Assembly: GCA_009692115.1 (NCBI GenBank) | Contig: SHZU01000010.1 | Coordinates: 62,001 to 126,000, forward strand | DNA length: 64,000 nucleotides | Direction of reading: 5' to 3' | Source: Gemmatimonadota bacterium | GTDB taxonomy: Bacteria; Gemmatimonadota; Gemmatimonadetes; Gemmatimonadales; GWC2-71-9 | In this document: positions 1-64,000 of the stretch, one piece after another | Numbering within the stretch: the first letter of the stretch is position 1 | Layout: each line of letters opens with the position of its first letter | The notes under the pieces: generated by a model | What the model saw: the letters and a program-made list of their open reading frames with translations, nothing else | What the model was told of the DNA's origin: nothing | The model's database searches: none | Program-made: the position numbers and the translations under genes

Positions 1-3
1 CCC

Positions 4-27
4 AGGGGCGGGTTCCCCCGCCCGGCG
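4..27 (-). terminator. Possible terminator hairpin after the secreted esterase gene
   Basis: Bases 6-12 (GGGCGGG) pair perfectly with 17-23 (CCCGCCC) around a 4-nt loop, a few bases beyond the stop codon of the minus-strand esterase. The window ends too soon to see whether a T-tract follows, so this may be only a GC-rich stem. Confidence 0.35.
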
Positions 28-30
28 CGG

Positions 31-1689
31 TCACCGGCCTTCGACCGACGCCCGCTTCGCCACATGACGCGCCATCTGGCGCACCATCTCGGCGTTGGTG
101 ACCGGCTGCCACCCGTGCGGTTTCATCGGGCGGCCGTATTGGAAGGTGGCCTGCCCTTTCAGCGCCTTGAACGTCTCTTCCATCTTGTACACGCCAAGAT
201 TGAGGAAGTAATTATCCATGTCGCCAACCCAGACGGTGATTTTGCCGTTCAGGTCCTTCCCGATCCTCGACCAATTCTGCTTGAGGTAGTGGTTGAGATC
301 GTAGCCATTGTCCCGCCAATATGCGGCGACCGATTTGTCGATCGTTCCGGTGACCCGATCGAACAGGGGCTTCGGATATCCGTCATCTCCGACGGGTCCA
401 TAGGTCGCATCATAGGCCTCCAGCTGCTGCCCGCCCCGGACCCGGCTCCCGAGGACCCGCTCGAGCTGGGCCATTTGCCGGACCGTGGTTTGCGGCTGGC
501 CGTCCTCGGCCCGGCTCAAGAACCGGTCGTGCATCAACCATTGGTTGGGACCGGCATTGGGCATGAAGGCATTGGTGTCGGCATAGTTGTCAATCATCTG
601 GTTCCGAGAGAAATCGACCCCATCCGGATAGAGCGACCAGGTGCCGCCGAAAAACTTCGGTTGCTGAATTTGGAGGGCAAGCGCTTCCCAGCCTCCGGTT
701 GACCCCCCGGTGAGCAGCCTGGCGTACGACTTCGGAATCAGCCGGAACTTCTCCTCGAGATACGGAATCAGTTCCTGAATCAAGGCATCCTGATAGGGGC
801 CGGTATTGGCCGAGTTCACCGCGTACGAGTCATCGTAGTACGGGGTGGGGTGCTGGAAGGTGATGGCCACCATCTTCGGGAACGCCGGGCTGCTCCACGA
901 TTGAGCGAACTCGTACCCCGGCTCGCGGGCCGAGCGGACGGTGCGGGCCGAGCGCGCCTCGGCTGTTTCGGGTTTGCCATCCGGATTGAAGCCGAAGGGG
1001 GCGCCCTCCCCGAAGTGGCCCTGGATGTAGATCGCTGGATAACGGGTGGTCGGGTTGTCCTCCCACCCCTTCGGAAGCAGGACCGTGGCGCCGAGGTACA
1101 CCGGTTTGCCCCACCAGGCCGACAGGAGCGGGCTCTGGATCTTGATGCGCTTGACCCAGCGGGTGTCGGCCAGGGTTTCGACCGGCGGCAGCACTTTGGT
1201 GAGCGTCATGGTGAGATGGGATCCATTCGGATCCCAGGTCACAGACTGGACGTCGCTCACCAAATTGCCCGGGGTCCGGTTCCATTGGCGGCCCTCCCAT
1301 TGGTCCCACGGCACCCAAATCGTCTTCCCGTGCTTGGGCGTGACCTTGGTATAGACGACCATCAGGCCCTGGACGAAGTAGCTGCCGGCCGGGATGTCGC
1401 GGAGGCTTTTGGTCGGAAAGCCTAACGTGGCCGCGTCGATGACCGCGGGCTGGCCGGCCTCGAGCTCACTCACGTCGACGCCAAAGAATGGGACCCCGCC
1501 GGCGTACGAGCCCGCCTGGAGCCGCGGCTCTCGCGAGTTGTCGCGAGTGAAGATGACGAACGCCCGTCCAGTGATGGGCGTGCTGCCGACGCCCCGGCCG
1601 ACCACGACGTCGACCCGCTGCGCGGCGAGCGAAGTCCCCGCGCCGACGAGCAGCGCGATCGCCGCCCCGCATCCTCTCACGGTCCGCAT
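31..1689 (-). CDS. Secreted alpha/beta-hydrolase, putative esterase (esterase D-like)
   Basis: 552 residues. It begins with a Sec signal peptide (hydrophobic core at about residues 8-20, ending in LAAQ), so the enzyme is expected in the periplasm or outside the cell. About residue 330 carries GGSTGGWEALAL, the nucleophile-elbow pattern G-x-S-x-G of putative esterases (PF00756 type), with the Ser as likely nucleophile. The C-terminal region has an HGW that could supply the catalytic His. The substrate is unknown; family members cleave acyl or phenolic esters. Its ATG overlaps the stop of the upstream aspartate ammonia-lyase gene by one base (TGATG), so translation is probably coupled. A TTA-GGC codon pair lies near 1420. 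Fold assignment is good, substrate assignment is not possible. Confidence 0.8.
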   Translation of the reverse strand: MRTVRGCGAAIALLVGAGTSLAAQRVDVVVGRGVGSTPITGRAFVIFTRDNSREPRLQAGSYAGGVPFFGVDVSELEAGQPAVIDAATLGFPTKSLRDIPAGSYFVQGLMVVYTKVTPKHGKTIWVPWDQWEGRQWNRTPGNLVSDVQSVTWDPNGSHLTMTLTKVLPPVETLADTRWVKRIKIQSPLLSAWWGKPVYLGATVLLPKGWEDNPTTRYPAIYIQGHFGEGAPFGFNPDGKPETAEARSARTVRSAREPGYEFAQSWSSPAFPKMVAITFQHPTPYYDDSYAVNSANTGPYQDALIQELIPYLEEKFRLIPKSYARLLTGGSTGGWEALALQIQQPKFFGGTWSLYPDGVDFSRNQMIDNYADTNAFMPNAGPNQWLMHDRFLSRAEDGQPQTTVRQMAQLERVLGSRVRGGQQLEAYDATYGPVGDDGYPKPLFDRVTGTIDKSVAAYWRDNGYDLNHYLKQNWSRIGKDLNGKITVWVGDMDNYFLNLGVYKMEETFKALKGQATFQYGRPMKPHGWQPVTNAEMVRQMARHVAKRASVEGR

Positions 1690-3107
1690 CAGCCACCTCC
1701 AGGCAAAGGTTTTCCACCCGGGACGCCAAGTTCGGTCATCGCCCGGAGGTCGAGGGTGTCCTCGAGTTCGGTTCCGGTCAGGATCCCCTTCTTGGCAACC
1801 AGGTCCCTGACCGTCAAGCCCGCCGCGATCGCCTCCTTGGCGAGCTTGGCGGACTCAGTGTAGCCGATTCTCGGGGCCAGCGCCGTCACCAGCGCCGGGC
1901 TTCGTTCCAGCCAATACGCGCACTGGCGCTCGTCCGCCTCGGTGCCCCGGATGCAGGCCACGTCGAACTGACGGGACGCGTTCGCCAGGATGATCATGGC
2001 GAGCACGATGTTGTGGGTGATGACGGGCATCATCACGTTGAGCTCGAGTTGGCCGGCCTCCGCCGCCAACGCGACCGTGGTATCGAAGCCCAGCACCTGA
2101 TAGCACACCTGATTGACCATCTCGGCGATCGACGGGTTGACCTTCCCGGGCATGATACTCGACCCGGGCTGAACTTCGGGAAGGCGGATCTCCGCGAGCC
2201 CGGTCCGGGGTCCCGATGCCAGTAGCCTGATATCGTTGGCGATCTTGTTCAGATCGAGCGTATACGCCCGGATCGCCCCGCTGAAGGTGGCGATGTCGCC
2301 CATCGATTGCATCAACTGGATCCGGTCGTCACCGACTTCGAGATCGAGGCCGGTCAACCGCCGCAGATTCGCCACCATCAGGGCCGGATACTCCACCTCG
2401 GCGTTCAAGCCGGTGCCAACGGCCGTCCCCCCGATGGGCATGGGCCGAAGCCACCGGGCCGCCTCGATGAGTTTGTCGCGGTGGCGGGCAATGGTGTGTC
2501 CGTAGGCCGTGAATTCCTGCCCGAGGCGAATCGGGGTCGCGTCTTGGAGGTGGGTACGTCCCGACTTCAGGACATGGTCGAACTCGCGGCCTTTGCCCAA
2601 GCAGGCCTCAGCCAGCCCTGTCATGGCTTCGAGCAGCGCGGGCAGCATCGCAAGGGTGGCGAGACGCATGGCCGTAGGAATCACATCGTTGGTGCTCTGG
2701 GCCATGTTGACGTGGTCATTCGGATGAACCGGTGCGTAGGATCCCCGCGAAGCACCCAAGAGTTCGTTGGCCCGGTTGGCGAGGACCTCGTTACAGTTCA
2801 TGTTGTGAGAGGTGCCTGCGCCGGCCTGATACACGTCGACGACGAACTGGTCGCGATGGCGGCCGGCGAGGACTTCGTCGGCCGCCGCGATGATGGCATC
2901 GGCCAGCTTGGGATCCAGGCGCCCGGTTCGCCGGTGGGTTTCCGCCGCGGCGCGCTTGACCCAGATGACGGCATCGATGAAGGCCGGCAGCGGCCGTAGA
3001 CCGGAAATCGGGAAGTTCTCGACCGCCCGAACCGTTTGGATCCCAAACAGGGCGTCGACCGGGACCGGCTTCTCGCCGAGCGGGTCTTTTTCGATCCGAT
3101 ATGACAT
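1689..3107 (-). CDS. aspA: Aspartate ammonia-lyase
   Basis: 472 residues from the ATG at 3107. It converts L-aspartate to fumarate and ammonia in the cytoplasm. The fumarase/aspartase superfamily signature GSSIMPGKVNPS is present. The start MSYRIEKDPLGEKPVP and the later AGQLELNVMMPV segment fit aspartases better than class II fumarases. An in-frame TTG at 3128 would add seven residues, but neither start has a clear Shine-Dalgarno; I prefer the ATG because it aligns with the usual aspartase N-terminus. It is divergent from the cupin gene with only about 35 bases between starts, and its stop overlaps the esterase start, so the two minus-strand genes probably form an operon. Confidence 0.88.
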   Translation of the reverse strand: MSYRIEKDPLGEKPVPVDALFGIQTVRAVENFPISGLRPLPAFIDAVIWVKRAAAETHRRTGRLDPKLADAIIAAADEVLAGRHRDQFVVDVYQAGAGTSHNMNCNEVLANRANELLGASRGSYAPVHPNDHVNMAQSTNDVIPTAMRLATLAMLPALLEAMTGLAEACLGKGREFDHVLKSGRTHLQDATPIRLGQEFTAYGHTIARHRDKLIEAARWLRPMPIGGTAVGTGLNAEVEYPALMVANLRRLTGLDLEVGDDRIQLMQSMGDIATFSGAIRAYTLDLNKIANDIRLLASGPRTGLAEIRLPEVQPGSSIMPGKVNPSIAEMVNQVCYQVLGFDTTVALAAEAGQLELNVMMPVITHNIVLAMIILANASRQFDVACIRGTEADERQCAYWLERSPALVTALAPRIGYTESAKLAKEAIAAGLTVRDLVAKKGILTGTELEDTLDLRAMTELGVPGGKPLPGGG

Positions 3108-3141
3108 AACGGTGGCCACAGTTCGCAAAAGGGAGATGACC

Positions 3142-3465
3142 GTGTCAGTCTACTTAATCGATCCGGTGGCCCACGCCACGTTTTCAGCGGCGAACGGAAC
3201 CAAGGCCGACTTGGCCCGCGGCGACTGCCTGTTCCTCGGCCTCAACTGCTTCGAGCCGGGACAGCACCAACGTGTCCACCGCCACGACCGCGCCGACAAA
3301 TTCTATCTGATTGTCTCGGGAAAGGCGAGAATGGCCGTCGGTGAGGACGTGTTCGAGGCCGGTCCCGGCTCCCTGGTCTGGGCCCCCGCTGGAGTGCCGC
3401 ACGGCGTCCTCGAGGTCCATGAGCACACGGTCATGATCGTGGGGCTTTCCCCGCCGCCGGGGTGA
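3142..3465 (+). CDS. Small single-domain cupin protein
   Basis: 107 residues. A single beta-barrel cupin: the first motif is in HQRVHRHDRADKFYLIVSG (two His and a following acidic residue as probable metal ligands) and the second in PAGVPHGV. Such proteins bind a metal or small ligand; the substrate cannot be told. I place the start at GTG 3142 because GGGAG (3131-3135) sits six bases before it, whereas ATG 3136 abuts that sequence with no spacing. The gene is divergent from aspartate ammonia-lyase and isolated on its strand. It contains a rare TTA codon not followed by GGC. Confidence 0.75.
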   Translation: MSVYLIDPVAHATFSAANGTKADLARGDCLFLGLNCFEPGQHQRVHRHDRADKFYLIVSGKARMAVGEDVFEAGPGSLVWAPAGVPHGVLEVHEHTVMIVGLSPPPG

Positions 3466-3548
3466 CCGCCTAACCGTCGTGGGCGGATTGGCGCCGTCCC
3501 GTGACGCCGCCTTGACACGGCGGTGGCCGGTTCGAATCGTTAGGTGGC
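3466..3548 (+). other. tRNA-Val(GAC)-like remnant enclosed by an inverted repeat
   Basis: Positions 3507-3523 form a perfect anticodon-arm shape: CCGCC, loop TTGACAC, GGCGG, which would give anticodon GAC (valine). GGTTCGAATC (3529-3538) downstream resembles a T-loop. The D arm and T stem do not pair, and the distance from anticodon stem to T loop is three bases too short, so this is not a working tRNA. CCGCCTAAC (3466-3474) pairs with GTTAGGTGG (3539-3547), nine pairs including one G-U, enclosing the element. It could be a decayed tRNA gene or chance. Confidence 0.35.
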
Positions 3549-3823
3549 GATCATGGAACGTCTCGCACGCGGAGCGCTCCTGGTGGCCGATCCGACCCGG
3601 CTCAACCCAGTCGATCGATGGATGGGTTTCGCCAATCTGGCATTTCTGGCGTCCGAGCACGCCAAGGGTGGCGTGCGGCCGAAGCCGGGGCGGGAGATCC
3701 GACCGGGGGAGCCCGGCGGAGACAACGAGGGACGGGGTCGTTTGCAGCGCGAGGCGTCTGGTCATGAGATACAAGCCTAACGTGCCACCACCGCCATTTG
3801 GTCACGGGAAGGTGCCTAACAGG
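3466..3823. other. 358-bp stretch between convergent genes, no convincing gene
   Basis: Besides the tRNA-like element, the stretch has two further GCCTAAC motifs (3775-3781 and 3814-3820). A plus-strand frame from GTG 3544 (or ATG 3553) to the TAA at 3778-3780 could encode up to 78 residues, with one plausible segment (LNPVDRWMGFANLAFLA). Its third-position GC is visibly lower than in the neighbouring genes and the second half is charged low-complexity, so I do not call it. A minus-strand frame starting near 3765 has a signal-like beginning but runs antisense through the cupin gene. Confidence 0.4.
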
Positions 3824-4465
3824 TCACACGCCCGCCAAGAACGGATTACCTCGCCGCTCGGCCCCAACGGTCGTCGCCGGGCCATGGCCGGAATAGACGA
3901 CCGTGTCGTCCGGCAGCACCAGCACCTCGTCCCGGATGCTCTGGATCAGGCGCTCGAAGCTCCCGCCCGGCAAATCCGTCCGCCCGATCGACCCCTGAAA
4001 CAGGACATCGCCCCCGATGACCAACCCGTCCGCCACAAAGCAAACACTGCCGGGAGAGTGTCCCGGCGTGTGGCGGACCGCGAACCGGGTTCGACCGAGG
4101 GTGACCGTGCCGCCATGGGCGAGATCCCGATCGGGCGGCGGCGGCGGCCCGACCGTCATGCCGAACCAACGAGCCTGTTCGGGCAGCCCCTCGTAGAGCG
4201 GCCGGTCAAGGGGATGGAGAAACACCGGAGCACCAGTAGCCTCTTTGACGGCACCGACGCCGGACACGTGATCGATGTGGCCGTGGGTCAGCCAGATTTC
4301 CCGAATGGTGATCCGGTGGCGGGCGGCAGTTTCCAGAAAGAGCGCGGGCTCCTCGCCCGGATCCACGATGACACCCTCGGTCGATCCGGCCTCCGCGAGG
4401 AGGTAGCAATTCTCCGCAAACTGGCCGTTGAGGATCGGAATGACCCGGACGGCTGGCGCGGTCAT
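3824..4465 (-). CDS. Metallo-beta-lactamase-fold hydrolase (glyoxalase II-like)
   Basis: 213 residues, cytoplasmic. The dinuclear metal site motif THGHIDH gives His61, His63, Asp65 and His66. Further ligands are likely in HTPGHSPGS (about residue 130), the Asp of IGGDVLF and the His of YSGHGP near the C-terminus. This arrangement is that of hydroxyacylglutathione hydrolase-like and persulfide dioxygenase-like proteins; the short length and lack of a separate C-terminal helical domain argue against a classical glyoxalase II. Its ATG overlaps the stop of thioredoxin reductase by four bases (ATGA), suggesting a shared thiol-related role, which is inference. Confidence 0.82.
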   Translation of the reverse strand: MTAPAVRVIPILNGQFAENCYLLAEAGSTEGVIVDPGEEPALFLETAARHRITIREIWLTHGHIDHVSGVGAVKEATGAPVFLHPLDRPLYEGLPEQARWFGMTVGPPPPPDRDLAHGGTVTLGRTRFAVRHTPGHSPGSVCFVADGLVIGGDVLFQGSIGRTDLPGGSFERLIQSIRDEVLVLPDDTVVYSGHGPATTVGAERRGNPFLAGV

Positions 4466-5406
4466 CCCAGGACACTCCGCGATTTGAGCCCAGTCAAATA
4501 TTTCTCGACCGCGATCGCCGCGGTGGTTGCGTCGCCGACGGCCGTGGTGACCTGACGGGTCAACTGGACCCGGAGATCACCGGCGGCAAACAGGCCTGGA
4601 ATCGAGGTCATCATCCGGTCGTCGGTGATGAGGTAGCCGGTCGAGTCATGGTCGACGTGTTCCTTGACCAGGCCGCTGTTCGGCGTGAAGCCGATAAAGA
4701 CGAAGCATCCGGTTACCGCCAGGTCCGACGAGGCGCCGGTGACGGTGTTTTCGAGATTGATGCGCTTCAGGCCCGAGGGCTCGCCCACCATCGAGAGCAC
4801 CTTCGTGTTCCAGACCGGCTCGATCTTCGGATTCCTCAAGGCCCGTTCCTGAACCAGCTTGGAGGCTCGGAACTCGGCCCGCCGGTGGATGATGTAGACC
4901 TTGGCCGCGTAGCGGGTCAGATAATCGGCTTCCTCCACCGCCGCATCGCCACCCCCGACCACAGCAATCGTCTCGCCCTTGAAGAAGGCCCCGTCACAGA
5001 CCGCGCAGTAGGACACGCCGCGGCCGGCGAACTCGACTTCGCCCGGCACGTCGAGCTTGGTCGGAGTGCCGCCGGCCGTCAAGATGACCGTGGTGCCCCG
5101 GAATTCGGTGCCGGAACTCGTGGCCACCCGAAAGGTGCCGTCGGGTTCCCGGAAAATGCCTTCCACGTTCTCGGTCAGAATCTTGGCCCCGAATTTCTCG
5201 GCATGGGCGGCCATCCTGGCGGCGAGCTCCGGCCCCAAAATCGACTCGAACCCCGGGTAGTCTTCGATCTTCTCGGTATTGAGCAACTCGCCGCCTGGGA
5301 TGCCCCGCTCCAACACCACGGCGTCGAGCATGCCACGGCCGGCGTACATCCCGGCACAGAGCCCGGCGGGGCCGGCCCCGATGATGATTACATCGTGTTT
5401 CGTCAT
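4462..5406 (-). CDS. trxB: Thioredoxin-disulfide reductase
   Basis: 314 residues from ATG 5406. A flavoprotein that reduces thioredoxin with NADPH. The FAD-binding GAGPAG is at residues 10-15, the redox-active CAVC at 134-137, an NADPH-binding GGGDAAVEEA motif near 155, and the C-terminal FAD motif around AGDLRVQLTRQVTTAVGDAT. These and the length fit low-molecular-weight bacterial TrxB. An upstream in-frame start at 5439 would add 11 residues; I chose 5406 because homologues begin there and GGGA lies seven bases ahead. It is translationally coupled to the downstream metallo-hydrolase. Confidence 0.92.
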   Translation of the reverse strand: MTKHDVIIIGAGPAGLCAGMYAGRGMLDAVVLERGIPGGELLNTEKIEDYPGFESILGPELAARMAAHAEKFGAKILTENVEGIFREPDGTFRVATSSGTEFRGTTVILTAGGTPTKLDVPGEVEFAGRGVSYCAVCDGAFFKGETIAVVGGGDAAVEEADYLTRYAAKVYIIHRRAEFRASKLVQERALRNPKIEPVWNTKVLSMVGEPSGLKRINLENTVTGASSDLAVTGCFVFIGFTPNSGLVKEHVDHDSTGYLITDDRMMTSIPGLFAAGDLRVQLTRQVTTAVGDATTAAIAVEKYLTGLKSRSVLG

Positions 5407-5488
5407 TGACCGTCCCAAATGAGCCGCCCAAGCGACCATGGTAGTCGTGGAGCGGACTCAAATATAAGACCTCGGGCGGGGGATACCG

Positions 5489-6260
5489 CTACGGTCGCGA
5501 CCCCGACAGTCCAGGCGCCACCTCAGACCGAGCGAGCCTCGGTTCCAGACGGGAGACTTCCCGGTAGCAGGCGTCCAGCCGGTCAAGCTCCCGATCCCAC
5601 GATAGTCGAGTGGCGGTTTGGCGCGAGCCGGCCGACATGGAGGAATACGAAGGAGTCCTTGGCCCCAAGACTCCCGCGAAGCTCGGCCGATCGTTTGGCG
5701 GGATGAAACCGGTCGGCGTCGACGCCGCAGCCCCAGACGATGGCACGGTCGATGCCGCGATCGAGCAATTCGGCCCGGGTCGCCATCGACGGCGTGAGCG
5801 TCCGCGCGGCCCGGCGATGGAATCGGGTCAGATACCGGGTCATGGCCCCCTGGAGCCGAGGCACCCCATAGGACGCCATGTACCGTCCGAAGTCGGTGTG
5901 GTACGACGTGACGATCGGCACCCCGATCTTCCGGGCAACCCACTGCCCGAGACGGCCCCCGACGAACTCCGTGGCGCAGTGGACCACGTCGGGGGCGAAG
6001 CGACGGGCCGTTTCCAAGGCCCTGATCCAGGCGGGGGCCATCACGCGAATTTCGGGATATTTCGGGAACGCCCAGCTGGCCGGGGCCAGGAGCACTTCCG
6101 GTCGGGTGCCACCGAAGACGTCGGCGCCGGCCGGATATCTCGGGGCGACGACCCCGACCTCCCATCCCCGGGCTTCGAGCCCCCGGACCGACAACTCGGT
6201 AACCACGGAGACCCCGTTGACCTGAGGCGGATAGGTATCGGTGAAGTAGAGGGCTCGCAT
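5489..6260 (-). pseudogene. Glycosyltransferase family 4, C-terminal domain deleted
   Basis: Residues 1-215 from ATG 6260 read as the N-terminal half of a GT-B glycosyltransferase: start MRALYFTDTYPPQVNGVSVV, then HCATEFVGGRLG, TSYHTDFGRYMASYG and FVFLHVGRLAP, the segment that begins the nucleotide-sugar domain. After GRLAP the frame soon ends (stop near 5583). In another minus-strand frame the same DNA continues as TRLSWDRELDRLDACYREV, which resembles the last helix of such enzymes, ending at the stop 5489-5491. About 120-130 residues of the donor-binding domain are missing, with a frame change at the junction near 5610-5630. This looks like one internal deletion. An intact copy would probably transfer a sugar to a lipid such as diacylglycerol or PI; that is inference from resemblance to GT4 enzymes. 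Confidence 0.7.
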
Positions 6261-6349
6261 ATCGTAGCATCGCCGGGTTTCATCACAGAGGCGTCAGGCT
6301 TCTGTCACGATCTCACGACGACGACCCGTGACGGTTCCGAGACACAACC

Positions 6350-6365
6350 GTTAGGTATACCTAAC
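6350..6365. promoter_or_regulatory. Perfect 16-bp palindrome in a divergent intergenic region
   Basis: GTTAGGTATACCTAAC is its own reverse complement. It lies between the minus-strand glycosyltransferase start (6260) and the plus-strand PAP2 phosphatase start (6413), where promoters for both should be. It has the size and symmetry of a dimeric repressor site. Its half-site is close to the GTTAGGC motif found elsewhere in the window. Confidence 0.45.
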
Positions 6366-6412
6366 CCCTTACCGCGATCGTCATGCACTTGCCACCCTCT
6401 CGGAGCGACCGC

Positions 6413-6934
6413 ATGACTCCAGCTGGCCTGCTGTCCCGGCTCGACGCCCGCGATCGAACCCTCTTCCTTCGGTGGGCCTTGCCGGGCGACGCCTCCGGGC
6501 TTCACCGCCGGTGCTGGATCGCCGTCACCGCGCTGGGCAGCGCCGGGGTCACCCTCGGTGCCGTGATCCTGCCCTTCCTCCTGGCCCCATGGCCCCGGGC
6601 CATCACGGCCCAAGCCGCCCTGGCGCTGGTGGGGTCGCACGTCGTCATTCAGTTGATCAAACGGATGGTGGGCCGGGAACGCCCCTCAGAACGGATCGGG
6701 GCCCGATCGATGATCGCCAACCCAGACCGCTTCTCATTTCCGTCAGGCCACTCCGCTTCAAGCCTGGCGATCGCTCTGAGCTATGCTATCGCCTTTCCCC
6801 AGTTGGCGGTCCCGCTGGTTGGACTTGGCCTGCTGGTCGGCATGAGCCGGGTGGTCCTCGGCGTCCACTACCCGGGCGATGTCTTGGCGGGGCAGACCAT
6901 TACCGCTCTCATAGTACTCGCCCTGCATTGGTAA
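6413..6934 (+). CDS. PAP2-family membrane phosphatase
   Basis: 173 residues. All three motifs of the type 2 phosphatidic acid phosphatase family are visible: KRMVGRERP, FPSGHS and SRVVLGVHYPGD, which carry the Lys/Arg phosphate grip, the general-acid His and the nucleophilic His. Several hydrophobic segments fit a membrane enzyme acting on lipid phosphates such as undecaprenyl diphosphate, phosphatidylglycerol phosphate or PI phosphate. I use ATG 6413 (GGAG seven bases upstream) rather than ATG 6383, which has none. The 3' end overlaps the convergent minus-strand gene by 26 bases. The nearby inositol-lipid genes make a lipid-phosphate substrate attractive but unproven. Confidence 0.85.
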   Translation: MTPAGLLSRLDARDRTLFLRWALPGDASGLHRRCWIAVTALGSAGVTLGAVILPFLLAPWPRAITAQAALALVGSHVVIQLIKRMVGRERPSERIGARSMIANPDRFSFPSGHSASSLAIALSYAIAFPQLAVPLVGLGLLVGMSRVVLGVHYPGDVLAGQTITALIVLALHW

Positions 6935-7661
6935 CCCGCAGCATGCCCACCGCTCCGTGACAGGCCGAGACCGTGGCCATGACGAGATCGGCGCCCCGGC
7001 CGACCGCTTCGCCTAACAACGTCCGGGCTTCCCGGGCCTCGGCCACATCGAACATCCCGACTCCGAACGCCCGGTGCCGGGTCACGAACAACGCCGGGCC
7101 GGCGGTCGGACGGTCGCGGTCGAGCCGGGCCACGTAGGCCGCCAGGGCGTCTTTCATTTCCCAGGTCCGGGGGCCTCGGATCACGGGACAGCGGTGGGGC
7201 TCGATGCAATGGGTCGGACAGAGCCAGTCGGCGAAGGACACATACCGGGTGCCATCGGGTGCCAGCACGTCGTAGGGCGTGCCGAGCGGCCGGTCGACCG
7301 CCACCGCCTCGGCGACGGAGCCGGGCCAGTGACGCCCGGTCAGCCGCTGAAGCCAGTGGGCCATGAGGTGAGGCATCAGCGGCGACGGTACGATGGCGTC
7401 ATCAGGCGACCCGTCCGGGGGCGGTTCCCGATTCAGAAACTCGTCGAGAAACGAATTCCACTCGGCGCCGGTCAGGGAGAAATCGGCCGGGAGCGGCCCA
7501 CTGCGAACAGCCTGGCAGGCCGGGTCACGATCGACGAGGATCACCCGTCGAAAGGTGATCTTGCCGCGGGTCCTGGCTTCGGCCAGTTGCCCGGCGTAGA
7601 ACGACCCGTAGCAGCCCCCGCCGATGACCACGACGTCGCGAAAATCGGTTCGGGGTGTCAT
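6909..7661 (-). CDS. Rossmann-fold protein of unknown function with clustered cysteines
   Basis: 250 residues. The N-terminus reads DVVVIGGGCYGSFYAGQLAEA, a dinucleotide-binding GxGxxG-like loop, followed after a short helix by RRVILVDRDPACQ, the acidic end of beta-2 that would bind the ribose of FAD or NAD. A central cluster LCPTHCIEPHRCP (Cys-x3-Cys-x5-Cys with two His) could bind metal. I do not recognise a family beyond the fold. Its ATG overlaps the stop of the upstream PHP phosphoesterase gene by four bases, so the two are probably co-translated; the 3' end overlaps the convergent PAP2 gene by 26 bases. Confidence 0.65.
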   Translation of the reverse strand: MTPRTDFRDVVVIGGGCYGSFYAGQLAEARTRGKITFRRVILVDRDPACQAVRSGPLPADFSLTGAEWNSFLDEFLNREPPPDGSPDDAIVPSPLMPHLMAHWLQRLTGRHWPGSVAEAVAVDRPLGTPYDVLAPDGTRYVSFADWLCPTHCIEPHRCPVIRGPRTWEMKDALAAYVARLDRDRPTAGPALFVTRHRAFGVGMFDVAEAREARTLLGEAVGRGADLVMATVSACHGAVGMLRVTNAGRVL

Positions 7662-8542
7662 GCCCGAGGCGCGACCGGCATCCGTTCCGCGGCCAGCCGC
7701 TCGATTGCCTCGACCCAAGCCATCGGGACTCGCTCGCCGCCGACCACGCTATGGGACGGGCTGACCGCGGGCTCGCCATGGGAGTCACTTCCCCCAGTTT
7801 TCAGCAGCCCCAGCAGATCGGCCGCCCGCTCCAACTCGGCCCGGACCGGGCCGCTTTGGCTCGGGTGGCGGACTTCAACCGCGTCGAGTCCCTGCTCCCG
7901 AAAACTCGAGAGCATGGACCGGCTACCGCGATCCCGAAGATGGGCCGCGGACGAAACCCCGCCGACTCGACGAATCAACCCGGTGATCTCGGCCAACTCG
8001 GGCAGGACCTTGGGCACGTACGCGGGGCGACCCCGCCCGAGGAACCGATCGAAGGCCTCGTCGAAGGTCCGGACGATCTTCCGCTCCATCAAGACCCGGG
8101 CAACGTGGGGTCGCCCAATCGGGGCCCCGGCGGCGGCTCGCTCGACATCCTCCACCGCGACGGGAAAGCCGATCCGCCGAATCGCCTCGACCATGGCGAC
8201 ACCACGATCGGCGCGTCCCGACCGCATCCGGTCGAGAGTCTCGATCAACTCCGGGTGCCGATCCGGGAGGCAATAGCCGAGCAAATGCATCTCGCCCCAC
8301 TCGACTTTGACCGAGAACTCGCACCCGGCAACGACCTTGACGCCAAGCTCGGCGCCGGCCGATCGGGCCTCGGCCACCCCGGCGACGGTGTCATGATCGG
8401 TCAGCGCCATCGCCGCCAAGCCGGCGGCGGCCGCAAGACGAACGACCTCCGACGGCGGCAACGCTCCGTCGGAGGCCGTGCTGTGGAGATGCAGATCTGC
8501 GGTCTGGTTCAGCGGTGGTATCCGAGTTCTACCGAGGTCCAC
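7658..8542 (-). CDS. PHP-domain phosphoesterase (RNase AM / nucleotide phosphatase type)
   Basis: 294 residues, cytoplasmic. PHP metal-binding motifs are in order: DLHLHSTASDG (His18, His20, Asp25), LTDHDTV near residue 47, GCEFS near 72, the HLLGY His, a GRPHVA segment around 145-150 and SDSHG near the C-terminus. This is the layout of the YciV/RnaAM group, which trims 5' ends of small RNAs and hydrolyses 3',5'-bisphosphonucleotides. The start is GTG 8542, overlapping the end of the preceding small gene by 34 bases; no ATG occurs before the first motif. It overlaps the downstream Rossmann gene by ATGA. Confidence 0.8.
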   Translation of the reverse strand: MDLGRTRIPPLNQTADLHLHSTASDGALPPSEVVRLAAAAGLAAMALTDHDTVAGVAEARSAGAELGVKVVAGCEFSVKVEWGEMHLLGYCLPDRHPELIETLDRMRSGRADRGVAMVEAIRRIGFPVAVEDVERAAAGAPIGRPHVARVLMERKIVRTFDEAFDRFLGRGRPAYVPKVLPELAEITGLIRRVGGVSSAAHLRDRGSRSMLSSFREQGLDAVEVRHPSQSGPVRAELERAADLLGLLKTGGSDSHGEPAVSPSHSVVGGERVPMAWVEAIERLAAERMPVAPRA

Positions 8543-8766
8543 GACGGCTGCGAACGAGCCAACAGATCGACCAGTTGGGTGTCGGTCAATTCGGCGAGCG
8601 ACGACTCCCGGGCCTTGGTGCCCGCCGGGGAATAGCGGGCCACTCGCTGCTCATCGGTGCCGACCCGGCTGAAGCAAACCGTGAACTCATCCTTCGCGTA
8701 CTGGGTCCGGCGGCCGGTGGTGGTCACCGCCCACGTGGCGTCCGCCGTCGCAATCTGTCGTGGCAT
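8509..8766 (-). CDS. Hypothetical small protein downstream of the E2 gene
   Basis: 85 residues from ATG 8766, with GGAG nine bases upstream. The sequence is soluble and mixed in charge, with one Cys (FTVCFSRVG) and a C-terminal helix-like stretch SSLAELTDTQLVDLLARS. I do not recognise a family. It lies 19 bases after the E2 acyltransferase gene on the same strand and overlaps the following PHP gene by 34 bases, so it is probably in that transcript. A longer in-frame reading (to 8925) only adds residues antisense-like to the E2 coding sequence and is rejected. Confidence 0.55.
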   Translation of the reverse strand: MPRQIATADATWAVTTTGRRTQYAKDEFTVCFSRVGTDEQRVARYSPAGTKARESSLAELTDTQLVDLLARSQPSWTSVELGYHR

Positions 8767-8785
8767 CAGTATCGGCTCCAAATCC

Positions 8786-10093
8786 TCAGGCGTTGTCAGG
8801 GAATTCGTGGAGAGCTTTCTTGACGTCGGCCAAGAACCGATCGGCCGTTGCCCCGTCCACCACCCGATGGTCGAACGACATCGCCAAAATGCCCTTGGTT
8901 CGGATCGCAATCGAGTCGGTCCCATCGGCCGCGGTGATCACCGCCGGCTGCTTCTCGATGGCCCCGACGGCGAGAATAGCCGATTGCGGCTGGTTGATGA
9001 TCGGCAAGCCGACGATCGTCCCAAACCCGCCAGGGTTGGTGATCGTGAAGGTGCCCTTTTGGACCTCATCGGGCGACAGCTTCTTGGCCCGGGCCCGGTC
9101 GGCGAGGTCGCCAATCGAATGCGCCAGACCGAACAGGTTGAGCTCGTCCGCGCGCCGAACCACCGGCACGATCAGCCCCCAATCCAGTGCCACGGCAATG
9201 CCGAGGTTCACCTCGCGGCGAAGGACCGTGGCCTCGCCCATGACGGCCGAATTGACGACGGGGTGCTTCCGCAGGCATTCCACCACGGCCTTGGCGATGA
9301 AGGCCAGGAACGTCAGATTGACGCCCCGCTCGGTGAACTCGGCCTTTCGCTGGGCGCGGATTTTGGCAATCCGGGTGTAATCGATTTCAATCAAACTGCT
9401 GACATGAGGCGAGACCCGTCGCGACATGATCATGTGGTCGGCGGTCAACTTTCGAATCCGTGACCATGGTTCGACCTGGTCGCCTTCCCACGGCTCGACG
9501 ACCGGGCCCGGAATGACGTGGATCCCGGCCGGGAGGCCCGCACGCGGAGCGATCGGAGCGGCCGGCGCCTGGTCGAGGTAACTCAACACGTCGTTCTTGG
9601 TGACCCGGCCCGCCAATCCACTTCCAGCGATCGCGGTGAGATCCAGGCCGTGTTCCGCCACCATTTTTCGGACGACCGGCGTGGACTTCCGACGGAGGCG
9701 CTCCTCCATCGTTTCTGCCCCGCCGGCGGGCGCCGGGGTCGGCGCCGGCACGGGGGCCGGTTTCTGGGCAGCCAGTGGCGCGGCTGCCGGCTTCGGGGCT
9801 TGGGGCGCGGCGGTCGGGCTGGTGGAGGCGGCCACGGGCACGACCGCTCCGGCCTCGGTCTCGATCCTGGCAACCAAGGTCTGGATCGGAACCGTCTGGC
9901 CCTCGTTCACCAGAATCTCAACGAGAATCCCCGCGTTCGAGGCCGGAATTTCGGCATCGACTTTGTCGGTCGAAATCTCAAACATCGGTTCGTCCCGCTT
10001 GACGGGATCGCCGAGCTTCTTGAGCCACTTCGAAAGCGTGCCCTCGGTGATGGATTCGCCCATTTGGGGCATTAACACATCGATACGTGCCAT
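8786..10093 (-). CDS. Dihydrolipoamide acyltransferase (E2) of a 2-oxo acid dehydrogenase complex
   Basis: 435 residues. The domain order is classical: an N-terminal lipoyl domain with the lipoylated Lys44 in EISTDKVDAEIPA; an Ala/Pro-rich linker (about 85-125); the peripheral-subunit-binding domain (STPVVRKMVAEHGLDL to GRVTKNDVLSYL, about 130-170); and the catalytic domain ending in SFDHRVVDGATADRFL with the active-site His of HRVVDG. It transfers the acyl group from E1 to CoA. It follows E1-alpha and E1-beta with 9 bases to the latter, so the three are one operon. The acyl substrate (pyruvate, branched-chain 2-oxo acids or acetoin) cannot be fixed from sequence alone. No E3 is present nearby. 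Confidence 0.9.
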   Translation of the reverse strand: MARIDVLMPQMGESITEGTLSKWLKKLGDPVKRDEPMFEISTDKVDAEIPASNAGILVEILVNEGQTVPIQTLVARIETEAGAVVPVAASTSPTAAPQAPKPAAAPLAAQKPAPVPAPTPAPAGGAETMEERLRRKSTPVVRKMVAEHGLDLTAIAGSGLAGRVTKNDVLSYLDQAPAAPIAPRAGLPAGIHVIPGPVVEPWEGDQVEPWSRIRKLTADHMIMSRRVSPHVSSLIEIDYTRIAKIRAQRKAEFTERGVNLTFLAFIAKAVVECLRKHPVVNSAVMGEATVLRREVNLGIAVALDWGLIVPVVRRADELNLFGLAHSIGDLADRARAKKLSPDEVQKGTFTITNPGGFGTIVGLPIINQPQSAILAVGAIEKQPAVITAADGTDSIAIRTKGILAMSFDHRVVDGATADRFLADVKKALHEFPDNA

Positions 10094-10102
10094 TGCGGTC
10101 TC

Positions 10103-11080
10103 CTAGTACCCCACCATCCAGCGTGCGGCCTTGACGATGTCGTCGGTTTGGGGCAGCACAAAATCTTCGAGCGTCGGGGCGTAGGGCAGCGGCACATCGT
10201 GCGCGCACACCCGACGAACCGGCGCATCCAACCATTCGAAACACTGCTCATTGATCCGAGCCGATAGCTCGCCAGCCATCCCGCCGGTCCGGGTGTCTTC
10301 ATGGACAATCAAAACCCGGTTCGTCTTTTTGACACTCGCCATGATCGCGGCGTCGTCGATCGGCAGCAAGGTTCGGAGATCGATCACCTCCACCGACACC
10401 CCTTCGTTGCTCAGCTGATCCGCCGCTTCGAGTGCCTTGTGCACCATGGCCGAATAGGTCACAACGGTCAGGTGCTTCCCCTCCCGCGCCACGCGGGCCT
10501 TGCCGATGGGCGTCAGAATCTCCTCACCCGCCGGAAGATCCTCCTTAATCCGGCGGTAAAGATACTTGTGCTCGAAGTAGAGCACCGGATCATCGTCCCG
10601 AATAGCCGCTTTGATCAGCCCCTTGGCGTCCCGCACGGTGGCGGGCGCGACGATCTTCAGGCCGGGGGTGTGCAGGTAGGCTGCTTCCGGATTCTGGGAG
10701 TGGAACGGGCCCCCGCGAACATAGCCACCCGACGGGCCGCGGATCACCATCGGCGTCTGGAGATCCGCCCGATACCGCGCGGTCGCAACGTAATTGGTCA
10801 GGATGGAATAGGCGCACGACATGAAGTCGATGAACTGCATTTCGCAGACCGGCCGAAGCCCCATGTGCGCTGCACCAGCCGCCGCGCCGACAATCGCGGT
10901 TTCGGAAATCGGGGCATCCACGACCCGGTCCGCTCCAAACCGCTCCTGGAGCCCCTCGGTCACCTTGAACGCTCCCCCAAAAAAGCCGATGTCCTGTCCA
11001 ATCAAGAAGACCCGCTCGTCACGGTCCATCTCTTCGCGGAGGCCGTCACGAATCGCCTCGAGATAGGTTACCAGCGCCAT
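10103..11080 (-). CDS. 2-oxo acid dehydrogenase E1 component, beta subunit
   Basis: 325 residues. A transketolase-like pyrimidine-binding domain (start MALVTYLEAIRDGLREEM, FLIGQDIG, then DAPISETAIVGAAAGAA with the Glu that activates thiamine diphosphate) is followed by a C-terminal transketolase domain (EVIDLRTLLPID). With the alpha subunit it decarboxylates the 2-oxo acid and acylates the lipoyl group of E2. The start lies one base past the stop of the alpha gene, so translation is coupled. Sequence style is like branched-chain 2-oxo acid or acetoin dehydrogenase E1-beta. A rescue as transketolase is excluded by size and context. Confidence 0.9.
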   Translation of the reverse strand: MALVTYLEAIRDGLREEMDRDERVFLIGQDIGFFGGAFKVTEGLQERFGADRVVDAPISETAIVGAAAGAAHMGLRPVCEMQFIDFMSCAYSILTNYVATARYRADLQTPMVIRGPSGGYVRGGPFHSQNPEAAYLHTPGLKIVAPATVRDAKGLIKAAIRDDDPVLYFEHKYLYRRIKEDLPAGEEILTPIGKARVAREGKHLTVVTYSAMVHKALEAADQLSNEGVSVEVIDLRTLLPIDDAAIMASVKKTNRVLIVHEDTRTGGMAGELSARINEQCFEWLDAPVRRVCAHDVPLPYAPTLEDFVLPQTDDIVKAARWMVGY

Positions 11081-11081
11081 C

Positions 11082-12101
11082 TCAGAGCCTCCGGTACCAT
11101 TCGAGCGGGACGGCCGGTTCCGACGCCAAGACGCCGATCAGCGCCGAGGCCGGCTCCGGGAGCGGTTCGTCTTCGCAGAGCATCACCGCGCTGTCAATTT
11201 CGGCGGTCACCCGTTGATCGAGGGCGGTAAGATCGGCGGTCGACGCCCACCCCTGTTCGGTCAGCCGGCGCAGGTACCGATCGATCGGATCGCGGGCCTC
11301 CCAGGCCTCGATCTCTTCCTTCGGGACATAGGATTGATTGTCATGCTCGGCGTGGCCTTTGCGCCGCCAGGTGATCAACTCCACCAACGTGACGCCGCCG
11401 CCCGCCCGAGCGCGGTCGACCGCCCGACGGGTCGTTTCGTACACCGCCAGGATGTCGTTCCCATCAGCCTGTTCGCCAGCCACCCCGTAGCCGGCCGCCT
11501 TCTCGACCAGAAACTGAACCGCCGTTTGCTTCCGCATTGGCGTCGAGTAGGCATACCCGTTGTTTTCGCAGATGATGACCAAGGGCAGCCGCTGCACGGC
11601 GGCGAAATTGATTCCTTCGTGAAAGGCACCGGTGCTCATGGCGCCGTCGCCGACGTAGACCATGCCGACCCGGGGTTGCCGCCGCATCTTGAACGACATC
11701 GTGACGCCGCACATGACCGGCACCATGTCGCCCAGGTGGGAGGTCTGGCCCAAGAATCCGCGGTCGAGGTCGTTGAAGTGAATATTCAACTCGCGGCCGC
11801 GAGTCGGGCTTTCGGCCTTAGCCATGTATTGGCGGAGGACTTCAAGCGGTGTCGCACCCTGCACCAGCATCGAGCCCAAGTTGCGGATCAGCGGCGATAG
11901 GATGTCGCCCTTGGACCGATCGAGGGCAAAGGCACTCCCCACGGAATCGGCTTCTTGACCCAGCGAACGAAAGAGGCCGCCGACGACCTTAGTTTGCCGG
12001 TAGAGCGCCGCCAATTTTTCTTCGAGCGATCGGGTCAGCCGCATCCAGTAGTAGAGTTCATGGAGCGCTGCCCGGGTCAGGCCGGCCGGAATCTCGGCCA
12101 T
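11082..12101 (-). CDS. 2-oxo acid dehydrogenase E1 component, alpha subunit
   Basis: 339 residues. The thiamine diphosphate motif runs from YVGDGAMSTGAFHEGINFA to CENNGYAYSTP (G-D-G to N-N). The following loop RKGHAEHDNQSYV matches the lid region of heterotetrameric E1-alpha subunits. The first gene of the E1-alpha, E1-beta, E2 operon; a 96-residue hypothetical gene ends up elsewhere on the same strand, six bases upstream of its start. Specificity among pyruvate, branched-chain acids and acetoin is open; the methylmalonate-semialdehyde dehydrogenase gene at 61.5 kb would fit valine catabolism but is far away. Confidence 0.9.
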   Translation of the reverse strand: MAEIPAGLTRAALHELYYWMRLTRSLEEKLAALYRQTKVVGGLFRSLGQEADSVGSAFALDRSKGDILSPLIRNLGSMLVQGATPLEVLRQYMAKAESPTRGRELNIHFNDLDRGFLGQTSHLGDMVPVMCGVTMSFKMRRQPRVGMVYVGDGAMSTGAFHEGINFAAVQRLPLVIICENNGYAYSTPMRKQTAVQFLVEKAAGYGVAGEQADGNDILAVYETTRRAVDRARAGGGVTLVELITWRRKGHAEHDNQSYVPKEEIEAWEARDPIDRYLRRLTEQGWASTADLTALDQRVTAEIDSAVMLCEDEPLPEPASALIGVLASEPAVPLEWYRRL

Positions 12102-12107
12102 CAGGAT

Positions 12108-12398
12108 CTAATACGCTCCGCGAACCACGTGACGATCATCCGCCATCGTGTGAACCACCGAGAGAAACCGCTTGGCGAACTTGTCTAGTTCACTCTCGCC
12201 CGGCTGGTTGGTGTCGACGGTTACCAAGGTATAGTGACCGCCCTCGGCCTGGACGGTGACGCCGACCTGCCCGATGGCGCTGGAGAACCTCCGGGCGCGG
12301 GCGCCTTCCTCGATCGGGCTCATCCGGGCCCCAAAGTAGGACGCGGCCGACGCCATGGCCTGGTCCGGCGACACCGAGGTCCGATGAAAGTATTTCAT
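12108..12398 (-). CDS. Hypothetical 96-residue protein
   Basis: It begins MKYFHRTSVSPDQAMASAASYFG and has no signal peptide or membrane segment. The middle (GQVGVTVQAEGGHYTLVTV) looks like beta strands, and the end (ELDKFAKRFLSVVHTMADD) like a helix, consistent with a small alpha/beta protein. I do not recognise a family. It starts 11 bases after the inositol-3-phosphate synthase gene and ends six bases before E1-alpha, so it may link the two groups in one transcript. Confidence 0.55.
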   Translation of the reverse strand: MKYFHRTSVSPDQAMASAASYFGARMSPIEEGARARRFSSAIGQVGVTVQAEGGHYTLVTVDTNQPGESELDKFAKRFLSVVHTMADDRHVVRGAY

Positions 12399-12409
12399 GG
12401 CGGCCCCGC

Positions 12410-13741
<1,332 letters not shown>

Positions 13742-13758
13742 AGGTGTCCTTTCATGGG

Positions 13759-14391
13759 TTACTTCGGGCCCGGAGTTCCCTCCGTGACCTGGTATACGTA
13801 GACGAAACGCTGCACCACGGTGATAGTCGACAGAATCGCGAGCACCACGGTCAATCCCTGCAGGACGATCCCGTTCGGCCCGGCCCCGACGATGAGGGAC
13901 GGCACCCCGATCATGATCATCCGTTCCGCCCGCTGGACGATCCCGACCTTGCAATCGAGGCCCAGCCCCTCCGCTCGGGCCCGGGCATACGACACCAGCA
14001 ACGAGCTCAGGATCGCGATCATGCAGACGACCGCCGTCTCGATCCGGAGTGCCACGCCGGGCGCCTTCAGCAGATAGGCGGCGATCCCGATGAAGGTCGC
14101 CCCATCACCGACGCGGTCGAGCGTGGAGTCGTAGAAGGCACCGAACTTCGAGACCAACCCGCCTCGGCGCGCGACTTGGCCGTCGAACGTGTCGACGACG
14201 CCCGACGCAAGGAGCAGGGCCCCGCCGGTCCGAATCCAGCCAAACCCAAACGCCACCGCCGAGACGGCCACCAGCAATGCGCCAAGGGTGGTCAACGTGT
14301 TCGGTCGGACTTGGCGCTTGAGGAGCCAGGTGACCACCGGTTCCGTCAAGCCCATGTAGGCTCGTTCGAGGGACTTGGTGACCAGTTTCAC
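13759..14391 (-). CDS. CDP-alcohol phosphatidyltransferase, likely PI-phosphate synthase
   Basis: 210 residues, several membrane segments (for example ALLVAVSAVAFGFGW, VVCMIAILSSLLVSY, LTVVLAILSTITVV). The family signature D-x2-D-G-x2-A-R-x8-G-x3-D-x3-D is complete in DTFDGQVARRGGL to FGAFYDSTLDRVGD (about residues 67-95). Such enzymes transfer a phosphatidyl group from CDP-diacylglycerol to an alcohol. Because inositol-3-phosphate synthase is the next gene, the acceptor is likely 1D-myo-inositol 3-phosphate, giving phosphatidylinositol phosphate as in actinobacteria; this is inference. Phosphatidylglycerol-phosphate synthase is the main alternative. Confidence 0.8.
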   Translation of the reverse strand: MKLVTKSLERAYMGLTEPVVTWLLKRQVRPNTLTTLGALLVAVSAVAFGFGWIRTGGALLLASGVVDTFDGQVARRGGLVSKFGAFYDSTLDRVGDGATFIGIAAYLLKAPGVALRIETAVVCMIAILSSLLVSYARARAEGLGLDCKVGIVQRAERMIMIGVPSLIVGAGPNGIVLQGLTVVLAILSTITVVQRFVYVYQVTEGTPGPK

Positions 14392-14499
14392 GAGCCTCCG
14401 TCTACCCCGTCCACCACCGTAAGGCCCAATGGCTACAACGACTTACCAGCCCGAAAGATTAACCGCCCGACCATCGGATCGCAATTCGGCGCCCCGAGC

Positions 14500-15711
14500 C
14501 TACCGGTACAACAGGAACGGCCTCACCCGGTGACCGAACCGTTCCAGTTCGGCCTGCCAGCTCGCCAGGATGGCCCCCACCGGACGCTTGGCCTCCAGGT
14601 TGGCTCGAAGTGCGGCAGTGCCGGCCAGCCGGTCGAACGATTTGGGCAGGAAGCCGATCTGGTCGGGGTGGACCGCGATCACCGCTTCGAGGACGACGAG
14701 AGCCGTCCGAATCGGGTCGTAGGTTCGGTGGTCGGTCATGATAAACCGGATGCCCGCGACCAACCGGCCGGGGTGTTTCCCATCGCCGGGGTTCACAGGA
14801 GTGAAGGTCGTCGGCTCGAACCGAACTCCCTTGAGCTTGGCCCGCCGAACCAGGGTCAGGACCCGGGTGGTGTCGAGCCACGGGGCGCCGATTTGGCGGA
14901 AGCCAGCATCGGTGCCGCGCCCGACCGACAAGGCGGTTCCTTCAAAGAGACAGGTGCCCGGATAGTGAAACAGACTCTCGAGGGATTGGAGATTCGGACT
15001 GGGCGCGAGGAATGGGAGGCCGGTGGCCGTGGCATCGGCGTTCCTCCGCCAGCCACCAGCCGGGACGACGGTCAGCCTGGTGCCGATCCCGAGATCGGCG
15101 TTGGCGAGCCGGGCCTGTTCGCCGAGGGTCATCCCATGGCGGATCGGGACTTCGAGACTCCCAACGAACGAGCGCAAGGCGGGGTCGAGCACCGGCCCCT
15201 GCACCGTCCCTCCAATCGGGTTCGGCCGATCGAGGACCACGACCGGCTTGCCCGCGGCCGCCGCCGCCCGCATGACCTCAATCGTGGTGGAGATGTAGGT
15301 GTAGTGGCGGGCCCCCACGTCAGGCAGGTCGATCACGATCAGGTCGACCCCCTGGAGCATTTCGGCCGTGGGCGAGGAGGTTTTTCCGTAGAGGCTATAG
15401 ATTGGTAAGCCGGTGGCCGAATCGACCGAGAACGCCACGGATTCCCCGGGATCGGCGGTCCCCTGGAATCCGTGCTCCGGACTGAACAACGCGACGAGCG
15501 TGACACCCGCTTGCCGAAGGCGTTCGACCGCGTGGATGCCGGCCCGATCGACGCCCGCGTGATTGGTCACGAGCCCGATCCGGCGTCCGGCCACGACGTG
15601 CAGACTGTCGGTCAGCAAGACATCCAGACCCGGCCGAACCGGCGGGCGTCCCCTCTGGGGCCCCCCGACCAGCCCCAGCACAAGGACCGCGACATTCCAG
15701 TGACCCGTCAT
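14500..15711 (-). CDS. namZ: Exo-beta-N-acetylmuramidase, NamZ/DUF1343 family
   Basis: 403 residues with a short N-terminal hydrophobic stretch (VAVLVLGLVGG), so probably exported. DUF1343 hallmarks are present: GLDVLL, RIGLVTNHAGVDRAG, ALFSPEHGFQG, SLYGK, DLIVIDLPDVGARHYTY, DRPNPIGGTVQGP and SLFHYPGTCLFEGTALSVGRGTD. The family member YbbC of Bacillus subtilis (NamZ) releases terminal N-acetylmuramic acid from peptidoglycan fragments. It is divergent from a NagZ-like gene, and the coding starts overlap by 12 bases. Position beside NagZ- and AmiE-like genes supports a recycling role. Confidence 0.82.
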   Translation of the reverse strand: MTGHWNVAVLVLGLVGGPQRGRPPVRPGLDVLLTDSLHVVAGRRIGLVTNHAGVDRAGIHAVERLRQAGVTLVALFSPEHGFQGTADPGESVAFSVDSATGLPIYSLYGKTSSPTAEMLQGVDLIVIDLPDVGARHYTYISTTIEVMRAAAAAGKPVVVLDRPNPIGGTVQGPVLDPALRSFVGSLEVPIRHGMTLGEQARLANADLGIGTRLTVVPAGGWRRNADATATGLPFLAPSPNLQSLESLFHYPGTCLFEGTALSVGRGTDAGFRQIGAPWLDTTRVLTLVRRAKLKGVRFEPTTFTPVNPGDGKHPGRLVAGIRFIMTDHRTYDPIRTALVVLEAVIAVHPDQIGFLPKSFDRLAGTAALRANLEAKRPVGAILASWQAELERFGHRVRPFLLYR

Positions 15712-17439
15712 CTCCGTCGTCTCACGTTAGGCGTTGCCGGGCTGTTGGCGGTCGCCGAGGTCCTCGCCGCGCAGATTACGCCGTCCGCTTCGGCGCGGGC
15801 CCGGATCAAGCGAATGCCGCTCAAGGACCAAGTTGCCCAGCTGGTCATGCCCTGGCTGCTTGGCAACTACGTCGGCTTCGATGCCCCGGGCCTGGCCCAG
15901 GCCCGGGGCTGGATCGACTCGCTCCACGTCGGGGGCATCATCATCTCCATCGGGTCTCCGGTCGACGTGGCGGCCAAGCTCAACTTCCTCCAGCACCGTT
16001 CCCGGCTGCCGCTCCTGATTGCGGCCGATCTCGAAAGCGGGGCCGCCTACCGGTTTTTCGGGGCCACGGCCTTCCCCACCAATATGGGGATAGGAGCAAC
16101 CGGGCGGGAGGAGGACGCCTATCAACTGGGGCGGATTACCGGGCTCGAAGGCCGGGCCTTGGGCGTCCATCTCAACTTCGCGCCGGTTGCCGACATCAAC
16201 AACAACCCGGCCAACCCGATCATCAACACCCGCTCGTTCGGGAGCGACCCCGCGGCCGTTGCCCGATTGGTGGCTGCGGCCATCCGGGGGACCAAATCGA
16301 CCGGGATGCTCGCAACCGCAAAGCACTTTCCCGGTCACGGGGATACGGACACCGATTCTCACATTGCGCTCAGTTCCGTCCGAGGCGACTGGCGTCACCT
16401 CAACTCGGTCGAACTGGTGCCCTTTCGGGCCGCCGTTCGCGCCGGCGTCGACGCCATCATGTCCGCGCACTTGGCCCTCCCGGGGTTTGACGCGGACTCG
16501 ACCCGCCCCGCGACGCTCTCGCCCGCGGTCCTCACCGGGGTGCTCCGGGATTCACTCGGATTCAAGGGCCTCGTCGTCACCGACGCGCTGGATATGGGCG
16601 CTCTCGTGACCCGGTACGGCGGCGGCGAAGCGGCGGTCCTGGCCTTCGAGGCCGGCACCGACTTGCTCCTGATGCCGGCGAACCCGCGCGAGGCCCTCGA
16701 GGCCATCACCGCCGCGGTCACCTCGGGGCGGATCCCGCGGGCCCGGCTGGCCCATTCCGTCCTCAAGATCCTGACCCTGAAAGAGCGGCTCGGGCTCTTC
16801 AAGCGGCGGACGGTGTCCCTCGATCGGATCGGCCGGGTGGTGGCCCAGCGGGCTTTCATGGACACAGCGCGTTCGATTACGTCCCGATCATTGGTGTTGG
16901 TGCGGGACAGCGGCGGGGTGGTTGCCAAGGTTCGACGCGGCGTGAGCGAGCTGGCCATCGTCACCTATGGCGACCCCGACTGGACGACTGCCCTCCCGCG
17001 GCGGCTGACCCGGCGGGCAGCCCGGACGGTGAGCTTTCGGCTCTACCCGACCAGCGGGCCCGCCAGCTATGACTCCGCCCGCGGGGTGCTGACCGGGGCG
17101 GAAACCGCCCTGTTCTCGGTGGCGGTGCGGGTGGCCTCGGGCACCGGAACGATCGCGATGCCCGCGGCGTTAGGCGACTTGATCGAGACCACCGCCCGAG
17201 TGCAACCCACGATTCTGGTGTCGTTCGGGTCGCCCTACCTGCTGGGGCAGGCGCCGAGCCCCGCGGCCTATCTCCTGGCCTGGACGGCCAACGCCGCCAC
17301 CGAGGAGGCCGTCGCGAACGCGCTGTCGGGCGCCGCGATCACCGGCCGCCTCCCCATCGAGCTCCCGCCCCGATACCGGATCGGCGACGGCCTCATCCTG
17401 CCCGCCACGACTCGGTTCGATGCCAACCCGGTTCGCTAG
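15700..17439 (+). CDS. nagZ: Glycoside hydrolase family 3, NagZ-like beta-N-acetylhexosaminidase
   Basis: 579 residues from GTG 15700. A Sec signal peptide (TLGVAGLLAVAEVLAAQ) exports it. The GH3 catalytic domain carries the NagZ motif AKHFPGHGDTDTDSH (acid/base His-Asp dyad) and VTDALDMGAL with the nucleophilic Asp. The rest, roughly residues 390-579, is a C-terminal domain as in Bacillus-type two-domain NagZ. It releases N-acetylglucosamine from muropeptides. AAGGA lies 13 bases before the GTG, rather far; no better start precedes the signal peptide. The start overlaps that of the divergent NamZ-like gene. Two TTA-GGC codon pairs occur in it (15726, 17169). The downstream serine-hydrolase gene overlaps its end by 20 bases. 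Confidence 0.85.
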   Translation: MTRHLRRLTLGVAGLLAVAEVLAAQITPSASARARIKRMPLKDQVAQLVMPWLLGNYVGFDAPGLAQARGWIDSLHVGGIIISIGSPVDVAAKLNFLQHRSRLPLLIAADLESGAAYRFFGATAFPTNMGIGATGREEDAYQLGRITGLEGRALGVHLNFAPVADINNNPANPIINTRSFGSDPAAVARLVAAAIRGTKSTGMLATAKHFPGHGDTDTDSHIALSSVRGDWRHLNSVELVPFRAAVRAGVDAIMSAHLALPGFDADSTRPATLSPAVLTGVLRDSLGFKGLVVTDALDMGALVTRYGGGEAAVLAFEAGTDLLLMPANPREALEAITAAVTSGRIPRARLAHSVLKILTLKERLGLFKRRTVSLDRIGRVVAQRAFMDTARSITSRSLVLVRDSGGVVAKVRRGVSELAIVTYGDPDWTTALPRRLTRRAARTVSFRLYPTSGPASYDSARGVLTGAETALFSVAVRVASGTGTIAMPAALGDLIETTARVQPTILVSFGSPYLLGQAPSPAAYLLAWTANAATEEAVANALSGAAITGRLPIELPPRYRIGDGLILPATTRFDANPVR

Positions 17440-18598
17440 ATCGATCGGGGTGGCGGCGGCGCTGTTCCTCGCCGCCTGTCGGAGCCAATTGACGCCGGTG
17501 CCGAGTTGCGGCCCCGTTCCCTGCCGATTCGAGGCCCTCGCCCGAGCCGTCGACTCGGCGGTGCAGCATGGCGCGGCCCCGGGGGCGGTGGTAGCCGTCT
17601 CGGTCCGGGGCCAGCGATTTCTCCACGCTACCGGACAGATCGGTTTCGAGGAATCCGCCCCGGTCACCCGACGGACGGTGTATGATCTGGCCTCGCTCAC
17701 CAAGGTCATCGCCCTGACCACCCTCACGATGATGGCCGTCGACCAGGGGCTCTTCCGTCTCGACGACTCCGTCAGCCGCTATCTGCCCGCCTTTGGCGGA
17801 GGCACCAAATCCGGCGTCACCATCCGCCACCTCCTGACCCATTCCAGCGGTTTGCCGGCTCACCGCCCGTTGTGGCGGGACGCCGCCGACCCAGCGGCCG
17901 CTATGGCCTTGGTCCTCGACACGCCGCTCGATACGGTGCCCGGGGCTCGCATGGTGTACTCCGACCTCGGGGCGATCGTCCTGACCCAGATCGTCGAACG
18001 AGCCTTCGGACAACCGATCGACCGGTTGTTCGCATCCAAAGTGGCCACGCCCCTCCGGATGACGTCGAGCCGGTTCACGCCGCCTGGCCGCTGGGTCAAG
18101 CGAATCGCCCCGACTGAGCGCGATCCGTGGCGCGGGCGGTTGATCCGCGGCGAGGTCCACGACGAAAACGCCGCGTTCCTCGGCGGCCGTTCCGGGCACG
18201 CCGGTTTGTTCAGCACCGCGGACGATCTGATTGGGTTCGGTGAGTGGCTGCTCGGCCAACGGGCCGGCCGGGGCTCCACCATCCGAACCGCGCCCCGGCT
18301 CCGCGAAGCGGTCGTGCTCGAGTTCACCAAGCGACAGGATGTGGTGGCCGGCTCGAGCCGCGCACTCGGATGGGACACGCCGGCGCCCGGCAACAGCGCA
18401 GGTACGCGGGTGTCGGCCGAGGGCTTTGGGCACACGGGGTTTACCGGAACGTCAATTTGGCTGGACCCGAGCCGAGACTTGGTGATCGTGTTGCTGACCA
18501 ACCGGGTCAACCCGACGCGCGACAACACCCGGTTGACGCCGCTCCGTCCCCTGGTGGCCAATCTGGCCGTCGAGAGCATTGAGAACGGGGCGCGTTGA
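17420..18598 (+). CDS. Class C beta-lactamase-fold serine hydrolase lipoprotein (AmiE/YbbE-like)
   Basis: 392 residues. A lipoprotein signal ends in the lipobox LAAC with Cys20. The penicillin-binding fold motifs are Ser92-Leu-Thr-Lys95 (nucleophile and base), YSDLG near residue 174 in place of Y-x-N, and a GHAGLFS segment where the third KTG-like motif may sit. YSD rather than YSN is usual in YbbE-type proteins; Bacillus YbbE (AmiE) works with NagZ and NamZ in peptidoglycan turnover as a muramyl-peptide amidase. The overlap with the NagZ gene indicates an operon. An ordinary esterase or DD-peptidase function remains possible. A good -35 (TTGACA) for the next gene overlaps its stop codon. Confidence 0.8.
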   Translation: MPTRFARSIGVAAALFLAACRSQLTPVPSCGPVPCRFEALARAVDSAVQHGAAPGAVVAVSVRGQRFLHATGQIGFEESAPVTRRTVYDLASLTKVIALTTLTMMAVDQGLFRLDDSVSRYLPAFGGGTKSGVTIRHLLTHSSGLPAHRPLWRDAADPAAAMALVLDTPLDTVPGARMVYSDLGAIVLTQIVERAFGQPIDRLFASKVATPLRMTSSRFTPPGRWVKRIAPTERDPWRGRLIRGEVHDENAAFLGGRSGHAGLFSTADDLIGFGEWLLGQRAGRGSTIRTAPRLREAVVLEFTKRQDVVAGSSRALGWDTPAPGNSAGTRVSAEGFGHTGFTGTSIWLDPSRDLVIVLLTNRVNPTRDNTRLTPLRPLVANLAVESIENGAR

Positions 18599-18623
18599 CA
18601 GGGGGGAGGCGATTTCCTACCTT
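18595..18623 (+). promoter_or_regulatory. Probable promoter of the A-type Fe-S carrier gene
   Basis: TTGACA at 18595-18600 is a perfect -35 hexamer and overlaps the stop codon of the preceding gene. TACCTT at 18618-18623, 17 bases on, is a moderate -10. Transcription would start near 18630, before the Shine-Dalgarno at 18647. Confidence 0.45.
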
Positions 18624-18657
18624 GCTAGTTGGAATTGTCACGCACCAGGAGGTACTC

Positions 18658-19023
18658 GTGAGCACCACCGAACGAACTCAGTTGGATGGCGTCACCATTC
18701 ACCTGACAACTAAGGCCGCCGAAGAGGTCCTCAAATTCATGGAGGCCGAAAAGGTCACGGTCGAGCAGGGCGGGCTCCGCGTCAGCGTGATGCCCGGCGG
18801 ATGTTCGGGTTTCAAGTACAGTCTGAACGTCGAGGAAGCGCCGGCGGAGGATGACCTGATTTACGACGCCGAGGGGATCAAGCTGTTTGTCGACGGCTTC
18901 AGCCTTCCCTATTTGAACGGCGTCAAGATCGACTACGTCTCGTCGATGCAGGGGTCTGGCTTCACGTTCGGAAACCCGAACGCCACCGGCGGCTGCGGCT
19001 GCGGCACGAGTTTCAACGCCTAG
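18658..19023 (+). CDS. A-type iron-sulfur cluster carrier (IscA/ErpA family)
   Basis: 121 residues from GTG 18658, with a near-perfect AGGAGG five bases upstream. The three conserved cysteines are in MPGGCSGFKYSL and GGCGCGTSFNA. The protein receives an Fe-S cluster from the scaffold and passes it to apo-enzymes in the cytoplasm. ErpA, IscA and SufA cannot be separated from sequence alone, and no other isc or suf genes are nearby. It has its own promoter and is followed by a strong terminator, so it is a single-gene transcript between the recycling genes. Confidence 0.88.
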   Translation: MSTTERTQLDGVTIHLTTKAAEEVLKFMEAEKVTVEQGGLRVSVMPGGCSGFKYSLNVEEAPAEDDLIYDAEGIKLFVDGFSLPYLNGVKIDYVSSMQGSGFTFGNPNATGGCGCGTSFNA

Positions 19024-19048
19024 TCCCGGCCGGTCCACGGGTCGGTGA

Positions 19049-19079
19049 CGGGGGGCCTTTGCCGGCTCCCCGTTTTTTT
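19049..19079 (+). terminator. Rho-independent terminator after the Fe-S carrier gene
   Basis: CGGGGGGCC pairs with GGCTCCCCG (nine pairs, one G-U) around a 6-nt loop, followed by seven T. It sits 26 bases after the stop codon at 19023. Confidence 0.85.
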
Positions 19080-19123
19080 CTCCGTGCCGCTCCGATCCCC
19101 CGGCCACTTTTCGGGAACTCACG

Positions 19124-20029
19124 ATGATCGTGATCACCGCCGATGTCGGCGGCACCAAGACCAGCGTCGCGATAACGAACGGCGATGAGCGCCTGAGCCA
19201 GGTCATCGGCCCAGGCGCGGCCGTCCGCCCGGGACGGGCCCTCGCCTCCGCCACGATCGTCGCCGGCCTGATGCGGAGCGCGCTCGCGCAGACGAAGCTC
19301 CTCCAGGCCGATGCGGTCGTGATCGGGGCCGCCGGCGCCGGCCGGGCAACCGACGCGGAGGAAATGCGAATCGCCGTGGCCCGCGAGCGGATCGCCGACC
19401 GGGTCGTGGTGGTGAGCGACGTGGCCCTGGCGTTGGAGGCGTTAGGTCTCGACGTGGCGGTCGTCCTGGTGGCGGGCACCGGGAGCGTGGCCATGGGCCG
19501 GGCTCCGGGCGGCACGCCGGTCCGCCAGGGCGGCTACGGATGGCAAATGGGCGATGAAGGGGGCGGCTACTGGATCGGTCAGCAGGCCCTCAGGGCCGCG
19601 GGCTTGGCCCATGATGGACGAGGGCCCGCCACGACCCTCTTGACCGCCCTGATGCAAGCCACCGGGGTCGGGGCCCTCCGAGACTTGGTCGGTTGGTCGA
19701 CCATCGCGAGCGCTCGAGAAGTAGCCAACTTGTCCCGGGGGGTTGTCAGTGCCGCGGCCTCGGGCGACGCCGTGGCGGCCGGGATCCTGGACCAAGCAGC
19801 CGCCGCACTAGCCCAACTCGTCAACCAACTGGCCGAGCAGTTCGGGTCAGCCTCGGCGGTTCCGGTCGGATTCACCGGCGGGCTGGTGGGTCCGGACGGC
19901 CCGCTGCAACACCGGGTAACCGGCTTGATTGACGCGCCATTCGTTCCGCGGGCAGCGCCGCTCGACCCCCTCCTCGGCGGCCCCCGGCTGGCCCGTCAGG
20001 ACGGCGAACGGAATCCGATCCGGTTGTGA
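19124..20029 (+). CDS. BadF/BadG-family N-acetylhexosamine kinase (NagK/MurK-like)
   Basis: 301 residues. ASKHA-fold ATPase: phosphate-1 motif ITADVGGTKTSVAI at the N-terminus, a VVLVAGTGSVAMGR phosphate-2 motif near residue 115, GWQMGDEGGGYWIGQQAL, and a C-terminal TGGLVGPDGPLQ adenosine motif. BcrAD/BadFG proteins of this size include N-acetylglucosamine kinase and clostridial MurK, which phosphorylates N-acetylmuramic acid and N-acetylglucosamine. With NamZ, NagZ and the YbbE-like protein upstream, it would phosphorylate the released sugars in the cytoplasm; no transporter or MurQ etherase is visible. Its 3' end overlaps the convergent CDGSH gene by 34 bases. One TTA-GGT codon pair. Confidence 0.75.
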   Translation: MIVITADVGGTKTSVAITNGDERLSQVIGPGAAVRPGRALASATIVAGLMRSALAQTKLLQADAVVIGAAGAGRATDAEEMRIAVARERIADRVVVVSDVALALEALGLDVAVVLVAGTGSVAMGRAPGGTPVRQGGYGWQMGDEGGGYWIGQQALRAAGLAHDGRGPATTLLTALMQATGVGALRDLVGWSTIASAREVANLSRGVVSAAASGDAVAAGILDQAAAALAQLVNQLAEQFGSASAVPVGFTGGLVGPDGPLQHRVTGLIDAPFVPRAAPLDPLLGGPRLARQDGERNPIRL

Positions 20030-20427
20030 CTCCCGTCGCAGAACGGCGCCGTCCCGGTGGCGCCGCAGCGGCACAGGGCGCAGCTTTCCTTGGCGACCAC
20101 CTCGCCATTTTCCTTGATCAGCCCGACGGCACCCCGAACCAGCAAGGGCCCGTTTGGCCGGACGGTGATTTCGGTGACCGTGAGCGGCGGGGCCGGCGGC
20201 GGAGTCCGAGCCTCACCGGCCCGAACCGCCTGGAGCGCGCCTGAGGGGCATTTGGCTACCACCGCCGTCACCTCGTCGGCGGACGCCGCTTCGGGGCGAA
20301 TCCACCGTTTTTCCGAGACATCGAACACCGCCGGCAAGGCTCTCAGGCAGATGGCCGAATGGATACACACGTTGGGATCGAAGCTGACCAACACCCCGTC
20401 ACCCTCGTACACTTGCAGCCGTTTCAT
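19996..20427 (-). CDS. Ferredoxin-like (Fer4_19) and CDGSH iron-sulfur protein
   Basis: 143 residues. The N-terminal part has FDPNVCIHSAICLRALPAVFD with a later CPSGAL, the pattern of the divergent 4Fe-4S domain found in YjdI-like proteins. The C-terminal part CALCRCGATGTAPFCDGSH is a complete CDGSH motif (three Cys and one His for a 2Fe-2S cluster). A Pro-rich linker (about 75-85) joins them. The combination is known in bacteria, with electron-transfer or cluster-sensing roles suspected. It stands alone, its 3' end overlapping the convergent kinase gene by 34 bases. Confidence 0.85.
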   Translation of the reverse strand: MKRLQVYEGDGVLVSFDPNVCIHSAICLRALPAVFDVSEKRWIRPEAASADEVTAVVAKCPSGALQAVRAGEARTPPPAPPLTVTEITVRPNGPLLVRGAVGLIKENGEVVAKESCALCRCGATGTAPFCDGSHNRIGFRSPS

Positions 20428-20491
20428 GTGACCGAACCGTTCTCTCGGATGACTGGCACCGGGTTCAACCGATCAGCCGGCGCCCGTCGAA

Positions 20492-21994
20492 TCACGACGC
20501 GCCGTCCAGTTCCTCAACCTCGACCCGCTTCCCGGTTCGGACGACGCTGTGCCGGTATCCGTACATGAAGTAGAGCGCCAAGCCGATGATGAGCCAGACG
20601 CCGAACATCTGCCAGGCCCGGACTGGAAGGCCTTGCATGACGAACAAACACGCCCCCGCACCGCCCAACGTCACGACCCACACGAAGGGGACCCGGAAGA
20701 GCCGTTCCCGATTCGGTTCTCTGATCCGAAGCACGAGCACTCCGACACACACCAGGGCAAACGCCGCGAGCGTGCCGATGTTGGTCAAGTCATAAATGGT
20801 GTTTTCCTCGGCGATGAGCGCCCCCACGGCCACCAAGACGCCGGTGACGATCGTGGTGACGTGCGGCGTCCGGTACTTGGGATGGAGTTTCGCAGCCCAC
20901 TTGGGCATCAGGCCATCGCGCGCCATGGCGAAGAAAATTCGCGGCTGGCCGTATTGGAACACCAACAGCACCGCCGTCATCGAGACCACGGCTCCGAGCG
21001 ACACAATCCAACTGGCGGTCTTCAAGCCGGCCAACTCGAGGGCGTGGGCCAGCGGGTCGGCCGACCGGAGCTGGAGATAGGGCACCAAGCCCGTGGCAAC
21101 GGCGCCGACCACCATGTAGATCAGGGTACAGACCGCGAGTCCAATCAAGATGCCGCGGGGCAGGTTCCGCTGCGGGTCCTTGGTTTCCTCCGCGGCCGTC
21201 GAGATGGCATCGAACCCGATGTAGGCAAAGAAGACGATGGCCGCGCCCTGATGAATGCCGCGGAATCCGTTGGGGGCAAACGGGACATAGTTGGCCGGGT
21301 CGATATGGATGGTCCCGACGATCACGAACAACGCCAGGACCGCCAACTTGATGACGACCATGATCGTATTGGCGCGGGTGCTCTCTTTGACGCCGATGCA
21401 CAGCAACGCGGTCACCAGGCCGACGATCACGAAGGCGGGCACGTTGAGGAGAATCGGCATCCCGAAGAGCTGGGGCGCCGTGTCCATGAGTGAATGGAGG
21501 GCTGGGTCAGCCGACATCTTGACCTGGAAGTACCCGTGTGAGAGCCAACCGGGTAATGCGATCCCAAAGGCGCTCAGCAGGGAACCGAAGTATCCGCTCC
21601 AGGCCACGGCCACGGCCACGTTCCCGATGGCGTATTCGAGAATCAGATCCCAACCGATGATCCACGCCAGAAACTCACCCATCGTGGCGTAGGTGTAGGC
21701 GTAGGCTGAACCCGAGGTCGGGATCATCGAGGCCAACTCGGCGTAGCAGAGCGCCGCCAATCCGCAGACCACGCCGAGGAGCAAGAATGAAATGATCAAG
21801 GCAGGCCCGGCGCCGGCCCGAATGATGGTCCCGTCGGCCGCCACCTCCCCGGCTGCGGCCGTGCCCAACGAGGCGAAGATACCGGCACCGATGACGGCCC
21901 CGATGGCCAACATGACGAGGTCCCCGACACCGAGAATCCGCTTCATGCCGCGGTCCCGCTCGACGGTAATTGGCTTCCGGGCGAATATCGACAT
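20492..21994 (-). CDS. APC-family amino acid permease
   Basis: 500 residues with about 12 to 14 membrane helices. The start of the first helix, GVGDLVMLAIGAVIGAGIFASLGTAAA, contains the GAGIF pattern of the amino acid-polyamine-organocation superfamily. The long TM5-TM8 block and length resemble cationic amino acid transporters (YfnA/CAT type). Substrate cannot be fixed. The gene ends 65 bases before the CDGSH gene and starts 12 bases after the TonB-like gene, all on the minus strand, with no terminator seen between them. Confidence 0.85.
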   Translation of the reverse strand: MSIFARKPITVERDRGMKRILGVGDLVMLAIGAVIGAGIFASLGTAAAGEVAADGTIIRAGAGPALIISFLLLGVVCGLAALCYAELASMIPTSGSAYAYTYATMGEFLAWIIGWDLILEYAIGNVAVAVAWSGYFGSLLSAFGIALPGWLSHGYFQVKMSADPALHSLMDTAPQLFGMPILLNVPAFVIVGLVTALLCIGVKESTRANTIMVVIKLAVLALFVIVGTIHIDPANYVPFAPNGFRGIHQGAAIVFFAYIGFDAISTAAEETKDPQRNLPRGILIGLAVCTLIYMVVGAVATGLVPYLQLRSADPLAHALELAGLKTASWIVSLGAVVSMTAVLLVFQYGQPRIFFAMARDGLMPKWAAKLHPKYRTPHVTTIVTGVLVAVGALIAEENTIYDLTNIGTLAAFALVCVGVLVLRIREPNRERLFRVPFVWVVTLGGAGACLFVMQGLPVRAWQMFGVWLIIGLALYFMYGYRHSVVRTGKRVEVEELDGAS

Positions 21995-22005
21995 TGGGAT
22001 CCGAA

Positions 22006-22785
22006 CTAGAAGGTCAACTCAACCGTGATGGTTCCGGCGATCGGAAGCCCGTCGGGCCCCCGGGCCGGTCTGAATCGGTAGTTCCGCATGACGTCTTCGA
22101 GCTTTTTGGCGAACCCGCGATCGGCCGGTTTGGGGGAAAGTCGGATCTCCTCGACTCGCCCCTCGGGACCGACCCAGAAGGTAACTGCAATCGTAACGCC
22201 CCGTAACGCCTTGGGAATGTCGGCGGGGGGCAGGATCAGTTGCCGGGGCTCGGGCGGCCTGGCTTTCCCACCTTCCCCACTTCCAGGCCCCTTCCCCGCC
22301 CCAACTTCCGATCCATCGCCGGAGCCCTTGCCTGACCCCGTCCCGGGGCCCGTGCCGGGCCCCGCGCCGGTGCCGGCTCCGGTCCCGGTGCCCGACACGG
22401 GGCCCGCATCGGGGCGAGGCGGCACGGTGTCCGGCACCGGACTTGGAGATGGGCTTTCGATCGACGGGACGACCGGCGGGACCACTACTGGAGGCGGAGG
22501 CGGTACCACGACCGGGGGCACCGGGAGTCTGGCCAGGGCCGGCAAGGCCACCATCCGAACTGAGCCCCCACCCCCGCCACCGCCGCCAACCCGACGGCCA
22601 GGCGCACCCTCGCTCGGTTCGTAATCGAGGTGCCGCAAGGGGGCGACTCGGATCAGCAGTGCCAGGAACCCGAGATGAACAAGGAGAGCAAGCGCCGGGT
22701 TCCATCCGGAGCGCCGAGGCTTCGGAAGGCCAAGTCCGATCGGCGCGGGGCGGATCGGGCGGGGGTCGCTGGTCGGGCTAGCCAT
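22006..22785 (-). CDS. TonB-like energy transducer with Gly/Pro-rich linker
   Basis: 259 residues from ATG 22785. One N-terminal membrane helix (NPALALLVHLGFLALLIRVAP), then a Pro/Val-rich stretch, a Gly/Ser/Thr-rich linker of about 50 residues rich in GTGxG repeats, and a C-terminal TonB domain (RGVTIAVTFWVGPEGRVEEIRL to NYRFRPARGPDG). It should span the periplasm and drive outer-membrane receptors using ExbB-ExbD. It is last in a minus-strand tonB-exbB-exbD-exbD-tonB series. An in-frame GTG at 22863 would place the start inside a hairpin, so it is rejected. A TonB box partner could be the SusC at 48.6 kb, but that is only a suggestion. Confidence 0.75.
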   Translation of the reverse strand: MASPTSDPRPIRPAPIGLGLPKPRRSGWNPALALLVHLGFLALLIRVAPLRHLDYEPSEGAPGRRVGGGGGGGGSVRMVALPALARLPVPPVVVPPPPPVVVPPVVPSIESPSPSPVPDTVPPRPDAGPVSGTGTGAGTGAGPGTGPGTGSGKGSGDGSEVGAGKGPGSGEGGKARPPEPRQLILPPADIPKALRGVTIAVTFWVGPEGRVEEIRLSPKPADRGFAKKLEDVMRNYRFRPARGPDGLPIAGTITVELTF

Positions 22786-22838
22786 CGCCCAGGGAGACGT
22801 CCGAGCGGGGGACAAAGATTCGGCCGGGGGAAACAACA

Positions 22839-22860
22839 AGGGCGGGCTTCCGCCCGCCCT
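22839..22860 (-). terminator. Hairpin between the second exbD and the second tonB-like gene
   Basis: AGGGCGGGC and GCCCGCCCT form a perfect nine-pair stem with a TTCC loop. On the minus strand it is followed by TTGTTGTTT, a weak T-rich run, so it may terminate or attenuate transcription from exbD into the last gene. Confidence 0.55.
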
Positions 22861-22884
22861 CACGATTCCCGACGCCGGCCGGGC

Positions 22885-23289
22885 TCACCCCTTCGGCGTA
22901 AACCCGATGACTTGAACTCCCGCGCCTCGAACGATGTCGGACGCCTTGATCCAGTCCTGATAGGTCCGGCTGGCCATTGCCTTGATGAAAATCAGCTTGG
23001 CCGGCCGGTTGTCGTAGATGGCGTGAATCTGAGTATCGAGTTGGCCGGGTGGCACCGGCTGGCCGTTGATCTCATAGTTGCCATCCTCCAGAATATTCAG
23101 CACGATCTGGGACGACGGCCCGTCCGATGGGGCCGTTTCGAGCGGCGGCACTTGGACGTCGATCGCCATCCGCGACAGCGGCTGCGAAATCATGAAGATG
23201 ATCAAGAGCACCAACATGATGTCGATCATCGGAATGACGTTCGGTTCCGAGCTCACCCCACCGTGACCGCCTCCAACTGACATTCCCAT
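22885..23289 (-). CDS. exbD: ExbD/TolR-family biopolymer transporter (second copy)
   Basis: 134 residues. A short cytoplasmic start (VSSEPNVIPMID) leads into one helix (IMLVLLIIFMISQPL), the region with the conserved Asp that shuttles protons with ExbB. The rest is periplasmic. It is closely related to the first copy around the helix, and the DNA of the two copies is nearly identical over that part. AAGGAG sits seven bases before the ATG. It follows the first exbD by 11 bases. Confidence 0.87.
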   Translation of the reverse strand: MGMSVGGGHGGVSSEPNVIPMIDIMLVLLIIFMISQPLSRMAIDVQVPPLETAPSDGPSSQIVLNILEDGNYEINGQPVPPGQLDTQIHAIYDNRPAKLIFIKAMASRTYQDWIKASDIVRGAGVQVIGFTPKG

Positions 23290-23300
23290 GGCAGTGCTCC

Positions 23301-23768
23301 TTACTTCTTCTTGGTTTTGTCGACGGCCCCGAAGAGACCACCGGTTTGTTCGATTTCCGTGATGGCGGCCATGACGCGGACGCCGGCCCGCCGGGCAATC
23401 TCGACCGCATCCTGGACCTTGTCGAACTTGAGGTCATTGTGGGCCCGGAAGTACAAAATCTTATCTTCCGAGCGCGCCGCATAAATGGCCTTGAGCTGGT
23501 CTGGCAAGACGTCGGGCGGAATCAGAGCGCCGTTCAGGAAATACTGCCCCCCCTGGTCGATGCCCAACACAACCTCTCCCTCACCCTCGGGCCGGGAGTC
23601 CAGGTTGACGCCTTGCGGCATCGTGGCCTGGAACCCGTTCGAGATCAAGGGCGTCACGATCATGAAGATGATCAACAACACCAGCATGATGTCGATCATC
23701 GGAATGACGTTGGGCTCCGAACTGACCGAGCTCTGACCCGCCAGCTGGTTATTAGCTGATGTGGCCAC
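23301..23768 (-). CDS. exbD: ExbD/TolR-family biopolymer transporter (first copy)
   Basis: 155 residues. It has the same NVIPMIDIMLVLLIIFMI helix as the second copy and a longer C-terminal part ending in a Lys-rich tail. With ExbB it forms the proton-driven motor for TonB in the inner membrane. Its start overlaps the end of exbB by 17 bases, so it is part of that operon. Paired ExbD proteins next to one ExbB are common in this kind of bacterium and may form mixed dimers. Confidence 0.87.
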   Translation of the reverse strand: MATSANNQLAGQSSVSSEPNVIPMIDIMLVLLIIFMIVTPLISNGFQATMPQGVNLDSRPEGEGEVVLGIDQGGQYFLNGALIPPDVLPDQLKAIYAARSEDKILYFRAHNDLKFDKVQDAVEIARRAGVRVMAAITEIEQTGGLFGAVDKTKKK

Positions 23769-24498
23769 TGCCGCTCACCGCCTTCTGGGCCTGGAACTCC
23801 TTGGTGAAGATGGAACGGCCAAACTCGCTGCCGACGCTCTTGATGAGGTAGTCGATCAGTTCCTGCGAGCTGTAGGTCATCTCGACCGTGAGGTTTTCGA
23901 TCTTGGTGGTGAAGTAGTTGTAGAACCACACCGCGGGGATCGCGACGAGCAGCCCGAGCGCCGTGGTGATCAGGGCCTCGGAAATACCTCCGGCAATACC
24001 CGCCAAGCCGCCCGAGGCGCCGCCGGCCGACATGGCGTTAAAGGCGGTGACGATACCCATGGTGGTGCCGAGCAGGCCGACAAAGGGGCCGGTCGATCCG
24101 ACCGTCGCCAAGATGCCGGTCCCGCGCTTGAAGTCTGCCAGGGTGATCAGCATCTGCCGCTCCACGGCGCGCTCGGCCGAATTGATGTCGGCCGCGGTGA
24201 TAGTGGCCCGGTCGCGGAGGAGGGGCTTGACCTCGGCTAACGCGCCGCCCAACACCTTGGCGATGTGGCTGGCCTGATTCTTTTCAGCGAGAGCGATGGC
24301 CTGGTCGAGCTGCTCTTCCTGAATGGCTCGCGAGAACTGGGGGGCGAATTTCCTGGTGGCGGCGGTGCTCTTGTTGATCTTGATCGACTTGCCGATCGCG
24401 ATGGTCAGCGAGTAGAACGACATGCCCAACAACAGCCACACGATGAAACGGGCGAAGGTGTTCGCGTGCTCATAGAGAATCAGAATATCAATGCCCAT
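23752..24498 (-). CDS. exbB: MotA/TolQ/ExbB proton channel protein
   Basis: 248 residues with an N-terminal hydrophobic helix (about residues 15-35) and two further helices: LATVGSTGPFVGLLGTTMGIV (about 130-150) and ITTALGLLVAIPAVWFYNYF (about 180-200). The region with STGPFVGLLGTTMGI is the conserved channel motif. It assembles as a pentamer around ExbD and powers TonB. A good AAGGAG lies seven bases upstream. It is 61 bases downstream of the first tonB gene and overlaps exbD by 17 bases. Confidence 0.88.
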   Translation of the reverse strand: MGIDILILYEHANTFARFIVWLLLGMSFYSLTIAIGKSIKINKSTAATRKFAPQFSRAIQEEQLDQAIALAEKNQASHIAKVLGGALAEVKPLLRDRATITAADINSAERAVERQMLITLADFKRGTGILATVGSTGPFVGLLGTTMGIVTAFNAMSAGGASGGLAGIAGGISEALITTALGLLVAIPAVWFYNYFTTKIENLTVEMTYSSQELIDYLIKSVGSEFGRSIFTKEFQAQKAVSGSGHIS

Positions 24499-24559
24499 CT
24501 TGCGACTCCTTACTCGTGAGGTTTAGCTGCACAGTGATTGAGGCGATCCCGTATCGCCG

Positions 24560-25261
24560 TCAGGACCCAATCGTGAACGACACCCGCTGCTGCACTAGCT
24601 GACGGACCGGCGATCCCCTGATCTTGGCCGGCTTGAAGGTCGAGGCCATGATGGCTTCCCGAGCCGGTTCTTCGAACGCCTTGTTCGTGCTCCGGAGGAT
24701 CCGGAACGACTCCCGCTCGGCTCTTCCCTCGATGCCAACCACATACTGTACGTCGACGCTGCCGGCAATACCGGCCTGCTGGAGCACCGGCGGATACCGC
24801 GGCTTCTGGAAGTTGATCGGCGAGACCGGATCATCCACTTCAGCTTCCAGGAACGTCTCCGTCGTGGACACCGGACCGGTGCCGCCGACGATGCCGGCCG
24901 CCACACCGCCCTCGACGCCCTTACCACTGAAGTCCTTGGCGTCGAACCGCTCGTTCAGATTGACCGGCGGAATGTCCTTCGGGATTTCCGTCGGCGGCAT
25001 CACCGTCTGGAAGCCCATCGGCGGCGGATTCTGGGTGACGATCGCGTCCGGAGGCGGCGGCGTCGGCGGGGGGGGCGGTGGTTCCGGCGGCTTCAGGAAC
25101 ACCATTGTGGTGTCCTGGAGGATTGCCTTGAGCGTTTCCGCTGCGCCCGAGGTGGCCTGCAGCGCGCCATAAATCACCACGACGTGTAGCACCGCCGAGG
25201 TAATCGTCTGGCCAAGGGTTCGCTGCTTCTGGGGCTTTGACTCAATCAGGTTTTCGAACAT
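24560..25261 (-). CDS. tonB: TonB energy transducer
   Basis: 233 residues. One membrane helix near the N-terminus (SAVLHVVVIYGALQATSG), a Pro-rich periplasmic section (FLKPPEPPPPPPTPPPPD), and a C-terminal TonB domain (INFQKPRYPPVLQQAGIAGS to REAIMASTFKPAKIRGSPV). CGGAGG lies seven bases before the ATG. It heads a tonB, exbB, exbD, exbD transcript. A Pho-box-like site (25340-25357) lies upstream on the same strand. Confidence 0.87.
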   Translation of the reverse strand: MFENLIESKPQKQRTLGQTITSAVLHVVVIYGALQATSGAAETLKAILQDTTMVFLKPPEPPPPPPTPPPPDAIVTQNPPPMGFQTVMPPTEIPKDIPPVNLNERFDAKDFSGKGVEGGVAAGIVGGTGPVSTTETFLEAEVDDPVSPINFQKPRYPPVLQQAGIAGSVDVQYVVGIEGRAERESFRILRSTNKAFEEPAREAIMASTFKPAKIRGSPVRQLVQQRVSFTIGS

Positions 25262-25312
25262 CCAGACGCCTCCGATTAAGGAGTCAACGATTATGCATCA
25301 CAATCAAGCAGG

Positions 25313-25329
25313 GCCGAGTTGCACTCGGC
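25313..25329. other. Hairpin in the tonB upstream region
   Basis: GCCGAGT and ACTCGGC form seven perfect pairs around a 3-base loop. It lies between the Pho-box-like site and the tonB start, without a T-tract. It could be a weak terminator for the upstream kinase operon or a leader structure. Confidence 0.3.
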
Positions 25330-25339
25330 TGACCGCCAG

Positions 25340-25357
25340 ATGACAAAACGATGACAG
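25340..25357 (-). promoter_or_regulatory. Pho-box-like direct repeat upstream of tonB
   Basis: On the minus strand the sequence CTGTCATCGTTTTGTCAT is two 7-base repeats (CTGTCAT, TTGTCAT) spaced by four bases, as in the PhoB consensus of 11-bp periodicity. It sits just after the two-component kinase gene and about 80 bases before tonB; CATAAT about 60 bases downstream is a possible -10 but rather far. Confidence 0.4.
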
Positions 25358-25362
25358 AACGA

Positions 25363-26808
25363 TTAGTCAGCGGGTGACACAACGGACGACGGCAACCTTG
25401 GCAAAGATACGGTAAATACGGTCCCCTTGCCAGGGCGGCTTTGGACCGCAATCGAACCACCATGGGCCTCGGCAATCCACTTGGTAATCGCGAGACCCAA
25501 CCCAGTGCCGGCCCGCTCATCGTCGCGGGTGCGGGCCGGGTCGGCGCGCCAGAACCGATCGAACACGTGCGCCAGATCGCCGGCGGCGATCCCGATGCCG
25601 GTATCGCTGACCACCAACTGCACGGCGGAGCCCAGATCGGCGAGCTCGACGCCGATTTCCCCGCCCTCCTGGGTGTACTTGACCGCGTTGGTGACCAGAT
25701 TGAGGATGAGCTGGCGAACCCGGGTCTTATCAACGGCCAGGATCACGGGCACCTCGGGGATCGCGGTTCGAATACTCAGGCTCTTGGCCTCGCCGAGTAT
25801 CTGGGCGGTCTCCCCCGCTTCGCTGACAACGTCCCGGAGATCGAGTTCGGCGACGGCCAGCGGCGCCCGGCCTTCATCGGCCCGCGCGAGCATCAGCAGA
25901 CTGTCGACCAGTTCGGACATCCGGTTGATTTCTTCGAGCGACTCATCGAGCGGCTGAAGGCTCTCGGAGGGCACTTTCGGGTTGGTGAGGGCCCGTTCAA
26001 CCCCCACCCGGAGCACCATCAGCGGCGTTTTGAGTTCGTGGCTGGCCTCGGCGACGAACCGTTGCTGCGCGGCGAAGCTTTGTTCCAAGCGGGCGAACAT
26101 CCCGTTGGCCGCGTGTGACATCCGGGTGAGTTCATCGGTACTCCCCGGATCGACCGGAAGCCGGCGGTGGAGGCTTCGCCCGTCGGTGATCGCGGTCAAC
26201 TCGTCGATGGTCGATTCGAGCGGCTTGAGACTGGTCCTGGCCAACCAGGACCCGGTCAAGATCGAAATCAGCAGCAGAAACGGAGCGATCAGCAACATCG
26301 ATCGGGCCAGGGCCGCCGGCCCAAACAACACCTCGTCCACCCCGGCGCCGACCAGCATCGACCGGAGCGACGGATCGGCGCCGGTGACCTCCACGATGTA
26401 GTACCGGATGGCTGGGCGGCCCGGAATCACCGTGGCGGTCCCGAACTTCGGCCGCTGGCCCGGGGCATCGGCCAGATCTCGGAGCTGATTGACGGCCCGG
26501 GAGTCGAGGCCACCCGTTGGGTCGATCGAGAGAATCGTGCTGCCGTCGTGGTCGACCAGCACCAGGTAGTGGCGGAACCGCTGGAAGAACGGCTGGACGC
26601 TTTCCATGACCGGAGGCAGCCGGCCCATCGTCCGGGTGAGGTCCCGCATGAACTGCAAGGTGAGGTCGGCCTCGACCTCGAGCCGGCTGTCGAGCTCGGT
26701 GAGGTTGGCCTGGCGGCGATCGAGGTAGAGCACGGTACCGAAAATGGCGACCGTCAGCGACAACGCGACGATGTATCCGATCGTGAGCCGCTGGCGGATG
26801 GATCGCAT
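25363..26808 (-). CDS. Two-component sensor histidine kinase (membrane, HAMP)
   Basis: 481 residues. Two membrane helices (about 10-28 and 175-195) flank a periplasmic sensing region, followed by a HAMP segment, the phosphoacceptor motif VAEASHELKTPLMVL, the N box NLVTNAVKYTQEGG, and G boxes DTGIGIAAGDL and GTGLGLAITKW. It is a classical OmpR-partner kinase. It lies three bases after its OmpR-family regulator, so the two are co-transcribed and presumably cognate. The signal is unknown. Confidence 0.88.
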   Translation of the reverse strand: MRSIRQRLTIGYIVALSLTVAIFGTVLYLDRRQANLTELDSRLEVEADLTLQFMRDLTRTMGRLPPVMESVQPFFQRFRHYLVLVDHDGSTILSIDPTGGLDSRAVNQLRDLADAPGQRPKFGTATVIPGRPAIRYYIVEVTGADPSLRSMLVGAGVDEVLFGPAALARSMLLIAPFLLLISILTGSWLARTSLKPLESTIDELTAITDGRSLHRRLPVDPGSTDELTRMSHAANGMFARLEQSFAAQQRFVAEASHELKTPLMVLRVGVERALTNPKVPSESLQPLDESLEEINRMSELVDSLLMLARADEGRAPLAVAELDLRDVVSEAGETAQILGEAKSLSIRTAIPEVPVILAVDKTRVRQLILNLVTNAVKYTQEGGEIGVELADLGSAVQLVVSDTGIGIAAGDLAHVFDRFWRADPARTRDDERAGTGLGLAITKWIAEAHGGSIAVQSRPGKGTVFTVSLPRLPSSVVSPAD

Positions 26809-26811
26809 CGA

Positions 26812-27480
26812 TCAGGCCTTGACCACGTACCCGATGCCGCGAACGGTATGGAGGGTTTTTCGGTCGTGCTCGGCGTCAAGTTTCTTGCGGAGCCGATTGA
26901 TCACCACATCCACGATGTTGGTGCCGGGATCGAAGTGGTAGTCCCAGGCGTACTCGGTGATCAGGGTCCGAGACATCACTCGGCCGGGATGGCGCATCAA
27001 ATACTCCAAGACCGTGTATTCCTTCGGGGTCAGGTCGAGCAGCTTTCCGCTCCGGCGGACCTCCCGGGTCGCCGTGTCGAGTTCCAGTTCGCCGACCACC
27101 AGGCGGGTCGAGCGGATCTGAGGAGGGCGGCGAGCGATCGCCTCGACCCGGGCCAGCAGCTCCTCGAAGGCGAAGGGCTTGGTCACATAGTCGTCGGCTC
27201 CGGCCCGGAGCGCCTGGACCTTGTGGTCGACGGCATCTTGGGCGGTCAGCACTAGAATTGGGGTCGTGACACCCCGATCCCTGAGGGTGCGGAGCACTTC
27301 GTACCCGGTCATGCCCGGCAACCGCAGGTCCAGAATCACGAGGTCATAATGGCCCCCTGACGCTAGGCGAAGGGCCTCAAGGCCGTCATCGACGAGATCG
27401 GCGTGGTACCCCTGCTCTTCCATTCCGCGTTTGACGTACTGGCCGACGATCCGATCGTCCTCCACGACCAAGAGCTTCAC
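26812..27480 (-). CDS. OmpR/PhoB-family response regulator
   Basis: 222 residues. The receiver domain has the acidic pair (VVEDDR) and phosphoacceptor Asp in DLVILDLRLPG, with TAQDAVDHKVQALRAGADDYVTKPF containing the conserved Thr and Lys. The C-terminal winged-helix domain ends in the RRKLDAEH to TVRGIGYV recognition region. The gene overlaps the preceding PAS/GAF kinase gene by four bases and precedes the HAMP kinase by three. Proteins of this subfamily bind 11-bp direct repeats, which matches the Pho-box-like site at 25340. Confidence 0.9.
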   Translation of the reverse strand: MKLLVVEDDRIVGQYVKRGMEEQGYHADLVDDGLEALRLASGGHYDLVILDLRLPGMTGYEVLRTLRDRGVTTPILVLTAQDAVDHKVQALRAGADDYVTKPFAFEELLARVEAIARRPPQIRSTRLVVGELELDTATREVRRSGKLLDLTPKEYTVLEYLMRHPGRVMSRTLITEYAWDYHFDPGTNIVDVVINRLRKKLDAEHDRKTLHTVRGIGYVVKA

Positions 27481-29006
27481 GAGCTGCCTCCGGCGTCAGT
27501 CGGGAGAACCACGGTGAACAGGCTTCCGAGCCCAAACGCACTCTCGACATCGATCCGGCCCCGGTGATCCTGAATGATGCCGTAGGCGATCGACAGCCCC
27601 AATCCCGTCCCCTGTCCGGGCGGCTTCGTGGTGTAGAACGGCTCGAAGATCTTGGCCACTTCGGCGGCGGGAATGCCGAGCCCGGTGTCCCGGACCTCGA
27701 TCAAGGCTTCCGCGTCGGCCGCCGCCGGCCGAGTGGTGAGGGTGAGGGTGCCGCCGTTGACCATGGCATCGACGGCATTGAGCAGCAACGCCATCAGGAC
27801 CTGGATCAACTGCTCGTCATTGGCCTGCACGGTGAGATCGCCGGGGTGGAGCTCAGTTGTGACGGTCAGGCGCTTGAATCGCTTGTGATGTTTGAGGAGG
27901 AACAGCGTCCGTTCGACCACGTCATTGATGCGGACCGAGTTCTTGGGCCGAGTCGAGGAATGGCGGCTGAACTCGAGGAGCCCGTCCACGATCTTGCTGC
28001 AGCGCTGGACCTCTTTGTCGATGATGTCGAGGAACTCTTTGACGCTGGCGTCGGCGTGGCTGCTGAGCCGGGCGTCAACGGCGGCCGCGCACGCCGCGAT
28101 GGTCGCCAGGGGATTGTTGATCTCATGCATGACCCCCGCCGCGAGTTGGCCGACCGCGGCGAGTTTTTCCTGCCGGAGGATCTGGTGCTGGACGTTTCTG
28201 GCCTCGGTCACGTCCTCGCCGATGGTAATGACATGAGTGACGTCAGCCCCTTCGAGCCGCATCGGCACCCGCGACGTCAGATAGACTCGCCGCCCCCCCC
28301 CCTGCCCCACGACGATTTCCGCCTGGCGACTCTGGCCGGTTTCGAAGACCTGATCGAACTCTTCCTTGAGCTGGTCGGCCGGTTGTCGGGTCAACACCTG
28401 GAAGACCGAACGGCCGACCACGTCATCCCGCGGGACGCCCTGGGTGCCGGTTTCTCGTTCCCGATTCCAGAATTGAATCCGGTACGATCGGTCGACCACA
28501 TAGAGGCCGACCGGGAGGCTGTCGATCACCAAGCCGGTAAAGCGCCGCTGCTCAGAGATCTCGCGAGACCGACTGGCCACCTCGAGGGCCAGATCTTCGG
28601 CCAAGGTCATCGAGTCGAGGAAGGGGGCCAGCAGGTCCTGGAGGACGTCGACCACTGCGACCAGCACGTCCGGCTGGCCCGGGTCCCGCTCGATTTCGAG
28701 CACCCCGAGCCGTGAGCCGGCGTGAATCAGCGGAACCCGTAACGTGTCAGGAGGCGCCGGCGGGAGCTCGTCGAGGGTCGGGGCGAACGCCAGCCGGGGG
28801 GGGCTCGCAATCCCCGCGCACCGATTGGCACTGGCCTCGCGGTGCCAGAGGCAGACAGAGCGGAATTGGTGGCCCTGTTGGATTGCCCCGGCAGCCGACG
28901 CCAGCGTATCGTCTGGCGGAAGGCCGCTGTTGATGATCCGGGCCACCCGGCCCAGCAGGTCCAAGGCGGTACCGCCAAGCGAGGTCTGCACGCGAGAGGG
29001 ACTCAC
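27477..29006 (-). CDS. PAS-containing soluble histidine kinase (NtrB/AtoS type)
   Basis: 509 residues from GTG 29006, no membrane helix. A GAF-like N-terminal region (about 15-150), a coiled linker (about 150-185), a PAS domain (PVGLYVVDRSYRIQFWNRERE to the QGVPRDDVVGRSVF area), then the phosphoacceptor HisKA with GVMHEINNPLATI, and an HATPase domain (LMALLLNAVDAM, DTGLGIPAAEVAKIFEPFYTTKPPGQGTGLGLSIAYGI). The NtrB-like kinase core normally pairs with NtrC-type regulators, but it is followed by an OmpR-type regulator with an ATGA overlap. A nine-base C run (28293-28301) lies within the coding sequence. Confidence 0.88.
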   Translation of the reverse strand: MSPSRVQTSLGGTALDLLGRVARIINSGLPPDDTLASAAGAIQQGHQFRSVCLWHREASANRCAGIASPPRLAFAPTLDELPPAPPDTLRVPLIHAGSRLGVLEIERDPGQPDVLVAVVDVLQDLLAPFLDSMTLAEDLALEVASRSREISEQRRFTGLVIDSLPVGLYVVDRSYRIQFWNRERETGTQGVPRDDVVGRSVFQVLTRQPADQLKEEFDQVFETGQSRQAEIVVGQGGGRRVYLTSRVPMRLEGADVTHVITIGEDVTEARNVQHQILRQEKLAAVGQLAAGVMHEINNPLATIAACAAAVDARLSSHADASVKEFLDIIDKEVQRCSKIVDGLLEFSRHSSTRPKNSVRINDVVERTLFLLKHHKRFKRLTVTTELHPGDLTVQANDEQLIQVLMALLLNAVDAMVNGGTLTLTTRPAAADAEALIEVRDTGLGIPAAEVAKIFEPFYTTKPPGQGTGLGLSIAYGIIQDHRGRIDVESAFGLGSLFTVVLPTDAGGSS

Positions 29007-29069
29007 GGCCTTAAATTAACCCCACGGCCCCGATCCGGCCCGACCGATTCCACCCGAGGAGCGCTCCAC

Positions 29070-29624
29070 ATGGGACTTGCCCTAGTCATTCTGTTCATGG
29101 TGGCCGGGTTTGCGATCCTGACCTATAACGGGGTGACCAGCCTCCGAGCTACCGCCGACAACGCGTGGGCTGATATCGACGTCCAGCTGAAACGTCGCCA
29201 CGACCTGATCCCCTCGCTGGTTGCCGCGGTGCAAGGGCACGCCGGCTACGAACGAAGCACGCTCGAGGCGGTCGTCGCCGCCCGCCAGCGAGCCGCCTCC
29301 GCCACGGGCCCTCGGGCAGCCGGCGAAGCGGAGGGCATCCTGGCCGGATCAGTCCACCAGGTGCTGGCCTTGGCCGAGGCCTACCCCGATCTCAAGGCCG
29401 CCGAGAGTTTTCTCTCACTCCAACAGAACTTGACTGAGATCGAGGATCACGTCCAGCAGGCCCGCCGGTACTACAACGCCGTGGTCCGGGACCTCAACAC
29501 CAAGATCCAGCAGTTTCCGTCGAACCTGCTGGCCCGCCCGCTCGGATTCGCCGAGCGAGAGTCGTTCGGCATCAATGAAGCCGAACGGGCGGCTCCCCGC
29601 ATCGACCTCGGACGGGGCGGATGA
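29070..29624 (+). CDS. lemA: LemA family protein
   Basis: 184 residues from ATG 29070, with GAGGAG eight bases upstream. An N-terminal hydrophobic segment ([18 protein letters not shown]) is followed by a long helical domain. The family sequence [21 protein letters not shown] and the C-terminal [22 protein letters not shown] are clear. The protein is membrane-anchored with its domain on one face. Function is poorly known. The next gene, DUF2207, overlaps by four bases; LemA and DUF2207 are commonly paired, as here. Confidence 0.87.
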
Positions 29625-31330
29625 TCGGGCTCCTGATCGCCCTCGGGCTCGGGATGGCGGTGCCGCTCCATGGCCAGGAACGGTCGCTCGCGATCGAACG
29701 GTTCGACGCGGCCATTACGGTGAACCGGGACGGAACCATCGACGTGGTCGAAACGATCACCGCCCGGTTCGCGGGGTCCTGGAACGGGTTGTTCCGAACC
29801 ATCCCGGTCGAGTACCGGACGCCGCAGGGCTTCAATTGGACCATCCGGCTCGATTTTATCGACGCGACCGACGAGCAAGGCCGGGTGCTCAAGACCGAAG
29901 CGGCGCGCGAACGCCATTATCTCAAGTACAAGGTGTGGGTCCCCGGCGCTCTCGATGCCACCAAGACCATCGTCCTCCGGTACCGGGCCAAGAACGGGCT
30001 TCGGTTTTTCGAGGATCACGATGAGCTGTATTGGAACGCGACCGGCGATGAATGGGACGTTCCGATCCAATCGGCGAGCGCCACCGTCATCCTGCCACCG
30101 GACGCAGCCGGCATTCGGGCCACCGCCTTCAACGGGTCCTACGGCGCCACCTCCCGCGATGCCTCGGTGATCACCGAGGGCACCACGACCCGAGTCACCC
30201 TGCCGGCGCCACTCGCCTTCCGGGAAGGCTTGACCATCGTCGTCGGATGGAACAAAGGCCTGGTGTCGGAACCGACGACCGGCGATCGGGCGCTCGGTTT
30301 TCTGGCGGCCAATTGGCCGCTCCTGATTCCGATCCCGGTGTTTTTCGGGATGTTTGCCCTGTGGCGGCGCCGCGGGCGGGATCCCAAACGGCGTCCGATC
30401 AGCGTGCAGTACGACCCCCCGCCCGGAATGTCCCCAGCCGAGGCCGGGACGTTGCTGGACAATTCCGCCGATATGAGGGACATCACGGGGACCTTGATCG
30501 ACTTGGCCGTCCGGGGATATCTCAAGATCGAGGAGAAAGAAGAGAAATCTCTCTTCGGGCTGATCAGCACAGAGGAGTTCGTCTTTCACCGCCAGCCCGT
30601 CCCGGCCGGCTCGACGGACCTGAAGGAGCATGAACGCGCCGTCCTCGACGGCATCTTTGGCGGGAGCGGCCGGTCCACGATCGAGCTCTCCGAGCTCGAG
30701 AACCGTTTCTACAAAATCCTTCCGACGATCCGGAACGGCATCTTCGCGGAACTGGTGGCCAAGAAATACTACCGGACCCGACCCGACTCGGTTCATGGGG
30801 CCGCGATGTTCGGCGCGGTGGCCCTCGGCGCGGCCATTGGCATCGGCGGCGCGATCCTGTCACCTCATGTCAACCTCACCCCGGTGCCGTTCATCGTAGC
30901 GGGTGCCCTCTCGGCCATCATCGCGGGAATTTTTGGCTACTTCATGCCGGCTCGCACCGAAGCGGGCGCCCGGGCGCTCGAACGGGTGCGCGGGTTTGAA
31001 GAGTTCTTGGAGCGGGTCGAGGGCGACCGGCTGCGGGACTTCGTCAAGACGCCGGAGCTCTTCGAGCGATGTCTGCCGTTTGCGATGGCGTTTGGGGTCG
31101 AGAAACAGTGGGCCAAGGCGTTCCAGGGGATCTACACCACACCGCCAACATGGTACGCCGGCGGGAACTATGCCTCGTTCAACGCCGCGAGCTTCTCGCA
31201 CCGGCTCTCGACGATGTCGACCCGGGCCGAGTCGGCGATGACGTCGGCCCCTCGAAGTTCGAGCGGCTCGGGATTCAGTGGCGGGTCGTCTGGTGGCGGC
31301 GGCGGCGGTGGGGGCGGCGGCGGGTTCTAG
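29621..31330 (+). CDS. DUF2207 membrane protein
   Basis: 569 residues. Signal peptide ([16 protein letters not shown]), an N-terminal beta-rich domain characteristic of DUF2207 ([38 protein letters not shown]), a membrane helix near residue 230 ([16 protein letters not shown]), a soluble region, two more helices near 390-450 ([37 protein letters not shown]), and a terminal Gly/Ser-rich tail of about 25 residues. The function is unknown. Its stop shares a CTAG palindrome with the convergent neighbour's stop. Confidence 0.85.
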
Positions 31331-31887
31331 GCCCCAAGGTATAAGGTTACTTCGTGTTCGCCGGCGGCGGTGAAGATGGCCCGCTCCGCCGGCAGCGGCA
31401 CCTCATCTACCGCCACCCGGGCCACGCCAAAATGACCGGGGAGCCCGAGGGCCACGGCGATCGGCGGGCCGAACGCCACGGCCAGGCGTACCGTGACCCA
31501 TTCGGCCCGGGCCCGGATGTCCACGTCGACCAGGGTCCGGTGGACCCGGAGCCGACGGACGACCAACGTGCGCCATCCGTCGGGAAGCCAGGGGACGAGT
31601 TCGAGCCGCCCGCCGATCCCGTCAGATTGAGCACCGAGCAAGCCGCCGACGACCCGCTCCAGAAAATTAGCTGGGTCCATCACCGCATCCGACCGAACCC
31701 GGCACCAGAGCCGGGCATCGGCGAGCAAGTCCGCGATCTCCGCTTCGGTCCAGTCCCTGATTCGGGTGCCGGCCGGGCCGACACGCAACTGTCCCCCGAC
31801 GCGGCCCAGCGCCCAAGCCACGGCTTGGTCGAGGGCTGCCTCGGGGGACGACACCGCCGAGTAGTGCCGGCTTAGCTGCTCAGCCAA
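31327..31887 (-). CDS. Hypothetical protein resembling the C-terminal end of a glycosidase-like protein
   Basis: 186 residues. The middle ([55 protein letters not shown]) resembles the C-terminal beta domain of glycoside hydrolases and trehalose or glucan-processing proteins (GRLEL...PW.PDGW...LRV). No catalytic domain is present, so the gene may be a remnant or a free-standing accessory protein. I cannot name a family. It begins within the end of the peroxiredoxin gene (8-base overlap), suggesting one transcript, and ends sharing four bases with the DUF2207 gene. Confidence 0.5.
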
Positions 31888-32338
31888 GCGCCTTGATCTG
31901 GGTCAGGAGATCGGCGGTATCACGCTTGTGGCCGAGTTCGGCCTCTTCGTGGGTCCACCGAACGGTGCCCTTTTTGTCGATCAACACATAGGCCCGTTTG
32001 CTGAAGAACTTGTCCTCGATGAGCGTGCCGTACTTCCGGGTGACCTCCCGCTTGAAATCGCTCAAGAGATCCACGGCCATCTTCTCCTTGGCTTTGAATT
32101 CCTTGAGGGTCGGGACCGAATCGACGCTGATGGGCAACACGACCGTGTCGGCGGATTGAAACTGGGAATAATCCTCGGAGAACGCGCACATCTCGGCGGT
32201 ACACACGCCGGTAAAGGCCAACGGGAAAAACGCGAGCAGGACGTTCTTGCCCTGGAGCGCCGAAAGCTTGACCTCGGCCGCACCGGTCGAGGGCAACGCG
32301 AAATCGGGGGCAGCGGAACCGAGAGCGGGTAGCGACAT
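31880..32338 (-). CDS. Peroxiredoxin (AhpC/TSA family, AhpE-like)
   Basis: 152 residues. The active-site region reads FFPLAFTGVCTAEMCAFSE, with P-x-x-x-T-x-x-C carrying the peroxidatic Cys and another Cys five residues later. The enzyme reduces peroxides in the cytoplasm. ATG 32338 is one base after the TAA of the upstream SOD gene; GCCTAAC directly precedes it, and no Shine-Dalgarno is seen, so translation is probably coupled. An extended start at 32449 lies within the SOD gene and is rejected. The pair with SOD is functionally coherent: SOD makes hydrogen peroxide and the peroxiredoxin removes it. Confidence 0.87.
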   Translation of the reverse strand: MSLPALGSAAPDFALPSTGAAEVKLSALQGKNVLLAFFPLAFTGVCTAEMCAFSEDYSQFQSADTVVLPISVDSVPTLKEFKAKEKMAVDLLSDFKREVTRKYGTLIEDKFFSKRAYVLIDKKGTVRWTHEEAELGHKRDTADLLTQIKALG

Positions 32339-32339
32339 G

Positions 32340-32939
32340 TTAGGCAGCCCGCTTCGCGACGAGCGTCCAGTTGACCGTCGACCACCACGCCCCGAGATAC
32401 TCGGCCCGGCGGTTTTGGTACTTGAGATAGTAGGCGTGTTCCCAGACATCGCAGCCCAAGAGCACTTTCTTGCCGTCCATGACCGGGCAGTCCTGGTTCG
32501 GCGAACTTTCGATGGCCAAGCCGCCGGCTCCTTGAATCAGCCACGCCCACCCGCTGCCGAAGCGGGTCATCCCGGCCTTCTGGAACTGTTCCTTGAACTT
32601 GTCGAAGCCGCCGAACGCGGTGTCGATGGACTGCGCCAGGTCGCCGGTCGGGGCCGAGGCGCCGCCCGGCGTCATCAGCTCCCAGAACAGGGTGTGATTG
32701 TAATGGCCGCCGCCGTTGTTCCGGACCGCGGTCCGAATGGCCTCGGGCACCTGGCTCAAATTCCCGATCAGCTGCTCGATCGAGAGCTTCTCGAGATCCG
32801 GGTAATCCTTGAGCGCGGCATTCAGATTGTTGACGTACGCGTCATGATGCTTGTCGTGGTGAATCCGCATCGTCGGCTCGTCAAGGTGCGGTTCCAGGGC
32901 GTTGTAGGCGTACGGGAGTGGCGGCAGAGTATGCGGCAT
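32340..32939 (-). CDS. sodB: Superoxide dismutase, Fe/Mn type
   Basis: 199 residues from ATG 32939 (GGAG eight bases upstream). It starts [20 protein letters not shown] and has the metal ligands in [17 protein letters not shown], then [13 protein letters not shown], and [19 protein letters not shown] (the DVWEHAYY signature). It converts superoxide to hydrogen peroxide. Its stop codon is the TAA of a GCCTAAC motif, one base before the peroxiredoxin start. An in-frame GTG at 33047 would add 36 residues with a twin-Arg-like start (SRRPLLQ), but this stretch is AT-rich before the ATG and I favour 32939. Confidence 0.9.
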
Positions 32940-33051
32940 CGATTGGCTCCAACCAGAAATTATTGAATTCCGACCAAAATCGAAGGGATTCGGTCCGCCA
33001 ATAATGGCGACCCCGAGCGCTTGAAGCAACGGGCGGCGGCTGAGCACGCGA

Positions 33052-33366
33052 CTACCTCGAGGTGACGGTGAACCTGATCAGCACGCCTTCGACGAATTCG
33101 ACTTCGCACCGGCGATCTTGGCTGAGGTAGACCGAGCTACTGACCCTGAGCGAGCCCTCGGCGCGGCTAGCGATCGACTCCGGCCGGCCCAGCAGGGCGT
33201 CGACCTCTTCGACCAGCACCCCCTTGCGAAGCCCGCCCACCGGAGCGGCTCCCTCGCCGTGGAGCCCAGGGCGTTCCGTCTTGGACGCCAGCACCGGGGA
33301 GAAATCCAGGTACTCGGCGAGGGCCCGCATCACGCCATCCGGGGTCAGGGGCTCGTCGGGCACCAC
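33052..33366 (-). CDS. Hypothetical 104-residue protein
   Basis: It starts at GTG 33366; upstream in the same frame the reading frame remains open but has no good start codon. It is soluble and mixed in charge, with a beta-rich C-terminus ([19 protein letters not shown]). I do not recognise a family. It follows the M19 dipeptidase gene by 57 bases on the same strand. A nearby AGGAG (about 33410) is too far away to be its Shine-Dalgarno, so the real start or a small frameshift there remains uncertain. Confidence 0.45.
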
Positions 33367-33423
33367 CGGCTTGCAGCGAAGATTGAACCGCGAGCAGAGC
33401 CAACCGGATGGTGTTCTCCTGGT

Positions 33424-34680
33424 TCAAGACACGGGCTTCCGGTCCAGCTGCTGGATGGTCTTGATCGACGCCGGCCGCTCCTTCTTGAGCCTAGCCGCCA
33501 CCTTCTCGGCGGTTTCGATGACCCGGAGCACGTTCTCACCCGCGAGCTTCCGGAGGTCGGATTCACTCCATCCTCGGCGGGCCAATTCCGCGAACAGCGC
33601 CGGGAAGGTCCCGACATCCTCGAGGCCCTCGATCACATCGTCGATCCCATCAAAGTCGCTGCCGATTCCTACGTGATCGACACCGGCCATTTTTCGGACA
33701 TAGTCGATCGAGTTGGCAACCTCGGCGAGAGTGACCTTCGGGGCCGGATTGGCGGCGTCCCACATCTTCATGTCACGAGCCCGATCCGCTCCCGCCTGCC
33801 GGGCCAACTCCGCTTGTTTGGCCGAGCGGGCCTTGTCGTGGTCATAGAGCCGCTGGGACACAAAGAAGGTCACAAAGGGCACCATGACGACGCCGCCGTT
33901 CTTCGAAACCCGGGCCAAAATCGAATCCGGCACGTTCCGGGGGTGGTTCGACATGATCCGGGCCCCGGAATGCGAGAAAATGACCGGCGCTTCCGTCACG
34001 TTCAACGCATCACTCATGACCCCGGGCGACACGTGCGACAGATCGAGGAGCATCCCGAGCCGGTTCATCTCGCGGACCACTTCTTCGCCGAACCGGGTCA
34101 GGCCCCCGTGGGTCGGCTTGTCAAGCGCGGCATCGGCCCAGTCAAGGGTCACGTTGTGAGTCAACGTCATGTAGCGGGCGCCGAGATCGAAGTAGGCGCG
34201 GAGGGCTCCGAGCGAGTTCTCGATGGCGTGGCCCCCCTCCATCCCAAGCATCGAGCCGATCCGGCCCTCGGCAAAGGCCTGCCGGAGACAGAGGGCGGTG
34301 GTGCAGTATTGGAGCCGGTCAGGATATCGTTCGATGATCCGTTTCGCGACGTCGATCTGCTCGAGCTGGACCCGGGCGTACCCGGAGTCCTTGATCTCGC
34401 CCGGGATGTAGACCGACCAGAACTGGCCCCCGAGCATCCCCTGCTTGAGGCGATCGAAATCGGTATGCCCCCCGGTCCGGCCGCGGAGGTTGTAGCCGAC
34501 GACATCCATGGCCAGCCCGGCTTTGTCTTCCCGGAGGCGCCAGGGCAAGTCGTTGTGGCCGTCGATGAGGGGGGTGGTGGCGAGGACCTTCTTCGCCAGG
34601 GTCAGGTACTGATCGTCCTGGGCCGCCAGGGGGGCCGCGACGACGCCCGTGAGCACGAGAAGCAGTTTGAAGCGACGCAT
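33424..34680 (-). CDS. Secreted membrane dipeptidase (peptidase family M19)
   Basis: 418 residues from ATG 34680. Signal peptide ends in LAAQ. Renal dipeptidase motifs: LIDGHNDLPWRLRE (His and Asp of the first metal), MLGMEGGHAIEN with the bridging Glu, DLSHVSPGVMSDAL, FSHSGAR, and GIGSDFDG near the end. It hydrolyses dipeptides, often D-amino acid containing or beta-lactam-like, in the periplasm. The APC permease gene lies upstream (109 bases) on the same strand, so uptake and cleavage are probably linked. A TTG start at 34698 would add six residues; the ATG is more natural. Confidence 0.9.
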   Translation of the reverse strand: MRRFKLLLVLTGVVAAPLAAQDDQYLTLAKKVLATTPLIDGHNDLPWRLREDKAGLAMDVVGYNLRGRTGGHTDFDRLKQGMLGGQFWSVYIPGEIKDSGYARVQLEQIDVAKRIIERYPDRLQYCTTALCLRQAFAEGRIGSMLGMEGGHAIENSLGALRAYFDLGARYMTLTHNVTLDWADAALDKPTHGGLTRFGEEVVREMNRLGMLLDLSHVSPGVMSDALNVTEAPVIFSHSGARIMSNHPRNVPDSILARVSKNGGVVMVPFVTFFVSQRLYDHDKARSAKQAELARQAGADRARDMKMWDAANPAPKVTLAEVANSIDYVRKMAGVDHVGIGSDFDGIDDVIEGLEDVGTFPALFAELARRGWSESDLRKLAGENVLRVIETAEKVAARLKKERPASIKTIQQLDRKPVS

Positions 34681-34789
34681 AAACGAATCCGTAGGCAAGG
34701 GTCAACACCGGACCACCACCTCAATTCTAGCTCCTTCCACATCCAAGGAGAACGCTGCACCCGTCTGCCGGAGGCCGTGACGCGATCGC

Positions 34790-36136
34790 TCAGCCTTCGG
34801 CCGTGGCTCCGGCTCGGAGCACCGCGTCCATATCGTAACCCGAGGCAGCCAAGCGGCGGCGGCGGATAGCGTAGTAGGCCGCCCCGGCGGCCAGGACCGC
34901 GAGGTACCCCGCCGAGATGACCAGGTTGTCGAGGAAGCCCAGGGCGAAAAATCCGGCCGACATCAGCAGCAGCAGGGTGACCACGACCGTCCGGCTGGCG
35001 CCCTCAAGCCGGAAACCGGCCGCCGCCCATTCGGACGGCATGGCCTTGGACATCCGGAGTAAGGCGAGACCCTGGAGCACCTGCAGGATCATGACGCCCA
35101 TGACAGCCATCATGGCGTACTGGCGAATCGTCCCGCCGAGCAGCACCGCCACGATCGAGAGGACCGTCATGAGCCCTACCGCCTGGGCCGGGACACCGGC
35201 CCGATTTCTGGCGGCCAGTCCCTCGGGAAAAACCCGGGCCCGGGCCATCGCCAAAATATCCCGCGAGTGGATCAGCAGCATCCCGTTGATCGAGGTGGCG
35301 GCGGCCAGGACCGCAGCGATCGCGATCACGCCGCCGATCCACGACGGCAGAAACACCTCCGCCGCCCGAGCCACCGGCGCACTGGTCTCCTTGAGGCTCT
35401 GCCAGGGCAGGAGCGCCGGAACGGCGAACGACACCAGGGCGTAGCTGGTGAGCACGACGACAAATCCGATCAGCAGGGTGAGCGGAATGGTCCGGGCGGG
35501 GTTCTTGATCTCGCCGCCGAGTTCGGTGATGACGGTGATCCCGGCATAGGAGAGAAAGGCCAGCACCGCGCCGTTCGCCACCGGACCGAATCCGTTCGGC
35601 ATGAACGGCGTGATCAGTTCCGGCTTGGCGTTGGCGACTCCTCCAATGCCGAACCCAAACATGATGACCAAGAACCCGATGGTCATGGCAATCTGAACCG
35701 ACACGGTGAGTTGTACGGTCGTCAGATTCAGCACCGCAAACACCACCACCGACGCGAGGGCCACCCAGCGCCGGTCGGCCGCGGGCCAGAAGTAGGCGAT
35801 GTAGTCGGCCAGGCCATAGGCGACCAGCGCAATACTCACCACCACCGAGACCACGGTGATCCAGACCCCAAGGAACCCGTAGACCGGGGCCAGGGTCCGG
35901 GCGACGGCGACGTTGGCGGCGCCGCTCACGTGCACCGCGCTCCCGATCGAGGCACCAACCAGACAGGAGATGGCCGCCAGTCCGCCGGCGATGAGGTAGG
36001 AGAGAAACGCGGCGGGGCCCGCCTCGGCCGCGAGCTGGCCCGGGAGGACGAAGATCGAGGCCCCAATGACGTAGCCGACCAGGGTAAACACGGCGGCGGC
36101 GAGGCCGATAGTGCGATGGCTGGTTTGGTCGGTCAT
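34790..36136 (-). CDS. APC-family amino acid permease
   Basis: 448 residues with about 12 membrane helices. It begins with MTDQTSHRTIGLAAAVFTLV and GYVIGASIFVLPGQLA, the G-x-G-x-x-I-F-like first helix of the superfamily. The middle (NGAVLAFLSYAGITVITELGGEIKNPARTIP) is the TM6-loop motif. A GGAG lies about 11 bases before the ATG. The gene is divergent from enoyl-CoA hydratase and upstream of the dipeptidase, so it probably imports amino acids released by it. Substrate is unknown. Confidence 0.85.
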   Translation of the reverse strand: MTDQTSHRTIGLAAAVFTLVGYVIGASIFVLPGQLAAEAGPAAFLSYLIAGGLAAISCLVGASIGSAVHVSGAANVAVARTLAPVYGFLGVWITVVSVVVSIALVAYGLADYIAYFWPAADRRWVALASVVVFAVLNLTTVQLTVSVQIAMTIGFLVIMFGFGIGGVANAKPELITPFMPNGFGPVANGAVLAFLSYAGITVITELGGEIKNPARTIPLTLLIGFVVVLTSYALVSFAVPALLPWQSLKETSAPVARAAEVFLPSWIGGVIAIAAVLAAATSINGMLLIHSRDILAMARARVFPEGLAARNRAGVPAQAVGLMTVLSIVAVLLGGTIRQYAMMAVMGVMILQVLQGLALLRMSKAMPSEWAAAGFRLEGASRTVVVTLLLLMSAGFFALGFLDNLVISAGYLAVLAAGAAYYAIRRRRLAASGYDMDAVLRAGATAEG

Positions 36137-36170
36137 CGGGTAATTTCTCCGCGGGGGATGCGGGGTGGCC

Positions 36171-36200
36171 CAACCGCTTGACGCCTGAACATAACGGTTG
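36171..36200. promoter_or_regulatory. Inverted repeat in the permease/enoyl-CoA hydratase intergenic region
   Basis: CAACCG (36171-36176) and CGGTTG (36195-36200) form an inverted repeat around 18 bases, with TTGACG (36178-36183) between them. It lies in the 96-base divergent spacer and could be an operator or a -35 region; there is no second line of support. Confidence 0.25.
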
Positions 36201-36232
36201 TTGTTTTCTGGGGTACCCTCTCTGGGATAATC

Positions 36233-37030
36233 ATGGCTTCCGACCGGATCCTCTTCGAATCGACCGGCCCCCATACCGCCCTGATCCGGTTTAACCGGCC
36301 GGACCGGCTCAACGCCATGGACCGGGCATCCCTGACCGACCTCCACGCGCTGGTGGGGCGACTGGCGCTGGAGCCTGGGCTCCGCTCGGTGGTCATCACC
36401 GGCACCGGCCGGGCCTTCAGTGCCGGCGCCGACTTGAAAGAAATGGATGCCACGCCCCAGCGGGAGGCCCTAGTCCGGGATGCCCACTGCCAGCTCCATC
36501 AATTTCAGGATCTGACGCGGCGGATGGTCGAGAGCCCGGTAATCTTCATCGCCGCCATGAACGGGATTGCCGTCGGCGTGGGTGCGGAGTTGGCCTTGGC
36601 CTCCGATATCCGGATTGGAACGGATGCCACGGAATTGATGTTGTCCGAGGTCACGCGGGGGCTGTTTGAAACCAATGGCGTGATGCACTACCTGCCGAGG
36701 ATCGTCGGCCATGGCCGGGCCGCGCAGTGGCTGCTGACGGGCGAGCGGGTGCCGGCGCCGACCTTGCTGGCTGCGGGACTGATTACCGAACTGGTACCCG
36801 CCGACCAGCTTCTGGGCCGAGCCACCGCGCTCGCCACGACGGTGGCGGCCAACGCGCCGATCTCGGTCCGGCTGATCAAGAAACTGCTTCGGCGGACCTG
36901 GGAAGTGGACCTCGAAGCGATGCTGCAGTATGAGGTCGATGGCATGATGGCCTGCATGGCCAGCGAGGATATCGAAGAAGGCCTTCGCGCCTTCATGGAA
37001 AAGCGACCACCGGTATGGAAGGGTGTCTGA
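36233..37030 (+). CDS. Enoyl-CoA hydratase/isomerase family protein
   Basis: 265 residues. Crotonase fold: TALIRFNRPDRLNAMDRASL, then AFSAGADLKEMDA (the first half of the oxyanion hole) and AAMNGIAVGVGAELALASDIRIG with the second, and a Glu-containing MLSEVTRGLFETNGVMHYLPRI where one catalytic Glu is expected. It would hydrate or isomerise an acyl-CoA in fatty- or aromatic-acid degradation. The gene is followed one base later by the CocE-type hydrolase gene, so they are probably co-transcribed. The substrate is unknown. Confidence 0.85.
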   Translation: MASDRILFESTGPHTALIRFNRPDRLNAMDRASLTDLHALVGRLALEPGLRSVVITGTGRAFSAGADLKEMDATPQREALVRDAHCQLHQFQDLTRRMVESPVIFIAAMNGIAVGVGAELALASDIRIGTDATELMLSEVTRGLFETNGVMHYLPRIVGHGRAAQWLLTGERVPAPTLLAAGLITELVPADQLLGRATALATTVAANAPISVRLIKKLLRRTWEVDLEAMLQYEVDGMMACMASEDIEEGLRAFMEKRPPVWKGV

Positions 37031-37031
37031 G

Positions 37032-38837
37032 ATGAATCGAATCGGACTGGGACTCGTCCTTGGTATTCTGGCCGCCACCCCACTCGCGGCCCAGCAACCC
37101 GAGCCGCTCCAGAGCTGCCCCGCCCCGGCGAATGCCGGGGCGGTCGAGGTCGCGCGGACCTCGGTGTACGTTCCCATGAACGACGGGGTTCGGCTGGCCG
37201 TCGACATCAATTTACCCAAGGGCCTTCCGGCCGGCGCCAAACTCCCCACAATTTTGGTATCGACGCGCTATTGGCGGGCCGCCGAGGGCCAGCCGGCGGG
37301 CCCGAATGAGCGGTTCTTCCTGGCGCGAGGATATGCCTACGTCTATGCGGACGTCCGGGGCACCGGCGCCTCGTTCGGACAGTGGTACTACCCCTGGGCT
37401 CCCCGGGAGGTGCAAGACATCGGCGAGTTGGTAACCTGGATTGCCAAGCAACCGTGGTCCGATGGCCAGGTCGGCTCGATCGGCACGTCGTACACCGGGA
37501 ATACCGCGCAGTTGGTGGCCGCGGCGAACCACCCGGGTGTCAAAGCGGTGGTGCCCCGGTTCATGGACTTCGATGCCTACGCGGACTTGACCTATCCCGG
37601 GGGCGTCACCAACCAAATGTTGCTCCGCGACTGGGGCACGATGGTCTACGCCATGGACATGAACAAAGTCCCGGATGCCCCGATGGGCGTCAGGCGGGTC
37701 GACGCGGACACCGACGGCAAACTCCTGGCCGGGGCGGTGGCGGATCACCAGAAGAACCCGCCCCTGCATCTAGCCATGGACAGTGCGATCGTTTATCGGG
37801 ACGACGTCGTGAAGCAGTTCGGCGGAGCGACCAACGACATGTCGGGCACCTACCGGTATCGCGACCCGGTGGAACGGTCGCGGGTGCCGATTTTCGGCTG
37901 GGCCGGCTGGCTCGACGCCGGCACGTCGCAGGGCGTCCTCAACCGGTTCCTCAACTGGTCCAATCCCCAGATCGTGGTCATCGGTCCGTGGAGCCACGGC
38001 GGGGGGTTCCACACCAGCCCCTTCTTCCCGGCCGACCGGCCGACCGAGCCGAGTTCCCTCCGCCAGACCGAGCAGGCCACCTGCTTCTTCGACCAACACA
38101 TGAAGGGCAAGCCGAACCAGATGGCCGAGAAGGCCATCATCTACTACACGTTAGGCGAGGACACGTGGAAGAAGACGACCACCTGGCCGGTGGCCGGGAC
38201 GACCGCCCGCCGGTTCTACCTGGCCGGCGACAAGGGACTGGCCGCGGCGAAGCCGGCCGGCGGCGCCGACCAGTATCAGGTTGACTTCGACGTCAGCACC
38301 GGGACCCGGAATCGGTGGTACACCCAGTTAGGCGGGGCGGACGTGGTCTATCCGGATCGAGCGGCCCAAGACGCCCGGATGCTGGCCTATACCTCGCCGC
38401 CACTCGACCGGGACCTCGAGGTCACCGGGCACCCCGTCGTCACGCTCGAGGTGGCCTCGACCGCCCCGGACGGCAACGTCTTCGTCTACCTGGAAGATGT
38501 CTCGCCGGAGGGCGTGTCGACCTACGTGACCGAGGGGATGTTGCGGACGCTGCATCGGAAGGTGTCCACCGGGAAGGCGCCGTACCGGACCCTCTACCCG
38601 TACCGGAGCTTCGAGCGGAAAGACGGCCAGCCGATGATCCCGGGGCAGCCGGCCACGCTGACCTTCCAGTTGATCCCGACCTCGGTGCTGTTCAAGGCGG
38701 GCCATCGGATCCGCATTGCGGTGGCCGGTGCCGACAAGGAAACGTTCCAACGCCTCCCGTCGAGCGGGAACGTCACCCTGACGGTGCGGCACGGCGGTTC
38801 GTTCATCGACCTTCCGGTGGTGCCACGCCGCCGGTGA
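37032..38837 (+). CDS. Secreted CocE/NonD-family hydrolase
   Basis: 601 residues from ATG 37032 (the GTG three codons upstream is not favoured). Signal peptide (LGLVLGILAATPLAAQ). The alpha/beta-hydrolase part has VGSIGTSYTGNTAQLVAAAN, with the nucleophilic Ser of G-x-S-Y-x-G, and a later GPWSHGG containing the catalytic His. A C-terminal jelly-roll region (YTSPPLDRDLEVTGHPVVTLEV) is that of X-Pro dipeptidyl-peptidase/cocaine esterase C-terminal domains. Family members act as acyl esterases, alpha-amino acid ester hydrolases or glutaryl amidases. Two TTA-GGC codon pairs (38150, 38327) fall in this gene. It ends 16 bases from the convergent penicillin-acylase gene. Confidence 0.87.
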   Translation: MNRIGLGLVLGILAATPLAAQQPEPLQSCPAPANAGAVEVARTSVYVPMNDGVRLAVDINLPKGLPAGAKLPTILVSTRYWRAAEGQPAGPNERFFLARGYAYVYADVRGTGASFGQWYYPWAPREVQDIGELVTWIAKQPWSDGQVGSIGTSYTGNTAQLVAAANHPGVKAVVPRFMDFDAYADLTYPGGVTNQMLLRDWGTMVYAMDMNKVPDAPMGVRRVDADTDGKLLAGAVADHQKNPPLHLAMDSAIVYRDDVVKQFGGATNDMSGTYRYRDPVERSRVPIFGWAGWLDAGTSQGVLNRFLNWSNPQIVVIGPWSHGGGFHTSPFFPADRPTEPSSLRQTEQATCFFDQHMKGKPNQMAEKAIIYYTLGEDTWKKTTTWPVAGTTARRFYLAGDKGLAAAKPAGGADQYQVDFDVSTGTRNRWYTQLGGADVVYPDRAAQDARMLAYTSPPLDRDLEVTGHPVVTLEVASTAPDGNVFVYLEDVSPEGVSTYVTEGMLRTLHRKVSTGKAPYRTLYPYRSFERKDGQPMIPGQPATLTFQLIPTSVLFKAGHRIRIAVAGADKETFQRLPSSGNVTLTVRHGGSFIDLPVVPRRR

Positions 38838-38853
38838 GCGGCGCCCAACCCGG

Positions 38854-40920
38854 TCATTTGATTGCTTCCCGGAGCTCAAGGTTGGCTTCGATTTCCTTCC
38901 GGGTCCGCCACGCATCGCGCATGGCTTTCTTAGAGTACAATTCGAGCTGATCGCCGATGTGCTTGGACCCCGGCTGGGTCGAGTTGCCGTAGGCGGTCAG
39001 CACCTTGGCCCGGACCGGCTTCGAGAACTCGACGGCCTGGTAGTAGGTATCGCCGCCGATGTTGGTGAACTTCCCGTCCTTATCCGGAGCATAGTCGGCC
39101 ACCCGGAAGACTCCGAATGGGTCACCACTCGCCCCGTTGCTGGGGAAATCGTACTGGCCGGAGCGGAGCCGCATGACGTCGCCGTACGGACGATCGAGGG
39201 CCCCGACGGATTTTTCGGTTTCCTTCGTCGCCAGACTGAGCGCCTCCGCGGCTTGGGCCGGGTTGGCCAGCCCGGCCGGCGTGGTCAGGGCCGAGTCGGG
39301 CCGCCAGGGCCTGGCAAAGATGTTGCCCTTGGAGGCCTTGAAGAGCGCCAAGACCCAATTCTGAAACAGCACCGTGCCCCGACTGCTGGCGTCAGCGCTC
39401 CGGTCCCACTTCTCGAGCACCTCGGCGGCCCGTTTGGCATCGGCGTCACCCCGGGTCCGAGCGGCGTCGAGGAGCTCAGGCAGGAGGCGGTCGGCCAATC
39501 CCATCCGGGTCGAGTGCTTGTACTCGATCAGTTCCTCCAGTGTCACACTCGAATCGGCCAGCTGCATCGAGGCTGACTGTTGGGGCCGGAAGCTCATCCC
39601 TCGGGGCGAGACGTAGGCGGCGAACGAATCCGGATTGAAGATCAGCGGGAAGCTCACCGTCCACGGTGGATCGTTGGCGTTCTGGAACCACCCGGTGACC
39701 GGATCCATCAGGTGAGGCAGCTCCTGGTAGGGTAACATCTCGCTCCACACCAAGGCGGAGCTGTCACCTCGGACCGGGCCGGACCAATAGCCGAAGTCTC
39801 CGCGACTTCGTTTCGGGGTCTTCCCGCCGAAGAAGTAATAGATGTGGCCGTCCTGACTGGCCGCCATGACGTTGAAGAACGGGACATGGATCTCCTTGAC
39901 GACGCCCTCGAACTCCGCCATCGACTTGGCCGCGCCCATCTTCCACCACTGGTCCCAGGCATTGGGATCATCGAGCCCGGCCACCCGGACCGCGAGGGCG
40001 GTCGTGGCGTCCTCGCTGAACACCGGGCCCTGGATGGATTCTTTGACCAGCAGGGTGTCGGTCCGGATGGTGCCGCCCGCCCCCTTCACCGGGATCAACT
40101 CCGTCCGGCTGACGAATGGCTGCTCGGCGCCGTCGTAGCGGTAACCAGCGCCCTGCTTGACGAGCCGGTAGACATCGACCCCGTCTTGGGTGTTGACGGT
40201 GTGCGACCACCCGACGAAATCGTTGAAGCCAATGGCCGGGGTCGGCATCCCGACCAGGGTCGTGCCGTAGAAATTCCGATCGCCGGTTACCAGATGCGCC
40301 TCGAAGAACAGATAGAGATCTTTCCACAGCAGGTGGGGGTTCCCGAGCAGCAATGCGTTCCCGGTGGCTGACCGCTGGGGGCTGATAGCCCACATGTTGG
40401 AACCGGGCGGCGCGTCGTTGTTCATGGTCTCGGGCAGGTCGGCTTGGCCGAAGAACATGAACAGGAAGTTGATCACCCGCTGCCCGTGGGCCAGCGCATC
40501 CTGGGCCGTTACGGGTAGGACGACCTTGACGCTGTCGACGATCCGGTCGGGATGCTGCGCCGCGTACTGATTGAACCCGGCGGCGAAGGCATCGAGATTG
40601 GCCCGGTAGGCAGGATTCACCTGCTGATACCACTGGGCCGCCCGGCCGGGGATTCCCATGGTCCGGACGAACCGATCGGTCCGGAGGTTGGCCTCCCCCC
40701 AATACTCCGAGGCCCGCCCCCGGGCTTCACCGTACAGCTTGAGGACGAGATTGCCGTGGGCCGCCGCCTGGGCATAGCCGAAGGCCTTGAAGGCCTCGAC
40801 ATCGTTCGTGGCGTAGATGTGGGGCACGCCCCAGGTGTCCCAGAGAATTTCCGTCTTGGTTGGAGCCTCCGGGCCGGCACAGCCGGCCGCCAAGGTCAGA
40901 CCCACGAGAAGTCGCTTCAT
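38854..40920 (-). CDS. Penicillin acylase-family Ntn-hydrolase lipoprotein
   Basis: 688 residues from ATG 40920. The lipobox LAAGC near residue 14 makes it a lipoprotein. N-terminal: WGVPHIYATNDVEAFKAFGYAQAA matches the alpha chain of penicillin acylases. Ser174 in PPGSNMWAISPQRSATGNALLLGNPHL is the predicted N-terminal nucleophile after self-cleavage, with the usual S-N-x-W and L-x-x-N/D-P-H-L pattern. The family hydrolyses amide bonds of N-acyl compounds: beta-lactams, N-acyl-homoserine lactones, N-acyl amino acids. It starts two bases after the acyl-CoA ligase stop, so the two are translated together; ATG 40935 is a possible alternative start. Confidence 0.88.
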   Translation of the reverse strand: MKRLLVGLTLAAGCAGPEAPTKTEILWDTWGVPHIYATNDVEAFKAFGYAQAAAHGNLVLKLYGEARGRASEYWGEANLRTDRFVRTMGIPGRAAQWYQQVNPAYRANLDAFAAGFNQYAAQHPDRIVDSVKVVLPVTAQDALAHGQRVINFLFMFFGQADLPETMNNDAPPGSNMWAISPQRSATGNALLLGNPHLLWKDLYLFFEAHLVTGDRNFYGTTLVGMPTPAIGFNDFVGWSHTVNTQDGVDVYRLVKQGAGYRYDGAEQPFVSRTELIPVKGAGGTIRTDTLLVKESIQGPVFSEDATTALAVRVAGLDDPNAWDQWWKMGAAKSMAEFEGVVKEIHVPFFNVMAASQDGHIYYFFGGKTPKRSRGDFGYWSGPVRGDSSALVWSEMLPYQELPHLMDPVTGWFQNANDPPWTVSFPLIFNPDSFAAYVSPRGMSFRPQQSASMQLADSSVTLEELIEYKHSTRMGLADRLLPELLDAARTRGDADAKRAAEVLEKWDRSADASSRGTVLFQNWVLALFKASKGNIFARPWRPDSALTTPAGLANPAQAAEALSLATKETEKSVGALDRPYGDVMRLRSGQYDFPSNGASGDPFGVFRVADYAPDKDGKFTNIGGDTYYQAVEFSKPVRAKVLTAYGNSTQPGSKHIGDQLELYSKKAMRDAWRTRKEIEANLELREAIK

Positions 40921-40922
40921 GG

Positions 40923-42545
40923 CTATTGGGTCCATTGGTGATGGCGGAATTGCTCGCGGAGCACCTTCTTGTCGAACTTGCCGACGCTGGTCTTCGGAAC
41001 CGACTCGATGAAGACCACGTCGTTCGGCAGCCACCAGGTCGCGAACCGGTCCTTGATGGCGGCGATGATGTCGCCGGCAGTGAGCGTGATGCCCGGCTTC
41101 TGGACCACACACGCCAACGGCCGCTCCTCCCACTTGGGGTGATAGATCCCAACGACCGCCGCTTCGAGGACGCCGGGATGCATCATGATGGCATTTTCGA
41201 GCTCGACGCTCGAGATCCACTCGCCGCCGCTCTTGACGACATCCTTGGTCCGGTCGACGAGCTGGAGGTACCCTTCGGGGTCAATGGTAGAGACGTCCCC
41301 GGTCCGGAACCAGCCATCCTGAAAACACTCGGCGCTCCGGGGATCGTTGTGATAGCCCTTCACGATCCAGGGACCCCGGATCTGGAGCTCGCCGAACGCG
41401 ACCCCGTCCCAGGGCAACTCCTTCCCCGCCTCGTTGACGATCCGGACTTCGACAAAGGGGGCCGGGGTGCCCTGTTTCAACCGGTATTGCAGTTCTTGCT
41501 CAGCCGGCAGATTCTGGAGATGTGGTTTGATGACGCAGAGGCTGCCGAGCGGAGTGGTCTCGGTCATGCCCCACGCGTGGGTAATCCAGACCCCGAAATC
41601 GTTCCGGAACCCTTCCATGAGCGAGCGGGGGCAGGCCGATCCGCCGACGGCGATGCTCTTGAGCGAGGAGACGTCGTGTTGGTCCCGATTAACCTTGAGG
41701 TACTGGTATAGGGCGCCGATGATCGTCGGCACGCCACCGATGAACGAGACCCCCTCGCTCTCGATCAGCTCCGCGACGTCCTGGGGCTGAAGGAACGGAC
41801 CGGGCCAGACCATTTTGGCACCGGTCATCACGCCGGCGTACGGCAAGCCCCAGGCGTTGGCATGGAACAGCGGCACGATGGCCAAAATGGCGTCGACGGC
41901 CCGGAGGTTCATCATATCGGCGCCGACCTGCACCATGGTGTGGAGCACGATCGCGCGGTGAGAGTACACCACACCTTTGGGGTTGCCGGTGGTGCCTGAG
42001 GTATAGCACATGGCGGCGGCCGAGTTTTCGTCGATGGCCGGGTAGCCTTGCGCTGGCTCCGACTCGGCCAGCAGCTGTTCGTAATCGAGCCCGACGGCCG
42101 GGTCGACCGGCTTTCCGTCGTCCGGGATGACAATGACGTGTTCGATGGTGCTGAGCTGCGGCCGGATCTTCTGGAAGAGCGGCAGCAACGTGGCGTCCAC
42201 GCACACCACCTTGTCAGCGGCGTGGTTGGCAATGTAGACGAGCTGGTCGGGAAACAACCTGACGTTCAGAGTGTGAATGACGGCCCCCATACACGGCGCC
42301 GCAAAATAAATCTCGAAGTGCCGGTAGGAATTCCAGGCAAAAGTCGCCACCCGATCGCCGGGCTTGACACCCAGTTTGGCCAGGGCGGTTCGGAGCCGGT
42401 CCACGCGGTCGACGTATTCTTTGTAGGTGTACCGGTGCATCCCGCCTGGGGTTCGGCTCACGATTTCCCGGCGGCCGTGGAGGCGCCGGGCCCGCTCGAG
42501 CATCGTGGTGAGGTTGAGCTGCCAACCCATCATCAAGCCGTCCAT
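40923..42545 (-). CDS. Acyl-CoA synthetase (long-chain fatty acid-CoA ligase family)
   Basis: 540 residues. AMP-binding motifs are complete: YTSGTTGNPKGVVYSHR (phosphate loop), THAWGMTETTPLG, GWFRTGDVSTIDPEGYL, and the C-terminal KTSVGKFDKKVLRE with the catalytic Lys. Such enzymes activate fatty or related carboxylic acids to CoA esters using ATP. AGGAAGG lies about five bases before the ATG. The next gene downstream is the penicillin acylase homologue, so the ligase may activate the acyl chain it releases; that is inference. Confidence 0.9.
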   Translation of the reverse strand: MDGLMMGWQLNLTTMLERARRLHGRREIVSRTPGGMHRYTYKEYVDRVDRLRTALAKLGVKPGDRVATFAWNSYRHFEIYFAAPCMGAVIHTLNVRLFPDQLVYIANHAADKVVCVDATLLPLFQKIRPQLSTIEHVIVIPDDGKPVDPAVGLDYEQLLAESEPAQGYPAIDENSAAAMCYTSGTTGNPKGVVYSHRAIVLHTMVQVGADMMNLRAVDAILAIVPLFHANAWGLPYAGVMTGAKMVWPGPFLQPQDVAELIESEGVSFIGGVPTIIGALYQYLKVNRDQHDVSSLKSIAVGGSACPRSLMEGFRNDFGVWITHAWGMTETTPLGSLCVIKPHLQNLPAEQELQYRLKQGTPAPFVEVRIVNEAGKELPWDGVAFGELQIRGPWIVKGYHNDPRSAECFQDGWFRTGDVSTIDPEGYLQLVDRTKDVVKSGGEWISSVELENAIMMHPGVLEAAVVGIYHPKWEERPLACVVQKPGITLTAGDIIAAIKDRFATWWLPNDVVFIESVPKTSVGKFDKKVLREQFRHHQWTQ

Positions 42546-42554
42546 GGAGCCTTC

Positions 42555-44012
42555 CTATTGTTTGGCGTAGGCTTCGGCGTCGCGGAGCATCCGATCGAGC
42601 ACGGCCCGGTCGAGGAGCCGCCCGCGAAGCATGACTGTTTGAATGGCCTTCACGTTCCGAATATCAGCGAGCGGGTCGGCGCTCAGCAGCACCAAACTCG
42701 CGATCTTGCCCGGCTCGATCGTCCCGAGATCGGACTTGTTCATGGCTAGCGCGGCGTTCCGGGTGGCCGCCTGCAAGGCGCCCAGGGGGGTCAATCCCAT
42801 CTCGACCAGCAGGGCGAGCTCCCGGTGGAGGCTGAATCCAGGTACCAACGGCATGACCGCAGCGTCGGTGCCGGTCACGAATTTTGCCTTGGCCTCGACC
42901 AGGGCCCGGAAGGTCCGCATGGTGTGGGTCCACCGAACCCGCCCGCGATCGATGTCAGCCTGGGTTGACGTCGCCGGAACGCCATCCTCGAACTCGCGCG
43001 CAGCCTTCGGAACAAACCGGAGTTCGGGAAGATCGCGAGCGGCAGGCTCGTTCTTGAGCGCCTGGGTATGAAGAACGACCAAGGTCGGATCGAACCAGAC
43101 GTCCTTGCCGGCCGCCGCCTTGGCAAAGGCCAACGCCGTATTCCAATCGTAACTCGCATTGGCCGAATCACCCACGGCGATCCGGTACGACACATATGGC
43201 CAGAGGCGGAACCGCGTCTTGGCCGTATCGATGTAGCGACCCAACTGCTCGAGCAACCAGCCTTGAAGCGCGGTGCCGCGGCTGGAGTTGGCCAAGCCAA
43301 TTCCCCAGTCGTGCTCGATGGTACGGTGACCGGAATCGATGGCCTCGGAGGCGAGCACCCCGTCCGGCACATGGCCGGCCACCACCAGGTGATGCTTCCG
43401 AGCCTGATCGAGGATCGCAAAATACGACGCCCGGGGCGTCTGGGAATGGACCTTGATGACGTCAACGCCGATGGTTGCGAGGGAGTCGACGGCCCGTCGC
43501 GCACTCTCTGGTGTCGGGACCGCAAGTCGACCGAGCGGGCGGGCTTTCGTAATCTGAACCCCGTCGAGTATCGGCCCGGCAATCAAGACGTCGGGACCCA
43601 ACATCCGGCCGGCCCGGACCTCCTGGCGGACGTAGCCGCTTTCTTTGAGATCGCCGCCGACCTCGCGAATCGTCGTGACCCCATTGGCGAGGAACAGCGG
43701 CATCGCCCGCTCGCGATAGCCGGCGAGATGCACGTGCATGTCCCAGAGCCCGGGGATCAGGGACATCCCCTTGCCGTCGATCTTGGTGGCCGGGGTCCCG
43801 ACTTTGAGCTTCCCGGTGCGCCCAACGGCCACGATCCGGTCGCCGGCGACGGCGACACTCATGCCGGATTGGGCCGGGGCGTCGGTGCCGTCGATCAGGG
43901 TGACATTCTCGATCAACACCGTGACGGCAGGGCCCTCCGCGCCACCGCAGGCCGTCAGGAGTCCCGCGAGCAGCCAGGCCGCGATCGGTTTCACCGGGGC
44001 TCCGGTTCTCAT
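42555..44012 (-). CDS. Amidohydrolase-family lipoprotein
   Basis: 485 residues. The signal ends in a lipobox-like LTACGG, so it is probably a lipoprotein. The amidohydrolase start is IENVTLIDGTDAPAQSGMSVAV, then IPGLWDMHVHLAGYRE with an intact His-x-His metal pair, HSQTPRASYFA, HVPDGVL, and VTGTDAAVMPLVPGF near the end with the metal-binding Asp. Family members (imidazolonepropionase-like) hydrolyse cyclic amides or peptides. The ATG at 44012 overlaps the previous stop (ATGA); GTG at 43994, with GGAG close by, would give a tighter signal peptide and is an alternative start. Confidence 0.85.
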   Translation of the reverse strand: MRTGAPVKPIAAWLLAGLLTACGGAEGPAVTVLIENVTLIDGTDAPAQSGMSVAVAGDRIVAVGRTGKLKVGTPATKIDGKGMSLIPGLWDMHVHLAGYRERAMPLFLANGVTTIREVGGDLKESGYVRQEVRAGRMLGPDVLIAGPILDGVQITKARPLGRLAVPTPESARRAVDSLATIGVDVIKVHSQTPRASYFAILDQARKHHLVVAGHVPDGVLASEAIDSGHRTIEHDWGIGLANSSRGTALQGWLLEQLGRYIDTAKTRFRLWPYVSYRIAVGDSANASYDWNTALAFAKAAAGKDVWFDPTLVVLHTQALKNEPAARDLPELRFVPKAAREFEDGVPATSTQADIDRGRVRWTHTMRTFRALVEAKAKFVTGTDAAVMPLVPGFSLHRELALLVEMGLTPLGALQAATRNAALAMNKSDLGTIEPGKIASLVLLSADPLADIRNVKAIQTVMLRGRLLDRAVLDRMLRDAEAYAKQ

Positions 44013-47000
44013 TGGGGTCGGTCGAACGTCCCCACCGGCTTGGTGTCGCGCCGATACATCTCCGGCACGAGCCAGTAAGTGTCCCCAAACTTTCGGGTTC
44101 CGGGCCAGATCTCGTCCAGCGAATTCGCATCGTACAGGGTGCCGGCCTTCATCACGTACTGGATGTTGGCAGTGTTTCGAATGTCATCGAGCGGATTGGC
44201 ATTGAGGATCACCAAGTCGGCCAGTTTGCCGACCGAGATCGAGCCCAGATCATCCTCGAGCCCCAGGAAAATGGCGCCATGCATACTGGCGATTTCGAGC
44301 GCCGTCATGTTCCCGGTTGCCTTGGCCGCCATCCAGACATCCCAATGACTCCCCAGCCCCGGTTGCTGCCCGTGGGAGCCCACCGCCGAATACCCGCCGG
44401 CCGCGATAATGTCGGCGATCTGCTGGGCTTGGATGCCCATCGAGTAGTCGGTTTCCGGCCGCTTGATGAACCGGCGAGTGTGCGGAATCAGCTGGCGCCA
44501 TGGCGTCCACTTCTGCTGCTTGGCATCGAGCCAGATCGGGCTTTCCTGCCAGAAGTATTCTTCGTTCCAGCCGCCGAAGCCGCTGACCAGCGGCGTATGG
44601 GAATAGACCGACCGGGTCTTGCCCATGAAAGTGGTGAAGTCCCGATAAAGCGGCGACTGCACGGTGACGTGTTCGAAGCCGGTGTGCCCGTCCATCGCCA
44701 TGCCGACTTTGTGATTGAGATCCGCGCTGCCTTCGGAGGTAACCCGAAGGCCCAGTTCGCGGGCCGCGTCGACCGCCCATTGGCGCTGTTGGCGGGTGGG
44801 CTGGAGGTACTGTTTGAGCAGCATGGCCCCCCAGGACATCCGCCGCTTGACCTCCGTAACCGCAACGTCCCGGCTGGTCACCTCGTTCGTGCCCGGTGAA
44901 TCGCCGGCGGTCAGGGCTTCGGCTACGCTGAAGACCCGGGGCCCCACCGTCTCACCGGCTTCGATCAGCTCGGCCGTCGGAAACGCCGCCGTCGAGGAGG
45001 TGGAGGGATCGCTGGTCGTGGTCACCCCGTACGCCAGGTAGACGGCCGATTCGAAGTTGTGCTTCGGCATCATCCCGACATGTTCGCGGTGATGATGGGC
45101 GTGCATGTCGACCCATCCGGGAATGATGGTCTTGCCCGAAACACTGACGACCCGGTCGGCGCCTTTGGTGCTGCACGACCCCACACAGGTGATCCGGCCC
45201 GCCTTGATGAGGATGGTCCCGTTCGGAATGACCCGTTTGTTCTCCAGGGTAACGATCCGGGCCCCGGTCAGGGCGATGGTGCCGGGTGGAATGGCCCGAG
45301 GACTCGAGAGCGTGATCGTGGCGGAGTCAGTTTTTCCGGTGGTGACATCGTGGGAAAAGAACCGGTTGGCGCTCGCAAAATCGACGGCGCCGGCGTGCCG
45401 CCATCGTGGGTACAGCCCGCCCACCGTCGAGAGCGGCACCGCGGTGAACGATCCGCCGGTCTTGGCAATCAGCGGGACCTGATCACCGGCGCCACCGGGG
45501 GGCAGCGGAGCCAGGTAGATGTTGTTGCCCTGATTGAACGCGATCCACTTGCCATCGGGCGAGACGGCCGCGTCGGCCGAATTCTTGACGGTGGCGTGGA
45601 TCCTCCGATCGGTGCCGTCCATCCGGACGGACGCGACCTGGAGCCCGGCGGGTTTCGTCTGGCCGTAGTAGAGCCGGCCGTCGGTTCCGACGGTGACCCG
45701 CACGTCGTCGGGGCCGCTGCCGGCGACGACGACCTGGGTGACGTCCGTTTCCTGGCCGCCTGCGACTGGGATCCGGACCAGGTCATAGTACGGATTCCGA
45801 ACCAGCGTCGAGCCCCTGGCCGTGGCGCCCGACCCTCGGGCCACCACGATCTCTCGGCCATCGGGAGTCCAGGCTGGGTTCAGATACTCACCGGAATCGG
45901 CCGTCAGGCGGACCGGGGTGCCTCCCGCCACCGGTACCCGCCACAGGGCGCCACTGCGGGCGTCGTCGACCGTGGTAAAGGCAATCGATTGTCCGTCGGG
46001 CGACCAGGCCGGCTGGAACTCCTGCGGTTCAAACCCGGCCGGCGTCAGGCGCCGCGGGGTCCCCGTCGGGAGGTCCATCAGATAGATCCGGCCGAGCGCC
46101 TGGAACGCGAGGGCCCGGCCGGTGGGCGAGGCACTGGCCCACCGAACAAACCGCACATCAAACGCGCCGTCAGAAAGCTTGTTCTTGGTCCACACTTGTT
46201 CCGAGATGGTCCGGTGGACCCGAGCGGAGAACGGAATGGTGGACACCCGCCCGCTCGCCACATCGACGCGGCGGATCTTGCCCCCTTGATGGAGGACAAT
46301 GCTCCGGCCGTCGGCCACCCAGCGGTATCCTGGGTACGTGCCGTTGAGCGGGATGCTCTCCTCCGACAGGTCCATCTCGACGGGGTCCATCAGGAGCCGC
46401 TCAGTCCCGAGACGGAGGTCGCGGATCCACAGCGCCGACCGCGGCCCAAACACCTGGCCCTTGAACTCGAGGGTCCCGCCGGGAACCTTCCGCATGAACG
46501 CCAGGTAGCGCCCATCCGGACTCGGCTCGGCGGCGTAGGCCCCGCCGCTGGTGGAGCGGTCCTGCTGCTGCGACTCGCCGGCGGTAATCGGCCTGACCTC
46601 GCCGGTCTTGAAATCGTAGCGGTGGATTTGGATCGTGCCCTTGAGTACGTCTTCTTGGCCCCAAAACCCGGTGGGTTGGGCGGTATATACCTCGTAGTAC
46701 AGAAACCGGCCGTCGGCCGAGGTCGTGGGCCGGGAGGGCATCTTGCCCGGGGCACCTTTCACCAGTTCGACGCCTTGGCCGCCACTCCGGTGATACATCA
46801 CCAGCGACCGGCCGGCGACCTCCTTGATCACAACGATGTACTGGCCGTCCGACGTCCACACCGGCGAGCGCATCAGGGCCGTTGGTTCGAGGGCCACCGA
46901 ACGGGGGTTCCCGCCATCGGCATCCATCAGCCAGAGGTTATTCTGGCCCTTCCGGTCTGAAATGAAGGCAATCGTCTTCCCGTCGGGCGAGAATCGGGGA

Positions 47001-47287
47001 TGGAAGTTGACCGCGATCCCGGCGCCCTGGGTCAGGCTCTCGGCCTGACCACCCGTTGCCGACACTCGGTAGATCTGACTCAGCAGATCGAATACCACCC
47101 ATTTCCCGTCGGTGGACACATCGATCGAGGTCCACGTCCCTTCATCGACCGTGAAATCGATGTCGCGGGTCCGGCCCCGGGGCTTGGTGACATCCCAGCC
47201 GGTATCCGCCGGCGCTTGGGCCGCCAGCGGCTGAACAAGGGAGGCCAGCGTCAAGACGAGTCCGCACCGGAGCGCCATTCTGATCAT
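44009..47287 (-). CDS. Secreted amidohydrolase with N-terminal TolB-like beta-propeller
   Basis: 1092 residues from ATG 47287. Signal peptide ending LAAQ. Residues about 35-680 contain repeated propeller motifs with F-S-P-D-G-K-x-I-A-F (RFSPDGKTIAFISDRKG, AWSPDGQSIAFTTV, AWTPDGREIVV). From about residue 690 an amidohydrolase domain follows: ALTGARIVTLENKRVIPNG, IIPGWVDMHAHHHREHVG with an intact His-x-His site, and VGKLADLVILNANPLDDIRN. The propeller-amidohydrolase fusion is found in secreted enzymes that cleave peptides. GAGGA lies three bases before the start. It overlaps the next amidohydrolase by four bases. Confidence 0.87.
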   Translation of the reverse strand: MIRMALRCGLVLTLASLVQPLAAQAPADTGWDVTKPRGRTRDIDFTVDEGTWTSIDVSTDGKWVVFDLLSQIYRVSATGGQAESLTQGAGIAVNFHPRFSPDGKTIAFISDRKGQNNLWLMDADGGNPRSVALEPTALMRSPVWTSDGQYIVVIKEVAGRSLVMYHRSGGQGVELVKGAPGKMPSRPTTSADGRFLYYEVYTAQPTGFWGQEDVLKGTIQIHRYDFKTGEVRPITAGESQQQDRSTSGGAYAAEPSPDGRYLAFMRKVPGGTLEFKGQVFGPRSALWIRDLRLGTERLLMDPVEMDLSEESIPLNGTYPGYRWVADGRSIVLHQGGKIRRVDVASGRVSTIPFSARVHRTISEQVWTKNKLSDGAFDVRFVRWASASPTGRALAFQALGRIYLMDLPTGTPRRLTPAGFEPQEFQPAWSPDGQSIAFTTVDDARSGALWRVPVAGGTPVRLTADSGEYLNPAWTPDGREIVVARGSGATARGSTLVRNPYYDLVRIPVAGGQETDVTQVVVAGSGPDDVRVTVGTDGRLYYGQTKPAGLQVASVRMDGTDRRIHATVKNSADAAVSPDGKWIAFNQGNNIYLAPLPPGGAGDQVPLIAKTGGSFTAVPLSTVGGLYPRWRHAGAVDFASANRFFSHDVTTGKTDSATITLSSPRAIPPGTIALTGARIVTLENKRVIPNGTILIKAGRITCVGSCSTKGADRVVSVSGKTIIPGWVDMHAHHHREHVGMMPKHNFESAVYLAYGVTTTSDPSTSSTAAFPTAELIEAGETVGPRVFSVAEALTAGDSPGTNEVTSRDVAVTEVKRRMSWGAMLLKQYLQPTRQQRQWAVDAARELGLRVTSEGSADLNHKVGMAMDGHTGFEHVTVQSPLYRDFTTFMGKTRSVYSHTPLVSGFGGWNEEYFWQESPIWLDAKQQKWTPWRQLIPHTRRFIKRPETDYSMGIQAQQIADIIAAGGYSAVGSHGQQPGLGSHWDVWMAAKATGNMTALEIASMHGAIFLGLEDDLGSISVGKLADLVILNANPLDDIRNTANIQYVMKAGTLYDANSLDEIWPGTRKFGDTYWLVPEMYRRDTKPVGTFDRPQ

Positions 47288-47304
47288 GATTCCTCGAGGG
47301 TACC

Positions 47305-47336
47305 AAAGAAAAGGGGCCGGAAGCAACTCCGGCCCC
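47305..47336 (-). terminator. Rho-independent terminator after the SusD-like gene
   Basis: GGGGCCGGA and TCCGGCCCC form a perfect nine-pair stem with a 6-base loop. On the minus strand it is followed by TTTTCTTT. It separates the SusC/SusD transcript from the amidohydrolase genes. Confidence 0.8.
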
Positions 47337-47374
47337 CCCAAATTATGCCAATTGCCCTATATCACCATCCCGGC

Positions 47375-48610
47375 TCACGCCCCGTTGATTTCCTTGGTCG
47401 GGTGCGGCCAGCAGGTGGTGGGCCCGTAGGCGCGGTTGGTAAACGGATTGGCACCGACCTTCCAGGCGATGTTCTTCCGGAGGAGGTCGTTCAGCCGATG
47501 ACCACCCTCGAACGACAGTTCCTTGCGCCGTTCGGCGATGACATGGGCCACCGCGTCGGCCTGGGTTTGGGCCACTAAGGGCGGGAGGCTGACCGCCGCC
47601 CGGCGGGCGTTGAGAATCGTCATGGCGTTGGCCACCTGCCCCTGTTCGGCCAAGGCCTCGGCCAGGATCAACTGGGCCTCGATAGAGCTCGCCAAGCGCA
47701 TCGGGGAGTTGAGCCCAGCGTACTTGGTGGTCCGCCACAACCGAACTTCGGCGTTGAACGAACCGCGGCCGGCATCGGCCACCAAGACCCGGGGATCGCC
47801 CATGTCCCGGTAGGCGGTGGCTACCGTGTAGGCGCCAATTTGGTCGGCCAACCGCCAGAGCTTGTTCCAGCGCCGCGGACTCTCGGCGCCCCGGTCGACG
47901 GTCTTGGAGTAGGCCACCGGCACCAACTGGGCCGCCGCCGCCGCCTCGGCGTACTTCTTCAAGTCTAACTTGACCCGGGCCAGGCCGACCCGGGCCAGGT
48001 TCAGTATGTCTGCGTTGCCCGCCGTGGTGGCGAGCGTAACGGCCTCGCCGAGCTTGGTTTCAGCGGTCGTCAGAGCAACGGTCTTGGATTGGCGGGGCCC
48101 GCCATCAAACGCCACCTCGCAGAAGCCCTCGCCCATTAACAGATAGGCATAGCCGCCGTAGGCCCGAACGGTGGCCATCAACCCAGCTCGACCGGCCACT
48201 TGGGCGTCGGTCCAGCCATTCAGCCGGTTGTAGATGTCCTCCGCCTGAAACCGGGCGGTGTGGAGGGTCCGCTGCATCCCGAAGTTGCCTTCACAGGAGC
48301 CGACGACGTAGTCGTCTTGGTCGGCGTCGATCGTCCGTTCTCCCCAGTTGGCGAGCGGCACGTTGGAGTTGGCGGTTTCGTACTCGTCGGAGTGAACCGC
48401 CGAGCCCGACATGTAGTTACTGTAGGCGCACTCGAAGTCGCCGATGACGCTCCGGGTCAACACCGCGGCCAGACCGGGATCATTGATCTGTCCGGATGGG
48501 ATCCGACCCGGAAATTCAACGTCGAGCAAGCTACCGCAGGCGCCCAGAGTGGCCACGAACGCCGCCGGAATCATGAGTCGGCTGATCTGCCGAACAACCA
48601 TGGTATTCAT
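47375..48610 (-). CDS. SusD/RagB-family outer-membrane lipoprotein
   Basis: 411 residues from ATG 48610, with AAGGAG eight bases upstream. The lipobox is in TLGACGSLLD (Cys near 26). The protein is built of helices with TPR-like repeats, for example the MTILNARRAAVSLPPL region and the C-terminal RRKELSFEGGHRLNDLLR, a stretch typical of SusD-type proteins (ERR.EL.FEG.R..DL.R). It sits on the outer membrane and hands ligand to SusC. The gene is 23 bases after the SusC gene and is followed by a terminator. Confidence 0.87.
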   Translation of the reverse strand: MNTMVVRQISRLMIPAAFVATLGACGSLLDVEFPGRIPSGQINDPGLAAVLTRSVIGDFECAYSNYMSGSAVHSDEYETANSNVPLANWGERTIDADQDDYVVGSCEGNFGMQRTLHTARFQAEDIYNRLNGWTDAQVAGRAGLMATVRAYGGYAYLLMGEGFCEVAFDGGPRQSKTVALTTAETKLGEAVTLATTAGNADILNLARVGLARVKLDLKKYAEAAAAAQLVPVAYSKTVDRGAESPRRWNKLWRLADQIGAYTVATAYRDMGDPRVLVADAGRGSFNAEVRLWRTTKYAGLNSPMRLASSIEAQLILAEALAEQGQVANAMTILNARRAAVSLPPLVAQTQADAVAHVIAERRKELSFEGGHRLNDLLRKNIAWKVGANPFTNRAYGPTTCWPHPTKEINGA

Positions 48611-48633
48611 TGAGGTTTCTCCTTGGTCGTCGG

Positions 48634-51600
48634 TTAGAAGGTGAACCGGAACGTGGTCCGGATTCGGGCCAGCTGCGGCCACGACTCCTGGGTATAGCCG
48701 AAATTGCCGTTGGTGTCGCTAGACCGGTTCGGGAGCAACTCCGGATCGATCCACTCGGCGCCGAACGAGGTTTTCTGCGCTCGCCAGAGGAACATCATGT
48801 TCTCCGCCGAGAGGGTGACCGAGCCGCGCGAGGCGCCCAGCCAGTTGGTCAGCGTGGTCGGGAAGTCATAGCTGGCCGACACGGTCCGCAGCCGGGCAAA
48901 ACCGGCGTTGAAGAGGCCGGCGGCGCCAGGGCCGTTCGCGTCGAGCCGCATGGCCTCGACGATCGGGTTCCCCTCGAGCGAAGCCCGGGAGTTCCGGAAG
49001 AACGTGTGCTGAGCCCCGACGTCGCCGACGAGGGCCGAGTGGCCGCCGACGTAGTCGACCAAGCCGAGCAACCGAAGCCGCTGGCCGAGCCGCACGGTGG
49101 CGCTGAAGGAGCCGTTCCACGACGGGGTCGGACGGCCGGCATAGAGCCGGGGAGCGGTGCCGCACGGAACATCGGTACCGTTCCCTACGCCGGCATTCGG
49201 ATCGGCGGAACCATTCGCCAACTTGGCGGCCAAGTCCGTGCCGCCCTCGCAGATCGGGTTGGTCCCCAACGGAAGGGTCCACGGACCGACCTGAACATTG
49301 CTGATCGTCGAGCCCCTCCACCGCTTGTAGAAGAACGAGTTCGGGGCGTACCCCCTGGCGTTCCACTGCTGGATGTAAGAGTTGCCGACAAAGGCTGTCG
49401 GGGTGCCGCCGAGATCGGTGATTAGGCTGCCGTTCGTGGCGATGGTGCCGCGGAGATCGAGGCCGAAGGTCCTCGAATTCACGACCGACCCGTCGATCCC
49501 GATCTCGATGCCCTTGTTTTGGACCGCGCCGATGTTGAGGAATTGCACCCCGGGGAACCCGCGCGACGGCCGGTTCGGTACCGAGATGATCGCATCCTTG
49601 TTGGTCTTCTTGTAGTACGTAAACTCGATCCCGACCCGCTGATTGAACATCCCGGCATCAAAGCCAAGTTCAAGCTCTTCGCCGACTTCCGGCTTGAGAT
49701 CGGTGTTACCGATGTTTTGCGGGGTCACGTTGCCGCTGCCCGACGGACCAACACTGGGCTGATAGGTCTGAATCGCCGAGAACACGTCCGGCTGCTGGCC
49801 GGCCCGGCCCCAGGCACCTCGGACCTTGAACTGGGTGAGCCAGTTCAGGTTCGAGAGGAACGACTCCTCAGAGAGCACCCAGGCCAAGGCGACTTTCGGA
49901 TAGTACACCGCGTCGAAGTTGCTGCCGAAGGCCGAGTTGTCGTCGGCCCGGATGGCGCCGGTCAAGAAGATCCGGTTCTTGAACGCGAACTGCTGCTGAG
50001 CATACATTCCGAAATTCTTGTTCTGGATGAATGACTCGGCTCCATCGCGGCGAGCGCCGCCGCCGACGTCCGAGGGGCCGGGGATCGGAAACTCGAACCC
50101 TTGCGCCAGGACCTGATCGAAGACCTTCGAGTAGTACTGGGCCCCGACCGAGGTGGTGGACACCAGGCTCTTGCTGAGGTTCCAGTCGGCGTTCGCTCCG
50201 TAGTCCAACGTCAGGAAGGTCGATCGGAGCTGGAGGGCCTGCTTCTGCCCCAAGCTGGAGGCAAAGAACGGGTTGTAGCCGGTGGCATCCCGGAAAACTA
50301 ACTGCGAGGACTTGTTGTTGGTGTAGTCCGGACCGACGGCCAACCGATGACGAAGCCAGGGAAACGGGCGGTGGGTCAGCTGAACGGACATCGTCAGCTT
50401 GTCGATGTTGTCGTAGCCTTGAACGCTCTGATAGTCACCGGGGCGATAGAACTGGAAACCCTCACCCGGGCCGTTCCAGCCGGTCTTGGTCGTGTCGCCG
50501 GTCGGCTCGCACCACGGGAAGTTACAGGCCCAGAGAATTGACGTCGTGATCGGCTGCGTGCCCGAGGCACCCCGAGTCCGGCTCCGGACGTAGCCGAGGG
50601 ACAAGTCCATCTTGAACTTGTTGCTCGGGCTCGAGTAGCTCAGGTTCGACCGAATGGCCTGCTTGTTCTGCCAGTTATAGTCGACCGGGCCTTCGTCTCG
50701 GTTGTAGTCGCCGGAGAAGAAGTACCGGAGCTGGTCGGATCCGCCGCTGATGCTGGCGCCGGCGGCGAGGGGCGTGCCGGTGCTGAAGATGTCGGGGAAA
50801 CCGCGCGACTGCCGGAACCGCTGAACGTCGAACATTTTGATCGAGTTGTCGACCCGGCTCACGTAATAGTTCTTCGGGTAGCGATCCCACGGATTGGAAA
50901 TCCAGTTGGCACCGGCATCGACATGGGCCTCGTAGGTCGGTCGGCCGCCGCGGCCCCGCTTGGTGATGATCTGGATCACGCCGTTCGAGGCTTCGGTGCC
51001 GTAGATCGTGGCGGCCGAAGGACCCTTGAGGACCTCGATCGACTCGATCTCCTCGGGGTTCAAGTCATTGATCCGGGACGGGCTTTCCTGGCCGTTGAAC
51101 CCAAGACTCCGGGTGGCGGCTTGGTTGTTGACCCGAACGCCGTCGACATAGAGGAGGGGCTCATTGGAGAGGCTCAAGCTGCCCGACCCGCGGATCCGGG
51201 TGGTACCGCCGGTTCCGATCGCACCGCTGGCCCGAACGATCCGGACGCCAGGCACGTTGACGGACAGCATGTCTTGAAGCTTGGCCGGCGAACCGGCTAA
51301 GGCGATCGTGTTGGCGACCTGGACCTGGCCGATCGCATTGCCGAGCGACCGTCGAGTGGCCTCTTGCACGGTGCCAGTGACGACCAATTCGTCGAGCTTG
51401 ACGACGAGTTCGGTCAGTTTGATCTGGATCGGCGCGCCAAGAGTCGTGGCCTCGGTGACCGAGGCTTGGTACCCGATCCGGGTGACCCGGAGCCGGACCG
51501 ATGCCCCGGCCACGTCTTGGAGGCGGAACTCGCCCCGGGTCCCGGTGCGGGCCGTCAGGTCGGTGCCTTCGACCCGAACCGTGGCGTCAGCCAGGGGCCG

Positions 51601-51744
51601 ACCGCTTCGCGAATCGACGACGGTCCCGTTGACCACGTTGGCCTGCGCGGCGAGGGCCGATGGCGCCAAGACACCGCCAGCCAGAGCCAGCAACAGCAAC
51701 GTTGCTCCCCGGCCTTGCAGTGCCTGCCCGACTGAGTAAAACAT
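48634..51744 (-). CDS. SusC/RagA-family TonB-linked outer-membrane transporter
   Basis: 1036 residues. Signal peptide (TLLLLALAGGVLAPSALAAQ), an N-terminal carboxypeptidase-like domain (NVVNGTVVDSRSGRPLADATV to the IGYQASV region), a TonB-dependent plug (DMLSVNVPGVRIVRASGAIG with TTRIRGSGSLSL, and IESIEVLKGPSAATIYGTEASNGVI), and a beta-barrel ending in RIRTTFRFTF with the terminal aromatic. It imports a ligand bound by the SusD lipoprotein, energised by TonB. AGGAGG lies seven bases upstream. Substrate cannot be told from sequence; the neighbouring peptidase/amidase genes suggest peptides or amides. Confidence 0.9.
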   Translation of the reverse strand: MFYSVGQALQGRGATLLLLALAGGVLAPSALAAQANVVNGTVVDSRSGRPLADATVRVEGTDLTARTGTRGEFRLQDVAGASVRLRVTRIGYQASVTEATTLGAPIQIKLTELVVKLDELVVTGTVQEATRRSLGNAIGQVQVANTIALAGSPAKLQDMLSVNVPGVRIVRASGAIGTGGTTRIRGSGSLSLSNEPLLYVDGVRVNNQAATRSLGFNGQESPSRINDLNPEEIESIEVLKGPSAATIYGTEASNGVIQIITKRGRGGRPTYEAHVDAGANWISNPWDRYPKNYYVSRVDNSIKMFDVQRFRQSRGFPDIFSTGTPLAAGASISGGSDQLRYFFSGDYNRDEGPVDYNWQNKQAIRSNLSYSSPSNKFKMDLSLGYVRSRTRGASGTQPITTSILWACNFPWCEPTGDTTKTGWNGPGEGFQFYRPGDYQSVQGYDNIDKLTMSVQLTHRPFPWLRHRLAVGPDYTNNKSSQLVFRDATGYNPFFASSLGQKQALQLRSTFLTLDYGANADWNLSKSLVSTTSVGAQYYSKVFDQVLAQGFEFPIPGPSDVGGGARRDGAESFIQNKNFGMYAQQQFAFKNRIFLTGAIRADDNSAFGSNFDAVYYPKVALAWVLSEESFLSNLNWLTQFKVRGAWGRAGQQPDVFSAIQTYQPSVGPSGSGNVTPQNIGNTDLKPEVGEELELGFDAGMFNQRVGIEFTYYKKTNKDAIISVPNRPSRGFPGVQFLNIGAVQNKGIEIGIDGSVVNSRTFGLDLRGTIATNGSLITDLGGTPTAFVGNSYIQQWNARGYAPNSFFYKRWRGSTISNVQVGPWTLPLGTNPICEGGTDLAAKLANGSADPNAGVGNGTDVPCGTAPRLYAGRPTPSWNGSFSATVRLGQRLRLLGLVDYVGGHSALVGDVGAQHTFFRNSRASLEGNPIVEAMRLDANGPGAAGLFNAGFARLRTVSASYDFPTTLTNWLGASRGSVTLSAENMMFLWRAQKTSFGAEWIDPELLPNRSSDTNGNFGYTQESWPQLARIRTTFRFTF

Positions 51745-51852
51745 GACGTGCCTCCTCAATGAATCTCAATGAATGGTGTCGGGGAATCGAATCGGGGGGG
51801 GGTAAACCCCTTTATATAAGCTCGGCCCAAGCCCAAGAAAGCGCAAGGGCCT
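51745..51852 (-). promoter_or_regulatory. Leader and promoter region of the SusC/SusD operon
   Basis: The AT-rich patch TTATATAAAGG (minus strand, about 51810-51820) is the best -10 candidate. Between it and the AGGAGG lie a nine-base G/C homopolymer (51794-51802 on the plus strand) and a 10-bp direct repeat (plus strand TCAATGAATC/TCAATGAATG at about 51757-51776). No -35 of good quality is evident. Confidence 0.4.
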
Positions 51853-52980
51853 TCAGCCCCACACTTTGGCCGCAACGCGGGCCACCAGGTTGAGCTTTCG
51901 CTCCTGAAGCTCGAACGGGATGTTGTTGCCCTTGGCAACCGACGCAAACCCGCACTGGGTCGACAACGTCAGGCGTTCGAGGGGCACGTACTTGGCCGCC
52001 TCCTGAATCCGGGCAATGACCTGATCCTCGGTTTCTTCATGGGGCCGTTTGGTCGTAATGAGCCCCAAGCAAACGATCTTGTCGTCGGCGGTCTTGGCCA
52101 GCGGAGAGAAGTCGCCGCTCCGTTCGTCGTCGTATTCGAGGAGGAGCACCTTGGCGTGGGTTCGCCGGAGGATGTCCTCGGCAATGGTGGCGTAGCTTCC
52201 CTTTCCCATGTACCGGTTGGCGTCGTTGCCACGACAGACGTGGAGACCAAAGGTGCAGCGGTCGTGGAATCCTTCCATGATCGCGTTCATCATGTCGATC
52301 CCATCGTGCACCATCTTCATCGGCTCAAAGCCCTTCCGCCGGAACCACTCCTGTTGGTGGGGGTCGAGGACCATCCCGAACTCCGGGGCGTCGAACTGGA
52401 TATAGGGACAGCCGAGCCGGACCAACTCCCGGACCTCGTCGCGCAGAATGTCGGTCACGTCGGCCATGTACGCATCGGGATTCGGATAGGCCGCGGTGCT
52501 GACCCCCGGCACCCAGTAGTAGGCGTACATGGTCGGACTTGGAATCGTCATTTTGATCGGCATCCGCGTCTTCGCCCGGAGGTACACGAACTCCTCCGAC
52601 GATAGATGCCGCTTCCGCTTCATCTTGCTGACTAGCCCGACGGTGACCGGGCTGGTCTCCTTCTTCCCGTCCATCGTAAACCAGTCGACGGTGTTGCCGG
52701 TAATGGTGTCGAACCCCTCCACCGCCTGGGCCAGGCTCGACGAGAACACGTTCCGGCGCATCTCGCCGTCGGTCACCACGCCGATACCCGACAACTCCTG
52801 GACCGCGACGCAGTAGTCCACGGCCCGGTCCTCGACCGCTTTCAGGCCCGCGTCATCGAGGGTGCCGGTCTTGTGGCGCTCGCGGGCGGCCAGCAAGGTC
52901 GGAGGGCGAAGCATGGAGCCGATAGTGTCGGCTCTCGGCACTCGGCGCTCGGCACTTGGCACTCGGCTTGGGGGGGTCAT
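51853..52980 (-). CDS. MetE C-terminal-like (cobalamin-independent methionine synthase family) methyltransferase
   Basis: 375 residues. It corresponds to the catalytic C-terminal half of MetE: start RADTIGSMLRPPTLLAARERH, GVVTDGEMRRNVFSS, LVRLGCPYIQFDAPEF, TFGLHVCRGNDANR and LSTQCGFASVAKGN with the zinc-binding His and Cys residues expected in H-x-C and C-G-F. The free-standing form acts on homocysteine or other thiols with methyl donors, or has unrelated roles. ATG 52980 overlaps the stop of the upstream amidohydrolase (ATGA). Codons 5-18 are built of a 7-bp tandem repeat, and removing or adding copies would shift the frame. Confidence 0.8.
   Translation of the reverse strand: MTPPSRVPSAERRVPRADTIGSMLRPPTLLAARERHKTGTLDDAGLKAVEDRAVDYCVAVQELSGIGVVTDGEMRRNVFSSSLAQAVEGFDTITGNTVDWFTMDGKKETSPVTVGLVSKMKRKRHLSSEEFVYLRAKTRMPIKMTIPSPTMYAYYWVPGVSTAAYPNPDAYMADVTDILRDEVRELVRLGCPYIQFDAPEFGMVLDPHQQEWFRRKGFEPMKMVHDGIDMMNAIMEGFHDRCTFGLHVCRGNDANRYMGKGSYATIAEDILRRTHAKVLLLEYDDERSGDFSPLAKTADDKIVCLGLITTKRPHEETEDQVIARIQEAAKYVPLERLTLSTQCGFASVAKGNNIPFELQERKLNLVARVAAKVWG
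52927..52968. repeat. Six-copy heptamer tandem repeat at the 5' end of the MetE-like gene
   Basis: Six imperfect copies of the 7-bp unit CTCGGCA occur on the plus strand (GTCGGCT, CTCGGCA, CTCGGCG, CTCGGCA, CTTGGCA, CTCGGCT), ending 12 bases before the gene start. In total they make 42 bases, so the frame is kept, but loss or gain of one or two copies would break it. Confidence 0.85.
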
Positions 52981-54233
52981 CGGGTATGGACCAGTTCGCC
53001 GTTGAGGTAGACTTGGTGGACCCAGGTTTTCACGCTGAGGGGGGGGCCGTCGAGGATGAGGATGTCGGCGTCTTTGCCGACCTCCAGACTGCCCACCCGG
53101 TTTGACACGCCGAGGATCTCGGCGGGGACGAGGGTCACCGACTTGAGGACATCGGCCTCCGACATTCCGTAGCCCGCGGCAATCCCGGCGTCGATCAGGA
53201 GCCACTTGCCGGCGCCGGCGGGGGCGAGGGATCCGAAGGCCCGGGAGAACGTGGCGATGGCGGTCTTGATCCCGGCGGCCGTGAGTTTGGCCGGCAACCG
53301 CTCGTCGACCGGCGGATAATCGCCCTTGTCGGGGATCTCTTCGTTGCTGATGTACGGATGGGAGACCTGGCCCAGCACCACCGGGACTTTCCGGGCGGCC
53401 AACTCGGCCCGGTATTCCCAGGCGGCGGCCCCGCCGTCGATGATCAGGTCAAACCCGAACTCCTGGGCCAGACCCAGGGCCGAGCGGATGTCGGTGGCGG
53501 CGTTGGCCTGAATCCGGGCCGGGATTTCCCGGCGGAGGAGCTTGCCTAACGCCTCCATCCCGAGGTCCCGGGCCAGCGTCGGCGTTTGTTGTTTGTTTCG
53601 TTGGTACTCGGTGGCCCGAATCAGGGCCTGGCGGAGCATCGCCACTTCGGCCATTCGGGTGTAGGGGTCACGATTCCGGGCCCGGGCGGCGGTTTTCGGC
53701 GGAGTGCCCAGTGTCATGTCCATGGCGGCGGGCTCCCGGACGATGACCCCGTCGAACGTCGGACCGGCGGTCTTGACGACGGCCCCTTGGCCCCCAAGCA
53801 ACGAGGCATCCGCCGGGGCGATGTACATCGTCGTGACCCCGCCGGACAGCGCCTCGGCGTTCCGCAGCGGACCGCCTTTGCCCGATCCGAAGTTCCCGAA
53901 CGGATTGTAGCTCTCGATCGCCCGGAGGGCGGGGGTGACCGGATCGCTCGCCTCGTTGAGGTCGCTGCCCTCGATCCCGATGTGCGAGGCCGCGTCGACC
54001 ACTCCGGGCATCACGTATTTGCCCCGGGCCTCGACGATCAGGGCGCCGTTCGGGATCGCGACGGTGGCCCCAACGGCCACGATTTTTCCATCTTTGAAGA
54101 CGACGATGCCGTTGGGGATGGCCGGCCCGCTGACGGGCAGAACGGTGCCGCCCCGAATGACGGTGGCCCGGGATTGGGCCGACGCATTGCCGCCCGCCGC
54201 GAGCAGCAAGGCGAGGGATCCTGAGATTCGCAT
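52977..54233 (-). CDS. Secreted amidohydrolase-family protein lacking the first metal His
   Basis: 418 residues. Signal peptide ending ASAQ. The fold begins RATVIRGGTVLPVSGPAIPNG and YVMPGVVDAASHIGIEG; the usual His-x-His after beta-1 is reduced to Ala82-Ser-His84, so one metal ligand is absent. Later parts (PYISNEEIPDKGDYP, VGSLEVGKDADILILDGPPLS) are typical of the imidazolonepropionase-like family. The upstream paralogue (54236-55441) keeps its His-x-His. The two genes are two bases apart and adjacent, so they are likely co-transcribed and may form a complex. An in-frame TTA-GGC codon pair is present (53544). Confidence 0.82.
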   Translation of the reverse strand: MRISGSLALLLAAGGNASAQSRATVIRGGTVLPVSGPAIPNGIVVFKDGKIVAVGATVAIPNGALIVEARGKYVMPGVVDAASHIGIEGSDLNEASDPVTPALRAIESYNPFGNFGSGKGGPLRNAEALSGGVTTMYIAPADASLLGGQGAVVKTAGPTFDGVIVREPAAMDMTLGTPPKTAARARNRDPYTRMAEVAMLRQALIRATEYQRNKQQTPTLARDLGMEALGKLLRREIPARIQANAATDIRSALGLAQEFGFDLIIDGGAAAWEYRAELAARKVPVVLGQVSHPYISNEEIPDKGDYPPVDERLPAKLTAAGIKTAIATFSRAFGSLAPAGAGKWLLIDAGIAAGYGMSEADVLKSVTLVPAEILGVSNRVGSLEVGKDADILILDGPPLSVKTWVHQVYLNGELVHTR

Positions 54234-54235
54234 GA

Positions 54236-55441
54236 TCAGTTGTCCTCCTTGGCGCGCTCGAAGATCACCTGGCCGTCGCCGATGACGAGTTCGACTCGAG
54301 ACCGCGGCTCGTACCAGGGGCCGTTGAACATCACCAGATCAGCGTCTTTCCCCACCTCGAGGCTCCCGACCCGATCGCCGACCCGGGCAATTTCGGCGGC
54401 GTTCCGGGTCACCATCTTCAGGGCCTCGTCTTCAGGAATCCCGTACCGCATCGCCAGCGCGGCGCAGAGCCGGAGCCATTTTTGGTTGATGACCGGCGCG
54501 TCGGTGTGCATCGCGATCTTGACGCCGGCCTTCCAAAGCACGTAGGGACCGGCCATGGCGTCCTCGCCGACCCCGATGCGAGGGCCTAACGGGAGGACGA
54601 CAGCTGAAATCCCCCGTTTGGCCAACTCCGGAGCCACCTTGTACGCTTCGGTCGAATGGTGCAGGGTGAGGTCGAATCCGAACTCGTCCTTTAACCGCAC
54701 CAAAGTCATCACGTCGGTGGCCGGGTGGACATGAGCGCGGACGTAGGTTTTCTTGGCCAGCACGTCCGCCATCGACTCGTAGCCGAGGTCCCGTGCCGGG
54801 GGATTGCCCTTCCGGCCATCGTCCTCCCATTTCTTGCCGGCCGCGACGTACTCCTGGGTCTTAATGAGATATTGGCGGAGATTGGCCGCCACGCCCATCG
54901 TGGTGGTGGGGTAGCGGTCGCGCGACTTGGCCCCCATCGCGAACTTCATTCCGCCTTTTTCGAGCAGCATCCGGCCGGCCAACTCAGGGCCGAACGTCTT
55001 GATCACCACCGCCATGCCGCTCACGTTTTCGCCGCTGCCCGGTCCGGTCACGATCGTGGTAACGCCGCCCGACACCGCATCTTTCCAATCCGGATCGCCA
55101 AGGTCGAGGGCATCGAGAAACCGGTGCTGGGGACCGATCAACATCGGCGAGTCATTGAGATCGGTGACCTTGGCCCCGATATGGGAGTGGTTGTCGATCA
55201 TCCCGGGCGTCACGACCTTGCCGGTGCCGTCGATGATCCTGGCGCCGGCGGGCGCCGGAACACTGGGTCCAAGGGCAACGATCTTCCCACCGCGGAGCAC
55301 GATGCTCCCGACGAACGGGGCCCCGTTGGCGGTGTGAATGGTCGCGCCCCGAATCACCGTGGCGGGCTCGGTCTGGGCGGTCAGGGAAGGCGGCGGCGGC
55401 GGCGCCGCGAAGGCGAGCAGCCAATACCAGGTGAGTCTCAT
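54236..55441 (-). CDS. Secreted amidohydrolase-family protein
   Basis: 401 residues. Signal peptide with a Pro-rich tail (FAAPPPPPSLTAQ). The metal motif is intact: GMIDNHSHIGAKV (His85 and His87). Other features are EPATVIRGATIHTANGAPFVG at the start, VLWKAGVKIAMHTDAPVI with a further His-x-D, and GSLEVGKDADLVMFNGPW at the end. It probably hydrolyses amide or cyclic amide compounds in the periplasm. The gene is followed at once by a related gene with a degraded metal site. Its ATG overlaps a stop of a PP2C remnant. Confidence 0.85.
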   Translation of the reverse strand: MRLTWYWLLAFAAPPPPPSLTAQTEPATVIRGATIHTANGAPFVGSIVLRGGKIVALGPSVPAPAGARIIDGTGKVVTPGMIDNHSHIGAKVTDLNDSPMLIGPQHRFLDALDLGDPDWKDAVSGGVTTIVTGPGSGENVSGMAVVIKTFGPELAGRMLLEKGGMKFAMGAKSRDRYPTTTMGVAANLRQYLIKTQEYVAAGKKWEDDGRKGNPPARDLGYESMADVLAKKTYVRAHVHPATDVMTLVRLKDEFGFDLTLHHSTEAYKVAPELAKRGISAVVLPLGPRIGVGEDAMAGPYVLWKAGVKIAMHTDAPVINQKWLRLCAALAMRYGIPEDEALKMVTRNAAEIARVGDRVGSLEVGKDADLVMFNGPWYEPRSRVELVIGDGQVIFERAKEDN

Positions 55442-55560
55442 TGGGAGTCCGAAAAGGGTTGCTTGGAACCGGACACGATGGCGCGGAGCACCACGACGGT
55501 CACGTTGTCACTTCCCCCGCCAGCCGACCTTCGGCGTCGGATCAACAGAGCCTGAGGAGG
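55438..55560 (-). pseudogene. PP2C protein phosphatase remnant, C-terminal end
   Basis: A 40-codon open stretch ends with the TGA at 55438-55440. It encodes SAGGGSDNVTVVVLRAIVSG, the last conserved beta-strand region of PP2C phosphatases with the metal-binding Asp (GGSDNVTV). Upstream the frame is closed by a stop at 55561, and the usual earlier domain (DxDGxG and ADGMGG region) is absent. The stop overlaps the ATG of the next amidohydrolase gene (ATGA). The gene is therefore truncated at its 5' end. Confidence 0.65.
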
Positions 55561-55740
55561 TCACCCGTTCAAACTAGGCCCGGTTTCGCCCTCGCGCTAC
55601 CCGATCCGGCCGGCACGACCGTCGCCAGTCGTCCGGCCAGGCCGCAACTTCGGGTCGAGCACACTATCCGTACCTTCCCGACGACCGAGACCCATGGCCA
55701 AGAACTAAAGAGAAAGCCCGCCCCCTGCCCGCCGAGACCC

Positions 55741-56076
55741 CGCCCGATCACCCGCGACCAGACCATCGGCGAATACATGATGGATTTGGGGGCCTGGACC
55801 GAAGCGCAGGTATCGACAGCGTCGGCCGCCAAATCACTGGCGAGCGCCATCGGCGGGTCGGCGTTGACCCCATCGGTCGGCTTGATCGACCTCGAGCCGG
55901 GCGACACGCTGCTCCTCTGCAGCGACGGGCTCACCAAGCACGTCGACGATGCTGCCATTGCCGCGGTGCTCGGCAAGCCGATCGGCGCGGAAGCCCAAGC
56001 CCGCGAGTTGGTGGCCCTGGCCTTGGCCGGCGGCGGCACCGACACCGTCACCGCCATCGCGTGGCCCGGGTCGGCT
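55741..56076 (+). pseudogene. PP2C protein phosphatase remnant, C-terminal half
   Basis: About 110 residues from RPITRDQTIGEYMMDLG to ALAGGGTDTVTAIAW, including LIDLEPGDTLLLCSDGLTKHVDD (a conserved PP2C motif with the Asp of SDG). The N-terminal metal-binding part of the domain is missing; the upstream frame shows no typical PP2C sequence. The frame reads on past 56076 into the amidase gene on the opposite strand, so the natural 3' end is unclear. It points away from the minus-strand remnant at 55438-55560, so both 5' halves seem to have been lost from the space between them. Confidence 0.7.
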
Positions 56077-57568
56077 AGATCAGCGGCGCTTTCCACCCAC
56101 CCAGGGCGGTCTCGATCACCTTCGCGGCCGCCAGCGCCACGTCCTCCCGCCACGGCTTGGCCACGCATTGGACCCCGATCGGCAATCCCTCGGGCGAGGT
56201 GCCCCCGCGGACCACCGCCACCGGCCACCCAGTGATGTTGTGGGGTTCGTTGTAACTGTCCCCGTACCCCGCGGCATTCGAGCCACCGTGCTTGACCGCC
56301 GGGAACGCCATGGCCGGACAGACGATCAGATCGACCGACTCCATCATCCGGCGCAACTGTCCCCGGACCTCGTCGAGTTGCTCCACCAGCAGCGTCAGCT
56401 GTTCGGCGCTCACCGGCTTGGCGCCGGCAAACCATCCGCCGACGGTCCCACCGTTAGGCGTGCCGGCCCCTTCCAGCAGCCGCTTGAGCCAAGCGCCCCC
56501 ATCGGCCCCGGCCATCTCATGCCAGAGTTCGGTGGCCCGGTTGAGTCCGGCTGGAAGCCGCTCCTCGACCCGGGCGCCGGCTTGCTGGAGGGCCAGGGCC
56601 GCGGATCGAACGACCTCGACCGTTTCAGAGGTCGGCTTCTGGACGCCGTTGTCGGTAAAGAAGACCACCCGAAGACCGGGAATCGCCACCCGCCGCGAGT
56701 CGAGCAACGGCACCGGCATCCCGTACGGATCTTCGTCGTCGATCCCGGACATGATCGGAATCAATCGGGCCAGGTCGTCGACCGTCCTCGCAATCGGGCC
56801 GAGCTGGGTCCACGACTCCATCAGGCCGCGGTACGATACGGCATGACCGGTCTTCGGAATCCGGCCGTGGGTTGCCTTGAGACCCGCCACGCCGCAGTAG
56901 TGGGCCGGCATCCGGATACTGTTCCCGGTATCGCTGCCGACATCGAACGGCGAACCGCCCGTTGCCACCAGGGCCACCGGTCCGCCGCTGCTTCCGCCCG
57001 GGGTTCGGGTCAGATCGTAGGGGTTGTTGGTCCGCCCATACACCGCGTTGTCGGTCTCGTCGGACCAGGTGAACTCTGGGGTGTTGGTCTTGCCCAGCAA
57101 GATCCCGCCGGCCGCCCGAAGCCGGGCCACCACCGTGGCGTCCTTGGTCGGGACCCGCTTGGCCCAGCCGATCGTTCCAGCCGTCGACACCACCCCGGCC
57201 GTATCGAGCGAATCCTTGATCGAGAACGGGACGCCATGCAGGGGCCCGAGCAGCTTTCCCCGGGCCAGTGACGCGTCCGCCGCTTTGGCCGCAGTCCGGG
57301 CCCGGTCGTCGGTCAGGTACACCATGGCGTTGATCTTCGGGTTGACCTGGTCGATCCGCTTCAAGCAAGCCTCGACGACCTCGAGGGACGAGACCCGTTT
57401 CTGCCGGATCGCCACCGCCAGTGTCCCCACCGAGGCGTAGTGGAGCGTGGCCTCCGTCAGGGCCGCCGCCAGAGTACCCTCGGCGTCGAGCTCCGGCCAC
57501 GGGAGTGCGGCACCGGCTGCGAGCGTGGCCACGAAGGCCCGTCGGGGAACATTCCGAGTCTCGTCCAT
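56075..57568 (-). CDS. Amidase signature enzyme with Tat-type signal
   Basis: 497 residues. The N-terminus NVPRRAFVATLAAGAALPWP is a twin-arginine signal, so export as a folded protein is likely. The amidase signature is complete: Lys in VPFSIKDSLDT, GGSSGGPVALVATGGSPFD with the first Ser, and SDTGNSIRMPAHYCG with the second, the Ser-cisSer-Lys triad. The usual substrates are aliphatic or aryl amides or peptides. The gene is followed 11 bases later by the SxxK hydrolase/D-aminoacylase fusion gene's stop, both minus-strand. It has a CCT-AAC codon pair as part of a GCCTAAC-type motif (56453). Confidence 0.88.
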   Translation of the reverse strand: MDETRNVPRRAFVATLAAGAALPWPELDAEGTLAAALTEATLHYASVGTLAVAIRQKRVSSLEVVEACLKRIDQVNPKINAMVYLTDDRARTAAKAADASLARGKLLGPLHGVPFSIKDSLDTAGVVSTAGTIGWAKRVPTKDATVVARLRAAGGILLGKTNTPEFTWSDETDNAVYGRTNNPYDLTRTPGGSSGGPVALVATGGSPFDVGSDTGNSIRMPAHYCGVAGLKATHGRIPKTGHAVSYRGLMESWTQLGPIARTVDDLARLIPIMSGIDDEDPYGMPVPLLDSRRVAIPGLRVVFFTDNGVQKPTSETVEVVRSAALALQQAGARVEERLPAGLNRATELWHEMAGADGGAWLKRLLEGAGTPNGGTVGGWFAGAKPVSAEQLTLLVEQLDEVRGQLRRMMESVDLIVCPAMAFPAVKHGGSNAAGYGDSYNEPHNITGWPVAVVRGGTSPEGLPIGVQCVAKPWREDVALAAAKVIETALGGWKAPLI

Positions 57569-57579
57569 GATCGGGAACC

Positions 57580-60500
57580 TCAGTTGGGCAGAATCGTGGC
57601 CAAGCGGTCGAGCCGCCCTTCGATCGGGTCGAGGCCTTCGACTGAGAGCCGGACCGTCGAAGGGCCCCCGTTCACGAATGGATCGGCCCGCTCGACGATC
57701 AGGGTAAATGACCGCGCCGCACCGGCCGAGTTGATGCGAGCCCGACCGGTGATCGAGGCCCAGCCCGATTTGCTTTGAAGGGTGCCGAGGGCCACCGACC
57801 GAATGGTGGTCTTGGTCGCGCCATCGACGAGGGTGATCGTGCCCGTCGCGTGCCGGCTCTGGCGCGCCTGCTGCACGGCGATCGTGACCTGGATCCGCGA
57901 TCCGCCGGCCAACGGCGTCGCGGCGCCACCAACGGCAACCCGCCGGGCCACGGCGAGATCCATCGGCCGGCTCGGCATGTTGCCGGTTCGGCGGAGCACG
58001 ACACCGCCTTGGTCGCCGGTGGCCTTCCCGTCCCGAAGGGCCACCCGGCCGTTCACCAGCACGTGGCGAATCCCCTCCGACCAGGCATCGGGCTTCTCGA
58101 ACGTGGCGTGATCGATGACCGTGGCCGTATCAAAGACCGTGATATCGGCGGCCATGCCCGGCGCGAGCAGCCCGCGGTCCACCAACCCAATCATGGCCGC
58201 CGGGAGCCCGGTCATTTTTCGAATCGCGTCTTCCCAAGTCAGGGCGTGGGTTTCCCGGACGTACCGGCCCAGCACCCGGGGAAAGGTCCCATAGTAGCGC
58301 GGGTGACCCCGGCTGCCGGTTGCCGCCCCGCAATCGCAGGCAATGGCCGCCGAATGGTACTGCATGATCTTGACGAGGTCCGCCTCGATGCCGAAGCCGA
58401 GGATGGCCCAGGGCGACTCGGTCTCCAGAACCTTGACGACGGCGTCACCGGGGGAGGTGGCGCCCGACTCATGGATGATGTCGGAGAGCCGGCGGGTGCC
58501 CAAGACCATGATCGATTCCGGCCCGTTGAACCGGGCCTTGATGGCCTCGTCGGATTCCTTGACGATCCGGGCCCGAAGCGCCGGGTCCTTAAACCGGGTC
58601 CGCATGGCCTCGGTGCCGCCGTCCTGGGCCCAACCCGGAACGATCAAAGCCGAGAGCGCGGTCTGGCCGGCCAAGTAGGGATAGACGTCCGCCGCCACCC
58701 ACCGCCCCGCGGACGACGACCGGGTCATCATCTCGATCACGGCGGCCGCGGTGCCCTGTTCGTGACCCTGGATCTTCATGTGGGTAAACTGGCCGACCAA
58801 GCCGGCCCGCTCGCCGATCAGCCGGGTTTCCTCGACCCCGGCCCGAGAGCTGTATCCGCTTTCAGGGGTGGACCGGTCATGGTTTGGAAAGAAGGTCCGC
58901 CACCGGCCGGCCGGCTTGAGGATCTCGACCACTTCGTCGGTCGTGGCGAAGTAGGCCGGCTTGTAGTCGAGCCCCGAGGCGACTCCGAACGCCCCCGCCC
59001 CCAAACCCGCGAGGATCAGCGATTGCATCTTTTCCACTTCAGTAGAGGACGGACGTCGGTTCGTAGGTCCCATCACACTCTGCCACACTGAGTTGAACCC
59101 AATGCTGGCCGCGACGTTCAGGGCGAGTCCTCCCTGCCCGATCGGCCGAAGCTGGGCGGCCAAATCGGTCGGACCGCCGCCATCGGCGTTGAGCAATTCG
59201 GTCGTGACCCCCTGGGTCAGCATGTTGACAGCCGTCGGCAGGGCGGCCGGACTCGCATGGCTGTGAACGTTGATGAATCCCGGTGCCACCATCAGACCCC
59301 AAACGTCGAGGTCGGTTGTCGCTTGCACCCCCGCGAGGTTCCCGATCCGGGCGATCCGGCCGCCGCTGATCGCGATATCGGCCCTGAACCGCGGGGCCCC
59401 GGAGCCGTCGACGATCGTGCCGCCGCGGAGGATGGTTTCGTACCGGGGCGACGGAAGCGCCTGAAGCACCTGCTCGATGAACCCGTCGAGGTCCCACTCG
59501 CGGCCGGGGGTATACCCGAGCCGAACGACCACGAGCCCCCGGGACGGGATGACCGCCACGTTCTGCTGATCGTAGCCCATGAAAAAGAATGCGTCAGTCG
59601 GGAGGCGTTGGTGGGGCCGCTTCCCGTTGGCCCCCCCGGCATTGATCCAGACCTGGGCTCCGTACCCGCCGGTCGAATCCGCCTTGGCCGGGGAGGTTGA
59701 ATACTTCACCCACCCTTCGGGCAGAATCCGGACCCCGTTCCAGACCCCATCATTCAAGTACAGCTGTCCGAACCGGGCCCAATCGCGGGCGCTCGCGAAC
59801 ATGAACGACGACCCCACAAACGTCCCCGAAGGGTCCGGCTCCAGCACGGCCGTGTGCATGCCAAGCGGCTCGAACAGGGTCCGGCGGGGGAACTCCCGGT
59901 AGGCGCTGTCGTTGCCGATCGTGTGCCGAATGATTCGCGAGATGATGTTGGTGGTGCCGCTCGAATACGACCAGCGGGCGCCGATCGGGTCGGCCAGCGG
60001 GAGGCCCGCGGCAAACCCGCCGGCGTCGTGGGTCAAAAAGAGGTCCCGGGCCACATCGCTGGTTCCCAGGCTGTAGCTCTCGTCGAACGCCAGACCCGAA
60101 CTCATTCGCATCAGGTCCTCGAGCCGAATGGCCGCCCGGGGGTCGCCAGCCTGCTGCCACTCCGGCACGGCCGCCGAACGATCCAGGGCCACCTTGCCCT
60201 GCCGGACGAGAATCCCGATCAGGGCATTGGTGACGCTCTTGGTCATCGACCAGCCGAGTTGCGGCGTCGCGGCGTCGTACCCCTTCGCGTAGCGCTCGGC
60301 CACGATCCGCCCGTTCCAGGCCACCACGATCCCCCGGGTCTGTTTCGGCTGGGCCGCTGTCGGCTCAGCGAAAGCCCCGTCGAGGGCCGCCCGGAGCTTG
60401 GCGGCGTCGACCCCCTCGGGCAGTTGGGTGGTATCGATTCGTTCACCGGCGGGCCAGAGCGCCTGGGAACGAACCAGGCTGGCACGCCGGGCCCCGGCGG

Positions 60501-60807
60501 AGCCGGCCCACGGCATCGAATCCGATCGCAGGGAGCAGCCAAGGCCGGGTTGCCAAACGGCCCGGCGGGACTCCGCCCCGGGAATCCAGGCCACCACCGA
60601 TCGGGTGGCACTGTCGACCCGGTACGGGATCGGGGCGGCCAACTTGAGCTCCTGGCTCAACGCCTCGGCCGCGGACCGGTGGGAGACGAAGACCGTGGAG
60701 CAGAGCATCTTCGCGGCATATCCGGTCACCAGACCGGCCGGCGCCTGAGCCACAGCAGGAGCCGCCGCCACGGCGGTCAGGAGCAGGGCGAGACCGGGTC
60801 GGTTCAT
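57580..60807 (-). CDS. Fusion: SxxK serine hydrolase plus D-aminoacylase-type amidohydrolase
   Basis: 1075 residues from ATG 60807, with GGAAG seven bases upstream and a Sec signal ending in AVAQ. Residues about 100-450 are a class C beta-lactamase-like domain: Ser187-Met-Thr-Lys190 nucleophile motif and Tyr281-Ser-Ser as a Y-x-N variant. Residues about 455-960 are an amidohydrolase: YETILRGGTIVDGSG, GFINVHSHASP (His515, His517), IQGHEQGT, VYPYLAGQT and DITVFDTATVID. This part resembles N-acyl-D-amino acid deacylases. About 115 residues follow as a beta-rich tail. The upstream nitroreductase-type gene ends four bases before its start. Confidence 0.87.
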   Translation of the reverse strand: MNRPGLALLLTAVAAAPAVAQAPAGLVTGYAAKMLCSTVFVSHRSAAEALSQELKLAAPIPYRVDSATRSVVAWIPGAESRRAVWQPGLGCSLRSDSMPWAGSAGARRASLVRSQALWPAGERIDTTQLPEGVDAAKLRAALDGAFAEPTAAQPKQTRGIVVAWNGRIVAERYAKGYDAATPQLGWSMTKSVTNALIGILVRQGKVALDRSAAVPEWQQAGDPRAAIRLEDLMRMSSGLAFDESYSLGTSDVARDLFLTHDAGGFAAGLPLADPIGARWSYSSGTTNIISRIIRHTIGNDSAYREFPRRTLFEPLGMHTAVLEPDPSGTFVGSSFMFASARDWARFGQLYLNDGVWNGVRILPEGWVKYSTSPAKADSTGGYGAQVWINAGGANGKRPHQRLPTDAFFFMGYDQQNVAVIPSRGLVVVRLGYTPGREWDLDGFIEQVLQALPSPRYETILRGGTIVDGSGAPRFRADIAISGGRIARIGNLAGVQATTDLDVWGLMVAPGFINVHSHASPAALPTAVNMLTQGVTTELLNADGGGPTDLAAQLRPIGQGGLALNVAASIGFNSVWQSVMGPTNRRPSSTEVEKMQSLILAGLGAGAFGVASGLDYKPAYFATTDEVVEILKPAGRWRTFFPNHDRSTPESGYSSRAGVEETRLIGERAGLVGQFTHMKIQGHEQGTAAAVIEMMTRSSSAGRWVAADVYPYLAGQTALSALIVPGWAQDGGTEAMRTRFKDPALRARIVKESDEAIKARFNGPESIMVLGTRRLSDIIHESGATSPGDAVVKVLETESPWAILGFGIEADLVKIMQYHSAAIACDCGAATGSRGHPRYYGTFPRVLGRYVRETHALTWEDAIRKMTGLPAAMIGLVDRGLLAPGMAADITVFDTATVIDHATFEKPDAWSEGIRHVLVNGRVALRDGKATGDQGGVVLRRTGNMPSRPMDLAVARRVAVGGAATPLAGGSRIQVTIAVQQARQSRHATGTITLVDGATKTTIRSVALGTLQSKSGWASITGRARINSAGAARSFTLIVERADPFVNGGPSTVRLSVEGLDPIEGRLDRLATILPN

Positions 60808-60811
60808 GACG

Positions 60812-61507
60812 TCACTTCCAGATCGCAATCGTGTCGAGGGGCTTCCGGGTCAAATCGGGGACCAAGGCACCGGGCGCGGGATATCCGACCGGCATGACCA
60901 GCATGGCCTTCTCGTTGGCCGGCCGGCCCAACAGCTCCGCCAAGAACCCCATCGGATTCGGGGTGTGGGTCAAGGTGACGAGGCCGATCTGGTGCACCGC
61001 GGCGATGAAGAATCCCGCGGCGATGCCGCAAGACTCCTGGGTGTAGTAGTAGGTTCGCTTCGACCCATCGGGCTTGACCCCGTAAGCCTGGCGGAACAAC
61101 ACCACCACCCAGGGCGCGTCGGTCAAATGAGGTTTGTGCTCATCGGTGCCGAGTGGCGCGAGCGCCTCGACCCACTCTTCGGGGGCCCGGCCGTGATAGA
61201 AATCGTGTTCCTCGAGCTCCGCAGCCTCCCGGATCTTTCGCTTCAGCTCGGGATCGGACACCGCGACAAAGGTCCACGGCTGTTGGTGGGCGCCACTCGG
61301 CGCCGTGCCGGCCACCCGGAGCGCGCATTCGATCAAATCCTTCGGCACCGGTTCAGGGGAGAAATGGCGGGTGGTGCGCCGCCGATTCATCTCCTCGTAG
61401 AACGCCCGGCCCTGTTGCCGGGACGCCTCAAGCGACTGGCGGGTGAACACCAGTGGCACGAACGGATGGGCCTTCCCGGCGAACTGCGATGCGGTGGTAT
61501 CACTCAT
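60812..61507 (-). CDS. Iodotyrosine deiodinase-like flavoprotein (nitroreductase fold)
   Basis: 231 residues, no signal peptide. RRRTTRHFSPEPVPKDLIE (about 42-60) binds FMN. AGTAPSGAHQQPWTFVAVSDP (residues 66-86) and the C-terminal GRPANEKAMLVMPVGYP and LTRKPLDTI closely match human iodotyrosine deiodinase as I recall it. The three substrate-contact residues of that family align: Glu100, Tyr104 four residues later, and Lys125 21 residues after the Tyr, as in the human E157-Y161-K182 triad. Bacterial members reductively dehalogenate halotyrosines. It sits between the fusion hydrolase and methylmalonate-semialdehyde dehydrogenase genes. Activity is inference from conservation. Confidence 0.78.
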   Translation of the reverse strand: MSDTTASQFAGKAHPFVPLVFTRQSLEASRQQGRAFYEEMNRRRTTRHFSPEPVPKDLIECALRVAGTAPSGAHQQPWTFVAVSDPELKRKIREAAELEEHDFYHGRAPEEWVEALAPLGTDEHKPHLTDAPWVVVLFRQAYGVKPDGSKRTYYYTQESCGIAAGFFIAAVHQIGLVTLTHTPNPMGFLAELLGRPANEKAMLVMPVGYPAPGALVPDLTRKPLDTIAIWK

Positions 61508-61511
61508 GGTG

Positions 61512-62999
61512 TCAGCGAGTTTGGGGAAAGCCAAGGTTGACCGAGCTGGTGGCCGGGTCGGGCCACCGGCTGGTGACGACTTTGCCACGAGTGTAGAAAT
61601 GCACCCCATCGGGTCCGTAGATATGGGTGTCGCCGAACAGCGAATCTTTCCAACCGCCAAACGAGTAATAGGCCACCGGTACCGGGATCGGAACGTTGAT
61701 CCCGACCATGCCACAGGTCACCTCGGACTGAAACCGCCGGGCCGCCCCGCCGTCCCTGGTAAAAATCGCGGCGCCGTTCCCATACTGATTCTGGTTGACG
61801 ATATCGAGCGCCTCCTCGTACGTCCCCGCCCGGACCACCGACAGCACCGGGCCGAAGATCTCGTCCCGATAGACCGCCATACTGGGTGTGACTCGGTCAA
61901 CCAGCGACACGCCGAGGAAGAAGCCCTGGCCCGCAAAGGTCTGGCCCCGGCCGTCGGTCACCACCGTGGCCCCCTCCTGCTTAGCCAGATCGAGGTAGGA
62001 GGCCACCTTGTCGCGATGCTCCTTGGTAATCAGGGGACCCATCTCCGCGGCCGGGTCGGTACCCGGCCCGATCTTGATCCGGCCGAGCCGGGCCGCAATC
62101 GCCTCGACCAAGGCATCGGCGATCGACCCCACGGCCACCACCACCGAAATGGCCATACATCGCTCACCGGCCGATCCGTACGCCGCACTGACCGCCGCGT
62201 CGGCCGCCGCGCCAAGATCGGCGTCCGGTAGCACCACCATGTGGTTCTTCGCTCCGCCTAACGCCTGGACCCGCTTTCCGGCGGCGGTGCCCCGCTGGTA
62301 GATGGCCCGGGCCACCGGGGTCGACCCGACGAAACTGATGGCCTGGACGGTCCGATGATCGAGCAACCGGTCCACCGCCACCTTATCTCCGTGGACCACG
62401 TTGAGCACCCCGTCGGGGAGGCCGGCCTCGGTCAGCCACTTGGCGAGCACCAACGCGGCGGAAGGATCCTTCTCCGACGGTTTCAGAATGACCGTATTAC
62501 CGCAGGCAATGGCGTTCGAAATCATCCAGAGCGGAACCATGGCCGGGAAGTTGAACGGCGTAATCGCGGCGACGACCCCAAGCGGCTGGCGGATCGAATA
62601 GACGTCGACCCCGGTCGACACGCCCTCGCTGTAGCCGCCCTTGAGCAACTCGGGAATGCCCGCCGCAAACTCGACGTTCTCGATGCCCCGGGCCACCTCG
62701 CCGGCCGCGTCGGACGGGACCTTCCCGTGCTCTTGGCTGATGACATTGGCCAACTCGGCCCGTCGCTCCACCAGAATGTGCCGGAACCGAAAGAACACGT
62801 CGGCCCGTTTGCCCAACGGGGCGGCGCTCCACGACACGGCCGCCTTGGCCGCGGCCGCGACGGCCTCATCGACTTCCTCGGCCGAGGCAAAGTCGACCGC
62901 GGCCTGCTGCTCGCCGAGGGCCGGATTGAAGACCGGACCGCTCCGGCCGGAACGACCCTTGACCTCGTGGCCGCCGATGTAATGAGAAATCGTTCGCAC
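61512..62999 (-). CDS. mmsA: Methylmalonate-semialdehyde dehydrogenase (CoA-acylating)
   Basis: 495 residues from GTG 62999. Aldehyde dehydrogenase fold: AITPFNFPAMVPLWM, GNTVILKPSEKDPS, FVGSTPVARAIY (NAD binding), and catalytic Cys in YGSAGERCMAISV. The GERCMA sequence, FNFPAMVPLWM and length around 500 are characteristic of MmsA, which converts methylmalonate semialdehyde and CoA to propionyl-CoA in valine and inositol degradation. It starts seven bases after the M20 peptidase stop and ends four bases before the deiodinase-like gene, all on one strand. A TTA-GGC codon pair (62256) lies in the ALGGAKNH region. Confidence 0.92.
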   Translation of the reverse strand: MRTISHYIGGHEVKGRSGRSGPVFNPALGEQQAAVDFASAEEVDEAVAAAAKAAVSWSAAPLGKRADVFFRFRHILVERRAELANVISQEHGKVPSDAAGEVARGIENVEFAAGIPELLKGGYSEGVSTGVDVYSIRQPLGVVAAITPFNFPAMVPLWMISNAIACGNTVILKPSEKDPSAALVLAKWLTEAGLPDGVLNVVHGDKVAVDRLLDHRTVQAISFVGSTPVARAIYQRGTAAGKRVQALGGAKNHMVVLPDADLGAAADAAVSAAYGSAGERCMAISVVVAVGSIADALVEAIAARLGRIKIGPGTDPAAEMGPLITKEHRDKVASYLDLAKQEGATVVTDGRGQTFAGQGFFLGVSLVDRVTPSMAVYRDEIFGPVLSVVRAGTYEEALDIVNQNQYGNGAAIFTRDGGAARRFQSEVTCGMVGINVPIPVPVAYYSFGGWKDSLFGDTHIYGPDGVHFYTRGKVVTSRWPDPATSSVNLGFPQTR

Positions 63000-63006
63000 A
63001 GAAAAC

Positions 63007-64000
63007 CTATTGGCAGTAGTGACGGGCGGTAGCCGCGAGAACGTCCGCGGTCTGATAAACACTTTCCAGATCGACCCATTCGACGGCCGCGTGGGCCCCG
63101 GCGCCGGTCGGGCCGAACACCACGGTCTCGACGCCGGCGGCGGCCAGCAAGGCCGAGTCCATCCACGGGGTGTCGCCCACCATCTTGGGCGTCGAGCCCA
63201 GCACGCCGAGAGCGCCGACGGCCAACGACCGAACGATGCCGGCCTCGGGCGAGACTTCGAACGGCTCCCGCGCAAAAAAACATTCCACCCGAGACTGAAA
63301 GCCGGGATCCTCGGCCTCGAGTTCGGACCGGAGCGCCTGGATCTCGGCCATCGCGCTGGCTTCGGTTTCGCCGGGGATGGTCCGCCGCTCGATCTCGATC
63401 CGGCAATTCGCCGCGTAGGTGCTGAGCCCGGTGCCACCATGGAGGGTCGCGGCGTGAAGCGACGGCGGGCCGACCAATCGGTGGGCCAACCGGCGCCGGA
63501 GCTCTTGCTCCAACCGATCGAGGCGGCCCAAGAACCGCCCCATCCGCATATTCGCGTCAAGGCCTTGGTCGACCTTGCTCCCATGCGCCGCCCGGCCCTG
63601 GGTTTCGACCGCAATCCAGAGATACCCCTTGTGGGCCAGGCAGATCTCGAGCGCGGTCGGCTCGGTGACGATGGCACCGTCGACCTTGATCCGTTGAACC
63701 AGATCGGCGGTGCCGCAGCTGCCGTACTCCTCATCAGCCACCGCGGCCACGATCACGTCCCCCCGAAGCCGGGCGCCGCTTTCCTGGAGCAGCTTCACGG
63801 CGGTGATGCTGGCCGCCACACTGCCCTTCATGTCGAAGGAGCCCCGCCCATAGAGCTTACCATCCCGCACGGCACCCGAGAACGGCTCCGCCATCCCCTC
63901 GACCTCGACCGTATCATAGTGGCCGTTCAGCATCAAACTCTTCCCGCCCCCGGTACCCCGAAGCCGGCCGGTGACACTGATCCGGCCCGGTTCGGGCTCG
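63007..64000 (-). CDS. M20-family peptidase (ArgE/DapE type), truncated by the window edge
   Basis: About 330 residues are visible, and the true start lies beyond 64000. Metal-binding features: LNGHYDTV (His and Asp), GRGSFDMKG with the bridging Asp, VAVADEEYGS (paired Glu), and a late GPTGAGAHAAVEWVDL with the last His. These are the M20 peptidase core and a middle dimerisation domain (GRAAHGSKVDQGLDA). The family deacylates N-acyl amino acids (acetylornithine, succinyl-diaminopimelate) or cuts peptides. It is the upstream gene of the MmsA operon. Confidence 0.88.
   Translation of the reverse strand, partial: EPEPGRISVTGRLRGTGGGKSLMLNGHYDTVEVEGMAEPFSGAVRDGKLYGRGSFDMKGSVAASITAVKLLQESGARLRGDVIVAAVADEEYGSCGTADLVQRIKVDGAIVTEPTALEICLAHKGYLWIAVETQGRAAHGSKVDQGLDANMRMGRFLGRLDRLEQELRRRLAHRLVGPPSLHAATLHGGTGLSTYAANCRIEIERRTIPGETEASAMAEIQALRSELEAEDPGFQSRVECFFAREPFEVSPEAGIVRSLAVGALGVLGSTPKMVGDTPWMDSALLAAAGVETVVFGPTGAGAHAAVEWVDLESVYQTADVLAATARHYCQ

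Follow-up and report, generated by a model that had tools for sequence, protein, structure and literature searches.

Does the reading frame of 231 amino acids at positions 60812-61507 encode a bacterial iodotyrosine deiodinase (IYD), and do the genes around it tell us what such an enzyme would do in this organism? In the thyroid, the enzyme of this name removes iodine (or bromine or chlorine) from tyrosine. The window, i.e. the whole stretch of 64,000 nucleotides analysed here, had been interpreted earlier from its letters, and this sequence-only reading proposed an IYD homologue with a full substrate triad. Its placement of the ORF was exact; the minus strand was omitted. The gene and the codons of the residues considered below are located as follows:

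60812-61507, minus strand: IYD gene, 231 aa, FMN-dependent iodotyrosine deiodinase family (sequence, tree, fold)
61208-61210, minus strand: Glu100 codon (human Glu157), substrate triad (ORF coordinates and alignment)
61196-61198, minus strand: Tyr104 codon (human Tyr161), substrate triad (ORF coordinates and alignment)
61133-61135, minus strand: Lys125 codon (human Lys182), substrate triad (ORF coordinates and alignment)
60962-60964, minus strand: Thr182 codon (mouse Thr235, human Thr239), flavin-contact threonine (alignment)

Characterised IYDs were the best sequence relatives of the window protein, in agreement with the proposed homology. The PDB sequence search was led by the Haliscomenobacter hydrossis IYD (5ko7, E=2.7e-75), followed at about 1e-55 by the mouse (E=2.4e-56) and human (E=5e-55) enzymes, and the Thermotoga IYD (9e-22) ranked ahead of general nitroreductases. 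Query numbering equals the human number minus 57 and the mouse number minus 53, and the alignment is gap-free until about position 188. Therefore, E100, Y104 and K125 correspond to human E157, Y161 and K182, which we take to be the IYD substrate triad positions; the full E-Y-K triad described earlier is thus confirmed without gaps. The triad was found in 60/60 IYD-like relatives versus 0/18 other nitroreductases. In mouse IYD, FMN is contacted by R96, R97, S98, R100, P123, S124, T235 and R275 (PMC3930498). The equivalents in the window protein are R43, R44, T45, R47, P70, S71, T182 and R221, of which 7/8 are identical; the exception, S98 to Thr45, is conservative and Thr is also present in the Haliscomenobacter enzyme. 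Thr182 is kept in 58/60 relatives, but is not diagnostic on its own because the same column holds Thr in 8/18 nitroreductases.

The phylogenetic relationship of 83 sequences was analysed by maximum likelihood, with Thermotoga, vertebrate, Haliscomenobacter, Gemmatimonadota and Actinomycetota proteins on the IYD side. A 99/94 branch of the tree separated all IYDs from the 18 other nitroreductases. The window protein fell together with bacterial, Thermotoga and vertebrate IYDs, and not with 1nox, YdjA or 4dn2-type sequences; the grouping with ordinary nitroreductases that had been named as a possible refutation was not observed. The AlphaFold model of the protein (pLDDT 85.4, pTM 0.82; lid blocks 101-130 at pLDDT 74-81) is congruent with this placement. 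IYD structures were the top Foldseek matches of the model, and VIA-align ranked the iodotyrosine-bound 5ko8 (5ko8_B) best with Z 26.9, rmsd 1.4 and 217 aligned residues (residues 15-231), versus Z 18.8 for the best non-IYD structure. The window protein is thus predicted to possess the IYD fold, including its lid region.

An ordinary nitroreductase, a BluB or an FbiB-type protein could have been mistaken for an IYD, as the general Pfam Nitroreductase family covers the window protein and the BluB and FbiB models match it weakly. However, the BluB model (TIGR02476) reached 53.1 bits against a cut-off of 150, and the identity as 5,6-dimethylbenzimidazole synthase was rejected on this score; the FbiB C-terminal domain (TIGR03553) likewise stayed below its cut-off (42.2 versus 249.55 bits), and the protein was set clearly apart from nitroreductases by the tree and from all three alternatives by the fold ranking. 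Altogether, we regard such a mistaken assignment as practically negligible. None of the relatives passed the BluB cut-off, and consequently the tree contained no confirmed BluB sequence. Some outgroup branches are also long, so that the Thermotoga placement and the root are less certain than the position of the window protein.

Next to its individual relatives, the window protein shows the following likenesses and differences. It shares with the H. hydrossis IYD (PDB 5ko7, 5ko8, 5krd) 55% identity over 209 residues, the triad, identity at all eight FMN-contact positions and the best fold match, although Haliscomenobacter belongs to another phylum, the Bacteroidota, and about 45% of the residues differ. 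Human and mouse IYD (DEHAL1; 4ttb/4ttc, 3gb5/3gfd/3gh8) share 47% and 44% identity, respectively, as well as the E-Y-K triad, the FMN contacts and the C-terminal PDLxRK motif. In contrast to these enzymes, no N-terminal membrane anchor was seen in the window protein, Thr45 takes the place of mouse S98, and the flavin threonine lies in THTP instead of TTTP. The Thermotoga IYD (PDB 6pz0) has the triad and the flavin threonine, but is shorter, branches outside in the tree and, across 159 aligned residues, is 34% identical. Thermus NADH oxidase (1nox) and the only other nitroreductase of the genome (contig C13; 23% identity) share the nitroreductase fold and the arginine-rich FMN motif, but lack the triad and the flavin threonine and lie across the 99/94 branch. 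The window protein is thus a clear and ordinary member of the IYD family, which itself is already known.

A bacterial halotyrosine dehalogenase had been considered unusual. This view does not hold: two bacterial IYDs have solved structures (Haliscomenobacter, Thermotoga), and close relatives (E below 1e-30) were found in 160/346 Gemmatimonadota genomes and in 5/6 genomes of the genus. Further relatives are present in Actinomycetota, one Myxococcota MAG and one Acidobacteriota MAG, and a 2026 review describes the range of IYD as extending from mammals to bacteria (PMC13078365). With relatives this widespread and the family placed in bacteria by the review, a bacterial IYD is not surprising. One of the relatives, located in a MAG (L046:5530-6166), appears frameshifted in its second half.

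As to the genomic localization, the genes closest to IYD are:

63007-64000, minus strand: ArgE/DapE-type M20 deacylase, extending beyond the window end, part of a genus-conserved block
61512-62999, minus strand: MmsA, CoA-acylating methylmalonate-semialdehyde dehydrogenase (TIGR01722, 691.6 bits, over cut-off), upstream operon gene, likely GTG start, not a conserved partner
57580-60807, minus strand: serine hydrolase (beta-lactamase family)/D-aminoacylase-like amidohydrolase fusion, two domains in a single ORF of about 1075 aa, downstream operon gene, not a conserved partner
56075-57568, minus strand: amidase-signature amidase, not a conserved partner

These genes form a tight same-strand operon, in which the mmsA stop lies 4 bp before the IYD ATG and the next ATG follows 4 bp after the IYD stop. 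Upstream of IYD and mmsA are the M20 deacylase, an S9 peptidase, a SusD-like gene (named from gene order and sequence, having no Pfam match) and a SusC-type TonB receptor; the fusion, the amidase and two amidohydrolases lie downstream. One possible explanation could be that IYD joined a peptide/amide-catabolic operon and dehalogenates tyrosine from halogenated peptides that are imported and processed with SusC/SusD, the S9 peptidase, the M20 deacylase and the amidases. The shared strand, the 4-bp spacing on both sides and the uptake and peptidase genes upstream are in line with this idea, as are two congeners in which IYD follows a putative oligopeptide transporter gene (read from sequence) or an S9-like peptidase gene.

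The conservation of this context was analysed by comparison with other IYD loci, 47 of them flanked by up to 8 kb of sequence and a further 19 by only ~1.5 kb, using 19 proteins (IYD and neighbours) as tblastn queries against all loci. Neither mmsA, the M20 gene nor the fusion was found beside IYD in any of the 47 other flanked loci (0/47). ORF clustering revealed a shared IYD neighbour only among close relatives; as many of the clustered ORFs are spurious in high-GC DNA, codon-position GC was used to call the genes next to IYD anew, and these proved to be varied. A conserved operon partner was rejected, since none emerged from tblastn, ORF clustering or the re-called neighbours. In three congeners (L105-L107), the two amidohydrolases come within ~200 bp after the M20 gene, and IYD, mmsA, the fusion and the amidase are all missing from the interval. 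Congener L108 has a 1.4-kb gap at the corresponding place, and the contig of congener L104 ends there. Where congeners have an IYD of their own, it is located elsewhere, beside different genes. MmsA, moreover, has no evident role with halotyrosine. The step from an amide-degrading region to peptide salvage, as taken by the sequence-only reading, is therefore not borne out, given neighbours common to none of the other flanked loci and congeners that keep the block without IYD. Participation of IYD in such a peptide-catabolic operon seems unlikely, and we consider it quite improbable that a peptide-uptake/amide-hydrolysis operon of this lineage captured the gene as a dedicated step in halogenated-peptide use.

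The operon placement of IYD is lineage-specific and, for this reason, provides weak evidence on its function. Across the Gemmatimonadota, IYD is widespread and occurs in many different gene neighbourhoods, which makes gene context unfit for inferring its substrate. A comparison of window positions 54236-64000 and L069:3008-6212 with the congeners L105, L106 and L107 showed a shared block of SusCD, M20 and two amidohydrolases; the S9 peptidase, mmsA, IYD, the hydrolase fusion and the amidase are present here and missing from the congener block. In three Gemmatimonadota loci (L021, L028, L057), an aminotransferase-like gene lies directly upstream of IYD, which is not the case at the window locus.

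With a probability of roughly 82%, we consider the protein to be a soluble, free-standing enzyme that uses FMN to dehalogenate free halotyrosine reductively; its product would enter ordinary tyrosine use. By homology, a homodimer would bind FMN, and E100, Y104 and K125 would close as a lid on the amino-acid end of free L-halotyrosine. The substrate phenol may then stack on the flavin, and a hydrogen bond from Thr182 to flavin N5 would favour one-electron steps, so that, in the proposed mechanism, reduced FMN could remove iodide (or bromide, chloride) and leave L-tyrosine to be used or degraded. The gene would act alone, independent of the operon it occupies. Lid, N5 threonine and dimer are mechanistic details of the family; for the window protein, we infer halide removal, the dimer, lid motion, the in vivo substrate and the electron donor by analogy. 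Human DEHAL1 was shown to debrominate bromotyrosine (PMC4708624).

Three points count against the dehalogenase reading: neither an NAD(P)H reductase partner nor a halotyrosine source was found linked to the IYD gene, the hmgA-like match described below lies far under its curated cut-off, and proteins with the IYD fold can have unknown substrates, as illustrated by C. elegans SUP-18, an animal IYD orthologue without known substrate (PMC3930498). The latter, together with the many Gemmatimonadota that retain IYD without a linked halogen source, would also suit a flavoenzyme of this fold whose physiological substrate is a different small compound, phenolic or zwitterionic, and which turns over halotyrosine only in the laboratory. 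However, family members conserve both the triad that binds the zwitterion and the flavin threonine, as expected for amino-acid halophenol chemistry, and we judge a different substrate to be very improbable.

For the dehalogenase reading, a plausible fate of the tyrosine product leads via HPPD and a distant homogentisate-dioxygenase-like gene. HPPD was detected over cut-off on contig C3, directly adjoined by an hmgA-like ORF (C3:234597-236690, L111) that matches weakly (49 bits versus a curated cut-off of 510.75); the Pfam family HgmA_C (homogentisate dioxygenase) was not detected in the genome. Outside the window, ~13-17 kb upstream of IYD, a kynurenine-pathway cluster (L069:14488-18777, contig C10) comprises a VioC/KMO-like monooxygenase, kynureninase, an ACMSD-like amidohydrolase and 3-hydroxyanthranilate dioxygenase. 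Near this cluster, the other strand carries an SDR, an aminomuconate-semialdehyde-dehydrogenase-like gene and a Rid protein.
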